A stretch of DNA of 29,787 nucleotides, from the IMG/VR virus record IMGVR_UViG_3300030419_007160, positions 1-29,787 of that record, one strand, 5' to 3'. Under the pieces are notes generated by a model. That model had not been told where the DNA came from. It ran no database searches and saw nothing but the letters and a program-made list of their open reading frames with translations. The DNA comes from a virus. Positions 1 through 29,787 of the stretch are shown here, one piece after another (positions within the stretch are counted from its first letter, which is position 1; every line of letters begins with the position of its first letter). Made by a program: the position numbers and the translations under genes.

Positions 1-451
1 TTCCTGCCATAATATGAACTTTATGACCAAATTTATCAACTATATTGTGAGCAGCAACATGAACCAAAACATGATCACCATGAGCGACATCTAAACACAA
101 GACGCTCACTCCTGCTCCAACAAGTGCTCGGGCTCGCTCTATGTAATCACCTGTTACACCAATTGCGGCACCCACTTTGTTCAGACCGCCATTTGAAGTC
201 TCAGAGACAAGTCTTGCCTGTTCCTCAATCGTGTTGTAGCGGTGTATAATCCCAAGACCTCCAAATTGATCCATTTTAGCAGCCATCATTTTTTCACATA
301 TAGTGTCCATTGGGGCAGCAATGATTGGCACACGAAGTTCTATGCCTTCTGATATTTCTGATGATAGGCTTACCTCGCTACGAGACTTGATATCACTGTA
401 TTGTGGTACCAGCAGAACATCATCAAATGTGATACATGTTTCAAGATTCAT
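1..451 (-). CDS. IMP dehydrogenase/GMP reductase family protein, N-terminal part (runs off window)
   Basis: The reading frame starts at ATG 449-451 and is open to base 1, so about the first 150 residues are visible. Family landmarks are TFDDVLLVPQYSD near the N-terminus, then PIIAAPMDTI, GGLGIIHR and LDVAHGDH, all of the IMPDH/GMPR TIM barrel. The frame passes from GIIHRYNTIEEQARLVS straight to VGAAIGVT with only a few residues between, so the CBS (Bateman) pair that normally interrupts IMP dehydrogenase here is absent. GuaB oxidises IMP to XMP in GTP synthesis; GMP reductase runs GMP to IMP. The catalytic Cys loop lies outside the window, so the two cannot be separated. It overlaps the upstream zinc-ribbon gene by 11 nt and has a GGAAG ribosome site. 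Family call is firm, exact reaction is not. Confidence 0.85.
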   Translation of the reverse strand, partial: MNLETCITFDDVLLVPQYSDIKSRSEVSLSSEISEGIELRVPIIAAPMDTICEKMMAAKMDQFGGLGIIHRYNTIEEQARLVSETSNGGLNKVGAAIGVTGDYIERARALVGAGVSVLCLDVAHGDHVLVHVAAHNIVDKFGHKVHIMAG

Positions 452-725
452 TATTTTCTTCCATAGTTTTTAAAAAATTAGCTATAACTTCTTGAGCAGT
501 TTCCCAACAGGTTGGGCAATAAAGTCGGACGGGATTTTCCTCGTCTTCTTTTCTAACAACAACATTCCATGTTGTTGCCATCTCTTTATTGTTCTTGTCG
601 TAATCCGCCTCACAAGCAGTACATTCCTCTGGTAATTTACCAAACATAGCAACTTTTGATGCCAATTCTTCGTTACCGTCTTTTCGTATTTGTGCATCTC
701 GTGCACGTCGTTGTTTTCTATTCAT
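441..725 (-). CDS. small zinc-ribbon-like protein, function unknown
   Basis: 94 aa, starting at ATG 723-725 (MNRKQRRARD) with AAGGG about 8 nt upstream; a longer reading of the same frame to 827 has no support and would lie inside the preceding gene. Two CxxC pairs, CTAC and CPTC, are separated by about 32 residues, which is the layout of a treble-clef or zinc-ribbon fold. The N-terminus is strongly basic and the rest acidic. It overlaps the restriction endonuclease gene by 8 nt and the guaB-like gene by 11 nt, so it is translated as part of that operon. A role in nucleic-acid binding is possible but only inferred from the Cys pairs and basic head. Confidence 0.8.
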   Translation of the reverse strand: MNRKQRRARDAQIRKDGNEELASKVAMFGKLPEECTACEADYDKNNKEMATTWNVVVRKEDEENPVRLYCPTCWETAQEVIANFLKTMEENNES

Positions 726-1482
726 TGTTATGCCCTTCGTTAATAATCTTAGACGGCTTAAATTTAAATTGTAAATTCGTTGGAGACCCTGTGCCGCCTT
801 TTCTCTGTACGGTAATGGAGTTTCCAATTAGCAAAGATCCTCGTGGGGATAAGGTAACCTTGCCACTGGAAAGGTAAAAATCCACAACCTTTTTCATGGG
901 TAAAAGATAATATTTTGAATCATCCCCAACCTCTGTAATGATCATGTAATCAGGTTGCGTACCATCAGAACCATTACCACAAAAGATATAATCTACAATA
1001 CTTCTCAAATTCTTTTTAAAAAATTCTATAGTGGACTGTACATATTCATCTTTAATCTCTCGCAAGTTTGCCCTCTTGTGACTTTTTATATGCCCCTCAT
1101 CTTTCGCAAGAATGGCAGGATTCACACAAGGTAATTGCTCACCAGTGAAAACCTTTAAACACTGCAATGTGTGCTGATCAAAATTAAATATTTTATGGTA
1201 GTTGTCAACTGATGATCTTGCAACATGATTATAATCAGCGGTGGGTATATATTTCTTTGCAGATATAAACTTGTCTTCGCCTTTAATAGTGATTTTAATA
1301 TCTGACTTTACAGTACCAGGAATCTTAACCGCCTTTACATCCTGCATAGATAGAGTATCTGGTCGATATCCCATCTGCTCTAACATTTTCTTTGCATCCT
1401 GGCTATCCTGCCATTTATTAAACATTTCAACAATGTCATGCTCATTTTTATAACCAGATTTTGCAATCTCAGAACCATTCAT
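718..1482 (-). CDS. putative type II restriction endonuclease
   Basis: 254 aa; ATG at 1480-1482 with AGGAG 8 nt upstream. The N-terminus GYKNEHDIVEMFNKW, a following KSDIKITI...FISAKKY (D61, K76/K77) and the C-terminal IGNSITVQRKGG then LQFKFKP are typical of type II restriction enzymes of the PD-(D/E)xK nuclease fold. In this reading D61 and K76 would be metal/catalytic residues and S74 stands where D/E is usual. The gene overlaps the DNA methyltransferase by ATGA (1479-1482), the methylase being translated first, which is the classic layout of a restriction-modification pair. I cannot assign a recognition site; HinfI-type (GANTC) enzymes came to mind but I cannot verify this. It could also be a degenerate nuclease. 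The R-M neighbour raises confidence in the call. Confidence 0.65.
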   Translation of the reverse strand: MNGSEIAKSGYKNEHDIVEMFNKWQDSQDAKKMLEQMGYRPDTLSMQDVKAVKIPGTVKSDIKITIKGEDKFISAKKYIPTADYNHVARSSVDNYHKIFNFDQHTLQCLKVFTGEQLPCVNPAILAKDEGHIKSHKRANLREIKDEYVQSTIEFFKKNLRSIVDYIFCGNGSDGTQPDYMIITEVGDDSKYYLLPMKKVVDFYLSSGKVTLSPRGSLLIGNSITVQRKGGTGSPTNLQFKFKPSKIINEGHNNE

Positions 1483-2225
1483 GCTGCCACTCCTATGTTT
1501 CTTAATCTTTCAAGCGATTCTTCAAAATAAACCTTATCAAGCTCAAAACTAATATAATGCCTATCAAGCCTCTTAGCTACTGCACAAGTTGTACCACTGC
1601 CACAAAATGGATCTAGAACCAGATCACCGGGATTTGTACTTGCCTTAATAATACGTTCTAAAACCTCTTCTGGCATTTGACAAGGGTGACTTTTCACCCT
1701 CTCCTTAAACGTTCCACAAACTCTCGACATTTGCCACGTATCGTCTGGAACCTTGCCTTTACTGTTTGCTCGCTTGTCATTATATTTCAATTGCCGTGCA
1801 GAGGGTACCCGAATATCATCTACGTTAAAAGTAAAATCTTTAGAATTTTTTGTAAAATAATGAATATGCGTGTGAGTTCTGCTAAACTTTTTTCTACAAT
1901 TTTGACCAAAAGTATAATACCAGATAATCCAGTTCCTAAAGTTCATACCACTTTTTTTCAAAATAATATTTATCTCAGCGGAATATTCGTCACCAATTGC
2001 AACATACATTGAGCCGTTAGGCTTTAAGACTCGGGCACACTCTTTTATCCATTTGTTTGACCATTCATTATATTCTTCATAAGGCTTGTTATCCTTGTAA
2101 GAATTATATACATAGCCAATATTAAATGGCGGATCCGCAAACACCAGATCGACGCTTTCAGAGTCTATATGTTGCAAAAGATCAAGACAATCTCCTAAAT
2201 AAATATTGTCCCTTTCAACTCTCAC
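1479..2225 (-). CDS. site-specific DNA methyltransferase (N6-adenine/N4-cytosine, beta class)
   Basis: 248 aa, GTG start at 2223-2225 with GGGGAG about 9 nt upstream. Motif IV DPPFN (residues 31-35) is near the N-terminus and the SAM-binding motif I DPFCGSGTT (205-213) near the C-terminus, which is the beta-class order (as in CcrM/HinfI-type enzymes). Other family marks are ARVLKPNGSMYVAIGD and HPCQMPEEVLERII (usually HPtQKP). DPPF fits transfer of methyl to an exocyclic amino group of adenine or cytosine. The start overlaps the dUTPase stop by 4 nt and the stop overlaps the endonuclease start by 4 nt, so the three are probably translated by re-initiation. Its likely job is to protect phage DNA from the partner endonuclease or from the host. 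Confidence 0.9.
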   Translation of the reverse strand: MRVERDNIYLGDCLDLLQHIDSESVDLVFADPPFNIGYVYNSYKDNKPYEEYNEWSNKWIKECARVLKPNGSMYVAIGDEYSAEINIILKKSGMNFRNWIIWYYTFGQNCRKKFSRTHTHIHYFTKNSKDFTFNVDDIRVPSARQLKYNDKRANSKGKVPDDTWQMSRVCGTFKERVKSHPCQMPEEVLERIIKASTNPGDLVLDPFCGSGTTCAVAKRLDRHYISFELDKVYFEESLERLRNIGVAA

Positions 2226-2680
2226 TTATCTGTGCTCCCCAAGGCTCCATCACCTCTATCGCTAATAGTGATAGGATACCAGCCGTAAAGATCTGGATTT
2301 GAAGTTTCCATCGCACGGAACGAAACAACTGGTGTCATAACAACCTGTGCAATTTTGGTGTGTGGTTCAATTACCTGTGGTTCATTCCCGATGTTGTGAA
2401 GGTTAACAAAAACCTCTCCTTCGTAGCCAGAATCAACAACACAAGCCCCCACCACAAGTGATCGCTTTGCTGCCACGCTTGAACGATTTTTAACCTCAAG
2501 CATATATCCATGAGGGACTCCAAATTTAAGCCCCGTTGGAAGCACGACGCTTTCACCGGGAGCCACCGTAATAGGTTTACGTTCCTTGGGCGAAAAATAT
2601 ACATCTAACCCTGCATCGCTAGGATTTCCGCGTGTCGGCGGGTGGGCGTTTAAGTGTGTTCTATTATATTCAATAATCAC
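2222..2680 (-). CDS. dut: dUTP diphosphatase (dUTPase)
   Basis: 152 aa trimeric-type dUTPase, usual family length. All five motifs are visible: SDAGLDV (21-27), RSSVA (66-70), VDSGYEGEV (82-90), KIAQVV (109-114) and DRGDGALGST (141-150). The motif-5 Phe that normally stacks on uracil (RGxGGFGSTG) is Leu here, and about 25 residues separate motifs 4 and 5, more than usual. The enzyme hydrolyses dUTP to dUMP and PPi, keeping uracil out of DNA and feeding dTMP synthesis. GTG start at 2678-2680, with GAGGTG just upstream, overlaps the preceding stop by 4 nt. It sits in the operon driven by the promoter at 2991-3019. Confidence 0.95.
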   Translation of the reverse strand: MIIEYNRTHLNAHPPTRGNPSDAGLDVYFSPKERKPITVAPGESVVLPTGLKFGVPHGYMLEVKNRSSVAAKRSLVVGACVVDSGYEGEVFVNLHNIGNEPQVIEPHTKIAQVVMTPVVSFRAMETSNPDLYGWYPITISDRGDGALGSTDK

Positions 2681-2967
2681 TTTTCACCTCGCAAAAAATT
2701 GAACATCTCAACAAGCTCATCAATATCCTGATCCTTCTTGAGCATACGGTATGCCTTGACTGCAAGAGAAATCTCATCTCCCGACAGCCATCCTTGTTCC
2801 TTAAATTCTGCTTTAAGTTCACGTTTTTGTTCCGCGTATGGCTCAATAGCGTCTTCAATCGCCTTCAATGAGCGAATATATTCAAGCACTTTTTGTCGCT
2901 TTGCTTCTTCAGTTTCGTTAAGTTGCGATTCTACAACGACATCGTTACTAACAAGTGATAAATCCAT
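2677..2967 (-). CDS. small helical protein, function unknown
   Basis: 96 aa; ATG at 2965-2967 with a strong AAGGAG. It is the first gene after the consensus promoter at 2991-3019. The sequence is charged and predicted-helical throughout (ETEEAKRQKVLEYIRSLKAIEDAI then KRELKAEFKEQGWLSGDEISLAVKAYRML). The pattern of a coiled N-half followed by a short basic helix recalls GapR/DUF2312-type DNA-binding proteins, but the match is too weak to name. No cysteines, no signal peptide and no membrane segment. It is translationally coupled to dut by a GTGA overlap. Confidence 0.8.
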   Translation of the reverse strand: MDLSLVSNDVVVESQLNETEEAKRQKVLEYIRSLKAIEDAIEPYAEQKRELKAEFKEQGWLSGDEISLAVKAYRMLKKDQDIDELVEMFNFLRGEK

Positions 2968-2990
2968 TATAATCTCCTTAATGTTGTATT

Positions 2991-3019
2991 ATTATAGCTA
3001 AGCTATTTTTCTTTGTCAA
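2991..3019 (-). promoter_or_regulatory. consensus sigma-70 promoter P1 (dut / R-M operon)
   Basis: On the minus strand TTGACA (3014-3019) is followed by exactly 17 bp and TATAAT (2991-2996), a perfect consensus. The -35 box contains the TGA stop of the dnaE-like gene. A perfect palindrome ATAGCT-A-AGCTAT (2994-3006) covers part of the -10 and spacer and could be a repressor site. The first gene begins 24 nt downstream of the -10. Confidence 0.85.
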
Positions 3020-6000
3020 GATAATAGCCTAAAATTGTGTTTTAGTGAGCGAGTACTGAAACCCCATGTTGGATGCCAGTCAAGCTTTGCCATATATGGT
3101 CGGTTGAGGTAAAGAATATCGAGCTTTGAATTCACACCCCAACATTTAATGCTTGAAGTAATGCCAGTATCATCAATAACCTCAACAACCCAATATTCTT
3201 TATTATTTTTAGTTTTCCTCGGAATAATCTTGCGAGGGATAAACCAAGTAACTTTCAAATCAGGATCAAATTCTCCAATAGGAGGAATCATGTTTTGTTC
3301 CAATTTGCTTACAATGTCGCTGTTCATGACCTCGCTCATCGGAAATACACCGGTAAGCTCCACAGTGTATTGAATAACCTCTTCTTCCTCAAAATTTCCT
3401 TCTGGGTGATATAGTTCAATGTTATCATCCAATTGTTTTAATTTGCGAGGGCGGTCAACAGCCACGGCAGACCAGAAATGCTTCAATCCACTAAAACGCT
3501 TATCAACGAGACCGTTCATTGCCCCAGAGCGGACCAGAACATCCAAAGCCTTTTTGTTGAGCTTAGAGTATACCATGTTTTCATTAAAGATAAAATCTTC
3601 AACTTTTTCAAATGGACGGTTATGAACAATTTGATCAATAGCAGCATCCCCAAGCCCCTTGATAGAGGTTAGGGGCTGGATGAGTGTTTTGCCGTCTTCC
3701 GAGATTTCCCAAACACGCCCAGATGTGTTAACATCCAATTTGCGGATATTAAACCCAAAACCCTTGGCGATATTGATTGCCTTTTCTTTTCTGCTCTCAG
3801 GTTCTTTATCCAAGAACGCTGCCATCCACTCAGCAGGGTGGTGGTGTGCTAACCAAGCACATTGATATGAAAGCATAGAATAAGATACGGCGTGAGACTT
3901 GTTGAAGCCATATCCCGAGAAATACTCAAACTTGTCCCAGATGCCTTCTGCTACGTTGTGCTGTATACCCTTCTCAACGCACCCGGCAATAAACTTAGAG
4001 TGAATTTTCATCTTAGCTTCGTGACCTTTGCCTGTCCCCTTCTTAGTCAACAACTTGCGAAGCTTGTTGCCCTCGTCAAGAGATAGGTCTTTACCAAGCT
4101 TGTGTGCCAGGATGGCAATTTGCTCTTGGAAGATAAGGAAGCCGTATGTCTCCTCTGTAACCTCTTGGATCAGTGGGTGATCATACTTAATGTATTGTGG
4201 GTGTTCCTTTGCCTCCACATACTGATCATCAACCTTTGCCGAGAGCGGTCCTGGGCGAAAAATAGAGGTAATAGCAGAAATATCAACGATACTGGTTGGT
4301 TTAGCTCGTTGGCAAAATGCTTGGGCTCCTTTTTCTGTAAACTGGAATACTCCTGCCCATTTGCCTTGGTGAAAAATGTTTTTATAAACGTCTTGATTAT
4401 CAAGGCTAATGGCATCGGGATGAAGGTGTTTTTCGTAATATTGCTTTACATCACTAAATGTGGGATCCTCAATATCGTGCTCTCGCTTCAAAATGTGGCG
4501 AATTGCACCATCAATCATTGCTAGCGTGGATAATCCAAGAATATCAAACTTAATAAAACCCATTGGCTCAAGGTGGCGGACATTCTGCCCCTCTGCCCAA
4601 GGCGTCTGGCGGACGCCTTTAGAATTAATGAGCGGCATCCATTTATCAAGATTTTCGCCAACAACGACTCCGCCAGCGTGACGCGAACAAGAACGTACCT
4701 GTCCATATAGCATGTCAATATGGCTGGCAATGTGTGGATATTTTCCCAAAAACGCCTGGAGTGTGGGAGAATATTCTTTTGTCTCCTCGAATGTGGGCGT
4801 ATATACACCTGCCTTAATGCCGTGTGCTTTCTTGGCGGCTGGGGTTGCTTCCAAAAGCATCTTACCTGTAACCTCGTTTACTTCCTTAAACGGAATACCG
4901 TAAAACTTGGAAATGTCCTTAATCAGAGAACGCAACTGAAGAGTGTTCCAGTTAGAAATAGGAACAACAGTTGTGTCACCCCATTCTTCAATAAGTTGCT
5001 CTTTTAGCTCCATCGGTGCTGCTACATCGTAGTCAATATCTGGATAATCAGTAGCGTCTGAGCGAAGGAATCGCGAGAACAGTAGACCATATTTAATCGG
5101 GTCAATCTGAGTGATTCCAAGAGCATAAGCCACGAGTGATCCAGCGGCAGAGCCGCGACCTGGACCCGTAAGCATGCACTCATTGGCTCGGTCAGCAATC
5201 GCCTTCATTGTCAAGAAATATTTTGAAAAGCCTCGGTCATCAATTACCGTAAGCTCGTGTCGGAGGCGTTCAGTATATTCCGAATCTTTGTGAAGCCCTC
5301 TTTCTCGTAGACCCTCCAGAGACATATTTACAAGTGCCTGGGTCGCTGTATATCCCGCAGGCACAACAAAGTCAGGTAGACGAACAGTATTATCTGGTAG
5401 GAAATCTTCAATTAACTTATGAGCGATATCGTGAGTGTGTTTGATGGAATTCAGTACCAAATCATCATCGTATTCTACTCCGCACTCTGCTGAATACTTT
5501 TTATAACTCTCCCACATTTGATCGCCATTTTTAGGGTAAAGCTCATAGCCAATCTCTTCAACACCAATTGGAAGCTCTGTGCTCATATATTCTGGGGCTG
5601 CCTTTCCGAGCCAGCCCAGGCGTTTATAAAGCTCACGGTCTTTCCAGGCATCTTTATTGGGATAATGACTATCTGCGGTTGAGATCAGCCCAATTCCAAA
5701 TTCTTCGTGCATTTGAATAATGTATTTGTTAATAATGTGCTGCTCTGGGACATTGTTCCATTGAAGTTCACCATACCAGCGATCACCAAAAATATCCAAC
5801 ATTCGTCTAGTTGTAGCACGCATTGCAGTGAGTACAGCTTCTTCACCCTCCTCACGATTCTCCCAATAATTTCCAGAATATACACCGCCTAGGCAAGCCG
5901 AGGCAGCAATAACGCCCTCACTATATTTTGCAAGAAGATCGTAGTCCATACGAGGGTAGCGATAAAAGTTCTCGCTTTTATAGCTCTCAGAAATTAATTT

Positions 6001-6447
6001 AAATATATTCTGAAGACCTTTTTGGTTTTGTGCGAGGAGGATAAGATGGCGACGACGGCGTAACACATCTTGGACTTTTTTACTGGAGTTTTCATCCTCT
6101 ACAGTGGCACCGCTCAAGGTGGAACCGAGAGACTTGGCACGTTTTTTGTCCTCCATGGCTTTCTCGTACTCTTGTCGCCATTCTTTGATGGACGGAATAA
6201 AATACGCTTCCGTGCCGAAAATTGGCTTAAAGTTCTTGCCCTCTTCTTTCATCTTTTTGGCGTGTAGTACTTGGTGAGAAAGCCCATTTGCGTTTCCGTG
6301 ATCGGTTAACGCCAATGCATCACATCCATTACTATACGCAAAGTCCATGTGTTCGTTGGGATACCCAAGTGCATCAAATAATGAACCGGCTACACTATGT
6401 GCGTGTAGTCCCACAAACGGGATCTTAGACTTTACTCTGTCGCTCAT
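3016..6447 (-). CDS. dnaE: family-C DNA polymerase (DNA polymerase III alpha, DnaE type)
   Basis: 1143 aa, close to bacterial DnaE length. An N-terminal PHP domain (about 10-300) carries H15, H17, D25, H50, E80, H134, C185, D259 and H261, matching by position the nine metal ligands described for proofreading-competent PHP domains (E. coli DnaE has lost several). The polymerase core has GRGSAAGSLVAYALGITQ, the catalytic pair in PDIDYD (D470, D472) and the third Asp in KFDILGL (D635). Downstream are FQFTEKGAQ, the finger/tandem helix-hairpin-helix region and a C-terminal OB-like domain; I see no clear clamp-binding motif. ATG at 6445-6447 with GGAGGG. This should be the main replicative polymerase. 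Most phages use family A or B, so a DnaE-type enzyme is uncommon. Confidence 0.95.
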   Translation of the reverse strand: MSDRVKSKIPFVGLHAHSVAGSLFDALGYPNEHMDFAYSNGCDALALTDHGNANGLSHQVLHAKKMKEEGKNFKPIFGTEAYFIPSIKEWRQEYEKAMEDKKRAKSLGSTLSGATVEDENSSKKVQDVLRRRRHLILLAQNQKGLQNIFKLISESYKSENFYRYPRMDYDLLAKYSEGVIAASACLGGVYSGNYWENREEGEEAVLTAMRATTRRMLDIFGDRWYGELQWNNVPEQHIINKYIIQMHEEFGIGLISTADSHYPNKDAWKDRELYKRLGWLGKAAPEYMSTELPIGVEEIGYELYPKNGDQMWESYKKYSAECGVEYDDDLVLNSIKHTHDIAHKLIEDFLPDNTVRLPDFVVPAGYTATQALVNMSLEGLRERGLHKDSEYTERLRHELTVIDDRGFSKYFLTMKAIADRANECMLTGPGRGSAAGSLVAYALGITQIDPIKYGLLFSRFLRSDATDYPDIDYDVAAPMELKEQLIEEWGDTTVVPISNWNTLQLRSLIKDISKFYGIPFKEVNEVTGKMLLEATPAAKKAHGIKAGVYTPTFEETKEYSPTLQAFLGKYPHIASHIDMLYGQVRSCSRHAGGVVVGENLDKWMPLINSKGVRQTPWAEGQNVRHLEPMGFIKFDILGLSTLAMIDGAIRHILKREHDIEDPTFSDVKQYYEKHLHPDAISLDNQDVYKNIFHQGKWAGVFQFTEKGAQAFCQRAKPTSIVDISAITSIFRPGPLSAKVDDQYVEAKEHPQYIKYDHPLIQEVTEETYGFLIFQEQIAILAHKLGKDLSLDEGNKLRKLLTKKGTGKGHEAKMKIHSKFIAGCVEKGIQHNVAEGIWDKFEYFSGYGFNKSHAVSYSMLSYQCAWLAHHHPAEWMAAFLDKEPESRKEKAINIAKGFGFNIRKLDVNTSGRVWEISEDGKTLIQPLTSIKGLGDAAIDQIVHNRPFEKVEDFIFNENMVYSKLNKKALDVLVRSGAMNGLVDKRFSGLKHFWSAVAVDRPRKLKQLDDNIELYHPEGNFEEEEVIQYTVELTGVFPMSEVMNSDIVSKLEQNMIPPIGEFDPDLKVTWFIPRKIIPRKTKNNKEYWVVEVIDDTGITSSIKCWGVNSKLDILYLNRPYMAKLDWHPTWGFSTRSLKHNFRLLS

Positions 6448-6468
6448 CTTACCCTCCTCTATTTTATT

Positions 6469-6672
6469 TTAAAGTGCACGTCCAAATACGGCATCAATTT
6501 CTTTTAAAAGTGTGCTCCTGGTTGGCGGATCAAGCTCCAACACTTCAGCAACACGATATCTCAATTGCCCCAAAACATTGCCAAACTGATTGGTTTTTGC
6601 ACGCTCTGTCGCAAGTTGTTCCGTCAATTCATCAACTGTTTGTTGTAATTCAGTCGTTTTCTTCGTCGTCAT
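6469..6672 (-). CDS. small coiled-coil protein, function unknown
   Basis: 67 aa, ATG at 6670-6672 with GGAG six nt upstream. Residues 6-35 (TELQQTVDELTEQLATERA...) form a heptad-like coiled coil with Leu/Val spacing; the tail is LDPPTRSTLLKEIDAVFGRAL. It overlaps the end of the upstream nucleotidyltransferase-like gene by 23 nt and lies 21 nt before the polymerase. The good ribosome site and tight packing argue that it is real. It might be an oligomerising partner of a neighbour, but nothing in the sequence shows that. Confidence 0.7.
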   Translation of the reverse strand: MTTKKTTELQQTVDELTEQLATERAKTNQFGNVLGQLRYRVAEVLELDPPTRSTLLKEIDAVFGRAL

Positions 6673-7561
6673 ATTCTACTCCTATTCCACTCCATTCGTG
6701 GTATTTAATTAGACCCTCAAAAGGTCTTTTGATTGTTTTTGAATGCTCGGATGCAAAAAATCTAGTATAATTTCCCCAACTTGATAAGTCATAAAACCAG
6801 TCTAGTTCTTTCACATTCTCCTCTTCTAATATAACAGGTTTAAAAACTTTGTCAAGGGAAAAAAACCTTGCAGACCATCTTTCTTCAAGCGGCAGCATTT
6901 CTGTTGGTATTGAGTCGCCGGAATTCTTCCAAGCACGAGTACCCTCTTTTCGCATTTTTCTCCTACATTTAATAAAATCTTCTGGTCCAAATGAAAATCC
7001 GATATACTCATTGTCTTTGACTGTTTTTCCATCATAACAAAAAAAGAAATTATTTTCACTAGAAATCAAGCCCCTATATTGACGCGGGGCGTCTTCTGGA
7101 TACACACTAAGCGGAAAAGAGACATAATATTTATCCGGTGTTACCCATTTGCTCATCTGCCTGCTGATCCAATAAGAAGTTAGTGCCCCGAACAAAATGC
7201 TCCAACTGTAGCAGTCAACTCTGCCACGATCTTTTGGGTGAATTGGGACATAATATATTGGTATTTGTTTTCTATGTTTTTCAGGGTGTGCTGCTAAAGT
7301 TCTACCATACCAAATTGGATCTTGCACAAACTCCCCTATCCTATGGCGTATTAATGGTTGTATATCATTATTACATACTATCCATATTGTTTCGCAGCCA
7401 GCATATGCACATTCCATTATAGAACGTTCTATCGCAGTATAGTTCTCTGCTACTGGCATTAAAACATTATCCCACTCAAATCCAAAATCATGTTGATGAC
7501 CAGCAACAGGAATTATGCCTGCGAGATGAAATGCAGATTTGTTAATCGGTTTTGTTTCCAT
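6650..7561 (-). CDS. GT-A-fold nucleotidyltransferase-like protein
   Basis: 303 aa, ATG 7559-7561 overlapping the upstream TAA by 1 nt. The N-terminus LAGIIPVAGHQHDFGF, then VLMPVAENYTAIERSIMECAYAGCETIWIVCNN, follows the plan of NTP-sugar transferases: a G-rich nucleotide-binding loop, a conserved Pro, ER at the start of a helix and a strand ending in a C-N-N turn. The Lys of a typical GxGxRxxP...K signature is not obvious. A later segment, GRVDCYSWSILFGAL, stands where such enzymes have their GTADAL loop. The C-terminal half is aromatic-rich and unfamiliar. Together with the next two genes it suggests a small pathway that activates or transfers a sugar or polyol phosphate. Substrate unknown. 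Confidence 0.6.
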   Translation of the reverse strand: METKPINKSAFHLAGIIPVAGHQHDFGFEWDNVLMPVAENYTAIERSIMECAYAGCETIWIVCNNDIQPLIRHRIGEFVQDPIWYGRTLAAHPEKHRKQIPIYYVPIHPKDRGRVDCYSWSILFGALTSYWISRQMSKWVTPDKYYVSFPLSVYPEDAPRQYRGLISSENNFFFCYDGKTVKDNEYIGFSFGPEDFIKCRRKMRKEGTRAWKNSGDSIPTEMLPLEERWSARFFSLDKVFKPVILEEENVKELDWFYDLSSWGNYTRFFASEHSKTIKRPFEGLIKYHEWSGIGVEYDDEEND

Positions 7562-8469
7562 TATAGTGCATTTAATAATTTATATAAATAACCCTCGGCT
7601 TTGAGATTACAGTTTAACACAATCTGTTCTGGGGTGTCTATATTAAATTTAATTTTTTTAGTATTTTTGTATTTTCCCATGGGTAGAGGCAATATTTCTC
7701 TTTTCATAAGGGATATCTTTGGAGAAAGCCACTTATAGGGTTCGGGAGAGCGTTCGGGATAATTAGGATTTTTTCCATTTCTAAGACCTTTGATTCCCGC
7801 CTCTTTCATGCACTTAATAATTTTGAAACGTGCATATGTGTCGGAATATTGATAATCATGCACGGCTTCGTCGTGGGTCAAGTATGAAATGGATAATAAG
7901 TCTTTCTTATCTGACTGTGTGGCTGGTCTTTGTGAGGAGTAGAAAAATATATCTTTGACAAAATCATCATTGGTGCCCAAGTAGTCAATCGTGGTGCTAC
8001 TTCCTATATTTATTTCAAACCAATCCAAAACTTGAACCTTTTGTTCTTTGTTTTGCGAAATTAATGGAGGCAATCCGCTTACCTTCTTATCATCAAAAAC
8101 TATCAACTCATTATATTCAATTTTAAATTTTCTATTTCCAGTTGTGGTGACCACTAAGTTGTCTTTTTGCACATTGATAGATTTTGCCAAGTCGGAAAAC
8201 GGCACCAGACCCGACAAGGATAGTAATGATAATAATTTATTGTGGGTTTGCTGTTTTGACACGCCAAAAACAAACTGCTGTTCACCAATTCCGTTAAGCT
8301 GATAGGATTTTGGCTCCATCTTTAAAAGACCAAAATCCATATTAATATCAAAAAACTCAAAAGGGTGGATTTTTGCCTTTTCAGCAAAAATTAAGGGGGT
8401 TTGGGTATAGAAGCAATATAATACAGAACTTAAAGTATTGCCAACCGCAACCCTATCATACGTTAGCAT
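7561..8469 (-). CDS. protein of unknown function in nucleotidyltransferase cassette
   Basis: 302 aa; ATG 8467-8469 overlaps the cytidylyltransferase stop by 7 nt. I do not recognise the family. The start, YDRVAVGNTLSSVLYCFYTQTPLIFA, looks like a beta-strand, a glycine/Asn turn and a helix, reminiscent of a Rossmann-type start, but lacks a GxGxxG signature. A second region has YLTHDEAVHDYQYSDTYARFK followed by MKEAGIKGLRNGKNP. No signal peptide or TM segment. The location between two nucleotidyltransferase-like genes, with overlaps on both sides, suggests that it works with them. No strong ribosome site is present, in keeping with translational coupling. Confidence 0.75.
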   Translation of the reverse strand: MLTYDRVAVGNTLSSVLYCFYTQTPLIFAEKAKIHPFEFFDINMDFGLLKMEPKSYQLNGIGEQQFVFGVSKQQTHNKLLSLLSLSGLVPFSDLAKSINVQKDNLVVTTTGNRKFKIEYNELIVFDDKKVSGLPPLISQNKEQKVQVLDWFEINIGSSTTIDYLGTNDDFVKDIFFYSSQRPATQSDKKDLLSISYLTHDEAVHDYQYSDTYARFKIIKCMKEAGIKGLRNGKNPNYPERSPEPYKWLSPKISLMKREILPLPMGKYKNTKKIKFNIDTPEQIVLNCNLKAEGYLYKLLNAL

Positions 8470-8936
8470 ACTGGTTTATTAGTTTTTGAAATATATCCCT
8501 TGGTTAATGCAGAACTACTTTGTACTTTGCCGCCGCCGATTCCCCACAACATTTCGATTCCAAGCTCCTCGCAAAGTGCCATTTCTGGGGTGTTGGTGTT
8601 TGTCCTATCGCCTCCGTTAGCAAAATAATCTGGGCGGTGTCTTTTCAAAGCCTCGCACACTGTATCGTCACCGTCATCTATGCCTATTACCGACTCATTG
8701 CGGACGCCTTTAATAGCTTGTATAATCTCTACACGCTCCTCAAAGGGCATAAAAACATAACCTTTTTTACGCACCAACCATGCATCAGAATTAACAACCA
8801 CAATTACGTCGCCCACTTTTGCAGCTTCGCGAATCATGCGGATATGCCCTTTGTGAATCGGGTCGAATCCTCCACTAACCATAATAGTTTTCTTTACTGC
8901 TGGGTATGTCCTGTACTCATTGTAGTGATGTGCCAT
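8463..8936 (-). CDS. cytidylyltransferase-like nucleotidyltransferase (HIGH family)
   Basis: 157 aa. The signature GGFDPIHKGHIRMI (residues 22-35, HxGH at 28-31) and the later SSSALTKGYI (in the position of the ISSTxIR motif) place it in the nucleotidylyltransferase superfamily, near glycerol-3-phosphate cytidylyltransferase, HldE/RfaE C-domain and PPAT-like enzymes. DVIVVVNSDAWLVRKKGY and FANGGDRT are typical of the glycerol-3-P/heptose branch. The reaction would join CTP or ATP to a phosphorylated small molecule, releasing PPi. ATG 8934-8936 shares one base with the preceding TAA. It heads the three-gene cassette 8936-6650. The substrate cannot be read from the sequence. Confidence 0.85.
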   Translation of the reverse strand: MAHHYNEYRTYPAVKKTIMVSGGFDPIHKGHIRMIREAAKVGDVIVVVNSDAWLVRKKGYVFMPFEERVEIIQAIKGVRNESVIGIDDGDDTVCEALKRHRPDYFANGGDRTNTNTPEMALCEELGIEMLWGIGGGKVQSSSALTKGYISKTNKPVC

Positions 8937-9229
8937 TATTCTATATTCTCCTTTACTTTTGCTATGACATAATTGTCTAATATTAAATAATGTTTATTGC
9001 CCTCATATTCTAACTCTTCAATCATTCTTCGATCTACTAAAATTTGTTCACCCTTTTTTATAGCCTCTATGCGGCAATCTGGTGCCCAGTCAAACACAGT
9101 GGCAGCACAATATTTACCCTCGATCTTCGTATAGTCTTCTGGCAAAAGAATGGTTGTCTGTTCTTTTATTTTCTCTTTTTTAACATGCTCTGGCATGATT
9201 AATATATGTCTATTAAATGGTTGCAGCAT
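8936..9229 (-). CDS. GroES-like co-chaperonin
   Basis: 97 aa, the normal length of Cpn10. It begins MLQPFNRHILIMPE (equivalent to the PLxDRVLV strand), then TTILLPED (the mobile loop ending in IxLPe), GKYCAATVFDWAPD, IKKGEQILVDRR and a C-terminal YLILDNYVIAKVKE (equivalent to the yxilxexDIlavv end). The Gly-rich mobile loop is replaced by a KEKIKEQ segment, as is seen in divergent phage co-chaperonins such as T4 Gp31. It would cap the host GroEL to fold phage proteins, classically the major capsid protein. ATG 9227-9229 has AAGGAG. No chaperonin (GroEL) gene is in the window. The match is by pattern only. Confidence 0.7.
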   Translation of the reverse strand: MLQPFNRHILIMPEHVKKEKIKEQTTILLPEDYTKIEGKYCAATVFDWAPDCRIEAIKKGEQILVDRRMIEELEYEGNKHYLILDNYVIAKVKENIE

Positions 9230-9238
9230 TTTTTCTCC

Positions 9239-11665
9239 TTATCCGCATTTGGCATAGCCACAAGATTTACAAGTTAGGCACCCTTCAATATAAATCAGCC
9301 CGTCTGCTCCGCATTCGCTACAGGTTTTATCACTTGCTCTTGAGCCATCAGTAATATAGTTTTTAAGCACTCTGGCGACACATTTTGCAAACGAAAACAT
9401 GTCACTGTCGCGGTCTTTCTGCATCTGCTCTACAACATACTGGATATTTGCTCCATGTCGCAAAGAAAGTGAAATAAGGCGGGTGAATGCCGAGTTGTTT
9501 GGATTATCAAAAACTTTAACAATATCTTTTACAACAATAGTATCACCATTTTTGCCGACACGCAAGTCATAAACAGAGTTCATCGTCTTTCGTGGGTGTT
9601 TTACAAGAATGCCCTCGGTGTGTTTTGCGGGAATCTCAATTAAATTAGATAACCCTCCCATAACTTCGTAAGGTTTGCCGTCAAGCATGCCCACTAAAAT
9701 AATCCACTTCTCACCCTGAATGGTTGTGTGGTGGATGCTACAGGGCAACTCAGTGGGGCGTTTTACCGCTGGGTGATCTGGGAATATATCCTCGCTCTCA
9801 TCTGTGTTTGTTACAAGTACTCCCGTTCTTGAACCGTCAACATAAACAGTGATGCCTTTTAGTCCAAGCTTCCAACCTAACTGATACAGCCGAGACACAA
9901 CTTCTGGATCGGTACCTTTGGGAAGATTAATAGTAGAGCTAATTGAATGATCAATATGCTTTTGAATCGCGGCTTGGATGTGAACCCTTTTTTCCCAATC
10001 AATTTGGTGAGATTCAGTAAAAAAATCTGGCACCTCTTGTGCCCTAAACATATCTAAGTAAGAAGATACGTTGTGGTGAAAAACCTCATATTCAATCCAA
10101 CGATCTCCTAGATCGTCAACAAAATCTGCCTCAATATTGGTTTCATTGTGAGACAATTTTCTGCGGCGTGTGTATGAGTTTCTAAATACCGGCTCAATAC
10201 CTGAAGAGGTCTGTGACATAATTGACACCGATCCAGTGGGGGCATTTGTTAAAATAGAAATGTTTCGTCTTCCATGTTGTGCCATCAACATTTGAACCTC
10301 GGATGGCAACGACTTGATAAATTCGTTATTTCGCTCTTTTTCCCAATCAAAAACCGGAAACGAACCTCTTTCCTCTGAAAGGCGAACGGATTCCGTATAT
10401 GCCGCAACTTTAAAAGTTTCATAAATTGTATCAATGACAGACAGAGCTTCTTCCGAATCATATGCGAGCGAAAGACAGGCAAGGGCGTCCGCCAATCCGT
10501 GAGTCCCGAGCCCAGTCCGGCGTCCATTGTTACATGCAGTTTTTAAATTTTCCCAAAGTTCTTTTTCGTCATCCGTATCGCACGCTTTAATAATGCTGTC
10601 CAACTTTTCAATTTCAAGCTCTACAAGATCATCGGATAATCGCATCGCCGTGGTGACAACATCAGTAAAATGGTTGAAGTCAAAAGATGCTTTTTCTGTA
10701 AACGGGTTTTTAACGAAGTTTTTGAGATTTACCGAAATAAGACGGCAAGAGTCGTAAGCAGATAAGGGAATTTCACCACAAGGGTTTGTGCAGATGGTTT
10801 TAAAGCCATCGTCGGCATATGCTTCTGCGGGAAGGTACTTCTCAATGTTACCCCACATCAAAAGCCCTGGCTCTGCCGTCTTGGTAGCCGATTCTACGAT
10901 TTGCTGCCAGAGGGTGGCGGCGTCAATTTCTCTGGTGTGTTCTGGGTCTTTCGCGTCAACAGGAAACCGAAGAGTAAATGATCCATTGTTTTCAACTGCC
11001 TCCATAAAATCATCACTTATCTTCACAGACACATTTGCACCTGTGACTTTGGTGAGATCATGCTTCATTGTGACAAATTTTTCAATATCAGGATGACGCA
11101 CATCCATTGATATCATAAGTGCCCCTCGGCGTCCGTTTTGCCCAATCATACGACAAACATATGAATATAAATCAGCAAAAGACCAAGCACCCGTGGTGGT
11201 GCCTGCGGAATTGTTAACGGCAGTGCCTTCGGGGCGGAGTTGGCTAATGTCAAGCCCTACGCCACAACGTCTTTTAAATAGATTGGCAAGAGATTTACTT
11301 GAATCTATAATCGAAGAAATATTATCTTCTGGTGAGGCGACAACAACGCAGTTAGAAAGGGATACGTTGACATGGTTGTTTCCAATACCCATCATTGGAG
11401 AGCCTTGGGGGACAATATATTTAAAATCTTTCAAAAGATTGTATATCTCCTCTTTTGACAGTTGACTAAGCCCCCCAAACTTTTCTTCAATCCTTGCAAA
11501 CTCTGAAGCTATACGATCATGCATGTCGTCGGGTGTTTCTTCTAAAATTGTTCCGTTTTTATTTTTTAAGGCATATTTTGTGAGCCACACATTGGCGGCT
11601 AATTCATCGCCATTGAAATACTTTTTTACTGCTTTTTTTAACTTCTTGCCCAACTTACTTCCCAT
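9239..11665 (-). CDS. nrdJ: adenosylcobalamin-dependent (class II) ribonucleotide reductase
   Basis: 808 aa single-chain RNR. Active-site elements are the redox Cys in LSNC (C106) and SCRLISVNL (C307), the radical loop NPCGE (N294, C296, E298), and the phosphate-binding APTGSVS...SGIEPVF. The C-terminus ends CSECGADGL...GCLTCKSCGYAKCG, the Cys-rich shuttle tail typical of B12-dependent NrdJ. There is no small-subunit (NrdB) gene nearby, in line with class II. The enzyme reduces NTPs/NDPs to deoxynucleotides without oxygen but requires the host's cobalamin. It starts at ATG 11663-11665 inside the last codons of the helicase gene (11-nt overlap) and is probably co-expressed from the promoter at 13050-13078. 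Confidence 0.93.
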   Translation of the reverse strand: MGSKLGKKLKKAVKKYFNGDELAANVWLTKYALKNKNGTILEETPDDMHDRIASEFARIEEKFGGLSQLSKEEIYNLLKDFKYIVPQGSPMMGIGNNHVNVSLSNCVVVASPEDNISSIIDSSKSLANLFKRRCGVGLDISQLRPEGTAVNNSAGTTTGAWSFADLYSYVCRMIGQNGRRGALMISMDVRHPDIEKFVTMKHDLTKVTGANVSVKISDDFMEAVENNGSFTLRFPVDAKDPEHTREIDAATLWQQIVESATKTAEPGLLMWGNIEKYLPAEAYADDGFKTICTNPCGEIPLSAYDSCRLISVNLKNFVKNPFTEKASFDFNHFTDVVTTAMRLSDDLVELEIEKLDSIIKACDTDDEKELWENLKTACNNGRRTGLGTHGLADALACLSLAYDSEEALSVIDTIYETFKVAAYTESVRLSEERGSFPVFDWEKERNNEFIKSLPSEVQMLMAQHGRRNISILTNAPTGSVSIMSQTSSGIEPVFRNSYTRRRKLSHNETNIEADFVDDLGDRWIEYEVFHHNVSSYLDMFRAQEVPDFFTESHQIDWEKRVHIQAAIQKHIDHSISSTINLPKGTDPEVVSRLYQLGWKLGLKGITVYVDGSRTGVLVTNTDESEDIFPDHPAVKRPTELPCSIHHTTIQGEKWIILVGMLDGKPYEVMGGLSNLIEIPAKHTEGILVKHPRKTMNSVYDLRVGKNGDTIVVKDIVKVFDNPNNSAFTRLISLSLRHGANIQYVVEQMQKDRDSDMFSFAKCVARVLKNYITDGSRASDKTCSECGADGLIYIEGCLTCKSCGYAKCG

Positions 11666-13019
11666 CCTTAAATTTCTTATATTTTTCTTTTAACTTTTCC
11701 GATTGTTGTTTAGCAGCATTAACTTGAGCTTCCCCAATTGTTTCACCCGTTGAGGGAAGCACGTCTATTTTCACCCTACTCAGATCCATCTTCGCGGGAT
11801 ATATAATACCATCTGGTCCAAATCTGTTTTTTGCTACGAATACACGTCCTGTGTTGTTGTTCTTGTCATCAATTGTTCTGGAAACAGAAAAAATGAAATC
11901 TGAGACAAAGCACTTGCTATAAGCCTCGGAAATAGATTCCATTGTGATAACTTCTGCATTAAGACCGGAACGGTTTGTTTGAGAGGCGGTCCAAACTGGA
12001 CATTTGTTTTCCTGTGCAATCGCTCGCAACTCTTCATAAATGGTTTCAAGATCATGCCTCTTTTCTCTAGTGGTCTTAACGGGTCTCAACAAGTCTCCAT
12101 AGTCTACCAGAATCATATCAACTTTTATATCTTTTTGTTTTAATTTTTCAAGATGGTTTTTAATTGTTTGAGTCGTAGCAGATTTAGTTGGGTACTCTTT
12201 AATAATTAGACGACCCGCGACTTCCTGTACCTTTTCATATATCATTTCTTTAAAAGAGTGTGTTTCTGAGAGGGGAACACCAGTTACACAACTATCGTAT
12301 CTAATTCCGATACTGGTGTCTTGAAGTTCTAGTGTGTAGTGCACAACTGTTTTTCCCGCGAGCAACGCTTGTGTCCCAAGGTGCACAAGGACCATGGATT
12401 TTCCTGCCCCAGTTGGTGCAATTACAACTCCAAGCTCGCCATTACCAATACCACCTTTGCACAAAACATCTATTTCATCCCAACCTGTACTAATTGGATC
12501 TCTTGCTTTTATTTCAAACCTCTTTTCAAAGTCCTGAACGTAGTCATATCCAAAATCAGAATCCCCACCGAGCTTGAGAGCATCATTAATTACTTTTGAT
12601 ATTTCATCAAAAGAAGACGTTTTAAGTAAAGATACAGACTTAATCATAGCCGACTTAAGTACCTGTTTCCTACAAAAATCTAAAGATGTGTTTTTAACAA
12701 AATCAGAGTCTTTAATTTCTGAATTATAGATCCTGGCAAAATAATCTCTTGTCTGCTTTTTGACAGCATCTGTCTCATCATCAAGCTCTGTTCGCAGAAT
12801 GGTGGTAAAAATCTTTGCACTTGGGTGAACATTATATTTGTCCTTATATGAAAACACCCTATCAACAAATACTTGCAGATATTTAAGCTCAAAATATTCT
12901 GTTTCTAATACTTCTTGGATTTGATCACAAAAAGCCCGATCTTGCAAAATAAGAGCGGCAAGCCCCTCTTGGAAGGACTTGCCATAACGACTAAAATCCG
13001 TTTTTTCTTGCGAACTCAA
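11655..13019 (-). CDS. DnaB-type replicative DNA helicase
   Basis: 454 aa RecA-fold hexameric helicase. Residues 15-150 look like the helical N-terminal domain. The motor has Walker A APTGAGKS (201-208), the catalytic Glu in YTLELQ (E231), Walker B MILVDYGDLL, and SQTNRSG and VAKNRFGPDG, which match motifs 3-4 of the DnaB/T4 gp41 family (usually SQLNR and KNRfG). The tail is a Lys-rich helix. The only plausible start is TTG at 13017-13019 after AAGGGTG; no ATG occurs until residue 125. It unwinds DNA 5'-3' ahead of the replisome. No separate primase is seen in the window and no TOPRIM motif in this protein. First gene after the promoter at 13050-13078. Confidence 0.9.
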   Translation of the reverse strand: MSSQEKTDFSRYGKSFQEGLAALILQDRAFCDQIQEVLETEYFELKYLQVFVDRVFSYKDKYNVHPSAKIFTTILRTELDDETDAVKKQTRDYFARIYNSEIKDSDFVKNTSLDFCRKQVLKSAMIKSVSLLKTSSFDEISKVINDALKLGGDSDFGYDYVQDFEKRFEIKARDPISTGWDEIDVLCKGGIGNGELGVVIAPTGAGKSMVLVHLGTQALLAGKTVVHYTLELQDTSIGIRYDSCVTGVPLSETHSFKEMIYEKVQEVAGRLIIKEYPTKSATTQTIKNHLEKLKQKDIKVDMILVDYGDLLRPVKTTREKRHDLETIYEELRAIAQENKCPVWTASQTNRSGLNAEVITMESISEAYSKCFVSDFIFSVSRTIDDKNNNTGRVFVAKNRFGPDGIIYPAKMDLSRVKIDVLPSTGETIGEAQVNAAKQQSEKLKEKYKKFKDGK

Positions 13020-13049
13020 ATATACACCCTTGTTTTATCCTTATAGAAC

Positions 13050-13078
13050 AATATAACCTATCTTGTACAAAAAGTCAA
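13050..13078 (-). promoter_or_regulatory. sigma-70 type promoter P2 (helicase / nrdJ operon)
   Basis: Minus-strand TTGACT (13073-13078), 17-bp spacer, TATATT (13050-13055), 30 nt before the helicase start. The spacer holds the perfect palindrome TTGTACAA (13063-13070), and another, AAAGTC-AA-GACTTT (13071-13084), spans the -35 box and the stop of the upstream gene. Both could be protein-binding sites. Confidence 0.75.
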
Positions 13079-13082
13079 GACT

Positions 13083-13919
13083 TTATTCTTTTAAAGACAT
13101 CATCTTATCATATGCGTTTCGCTTAGCATCTGATAATTTTCCGAGATAATCGTTTCTTCTTAGTACTTTGAAGGCTAAGTTCTCAACCGAATACGAGCCT
13201 ACGGTTTCTAGTCCAGTTTTTCTCATTTTGCGAATTTTTTCTTTTAACTTGTCCGCATATTTCTCTGCCTCTTCATACTTTTTATCACCAATAAGTCCAT
13301 CAAGGCGATCAATCTGATCCATCAATGAGGCGGCTTTTTTCTTTACATTATCTTTGTCAAAATCGTGCTTTTTCATAACGGGCTTTTTCAACCACTCATC
13401 ATTCATAATCGAATATAGCCCTTGTGCCTCATGTGGGTCGTTTATGTCTTGCAAATATATTTCAACCTCATATCCTTTAATATAAATGTCGTGAAGACGA
13501 TTCCAAATTGATTTCATTGCATTGAAATATTCTCTAACCAAATCCACATTTTCATCTATGTTTTTAAAATCCAATAAAATGTGCAAATCAACGTCCGAAA
13601 AGCGAGAATAATTATATGCAGCTAGCGATCCTGTAAAAGTTACATCGTCGTATGGCATATCGCCTACCTCAAGAGAGTTATAAAAATCGTTTGCTATGAT
13701 CATTAATTTCTCTCTAATTTGAGGATCTAGTTTATCCCCTGGTTGGTTCCAAAAGTCCTGATCTAATTCATCGTGAATTTTAAAACTGGATAAATCAACA
13801 GACTCTGGATCGTTCTCTTCATTTAGAAAATTTTTAAAGTTTGAAACAATTAGTTCGGGGTCCAGGTCTGTCATTTCGGACTCTCTGAACTCGTTCGCCC
13901 ATATCTTAAATAATCGCAT
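13083..13919 (-). CDS. Pol-beta-fold nucleotidyltransferase, role unknown
   Basis: 278 aa. The minimal-nucleotidyltransferase signature is clear: FTGSLAAYNYSRFSDVDLHILL, with GS at 97-98 and D109/D111 as metal ligands. The third acidic residue would be E151 or E153 in YEVEIYL, where Asp is usual. The C-terminal third (about 195-278) is Lys/Glu-rich and helical. Such proteins transfer nucleotides to RNA, proteins or small molecules; the target here is unknown. The start at 13919 (MRLFKIW) has no clear ribosome site; MTDLDPEL at residue 16 is an alternative. It lies 14 nt after the exonuclease gene and probably shares its promoter at 14944-14972. Confidence 0.8.
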   Translation of the reverse strand: MRLFKIWANEFRESEMTDLDPELIVSNFKNFLNEENDPESVDLSSFKIHDELDQDFWNQPGDKLDPQIREKLMIIANDFYNSLEVGDMPYDDVTFTGSLAAYNYSRFSDVDLHILLDFKNIDENVDLVREYFNAMKSIWNRLHDIYIKGYEVEIYLQDINDPHEAQGLYSIMNDEWLKKPVMKKHDFDKDNVKKKAASLMDQIDRLDGLIGDKKYEEAEKYADKLKEKIRKMRKTGLETVGSYSVENLAFKVLRRNDYLGKLSDAKRNAYDKMMSLKE

Positions 13920-13933
13920 GTTAATAAATAGTT

Positions 13934-14896
13934 TTACAACTTGGAATCAGCAACTATCTTATTCATTGCTGCAAACAAATCAACAAAATTAACAACGCCG
14001 AAGCCGTCTTCTATCATCATCGTTTTGATGTTGGTTTTAGCGAACTCTGCTTCAAAGTTATCAAGGGAATAATTTATTTTCTGTCTCCCTTGCACACTCA
14101 CGGAGGGCGTGTAAAGCTGCATCAGGCGATAATTTTGACTTACAACGTCTTTACCCTCCAAGACGCTCGTGTATGCTTTAACTTTACCCTGATGCTCCGT
14201 GCAGTGGTTTATCAGGGTATCAATGTCATGAGAGATGTCTTCCGCTAAAAACGGAAACCGCTTGGAAATCGTAGGAAGACCAACGCCGCCGACACCGGGC
14301 AAGTTGTCCGATTTATCACCAGCAATTGCACGGGCAAGAGCAAAGTTCTTTGGATGAATGCCAAACTGTTCTACTAGGCTTTTTTGATTTACAACTTGTT
14401 TTTGAATTGGGCGAAACACAATGGTTTCTCCATCACATAACTGAAAAAAATCTTTGTCAGAGGATACAATAACCTTTTGCCACCCTGAATAGTTTGGGTG
14501 TTGCACAACTACGCTAATAATGTCATCTGCCTCAACTGCGGGAAGCATCAATTGGATAATCGGCAGTTCGTTGAGGTATTCTACAAGGCGGGTTTGTTGC
14601 CAGATTTTATTAGCAACCTCTTCGTTCTCTGAAAGGTTGCGGATATCGCGATTGAGACGAATCGGCTTTCTGCCCTCTTTGTATCCCTTGTTTTTTGATT
14701 TCCGTCTTTGTGAGCCACCCTCACCGTCCCAGCAAATTACAACTTGATCCGGCTTAGTCTCGCGAATGAGCTTTTGAAGCGATTGTAGAAACCCCTTAAG
14801 CCCTCCGATAGGCTGTCCGTTGGTGGACAGGCTTGGGTTTACAATATAATTTCTGAACAAAAGGTTCAGAGCATCAACAACTAATAGTCTTTTCAT
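13934..14896 (-). CDS. 5'-3' exonuclease (FEN/RNase H family)
   Basis: 320 aa, the size of free-standing phage flap nucleases (T4 rnh, T5 exo) or the N-domain of Pol I. Metal ligands are visible in VVDALNLLFR (D8), ICWDGEGG (D57), AVEADDI (E122, D124, D125), SSDKDF (D147, D149) and GDKSDNLPGVGGVG (D194, D197, with the helix-hairpin-helix turn). It removes RNA primers and 5' flaps during Okazaki-fragment maturation. The polymerase half that would complete a Pol I is encoded separately at 18684-19886. ATG 14894-14896 follows a 5' leader that can fold into a hairpin. Confidence 0.93.
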   Translation of the reverse strand: MKRLLVVDALNLLFRNYIVNPSLSTNGQPIGGLKGFLQSLQKLIRETKPDQVVICWDGEGGSQRRKSKNKGYKEGRKPIRLNRDIRNLSENEEVANKIWQQTRLVEYLNELPIIQLMLPAVEADDIISVVVQHPNYSGWQKVIVSSDKDFFQLCDGETIVFRPIQKQVVNQKSLVEQFGIHPKNFALARAIAGDKSDNLPGVGGVGLPTISKRFPFLAEDISHDIDTLINHCTEHQGKVKAYTSVLEGKDVVSQNYRLMQLYTPSVSVQGRQKINYSLDNFEAEFAKTNIKTMMIEDGFGVVNFVDLFAAMNKIVADSKL

Positions 14897-14912
14897 TTCT
14901 TCACCGTATTAT

Positions 14913-14932
14913 GGCGTTTATACAAAAACGCC
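14913..14932 (-). promoter_or_regulatory. 5'-leader hairpin of exonuclease transcript
   Basis: GGCGTTT (14913-14919) and AAACGCC (14926-14932) form a 7-bp stem with a 6-nt loop. With promoter P3 this hairpin would lie at or within a few bases of the 5' end of the mRNA, ahead of the exonuclease start, where it could protect the message or tune translation. Confidence 0.5.
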
Positions 14933-14966
14933 CCACTATGAACAATATAGCATGATCATAGTGGGG
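14931..14966 (-). terminator. inverted repeat, intrinsic-terminator-like, overlapping promoter P3
   Basis: Arms of 11 bp (14931-14941 and 14956-14966, CCCCACTATGA/TCATAGTGGGG) enclose a 14-nt loop. Read on the minus strand the stem is followed by CGTTTTTG, and it begins 12 nt after the lipoprotein stop codon, so it looks like a terminator for that gene. The -10 box of promoter P3 lies mostly in the loop and the spacer in the arm, so the same repeat could instead act as an operator. Confidence 0.6.
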
Positions 14967-14972
14967 TGTCAA
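14944..14972 (-). promoter_or_regulatory. sigma-70 type promoter P3 (exonuclease)
   Basis: Minus-strand TTGACA (14967-14972), 17-bp spacer, TATATT (14944-14949). The spacer contains palindrome ATGATCAT (14952-14959) and one arm of the large inverted repeat. The exonuclease start is about 48 nt downstream of the -10. Confidence 0.8.
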
Positions 14973-14978
14973 GTGTTT

Positions 14979-15299
14979 TTAGCGATATCTACGAGCAGGT
15001 GGAGCAGGTCTCCCTCTTCCCTTCACATATCTAACATGAGTGTGTGGATGTCTGTTAACCATATGGCGGGGAATTGTACGAAGCTCCCAATATCCACGGT
15101 GGTAGACACCTCTTGCATCGCGATGTGCTTTTACCCACACCCAAGCCTTCACCCTAACGGGAGCCTGATTGTGATGTGGAGCGTGGGCACGAGGGGCGGG
15201 AGTGTGATATCGTTGCTGTGGTGGATGTGGCGGCGTGTGAGCGTGCACAGCACATCCAGCCAAACAAGTTAGCATTGAAATAAAAATTGCATTAATCAT
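14979..15299 (-). CDS. small His/Pro/Arg-rich lipoprotein
   Basis: 106 aa, ATG 15297-15299 overlapping the upstream TGA by 4 nt, with AGGAAG upstream. The N-terminus MINAIFISMLTCLAGCAVHA has a short hydrophobic core and a lipobox (LAGC, Cys16), so it is probably exported and lipid-anchored. The mature part is packed with His, Pro and Arg (HTPPHPPQQRYHTPAPRAHA) and includes VKAWVWVKAHRDARGVYHRGYW, which resembles the repeats of WXXGXW/YXWGXW surface proteins. It has almost no acidic residues. Metal binding or an envelope role (superinfection exclusion, lysis-related) is possible but unproven. The same DNA also has a long plus-strand frame, which I take to be a shadow. Confidence 0.75.
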   Translation of the reverse strand: MINAIFISMLTCLAGCAVHAHTPPHPPQQRYHTPAPRAHAPHHNQAPVRVKAWVWVKAHRDARGVYHRGYWELRTIPRHMVNRHPHTHVRYVKGRGRPAPPARRYR

Positions 15300-15517
15300 T
15301 TTTTCTTCCTTTTTTTGGTTTTCGCAGGTTTAACAGGCTCAGGGTGCCAACACTTTACTTGGAACTTGTTATGTCCTTGCCCATATCTTTTAATTTTGAC
15401 GAGCGTGTGTTCGGGAAATTCATATAAAATTTCTTCCTTTTTAGATAAAGCAGCCTCATAAGTGTTAAATATTCCCACTCTCTTCCACGACTTGCTGTTT
15501 TCCTTATTCGGATCCAT
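15296..15517 (-). CDS. small basic protein, function unknown
   Basis: 73 aa from ATG 15515-15517 (MDPNKENSKS). This start is chosen because AGGAAG lies just upstream; the same frame extends to 15619, but the longer form would sit deep in the recombinase gene and has no better ribosome site. The centre, RVGIFNTYEAALSKKEEILYEF then LVKIKRYGQGHNKFQVKCW, looks like a compact alpha/beta fold, and the end KPAKTKKRKKK is a polybasic tail suited to nucleic-acid contact. It overlaps the recombinase stop by 14 nt and the lipoprotein start by 4 nt. Confidence 0.75.
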   Translation of the reverse strand: MDPNKENSKSWKRVGIFNTYEAALSKKEEILYEFPEHTLVKIKRYGQGHNKFQVKCWHPEPVKPAKTKKRKKK

Positions 15518-16637
15518 CTGTCTCTTCCTCATAAAAATCTGAAGCATTTCCTTCGCGTTTGTCAAATTTATAAATAACTTCTTCATCCATAATTTCATAA
15601 ACTCTCGTTCGGAATTCATCTTCTTTCATACGGTCATTCCATTTAGATGCTTGGAATTTTGAACCCAGAGCCTCACCGGAAGAATCCAAGAGCGTATACC
15701 AAGCACCAGTACGAACCAAGCTGGAAGAGCCGCCGATGGCGTCAAACAGGCTTTCATCATCCTGAATGCCAATCTGATCCCCCCACAGAATACGGAAATT
15801 ACACTGCCTCCCCTGAGTTCCAAAGCGGGATTTTTCCAATTTTACCTTAACCTCCGAACCGATGCGGAAGCCTTTGTCATCCGTGACAAAAGATGCCTTG
15901 GCTTTACGCCCTGTCAACCAAATACGGAGAGAATAAGCATAAATCATTGCTTTTCCACCTGGGGTGACATAAGGTGTTGTAAGAGCCTCAGAAGGTGAGC
16001 GAGTAATGTTGGATTTTAACTGGTTTAGTACCAAAAACGTTGATTGGGAGTTGGCGATAGGAACAGTCAATTTGGACATACCTTTCGCGAGAATGCGAGC
16101 CTTTACTGCCATAGAAGATTGAGGGTTAAAATCACCTTCAATATCAGAAATGGCAGGTGTGAGTGCCAGCGAGTCCCAAATAAACAACATACGATTGTCA
16201 TTATTGCTAAGAAGATCCTCAATGGTTTCTAAAACAAACTCAACAGAAGCAGCCTGAACATACAGAAGGCTGCTCAAGTCGCATCCTGCTTTCTCAAGAA
16301 AACCAGGATCAATTGCCGACTCCGAATCAAAATAAATAACATCAATACCCATTTTTTGAGCATTTGCGGCAACCTGTGCTGCCATGTAAGATTTACCAGT
16401 CGCCTCCAGACCTGCAATCTCAACAATTTTGCCAACAGGAATACCAGAAAGCTTCCCTCTGCATATAATAGAGTCCAACCATCGTGAACCAGTTGGAATC
16501 CACTCTTTTACTTCAGTTGGGTTCTCTTCGGTTAAATTGTGGGCTACATTAACCCCAGCACGTTTATTTATAAGTGCCCTCATGTCGGATAAACTTAATT
16601 TACCCGGTTTTGTATTTTTAGCTCTCGCCATTCTCAT
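15504..16637 (-). CDS. RecA/UvsX-type recombinase
   Basis: 377 aa. Walker A GLEATGKS (76-83), the catalytic Glu region FDSESAID (104-111), Walker B LFIWDSLAL (around 151-159) and the L2-like region LVLNQLKSN then TPGGKAMIYAYSLRIWL match the RecA/UvsX family. It forms filaments on single-stranded DNA for recombination and recombination-dependent replication, displacing or cooperating with the SSB encoded just upstream. The tail is acidic (FYEEETDGSE), as in other RecA proteins. ATG 16635-16637 follows GGAG at 5 nt; a second ATG two codons later is less well placed. It lies 64 nt after ssb, with a hairpin in between. Confidence 0.93.
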   Translation of the reverse strand: MRMARAKNTKPGKLSLSDMRALINKRAGVNVAHNLTEENPTEVKEWIPTGSRWLDSIICRGKLSGIPVGKIVEIAGLEATGKSYMAAQVAANAQKMGIDVIYFDSESAIDPGFLEKAGCDLSSLLYVQAASVEFVLETIEDLLSNNDNRMLFIWDSLALTPAISDIEGDFNPQSSMAVKARILAKGMSKLTVPIANSQSTFLVLNQLKSNITRSPSEALTTPYVTPGGKAMIYAYSLRIWLTGRKAKASFVTDDKGFRIGSEVKVKLEKSRFGTQGRQCNFRILWGDQIGIQDDESLFDAIGGSSSLVRTGAWYTLLDSSGEALGSKFQASKWNDRMKEDEFRTRVYEIMDEEVIYKFDKREGNASDFYEEETDGSE

Positions 16638-16660
16638 TTATTCTCCAAAGATAAAAGTGT

Positions 16661-16685
16661 GAGGCACCTGATAAACCTGTGCCTC
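16661..16685 (-). terminator. hairpin between ssb and recombinase (attenuator or weak terminator)
   Basis: Arms GAGGCAC (16661-16667) and GTGCCTC (16679-16685) with an 11-nt loop, 16 nt after the ssb stop. On the minus strand it is followed by ACACTTTT, a short T run, so termination would be partial at best. It may make ssb more abundant than the recombinase or act as an mRNA processing/stability site. Confidence 0.5.
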
Positions 16686-16701
16686 CCTGTGGTTTACAGA
16701 A

Positions 16702-17463
16702 TTAAGCTCCCATAAGTTCGTTGAAAGCGGCATCAACAGAAGAAACCGTCTCGGTAGAAGGAGGAGGGGTTGTATCTGTGGTCTCCTCGCTGGTGCCTTC
16801 TTCACCAAGAAGGTAGGCGTCCAATAGTGCCCCTACCTCTTCTGGTGTTTTACGCTCAAAAAGCGTGTCAAACTCAGGAATGCTTTCAAGCAATTCTGCA
16901 CATCGGTCATCACCGCCGACTGCATCATCACACAGCACAGAGGAACGACGACGTGGAGTAAGTTTCGTTTGTGGGAAACTTGCTCCTTGGGGCTTACCAT
17001 AGTGCAGGACAAGATCCGTTCCTGTCTCTGTGTCGGTAATATCTCCGTATTCGGGGTTCAGAACGAGGTTGAGCAATTGCTCATATACCATCTTTCCGTA
17101 TCCCCAGATACGAACACCCTTATCTTCTTCACCTCGTACTAGTACGGGGGAGAAAAATCTTTGACGAGCCATAAGAGACTTCGCCATCTTAATACTATCT
17201 TCGGTGCCCTCGTTAAAAAGCTTCCGAACAAAGTCGTTCAGTGGATCATCTTCACCGAAGTTCTTCTTCGGACTAAGAAACCCAGGATTATTGCCCACAT
17301 TATAGTGGAACCAGAAATCCTTGAAGGGATCTCCATCGGCAGTGGGAACGATGCGAATACATTGTTCGCCGTCTTGTGGACGCCAGAACGTATCGCGATT
17401 TCCTCCACCTCTTCCTTCAAGTGCCGCTTTGCGGGCTTTCATTTTATCAATATCAATTGCCAT
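16702..17463 (-). CDS. single-stranded DNA-binding protein, T4 gp32-like
   Basis: 253 aa. After a basic N-terminus (MKARKAALEGRGGGNRD) comes TFWRPQDGEQCIRIVP and DPFKDFWFHYNVG, the start of the gp32-type OB core. The tail is acidic and Thr/Pro-rich (EEGTSEETTDTTPPPSTETV), as expected for the partner-recruiting tail of SSBs. Where gp32 relatives usually have zinc-binding Cys (CP...CP.C), this protein reads FLSPKKNFGEDDPLND, so the zinc site appears to be lost. It coats ssDNA at the fork. ATG 17461-17463 with AAGGAG, preceded by its own promoter at 17534-17562 and a leader of about 65 nt. Confidence 0.85.
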   Translation of the reverse strand: MAIDIDKMKARKAALEGRGGGNRDTFWRPQDGEQCIRIVPTADGDPFKDFWFHYNVGNNPGFLSPKKNFGEDDPLNDFVRKLFNEGTEDSIKMAKSLMARQRFFSPVLVRGEEDKGVRIWGYGKMVYEQLLNLVLNPEYGDITDTETGTDLVLHYGKPQGASFPQTKLTPRRRSSVLCDDAVGGDDRCAELLESIPEFDTLFERKTPEEVGALLDAYLLGEEGTSEETTDTTPPPSTETVSSVDAAFNELMGA

Positions 17464-17533
17464 TTTTTATTTCTCCTTATTTTTGGCTTTTGCCTAAAGT
17501 CAAGATGATAAATCTCTCACCTTGCTAAGATCT

Positions 17534-17562
17534 AATATAACATAAGCGTATTATGTTGTCAA
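17534..17562 (-). promoter_or_regulatory. sigma-70 type promoter P4 (ssb / recombinase)
   Basis: Minus-strand TTGACA (17557-17562), 17-bp spacer, TATATT (17534-17539). The whole spacer is an interrupted palindrome, ACATAA-gcgta-TTATGT (17540-17556), centred exactly between the two boxes, a good place for a repressor. It lies in the 107-nt gap between the membrane-protein stop and ssb. Confidence 0.8.
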
Positions 17563-17570
17563 ATATATTT

Positions 17571-17858
17571 TTAAAAATATTCGTGATCAAGCGGAATATT
17601 CAAATAGTACCCGCCACCCATTTCGCATTGGCAGTAGGATTCGTGCTCAAAGCCGGAGAATTCTCCTCCCATAGCAGAACATACCACCTCGCAGTGCCCA
17701 ACTGCTTTTCCGAGCCTAAACCCTGCTTCATAAGTTTTCAAAGCAAAAAGAGCACTTAGTCCAACAAGCAATAGTAGCCCCAAAATACGCTTCCAGTGAG
17801 TTTTTGTATATAAAAACGCTTTACCAATATAGTCCAATATTTTTCTCACTATGTTCAT
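17571..17858 (-). CDS. single-pass membrane protein with Cys-rich tail
   Basis: 95 aa. A basic, amphipathic N-terminus (MNIVRKILDYIGKAF...KTHWKR) precedes one hydrophobic segment, LGLLLLVGLSALFAL (about 27-41), so it should sit with the N-terminus inside. The C-terminal 50 residues carry four Cys (HCEVVC and YCQC) that could form disulfides in the periplasm. It starts 1 nt after the FtsZ/tubulin-like gene stops, which suggests coupled synthesis and possibly a joint function such as anchoring. It could instead be an unrelated host-takeover protein. No family recognised. Confidence 0.75.
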   Translation of the reverse strand: MNIVRKILDYIGKAFLYTKTHWKRILGLLLLVGLSALFALKTYEAGFRLGKAVGHCEVVCSAMGGEFSGFEHESYCQCEMGGGYYLNIPLDHEYF

Positions 17859-17859
17859 T

Positions 17860-18696
17860 TTAATTTCCTGTTTGGTTTGTGTTTACGACAACATATCCAT
17901 AATTAGCATCATAGGATGTTGCGTGCACCTGAAAGGCTGCTGTAGTTTTGGTATCAATGTTCTTGTTTATATTTTCTGTCAGTTTGCGGAGCAACTTTCC
18001 ATCTGTTTCTAATGTTTTTGAATTGATAGCATAATAATAACTCTTTTCTTGAACACTGTCAAGGGAAAAAAACAATTTTTCTTCACCCGTATCAATGTTA
18101 ACCATACCAAGAGTGCTAACTCTGGTGGTCTCATGCGGACTAAAGGCTGTGTCGTGTACAGGCTCTTGGTGATTATAGACATTGACCATGTGCACAACTG
18201 ACGCTATAAGGTCATTTAGTTTGTCATAATACCCCACTATTGGTACCTCTCCTATTATTTCTTCTATCATCTTATTGTCAACTAAATATACTCTTTGAAT
18301 TACCCCAGAACGAGCATATTCTTGCAAAACACTCCTTACAAGGCGTTCTTGTGATATATTAATAGACCCCAAAAATTCAAGATCCGGCTTAATGTATAGG
18401 ACGCTAAGATTTTTATCAGATAATTGTTGCAGCACCCTCAAACAAGCACCAGAAACACAACCAGAGCCAGAGACAACAAAAAGTATATCATCGGTGACAT
18501 CTTTAAAAAACGTTTTCATTGAACGAACGCTTTTTTCGTATTTTTCTGGATGGTCTTGTCTTTTAAGAACAAGACAGTTTTTTTCTTTTTTATTTAACCC
18601 TTCGGAATCAAGTTTATATATTTTATATTGTGGGTATTGAGAGAATTTATCTGCAATAGCACAACCTGCTTTACCCAACCCAACTATTGTGTCCAT
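17860..18696 (-). CDS. FtsZ/tubulin-like GTPase-fold protein
   Basis: 278 aa, ATG 18694-18696 with GGAGG. The order of elements follows FtsZ: TIVGLGKAGCAIADKF (T1-like glycine loop), KIYKLDSEGLN (equivalent to FIAxNTDaqaL), a glycine loop VVSGSGCVSGA (74-84, for GGGTGTG), SVLYIKPDLEFLG (for VVTKPFxFEG), RVYLVDN (for VIPNDrL) and helix H7-like YYDKLNDLIASVVHMVN. The T7 catalytic NxDxxD is not evident; the nearest is EPVHD, so GTP hydrolysis may be altered. It is shorter than FtsZ (about 310-residue core) with no C-terminal conserved peptide. Phage tubulins (PhuZ, TubZ) organise phage DNA; the role here is unknown. Assigned from motif order, not a search. Confidence 0.6.
   Translation of the reverse strand: MDTIVGLGKAGCAIADKFSQYPQYKIYKLDSEGLNKKEKNCLVLKRQDHPEKYEKSVRSMKTFFKDVTDDILFVVSGSGCVSGACLRVLQQLSDKNLSVLYIKPDLEFLGSINISQERLVRSVLQEYARSGVIQRVYLVDNKMIEEIIGEVPIVGYYDKLNDLIASVVHMVNVYNHQEPVHDTAFSPHETTRVSTLGMVNIDTGEEKLFFSLDSVQEKSYYYAINSKTLETDGKLLRKLTENINKNIDTKTTAAFQVHATSYDANYGYVVVNTNQTGN
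18034..18062 (-). promoter_or_regulatory. candidate intragenic sigma-70 promoter
   Basis: Inside the FtsZ/tubulin-like gene, minus-strand TTGACA (18057-18062), 17-bp spacer, TATTAT (18034-18039). It has the same geometry as the intergenic promoters and would produce extra transcript for the membrane protein and ssb. Being within a coding region it may be chance. Confidence 0.35.
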
Positions 18697-19886
18697 TCAA
18701 TCCTCCGCATATCGCCATAAGACTTACCAGCACTTAAATTAACCTGAAACTTGCCGAATGGTGTATCAGAAAATAACGCCAATAGTTCCCCCACCAACTC
18801 TCGCTCGCTATCATCAAAGTCAATAACTATACTATCATGAAGTGTGAACGAAATAAAGGAGTTTTTACCCTTAAGTTTATCAGCGATTTTAAAAGCTCTG
18901 GATAGCACGATATCGCTTGTCGTGCTCTGTATTAAATAGTTTAGTGCATGGTGTTTATCCGCTTGAATAACGCGATTCATTGGAGTGATAACGACCTGTC
19001 CATTCCAATATTTCCTTAATATTCCATCGCGGTCATAATGCCTGCCGGGTAGGTCATCTTTTGACTGCGGGTTATATAACCAAGAGAAGATTCTCTTCTT
19101 TGCTTGATCCCGTGTGCCAACATTCCGAAATACATTCTTTAAATTCCAAAGATGCAGATCTTCTATGGGTTGTTGTTTGCCAGAAAGTCCAAGAAGGACG
19201 CGAAGCTCTGCTGCGTTATAATCAAGTTCCACGAAGTAATCATTTGTTGGTTTAATGATAGAGCGGTATTCACTATCAAGAGTTAAAATAGGGAAATAGC
19301 CCTTTATAGTGGTCATCCTGCCGGTTTTTGTGCCATATATATTGTATTTTATATAAGGTTTGATATACCTTGATTTCTTAAGAAAATTACGTACTTTTAG
19401 CTGGTGGCTGTCTCTTGCAATTTCCGAATAATCAATATTCAACCTTCTTTGTCCAATATTATAAGTGAACTCAACCATATCTCTCATAAAATCATAATTC
19501 GCTGGTTTAGGATAGTTTTTAATAATATGCTCTGTGATTTTATTCTTTACTTCGCAATATTCTAGGAGAAATCTTTGGGGCACGAGATCATAAAAGCAGT
19601 GTATATCCAAATTCATTTTCGCTGTTGAAAATGACTTATAAAACGCCCTCAAACGAGCCGTAATTGCTTGCCAACGGTGACTTAAAAAATCAGGACATAC
19701 TTCATCTAGTGTTTTGCCTTGAGCCAGTAGGGAGGCTATTGTGGTATCTTTTTGGGATATTGCAGGATTGTAATTCCAAGTAGCGGTTACGGAGTCAAAA
19801 TCAAACTCTTTGCAGTCGTATATAAGCCTGCCATTGTGATATATGCCTACGCAGTGTTTTTTATCGTCTAATGTCTGTATTAGCAA
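18684..19886 (-). CDS. compact family-A DNA polymerase (Pol I polymerase domain)
   Basis: 400 aa, much shorter than Pol I (about 930) or T7 polymerase (about 700). Motifs present: TKTGRMTT (186-193), motif A ELDYNAAELR (D222, E227), motif B RDQAKKRIFSWLY (R259, K263/K264, F267; the usual FGxxYG glycines are Ser and Asn), NYLIQSTTSDIV and motif C LHDSI (H350, D351; the usual Glu is Ser). No 5' nuclease and no DEDD 3'-5' exonuclease motifs are seen, so it should not proofread. The start is TTG 19884-19886 after GGGTGA, 10 nt from the preceding stop. With a full DnaE-type polymerase in the same genome, it more likely serves primer replacement, repair or lesion bypass. Confidence 0.85.
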   Translation of the reverse strand: MLIQTLDDKKHCVGIYHNGRLIYDCKEFDFDSVTATWNYNPAISQKDTTIASLLAQGKTLDEVCPDFLSHRWQAITARLRAFYKSFSTAKMNLDIHCFYDLVPQRFLLEYCEVKNKITEHIIKNYPKPANYDFMRDMVEFTYNIGQRRLNIDYSEIARDSHQLKVRNFLKKSRYIKPYIKYNIYGTKTGRMTTIKGYFPILTLDSEYRSIIKPTNDYFVELDYNAAELRVLLGLSGKQQPIEDLHLWNLKNVFRNVGTRDQAKKRIFSWLYNPQSKDDLPGRHYDRDGILRKYWNGQVVITPMNRVIQADKHHALNYLIQSTTSDIVLSRAFKIADKLKGKNSFISFTLHDSIVIDFDDSERELVGELLALFSDTPFGKFQVNLSAGKSYGDMRRIEWTQ

Positions 19887-19896
19887 ATGTCACCCG

Positions 19897-21252
19897 TTAG
19901 TATCCCCCACCGGATCCGCCAGCAGCATAGTTACTAGCTTGTTGGGCTGGGTTTTTATAATTAACCAAGCTTAAATTGGCGGGGTGTCTATAAAAATTAA
20001 ACTTATCTCCAATATAACCAATGGCTGTATCAAAGTCAACATTTTTCTTTAAATCTTTTGCGTTTTTTATAGTTTTAGCTAACTCAATCTTGTTCAAAGG
20101 GCTGCCAAGTTCATAGTTTAAGAATTCAGCATATACTGGAAGCCAGTAATCATCATTATACTTTGTAAGTAAATCATTTTCAAGCAAAGGGTATCTTTCT
20201 TTAAGCACAGTGGTAGATAAACATTTTCCTGTCCGAAACCTGTTTGCAGCCAGCGATGGCTCCTCTCTAAGATAAAATTCACTCATTTCCAAATAATATT
20301 TACTCGCTGGTATTGCCGCAGAGCGAGCCCGTTTCTCAGACTTAACTGGATACACCCCGGCATAATTGTTATAAAGCTGAACTAAATAAACCCTAAGAAG
20401 TTCATAATCATAATCTTTTGCTTTATAATACAATTCATCAAAAATATTTTCAAGTGTCAGTTCGTAATATTCCATATAGTTTTGCATTTTTGGAGACCCC
20501 AGATCTGCAATAATTCTACCTGGATAGTCTTTGTCCGCCATAAAACCAAATTTACGAAGCGACTGCATGTAAAAATCATAATTTGGGCTGTCAAGAAATG
20601 CATAGGCTTTAGCAACATCATCAGAATAATCTATAACGGGCGAAACTTCTATTACCAATCCCGAATAATGAATTGACGATCTTTTTGACATCAAGTAGGC
20701 AGAGCGGGTTAATGGGAATCTTTTTCCCTTGGTTAAATAAACATTTCTAATTGATTTCATATATGCATCAAAGTCTTCTGGTCTTGAGTATTCAACCCCA
20801 ATTCGTGCAACTGGTTTTTCAAGATATGAAGTAACAATTGCCTCATATAGGGCACGAATGTTTGTCTCATATCCTTTGTGCATGCTTTCCCAGCCTTTAA
20901 CAGCCTGAATTCTGGATATATTATTCGGTCTATTGTCAAGAATTCCGGCTTGTCTGGCTTTTTCAAAATGATTTTGCAAATCTATGAACGCATCTACTAC
21001 AAAATTTAGTGCGTATACTGTATCTGTAGAATTTTTAGTATTTCTTTTTATTGGCATGAGGTGCGTCTCCGAAGGATATATCAAATTTCCATCGTTATCA
21101 ACACGACCATAATACGGAAACAAAGAGGGGTCAAAAAGATTAGAATGGTTTGTTTTTTCTTCCATCTCATTGAGGAAATCTTTTCTTAAATTAAAAGCTC
21201 TACGTGTTTGTTTGCTTCCGGCAAAAAGTCTACTATATCTTTTTCTTTTCAT
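19897..21252 (-). CDS. probable virion protein, function unknown
   Basis: 451 aa from ATG 21250-21252 (MKRKRYSRLF), which has TAGGA upstream; a GTG 12 codons earlier (21288) is possible but lies within the preceding gene. Basic N-terminus (MKRKRYSRLFAGSKQTRRAF), a Tyr-rich body (NFVVDAFIDLQNHF, YDYELLRVYLVQLYNNYAGVYP) and a flexible end QQASNYAAGGSGGGY. No signal peptide, TM segment or enzyme motif. It is not recognised. Its place directly after the large Hint-bearing structural protein and before the replication genes suggests the last gene of the tail/baseplate module. Confidence 0.75.
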   Translation of the reverse strand: MKRKRYSRLFAGSKQTRRAFNLRKDFLNEMEEKTNHSNLFDPSLFPYYGRVDNDGNLIYPSETHLMPIKRNTKNSTDTVYALNFVVDAFIDLQNHFEKARQAGILDNRPNNISRIQAVKGWESMHKGYETNIRALYEAIVTSYLEKPVARIGVEYSRPEDFDAYMKSIRNVYLTKGKRFPLTRSAYLMSKRSSIHYSGLVIEVSPVIDYSDDVAKAYAFLDSPNYDFYMQSLRKFGFMADKDYPGRIIADLGSPKMQNYMEYYELTLENIFDELYYKAKDYDYELLRVYLVQLYNNYAGVYPVKSEKRARSAAIPASKYYLEMSEFYLREEPSLAANRFRTGKCLSTTVLKERYPLLENDLLTKYNDDYWLPVYAEFLNYELGSPLNKIELAKTIKNAKDLKKNVDFDTAIGYIGDKFNFYRHPANLSLVNYKNPAQQASNYAAGGSGGGY

Positions 21253-21263
21253 ACTACAATATC

Positions 21264-21695
21264 CTACGCTGTCTTTTTCATTTTCCACTCAACATCTCTT
21301 CTAAATGCTGAATTTAGTGCTTCGCCATCTCCGAGACCAGACAATACATACCCATTGATTACAAAGTTGTGTTCGCTGTCATAGATAGTATGTCCGTCCA
21401 CTTCTAAGTTATAGAACTTACTAACAAATTGCTGCTTCACACAAGCTTCAGGATGGTCTTCCATAGATATCCATTCACCTTCGTATTGTATTGGGTGAAT
21501 AGCATTACCCTGAATACCCGGTAGCGTAGCTAACGTTACTGTAGAGTTAATTTCATAAACCAAGGGCTTCGTGACTCTGCCTGGAGTGGGAGCATTGTCG
21601 CTGTTTAGGGAGAGTACAACATCACCCATGACAACATCCTCTATGGGCTTAAAACTACCGTCATACATAGTGATCATTGTGCCGGGAACGAAGCA
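21264..21695 (-). other. Hint (hedgehog/intein) domain segment
   Basis: Codes for residues 1214-1356 of the large virion protein, TGC codon at 21693-21695 being the likely nucleophile Cys after RTGNFA. A His at the TxxH position (AIHPI) and the final beta-strands are present. Since nothing follows, the expected outcome is cleavage at Cys or attachment of a nucleophile, as in hedgehog proteins and bacterial intein-like domains, rather than splicing. Confidence 0.8.
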
Positions 21696-24600
21696 GGCAA
21701 AGTTTCCAGTTCTTCCTGATTTGATATTTCGTCTTTTCGTCTCCTGCTCTTGAGTTCGCGTAGCCACTGCCTGTGCGTTTTCGGTTTGAATTTGCTGTAT
21801 CGCTGTCTGTACGAGAGGAGCAACAGCATTTTGAGCCTGAATTTGGCGAGCCTGTCTAGTAGTCGAGCACTGTGGGAGTGCGGCATCGTAAGCAAACGAA
21901 TTCCATCTCGTGCTTAAGGATGTTCTCCATTTACCGCCTTTTCCCAAAGATCCAAAATCATGCTCAATTCTAGAAACACCAAAATATCCACCAACACCTA
22001 TTGAGCGAGCAGCACTTTTAATAATTCCTGAATTTTGTACACGATCATTTGAATCTTTATCGGGTTCTAATATCGGTCCCTGCAAAGACTGTGGATCAAG
22101 GTATAGCATTGTACCTACTTTAAAAACACAGTTACCACGTAATAATATTTCCGCATCATACTTTGGACGTAATATTCCCATTCTATTTCCGCCCTTATCA
22201 GCCATCAGGTTCGCCTCTTCAATTCCTGGTAAATCAGATCTTCTAAATTGAACGCTCATGATTGATTTTTTTACTGCCGAACTCAGCTTAAAGTGATATA
22301 TGCCTTTTGCACGGTCTTCTGATTTATTGCCCGTCCTACGTATTTCATCTTCTGCTTTCTGATGTATGAGAAAAACTTGATATGTGTTTAATTTACCTTT
22401 TGCTTGTGCTTGTCTAATAGCTCTTCTGACTTTCCCTATGGTCACATAGTCAACAAAACTATATGAAATAAAATCTGCTGTTATACTTTGATATTGCCCT
22501 GCGACACTGGTGGACTCCATTATGCCAGCTTCGTATAGTTCGTCATCGGTCAAAATGTCAATGTCATAATTTACGCCTTGTCCATTGGTTACATAAGAAA
22601 CGCTCTCAGCGTTATATGATATTACTGTATCTGTATCATCTGGATATGTCATGTTGCTTGTATTACCTTCAGGTACCCCGGTTTCGGAATAAGAAACTCC
22701 ATTAAGGGAATCCTGAACCTGATCCCAGGCTGCGGGGTTTTGGGTGTGCAAAGTGTCCAGCATTTGTTGAGCGAGCGATGGGCTCTGCTCTTGGACTGCT
22801 TGGTATCCTTGCACAAACGATTCTATAGCATCTTCGACAACGGCTTGTTGCGGGTTTGGAGCCGGAGCCGATGAGGCAGGCGTTGCCGCTGGAGGAGTTG
22901 GCGAAGCAGGTGTGGGTGCCGCTCTATATCTCTCCATCCTTCTTGTGGATTTTTGTGAATTTAGCTCTGTTCCATCTCCCTGTACTGACAGATAACTCAT
23001 TAGTGCTCGGGGGGTAGTGGCTGACTCATTTCCCCCGTCTCTACCGGGATAAGTTGCGAGTGCTGCTGGCATAACTACATGTAGTAGCCCATCAATTAGG
23101 TTTTTAAGATAATATCTTGTAATGTTCGGTCTTGATACAACTTCGTTAAACCAAAATTCTTTAAAAAGCATTAGATCTATTGGTATGTCTGCAATATTAA
23201 CGAATGTCTTTTTGTTGACCGTTTCTTTTGAGGGAAGCTCAATATCTCCAAAAACATATTTTCCATATTTATTAATCATTTTTTGGGTGCCCTCACCCAA
23301 CCTGCCTTGTTCCGCAACCTCATCAAAAAATACGGGATAATTTGCATTGGCTTCACGGGCGGCTGCTTCGGCTTCCGCAGCTTGGGCAGCGGCTTCTGCT
23401 TCGGCTTCGTCTGCTTCATCTGGGTCGGAGGGGGAGGTGGGCTCTGGGTCTGGTTCGGGCGGCGATGATGCTGTAAATCTATTATTGTAAGCCAAAATTT
23501 CTAAAGCGGCTTCGACAATATCACCAAGAAAAACAAATTGAAAAAACTTTCTATCACCGTGATCAATAGAGCTTTCACCCTCTGCAAGATTTGTCATAGT
23601 TTCTTCCGTGTCTTCGTCCAACTCCTCTTGATTCTCATTAAGTTCGTTTTGTTCGTTGGTCATGGCTTCAACCGTAGTACTTGCCTTGGCATATCTAGCA
23701 TAGTTGCGAATCACAACGTCGTCTTCGTCGGAGTCGTGCGTTCCAGCGGACAGGTTCTCTACATTTCTCACCTCGACTTCAGTGTTAGTCTCAGGTGCAT
23801 CTGGCTCGCTTGGTAACTCCACACCGGGATTAGTTGTCGAACCGGAGTCAGCCAATGCTGTCTGAATGATAGAAACGGCATCTTCGGGGAAAGAGCACAC
23901 ATAAATTCTTGAACTCGCTCCCTGGGAGATGTTTCCGTGGCTGCGATTGGCCAATCTCAATTGATTAAACATTTTTCTATTGCGAATATTAACATCATTA
24001 GTGTATGCCTCTCTAAGGTTATCTAGCTTAGATCGCAATTGGTTTTCTACTCTCCCACGGGCTTGGTTTTCAAGAGAGATCTCTGCTCTTTGCTCTGGTG
24101 TGGCGTTGTCGGGCACCTCTTTTTGCTTACTTGCTTTTAGCTGTTCCTTAATCTCATCTTGTTCTTCGCGATTAGCCTCCAGCGTCGCGCCAAGTATAGG
24201 ATCATCTAATAAATTTGATTCCGGCATTTGTTGTATTGCAGCACCGTGAGCAATAAAATTTACAGTCATGTCAACGGTCATATCTGGATTAATAATTATA
24301 TCATGGTGCTTTAGGTTTAAATAAAATATCTCCTCATGAGTATTAATCGCCTCTATTATCTGATTAACTCTTTCCTCTACTTTGTTACGGTCAATACGTC
24401 CCGATGTGGTTTGAATACCATTTTCATCAACAACTGGCTCAACTTGTCCGCTATTTACTTGCGATTTAAACCCTGCGGCGATGGGTGTCCCTGCTGCTTC
24501 CCACTGACGTATAAGATCGGGGGTCACTTGTGAGCGACCGACAGCCCCTCCGAGAAGCGAGTTTCTTATTGTGTTTTTGATTTCGCTTCCAACCTTGTTG

Positions 24601-25334
24601 TACCCAATCTTCAATTTTATTCTTGTTCCAGGCTCATCGTAAAGCCTCTCACATACCGAGTTGTTCTGAAGCGTGGTTGGGTTTATTTTAATCAAATCAA
24701 TCCAGGCGATGCCGTTTTTTCTTACAAGGCGGGGGCAACCTCGCACACTTCGCTCAGGAGGCTTATATCTATAAAATAAATTATTCAAATCCATAGTGGA
24801 GATTTTTAAATCCACCAATATGTTGGATTCAAACTCTGCCGGGTTACCACCAAGTTTTGTAATTTTTAAACCGGTGATGCCGACTTGAGTTCTAGCACTT
24901 TGGCGTTCAGAATCGGCAACCAAATTGCCGACACGATTAATCGGATATTTAGGTCTGAACAATACATCAAACACCTCGTCTGTGTCGGTACCCTTGGGGT
25001 ATGATTTATATAATTCAACTCTTGGCGTTAACTGATCTAAAACTTCTTCGGGGATATCTAAAAAATCTAAGGTGCTTGATGGCGTAAAAGCATTGATAAG
25101 TGTGGAAATATCCTCACCTCTTGTTAAAGCCGATTTATCAATCTCTCCATTATGATTTCGTGTGTCAATTATAGTTCTGGTAATAGCAACAGGCACTGGA
25201 CCTAATGGTGCACTGTTATCAGTGTCAGTCGGAAAGCCTCTAATTCTACCAGTCATTGAAAGAACTTTGTCAAGGTTGTCAATTAAAAAACGCTGGGCTG
25301 CTTCTCTTTCGCTAATCTCAGGAGTGTCCGACAT
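21264..25334 (-). CDS. large virion (tail/baseplate) protein with C-terminal Hint domain
   Basis: 1356 aa, ATG 25332-25334 with GGAGG. The N-terminal ~600 residues are mixed alpha/beta with no named domain. Two low-complexity linkers follow: an Asp/Glu/Pro/Ala-rich one (about 621-663, PEPDPEPTSPSDPDEADEAE) and a Pro/Ala/Ser one (about 804-832). A folded region to about 1190 includes GVGGYFGVSRIEHDFG. The last 143 residues, starting at C1214, are a Hint domain: CFVPGTMITMYDGSFKPIED, GDVVLSLN, block-B-like AIHPIQYEGEW, and FYNLEVDGHTIY...NFVINGYVLSG. No terminal His-Asn and no C-extein follow. Location between tape measure/LysM genes and the replication genes supports a tail or baseplate role. 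Confidence 0.8.
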   Translation of the reverse strand: MSDTPEISEREAAQRFLIDNLDKVLSMTGRIRGFPTDTDNSAPLGPVPVAITRTIIDTRNHNGEIDKSALTRGEDISTLINAFTPSSTLDFLDIPEEVLDQLTPRVELYKSYPKGTDTDEVFDVLFRPKYPINRVGNLVADSERQSARTQVGITGLKITKLGGNPAEFESNILVDLKISTMDLNNLFYRYKPPERSVRGCPRLVRKNGIAWIDLIKINPTTLQNNSVCERLYDEPGTRIKLKIGYNKVGSEIKNTIRNSLLGGAVGRSQVTPDLIRQWEAAGTPIAAGFKSQVNSGQVEPVVDENGIQTTSGRIDRNKVEERVNQIIEAINTHEEIFYLNLKHHDIIINPDMTVDMTVNFIAHGAAIQQMPESNLLDDPILGATLEANREEQDEIKEQLKASKQKEVPDNATPEQRAEISLENQARGRVENQLRSKLDNLREAYTNDVNIRNRKMFNQLRLANRSHGNISQGASSRIYVCSFPEDAVSIIQTALADSGSTTNPGVELPSEPDAPETNTEVEVRNVENLSAGTHDSDEDDVVIRNYARYAKASTTVEAMTNEQNELNENQEELDEDTEETMTNLAEGESSIDHGDRKFFQFVFLGDIVEAALEILAYNNRFTASSPPEPDPEPTSPSDPDEADEAEAEAAAQAAEAEAAAREANANYPVFFDEVAEQGRLGEGTQKMINKYGKYVFGDIELPSKETVNKKTFVNIADIPIDLMLFKEFWFNEVVSRPNITRYYLKNLIDGLLHVVMPAALATYPGRDGGNESATTPRALMSYLSVQGDGTELNSQKSTRRMERYRAAPTPASPTPPAATPASSAPAPNPQQAVVEDAIESFVQGYQAVQEQSPSLAQQMLDTLHTQNPAAWDQVQDSLNGVSYSETGVPEGNTSNMTYPDDTDTVISYNAESVSYVTNGQGVNYDIDILTDDELYEAGIMESTSVAGQYQSITADFISYSFVDYVTIGKVRRAIRQAQAKGKLNTYQVFLIHQKAEDEIRRTGNKSEDRAKGIYHFKLSSAVKKSIMSVQFRRSDLPGIEEANLMADKGGNRMGILRPKYDAEILLRGNCVFKVGTMLYLDPQSLQGPILEPDKDSNDRVQNSGIIKSAARSIGVGGYFGVSRIEHDFGSLGKGGKWRTSLSTRWNSFAYDAALPQCSTTRQARQIQAQNAVAPLVQTAIQQIQTENAQAVATRTQEQETKRRNIKSGRTGNFACFVPGTMITMYDGSFKPIEDVVMGDVVLSLNSDNAPTPGRVTKPLVYEINSTVTLATLPGIQGNAIHPIQYEGEWISMEDHPEACVKQQFVSKFYNLEVDGHTIYDSEHNFVINGYVLSGLGDGEALNSAFRRDVEWKMKKTA

Positions 25335-25335
25335 A

Positions 25336-25674
25336 TTATATAGCCTCCAAAACCGCCTCTAGCGGAGTGGGGATTAATAATATATCACCTTTGCGTAAGT
25401 GGCTTTCTGTGGGTCTTTTATTATATCTAGCAATAACCCACCAATATTCAGAATTTCCATAATATTCTTCTGCCAGCTTGTAATACCTATCGCCTGTCTT
25501 CCACATATGACTAATTTCAAAAATTGAAACTCGATCAGAGAGATTTAAAGATGTGTAAACTGGGGTTGCCCATTGATTAATGAAGCGTAGTTTTTTTCTT
25601 TTAAGAATATCGTGATATTTTGAACTAATATTTCTTACGATTCTTCTTCTATTGTTGCGACTTCTTGATGGCAC
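25336..25674 (-). CDS. LysM-domain tail/baseplate protein (gp53 or tail-X like)
   Basis: 112 aa, GTG start 25672-25674 with AGGAGG 8 nt upstream. Residues about 55-103 fit LysM: KTGDRYYKLAEEYYGNSEYW, then ARYNKRPTES and KGDILLIPTP. Small LysM proteins are found in contractile tails (T4 baseplate gp53, P2 gpX), where the domain assists baseplate assembly or peptidoglycan contact. The basic N-terminus (MPSRSRNNRRRIVRN) is disordered-looking. It ends 1 nt before the large Hint-bearing protein begins. The 43-nt gap upstream shows only the ribosome site. Confidence 0.8.
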   Translation of the reverse strand: MPSRSRNNRRRIVRNISSKYHDILKRKKLRFINQWATPVYTSLNLSDRVSIFEISHMWKTGDRYYKLAEEYYGNSEYWWVIARYNKRPTESHLRKGDILLIPTPLEAVLEAI

Positions 25675-25717
25675 GTATAAACCCTCCTTAATACTAAATA
25701 GGAATTAAGTAATTAAT

Positions 25718-26659
25718 TTACTGATCGTCGCCGCCGAAAAGTCTTCTATTTAAATCTCTTTCAGCCTCCACCACAGACTCTTCATCTACCATTTCTGCAT
25801 CCTCAAGTGCCTTGAGTTCTGCATCGCTTAAAGTCTCCGCATCACCCGCTCTTTGGGTGCCCTCTCTCTTGCAATAATTAGCGGGTGGTATTGGTCCTGT
25901 GCCGTGAGGCCAATCTAAATTTTGATTTAAAGACCAACCCAAAGAACCAGGGGTTCTGATGGCTCCGCCAAAACCTAGGGCTAGCGGGTGAAAACATCTC
26001 ATCTTAATAGTTACAGTTATGGACTTAGGCAATATGCCGCCGCGTTTGCCGTGATAAACATATTCATTTTCCGACATTAACTCTCCTGGCTGATTCCCTT
26101 GGGATCCCCAATGGGTTTCTGAACGCTCGCCAATAGTTGGTGCCGCCTCTCCTTGTGGACCTACAACCCCTACTGGTGTTGAACCATAATCAAATACACC
26201 GTCTTCCAAGTTCATTGTAAAGTCATAGTTAAGAATTTCAACTTCCTGATCTCGTAGAAGGGTGCCAAAATTAATTATATATCTTCTCTGAGAAAGATAG
26301 TTGTGCTCGATTTGAGCCGTGGCGGCATCATATCCTGTAACCTCATAAATACCATAAGGTGCACGAGCCAACTGTTCGCAATAAGCCAAATTATTTTTTG
26401 CCTCATGTACATTTCTTGCAGCCATGTCAAAAGATATATCTAAAGTTCTATCTGTGACGCTATATTGTGGTATGGGATTGATTTTTGCAAATACTTGTTC
26501 AAAACTATAGTCAGGTCTATAGCTTTCTGTATATTGTTTTAAAAATATATACTTCGCAAAAAGTTGAACTGCACCGTCTGTTGTTCTAACGGAAAATGGC
26601 GGATAAGAGCCATCGCCAACACTTTTAATAATGCTATATTGATTCTTTCCTGCTGACAT
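25718..26659 (-). CDS. putative tail/baseplate structural protein
   Basis: 313 aa from ATG 26657-26659 (MSAGKNQYSI), which lies 1 nt after the preceding stop; a longer form from 26707 would overlap that gene by 47 nt and neither start has a clear ribosome site. Beta-rich segments (VTDRTLDISFDM, GGILPKSITVTIKM) and an acidic C-terminus (DAELKALEDAEMVDEES) are visible. No domain recognised. Placement between a tail-protein gene and the LysM protein suggests a baseplate or tail-sheath-terminator type role. Confidence 0.75.
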   Translation of the reverse strand: MSAGKNQYSIIKSVGDGSYPPFSVRTTDGAVQLFAKYIFLKQYTESYRPDYSFEQVFAKINPIPQYSVTDRTLDISFDMAARNVHEAKNNLAYCEQLARAPYGIYEVTGYDAATAQIEHNYLSQRRYIINFGTLLRDQEVEILNYDFTMNLEDGVFDYGSTPVGVVGPQGEAAPTIGERSETHWGSQGNQPGELMSENEYVYHGKRGGILPKSITVTIKMRCFHPLALGFGGAIRTPGSLGWSLNQNLDWPHGTGPIPPANYCKREGTQRAGDAETLSDAELKALEDAEMVDEESVVEAERDLNRRLFGGDDQ

Positions 26660-26660
26660 A

Positions 26661-27293
26661 TTAACTATTATAGGTAGGATATGTGCTTGGTAGCGGCTGC
26701 CCGTCATCCAATACGTACTTATCTATCATCACATCTCCCTCAATCCTCATATCAATTTGCACTGGATATATTTCATCCTCGTTATTTCTTCCACCGGTAC
26801 CTTTACTAACAATAAACCCTGCGTTCATATTTGGGTTGTAAACAAGCTGATTGATGTATACGGCGAGACCGCTGTTGTTTATGCTATTAGCAATAAAATT
26901 AAGACCCTTTATTCTAACAAGAGGCATACCTTCGTTTATGCTTTCGGTATTTCTTTTGGGGTACATCATGCATATTAAAAAGTTTAAATTTTGTTCATTG
27001 TATCTAGCTTCCTCAAGGGAACCATTGGTAACAGTAAAGGTAAATGAAATTTTACGCATTGTGTTTTGCGTTCTTGTGATTGGATCAACTTCGCCATAAA
27101 GATAGTTCATTTTTTGGTCTGAGGCGTGTGCATCTTGAAACTGTGAGACGCTGCCGGGGAATTCAACCGAATGCCCGGTTGATTGGTGGGTAAATTTTAT
27201 TTTATACCCTTGTTGATCTGCCCAGGCGGAAATAGATTTATCTTTGTGTTCTCCAGAGTACACTCCTCTATTATCTTTTTTTACTCTTCCCAT
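26661..27293 (-). CDS. putative tail/baseplate structural protein
   Basis: 210 aa, ATG 27291-27293, starting 1 nt after the tape-measure stop. The segment GHSVEFPGSVSQFQDAHASD, then MRKISFTFTVTNGSLEEAR and PLVRIKGLNFIANSI is beta-strand rich, like phage tail-tube or baseplate-hub proteins encoded just after the tape measure. It resembles the next gene product in the phrase ISFTFTV/LDISFDM, so the two may be distant relatives, but this is not established. No enzyme motif, signal or TM segment. Confidence 0.75.
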   Translation of the reverse strand: MGRVKKDNRGVYSGEHKDKSISAWADQQGYKIKFTHQSTGHSVEFPGSVSQFQDAHASDQKMNYLYGEVDPITRTQNTMRKISFTFTVTNGSLEEARYNEQNLNFLICMMYPKRNTESINEGMPLVRIKGLNFIANSINNSGLAVYINQLVYNPNMNAGFIVSKGTGGRNNEDEIYPVQIDMRIEGDVMIDKYVLDDGQPLPSTYPTYNS

Positions 27294-27294
27294 A

Positions 27295-29538
27295 TTAACG
27301 CACCACCACTCGATTCATGTTCGCAAAACCAGCAGCCTCTAAATCACTCTTAACAAGAACCTTTACGCTGCTATTTTGAATCGCCCTTAGAATTTGATCT
27401 AACTTTTCGGTAAGCTCTCCTTGTCCGCTCATATCTACTGGTATTTCTCTGCCATTTGGAAGTGGAACAACTGCTTCGTTTTGGCCTGCTTCACCAATGA
27501 GGGCTGCGGTGGGCTTTGTTACAACACCCCCGTCTGCAAAGAGTCCAAAAGCGCCTCCGAGACCGCCGAGTCCTGCTCCAATCGCGGTACCCCATCCAGG
27601 CAAAATCATCGAGCCAATCGCGGCACCAGTACCAGCACCAGAAAGTGCACCTCCAGTACGTTTGGCTGCTTCTTCGGACATCCCCAGTTTCGTTCCAAAT
27701 CTTTCTACTCCGTAGCCAGCAGCCCCGGCTAACATTCCAACTCCAAGACCAGATTTGGCAAACTTACCTAATCTACCCATCTTGGTAAGGTTTCCGCCGC
27801 GTTTGAAGGCTCCACCAGTTAGGTTATGCCCCATCCTCCTTGTCATTCCTGGTGCAAAGAAGCCGCTCATGCCGCCTCCGCCTCCGCCCATTCCGGGGAA
27901 GGATAGCTGTCTACCGCCACCGCCAAATCCAAGCCGTTCTTTTAATTTACCAAACGCATTGCTGAACATACCTTTAATTGCGTCCGCCTTTTGTATTACA
28001 ACGTGATAAGGTCTCATTGGAGAGCCCGTTGGTCCGAACAAAGAGCCGCCAGTCAGCTTACTAATTCCCATAGCTACAACTTTGGCGATACCAACTCCAA
28101 GACCAAGTTTAACAAGTCCAGAAACTTTTCCTAGCCCAACTTTGCCCATGACTTTATCTATGCCATCTAATCCTTTCGTTATCAAGCCGACTATAGTTTT
28201 AATGTACTCCAATGGTGTTTTTAGGGCTACTGCAAATTTCATAGCCATGATCCTCAATTCATCCATCAACGAGCGTGATTCTCTGGCAAGCTCATTATAT
28301 TCGGTTTGACCTAGGTTCTGCCTTTTCATTGCTTCATCTAATGAAGATGTCTGTTCTTCTTGAAGCATGAGTCTTCTTGTCTCCTCTACACTGAGACCCA
28401 TTGAGTTTGCAATTGCTTTTTGTTGGTAGTAGCCTAATTGTTCAAAGTTTCCGACCGAGCCTTCAACAGCGTCTGCAAATAGCTGCATTCTCTTCGCGGG
28501 GTCTGTCTCTTCAAGAATTGCCATTGTATCAAGCATAGGTGCACCACCCATGCTCATCAGCACGGCGTTAAGATTTCCTGCGGCATCTGCTGCGGAATCA
28601 AAAGTGTCAAACTGTTCTGACATACTTACAATATCGCCCATAGCAAAACCTGTACGTTTTGATGCAGAATACAGATTGTCTAATACATCTTCTGTATTTG
28701 AGCCATGGATTGCGATTCTTGGAAGAACCTCGGCGGCTTCTGCCATTACAGCATTAAGGTTATCGCCAAATGCACTAGCTGTTGCCATGAGCGAACTTTG
28801 AAGCTGAAGTGCTTGCTCGCTTGTTCTTCCAGTTGTACGAGTCACTGCCTGCAAGAATTTAACAGTGTTGCCTGATTCAACGCCAATGGCTTCAAAAGAC
28901 GAGACAGTGGTGGCTAGATTCGCTTGTGCGTCCTCGGACATCATTAAGAATTCTGTAAAACCCTCAAGCAACGCTCCTGTTGACTTAGCTGCCTGATCGG
29001 CAGAAATTCCGTATTTACGGTTTCTGTGCTCGGCGGCTCTTATTACATCTTTATATTTCGATCCGGTGCCTGTAGCTTTTGCAAAACCTGCTGTTGCGTT
29101 ATCCAGCATAGCAGTTAATCCGCGAGTTGGATGAAAAGAGGCTTCTATAAATTTCTTAGTAGTGGAAGCCATTAAGTTGGTGGCAGTCATGGTCTCTTTC
29201 AACTCATCTGCCATCACGCTTAAGGACTCAGAGAAACTTTTTCCCTGCTTCCGCATTTCCGCGAAGCCACCTATAACTCCATCAGAACTCTTGGTAACAC
29301 CAGTTAGTGTTTTTATTAACCCCTCTGTTCCGCTTCGGAGTGAAGCTTCGGCTTTTTTGGATCGCTCTAATTCCTCGGTTAGTTCCTTAAACTTACCACT
29401 GAGCTTATCGATCTGCGTCGTGAGAGCCTGCACATCGGCATCCCCCCAATCAAAACCTTCCTTGAGCCACTCTTGTCTTTCTTTTCGTAGCTTAGTTAGC
29501 TCAGCTTGTATTTGCTCTATGGTCTTTTCTTCAGCCAC
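27295..29538 (-). CDS. tail tape-measure protein
   Basis: 747 aa, GTG start 29536-29538 with AGGAG 10 nt upstream. An N-terminal coiled coil (EKTIEQIQAELTKLRKERQEW) is followed by a long helical body with many Ala/Met, hydrophobic glycine-rich stretches (GLVKLGLGVGIAKVVAMGI; GTGAAIGSMILPGWGTAIGAG) and the common tape-measure ending FADGGVVTKPTAALIGEAGQ then EAVVPLPNGREIPV. The protein sets tail length during assembly and is ejected with the DNA. At the rule-of-thumb 1.5 angstrom per residue, it predicts a tail near 110 nm, an inference only. A poly-Gly patch (GGGGGGMSG) lies in the C-terminal third. Confidence 0.9.
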   Translation of the reverse strand: MAEEKTIEQIQAELTKLRKERQEWLKEGFDWGDADVQALTTQIDKLSGKFKELTEELERSKKAEASLRSGTEGLIKTLTGVTKSSDGVIGGFAEMRKQGKSFSESLSVMADELKETMTATNLMASTTKKFIEASFHPTRGLTAMLDNATAGFAKATGTGSKYKDVIRAAEHRNRKYGISADQAAKSTGALLEGFTEFLMMSEDAQANLATTVSSFEAIGVESGNTVKFLQAVTRTTGRTSEQALQLQSSLMATASAFGDNLNAVMAEAAEVLPRIAIHGSNTEDVLDNLYSASKRTGFAMGDIVSMSEQFDTFDSAADAAGNLNAVLMSMGGAPMLDTMAILEETDPAKRMQLFADAVEGSVGNFEQLGYYQQKAIANSMGLSVEETRRLMLQEEQTSSLDEAMKRQNLGQTEYNELARESRSLMDELRIMAMKFAVALKTPLEYIKTIVGLITKGLDGIDKVMGKVGLGKVSGLVKLGLGVGIAKVVAMGISKLTGGSLFGPTGSPMRPYHVVIQKADAIKGMFSNAFGKLKERLGFGGGGRQLSFPGMGGGGGGMSGFFAPGMTRRMGHNLTGGAFKRGGNLTKMGRLGKFAKSGLGVGMLAGAAGYGVERFGTKLGMSEEAAKRTGGALSGAGTGAAIGSMILPGWGTAIGAGLGGLGGAFGLFADGGVVTKPTAALIGEAGQNEAVVPLPNGREIPVDMSGQGELTEKLDQILRAIQNSSVKVLVKSDLEAAGFANMNRVVVR

Positions 29539-29551
29539 TACTCAGTATCTC

Positions 29552-29787
29552 CTATTTAAATGGCCAAACGATTCCCGTCTCTCTTTCAAAGCCCTTAATG
29601 GCTCTATCCAATGAAGCCTTGTTTTTAGTAACGTTTGGATTGTTCAGTCCATATTTTTTCATTGCTCTCAGGTACTTAGCTTCACCCTTGAGAGCGTTTT
29701 GAAAAGAGTTAACTTGAGAGCGTGAGCCAACAACATTTACTGGTAAAGACCGACCGCCAAACATGGCTCCCAACATTGTCTCAACTG
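29552..29787 (-). CDS. unknown small protein, 3' end (frame open at window edge)
   Basis: The frame ends at 29552 and is open to the edge of the window, so the start may lie outside; an internal ATG at 29774-29776 gives 74 aa. The visible part is basic and helical (FQNALKGEAKYLRAMKKYGL; KASLDRAIKGFERETG) and ends GIVWPFK. Genes just before a tape measure are often tail-assembly chaperones, but no such motif or frameshift site can be seen here. It ends 13 nt before the tape-measure start. Confidence 0.65.
   Translation of the reverse strand, partial: VETMLGAMFGGRSLPVNVVGSRSQVNSFQNALKGEAKYLRAMKKYGLNNPNVTKNKASLDRAIKGFERETGIVWPFK

Follow-up and report, generated by a model that had tools for sequence, protein, structure and literature searches.

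What is a tubulin-like protein doing between the polA and ssb genes of a virus? The question is raised by the 29,787-nucleotide stretch of viral DNA analysed here (the window; positions 1 to 29,787 of IMG/VR record IMGVR_UViG_3300030419_007160), which a sequence-only reading had singled out for a 278-aa FtsZ/tubulin-like protein, here called Z, and a 95-aa membrane protein encoded beside it. Both open reading frames are present, 1 nt apart, and their coordinates, lengths and motif order had been given correctly. The gene map and the loci of relatives also bear out the placement of Z between polA and ssb, within an operon-like minus-strand order of tail/baseplate genes, PolA, Z, the 95-aa protein, SSB, RecA, 5′-3′ exonuclease and DnaB. 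The central features are as follows.

18684..19886, minus strand: PolA, 400-aa family A DNA polymerase, upstream neighbour of Z (Pfam DNA_pol_A, E 6e-11)
18684..18696, minus strand: 13-nt overlap between the end of polA and the start of Z
17860..18696, minus strand: Z, 278-aa protein assigned to the tubulin/FtsZ superfamily, ATG start
17571..17858, minus strand: 95-aa single-pass membrane protein, ATG start, 1 nt from Z
16702..17463, minus strand: SSB, gp32 family, usual downstream neighbour of Z (Pfam gp32, E 1e-11, and synteny)
15504..16637, minus strand: RecA/UvsX-type recombinase, next in the replication module (the order PolA-Z-(x)-SSB-RecA is conserved)

Elsewhere, the window encodes a DnaE-type PolIII alpha (1143 aa, TIGR00594; 3016-6447), so its phage has two DNA polymerases of different families, this enzyme and the short 400-aa PolA; the 5′-3′ exonuclease gene is separate from that of the short PolA. 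An adenosylcobalamin-dependent (class II) ribonucleotide reductase, NrdJ (TIGR02504, E 2e-148), is encoded at 9239-11665 on the minus strand, whereas the cultured phage immuto has class I NrdA/NrdF. A 1356-aa baseplate-region protein (21264-25334, minus strand) carries a C-terminal Hint/intein-like domain (residues 1213-1337), whose Pfam Vint match (E 4e-5) is slightly under the cut-off.

Fold and relatives of Z

The AlphaFold2 model of Z, built on an alignment with 39 relatives (pLDDT 92.3, pTM 0.90), has a complete tubulin fold composed of a nucleotide domain, the core helix H7 and a C-terminal domain. The sequence-only reading had named a Rossmann fold without a tubulin C-terminal domain as the outcome that would speak against it; in the model this domain is present. 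In a Foldseek comparison with the PDB, a check which that reading had proposed, the best 50 matches were all FtsZ or TubZ (E ~1e-11 to 1e-13), and VIA realignment over residues 1-278 placed CetZ at the top (Z value 25.1), followed by TubZ (23.4) and FtsZ (23.3). The Z profile was aligned by hhalign with archaeal FtsZ collinearly over residues 1-272 (E 4.2e-7, probability 93%) and more weakly with bacterial FtsZ (E 0.03-0.06). The fold match and the archaeal alignment together uphold the identity first proposed for the 278-aa protein.

When 84,980 species genomes were scanned with a profile, six cellular relatives were confirmed, all of them archaeal FtsZ in which the GGGTGTG/GGGTGSG and NLDFADL-type motifs are intact. 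Against the 110-member Z profile these scored 12-21 bits, whereas 2000 shuffled copies did not exceed 3.9 and six bacterial FtsZ did not exceed 1.3; part of the archaeal score is, however, inflated by the preselection of the six proteins with a T1 or H5 peptide pattern. The T6-H7 segment, which lies outside this pattern, also matches by eye between Z and archaeal FtsZ. Single-sequence searches of Pfam, PHROGs, NCBIfam, PADLOC and PDB sequences with Z gave nothing useful, a scan of the 84,980 species genomes with one single Z protein found no relative, and tblastn with three family members had no match in the 50,697 phage genomes of INPHARED. Pfam Tubulin (PF00091) misses Z in 12 long records that carry it, and a PDB profile search ranked FtsZ first at E-values too weak to be used alone (0.4, or 1.6 with a broader alignment).

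Relatives of Z are present on at least 589 viral contigs in IMG/VR. The non-redundant set of fetched relatives (n = 110, <85% identity) extends down to 27% identity to the window protein. Family members are 262-312 aa long, with a mildly acidic pI (median 6.0), and neither a DNA-binding signature nor an enzymatic motif was recognised in Z.

Could Z be an ordinary Rossmann/NAD protein whose motifs resemble those of tubulins by chance? Single family members do match Pfam weakly, most commonly TrkA_N (7 of 39 members, best E 0.007), but the Foldseek E-values of ~1e-12, with only FtsZ and TubZ among the best 50 matches, the VIA Z value of 25 across the whole chain including the C-terminal domain, and the hhalign E-value of 4e-7 make this explanation extremely improbable. 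The full-length fold match and the recurrence of the protein on so many contigs and in 110 non-redundant members argue against chance, and Z is almost certainly a tubulin-superfamily protein. It founds a new, previously undescribed family of the tubulin/FtsZ superfamily.

Closest to Z by sequence are archaeal FtsZ from Methanoperedens, Bathyarchaeota and Pacearchaeota (loci L327-L332), which have in common with it an IGLGxAGCN T1 loop, a DNxKL..aGdlP T6 segment and the N in H7. They possess GGGTG[TS]G and NLDFxDL-type T7 loops, whereas Z has neither, is shorter and is encoded by a phage. The best structural matches, CetZ (3zid and 4b45; VIA Z values 25.1 and 23.8), are archaeal proteins with a role in cell shape; they show 13-16% identity to Z, which is ~55 residues shorter. 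TubZ, of type III plasmid partition, has the same fold (VIA Z value 23.4), but Z has no C-terminal H11 or tail, and no TubR-like gene was recognised in the window or among the neighbours. FtsZl1 and FtsZl2, divergent FtsZ-like families in a non-division context (Makarova and Koonin 2010, PMC2875224), are described by a GGGTG(S/T)G loop that Z does not have and, unlike Z, are encoded by cells and extended by large C-terminal regions. PhuZ (phiKZ gp39) and other phage tubulins resemble Z as phage-encoded tubulin folds with relaxed T4/T7 motifs, but Noxifer PhuZ is a weaker structural match (TMq 0.52). The best viral model match (TMq 0.80) is A0A6J5RW92, a 452-aa 'FtsZ' of an uncultured Caudovirales phage with 15% identity to Z. 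Given that annotation, Z may not be the first FtsZ-like protein of a phage that is not a jumbo phage, but a family linked to PolA and devoid of T7 does appear to be new.

Nucleotide loops and the segment in place of T7 and H8

The motif segments of Z fall at the FtsZ positions (T1 GLGKAG, T4-like SGSGCVSG, T5 IKPDLEFLG, T6 VYLVDN and H7 KLNDLIASVV), and the conserved residues of T1, T6 and H7 align with guanine-binding residues of FtsZ. The corresponding features, with conservation among the 110 non-redundant proteins, are listed below.

18655..18684, minus strand: T1 nucleotide loop, residues 5-14, GLGKAGC (G6 in 107/110, G8 in 109/110, G11 in 102/110)
18439..18480, minus strand: T4-loop equivalent, residues 73-86, ~2 residues shorter than in FtsZ (alignment gap)
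18274..18276, minus strand: T6 guanine-pocket residue N141, aligned equivalent of FtsZ N165 (N in 104/110)
18172..18231, minus strand: core helix H7, residues 156-175 (helix in the model)
18121..18171, minus strand: H7-S7 link, 17 residues (176-192), in place of the T7 loop and H8 (no helix in the model)
17863..18120, minus strand: C-terminal tubulin-like domain, residues 193-278, with S7, S8, H10, S9 and S10 in the model

Two further pocket residues lie in H7: N161 (equivalent of FtsZ D187), present in 107 of the 110 proteins, and Y157 (equivalent of FtsZ F183), with Y or F in 97. The T4 signature GGGTG[ST]G was found in none of the 110 Z proteins, compared with six of six FtsZ controls, and the form [GAS]GGTG[AST]G was likewise absent from all 110. 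The catalytic T7 motif NxDxx[DE] showed the same distribution (0/110 versus 6/6), in agreement with the earlier remark that Z has no obvious T7 motif. Protofilament contacts involve the T7/H8 segment as their lower face. The H7-S7 link of Z contains a Pro in 101 of 110 proteins, has no position that is acidic in more than 74, and is the second least conserved of sixteen stretches measured (mean entropy 2.63 bits versus 1.91 overall). A simple deletion of H8 was considered and rejected: the 17-residue link is about as long as T7 plus H8 of FtsZ, so H8 has been replaced, by a loop in the model, rather than deleted. H9 between S7 and S8, H11 and the C-terminal tail are all missing from the model, and the chain stops ~5 residues after S10 without an FtsZ-type linker. 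The C-terminal tail of FtsZ binds FtsA/ZipA/SepF. Having neither NxDxx[DE] with H8 nor a C-terminal linker/tail, Z falls outside the cell-division orthologues of FtsZ.

Through its retained pocket Z would be expected to bind guanine nucleotide, but with the catalytic T7 loop and H8 replaced it probably has little or no hydrolytic activity. This loss of GTP hydrolysis is an inference that the absent motifs do not prove: neither strict motif is found in phiKZ PhuZ, although that phage tubulin is active. The conserved H169/N172 or a semi-conserved acid at position 178 (66/110) could assume the role of T7.

An altered phosphate loop beside a conserved base pocket, together with segments particular to the family (the invariant Q125/R129 and the conserved PExYE and HMxN), would also suit a nucleotide sensor or another enzyme outside any cytoskeletal role, for example one linking the dGTP/GTP level to replication. 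Neither an enzymatic motif nor a family-library match speaks for such a function, and we consider it quite unlikely.

Gene neighbours of Z and the phages that carry it

The first two scans yielded 142 Z loci. PolA lies directly upstream of Z in 99 of them, overlapping it in 89 of these 99, and the gene directly downstream is that of SSB in 62 of the 142 and that of the membrane protein in 41. In the divergent L062 group the gene order is the same, and every PolA directly upstream shows a constant -4 overlap. To counter the bias of fetching by Z, 80 loci were also fetched by a PolA profile, a few of them being contigs already in the Z set. All 80 carry Z, which shows fixation within the lineage and not beyond it, as the profile was built from Z-bearing loci; a gp32-type SSB usually comes next, and polA and Z overlap in 54. 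Z and PolA have diverged similarly (median identity 44.5% and 47.5%, r 0.78), a correlation expected of neighbours, and Z is single copy in 12 of 12 long records. The gene order is evidence of co-inheritance, not of physical interaction.

Between Z and SSB, the membrane protein is often replaced by a family of ~80-94 aa proteins with the pattern 'GTFxKKxGxxRTMxFV...ELVWD' (L029-L031, L048, L052-L054, L063, L085, L086, L091, L100, L105-L107, L110, L130 and L132). Insertions between PolA and Z, either large ORFs of ~780-850 aa or two to three ORFs, occur in L105, L106, L086, L110 and L138, and also in L048, L053 and L054.

By binding host FtsZ as a decoy or cap, Z might prevent cell division during infection, in line with the inhibitor of host division entertained by the sequence-only reading. 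Capping of filaments would be feasible for a tubulin-like unit that has a nucleotide face and lacks the lower one, and phages make FtsZ-binding proteins, such as T7 Gp0.4 (PMC13423816). However, nothing was found that points to such an inhibitor, and the constant partners of Z are PolA and SSB: it is located inside a replication operon, is linked to PolA in every PolA-anchored locus and is about as conserved as PolA, whereas host-takeover genes are usually accessory and variable. We regard the decoy as improbable.

A T4-type major capsid protein gp23 is encoded in eight of nine long Z-bearing records (those examined reach 191 kb), and its best isolate matches are immuto, Mel-JY01 and RM378 (41-48% identity), with cyanophages at ~27-34%. 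This lineage test was done on relatives of the window, which is itself a fragment without gp23. These nearest isolates, Flavobacterium phage immuto, Microcystis phage Mel-JY01 and Rhodothermus phage RM378, are Far-T4 phages. Judged by their sequences, the Z-bearing phages are a large uncultivated Far-T4 lineage in which Z is a core gene. Far-T4 phages have been described previously (PMC4360716), with putative Bacteroidetes hosts (PMC7198788), and excerpts of the literature on them contain no mention of FtsZ or tubulin. The gp23 of these records supports the view that Z lies outside the context of the known jumbo-phage tubulins. PhuZ is presented as a non-essential protein of nucleus-forming phages (PMC11724907); in contrast, Z occurs in every PolA-anchored locus of its lineage, and the phages carrying it are of the T4 type and not nucleus-forming jumbo phages.

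The cultured Far-T4 phages immuto and Mel-JY01 keep the PolA-...-SSB-RecA order with other genes in the Z slot. A Z profile search of their genomes, run without a positive control, found no Z, and a very diverged copy elsewhere is possible. A diverged Z hidden in the slot itself was rejected, the ORFs there being unrelated (two small ones in immuto, three in Mel-JY01). The largest ORF of the Mel-JY01 slot (L249:5406-6692), annotated as hypothetical, encodes a SAM-lyase-family protein (PF23780, E 4e-10). As these two phages have no detectable Z, the protein is not needed for such replication in general and is most simply a lineage-specific gain between polA and ssb that was then fixed.

The membrane protein and the proposed role of Z

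The 95-aa neighbour is a genuine conserved single-pass membrane protein, as had been proposed, and its positive-inside pattern suggests the N-in topology. Members of its family (~84-101 aa) have an N-terminal helix, one TM helix and a C-terminal part, with invariant W22/R24 just before the TM helix (W-K-R) and four invariant Cys in the C-terminal part. The AF2 model (pLDDT 86, pTM 0.53) contains helices 2-20 and 22-62 and three short strands, and had no significant match in the PDB (best E 0.19); a single-sequence scan found just one close relative. The protein is present in all 35 loci with a Z of 55% or higher identity to that of the window. It is missing from all 162 more distant loci, where Z is most often followed immediately by SSB. 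A search that recovered it in three control records detected no copy at another position in eight long records whose Z locus lacks it. Being confined to one subclade, it is not a general partner or filament anchor of Z, which removes the support for the filament/anchor pair suggested initially. Downstream of RecA lies the gene (14979-15299, minus strand) of a His-rich 106-aa protein that starts with a lipobox-like sequence; it occurs in 25 of 43 loci with the membrane protein and in none of 99 without it. Given this co-occurrence, the membrane protein could just as well serve the envelope in that subclade, and the two could form an envelope pair. The membrane protein is a subclade accessory, which may be a tether for Z or unrelated to it.

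These results also bear on whether Z is a PhuZ/TubZ-like filament that positions replicating phage DNA, with the 95-aa protein as its anchor in one subclade. Z has the full tubulin fold including the C-terminal domain and a conserved nucleotide side (T1, T6 and H7), PhuZ likewise does without the strict motifs, and phage tubulins have been described as centring DNA (PMC4244570). However, Z has a weakly conserved loop where T7/H8 would contribute to the protofilament contact, its model shows neither H9 nor an H11/C-terminal tail, and most of the Z family has no membrane protein. We consider such a filament possible but unlikely.

With slightly less than even confidence, we favour a role for Z as a guanine-nucleotide-binding, poorly hydrolysing tubulin-fold scaffold/adaptor of the PolA/SSB machinery. 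It would be co-translated with PolA and would not treadmill as a cytoskeletal filament but organise, as a static or regulated scaffold or adaptor, the PolA/SSB/RecA machinery or its DNA. More tentatively, Z may be a tubulin-superfamily protein turned dedicated, non-cytomotive replication component, the obligate partner of the phage family A polymerase in a widespread aquatic lineage. Phage DNA replication thus seems to have co-opted a cytoskeletal fold.

The phage tubulins described to date, as far as we know, either form filaments in jumbo phages (PhuZ) or serve in partition (TubZ). Z has the fold but lacks the standard catalytic loops, and the widespread T4-superfamily lineage in which it is a core gene encodes it in the DNA replication operon. 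Z would widen the uses of the tubulin fold and offer a natural test of whether this fold functions without T7-driven GTP hydrolysis. For the mostly uncultivated Far-T4 phages, it would represent a marker and a first functional lead.
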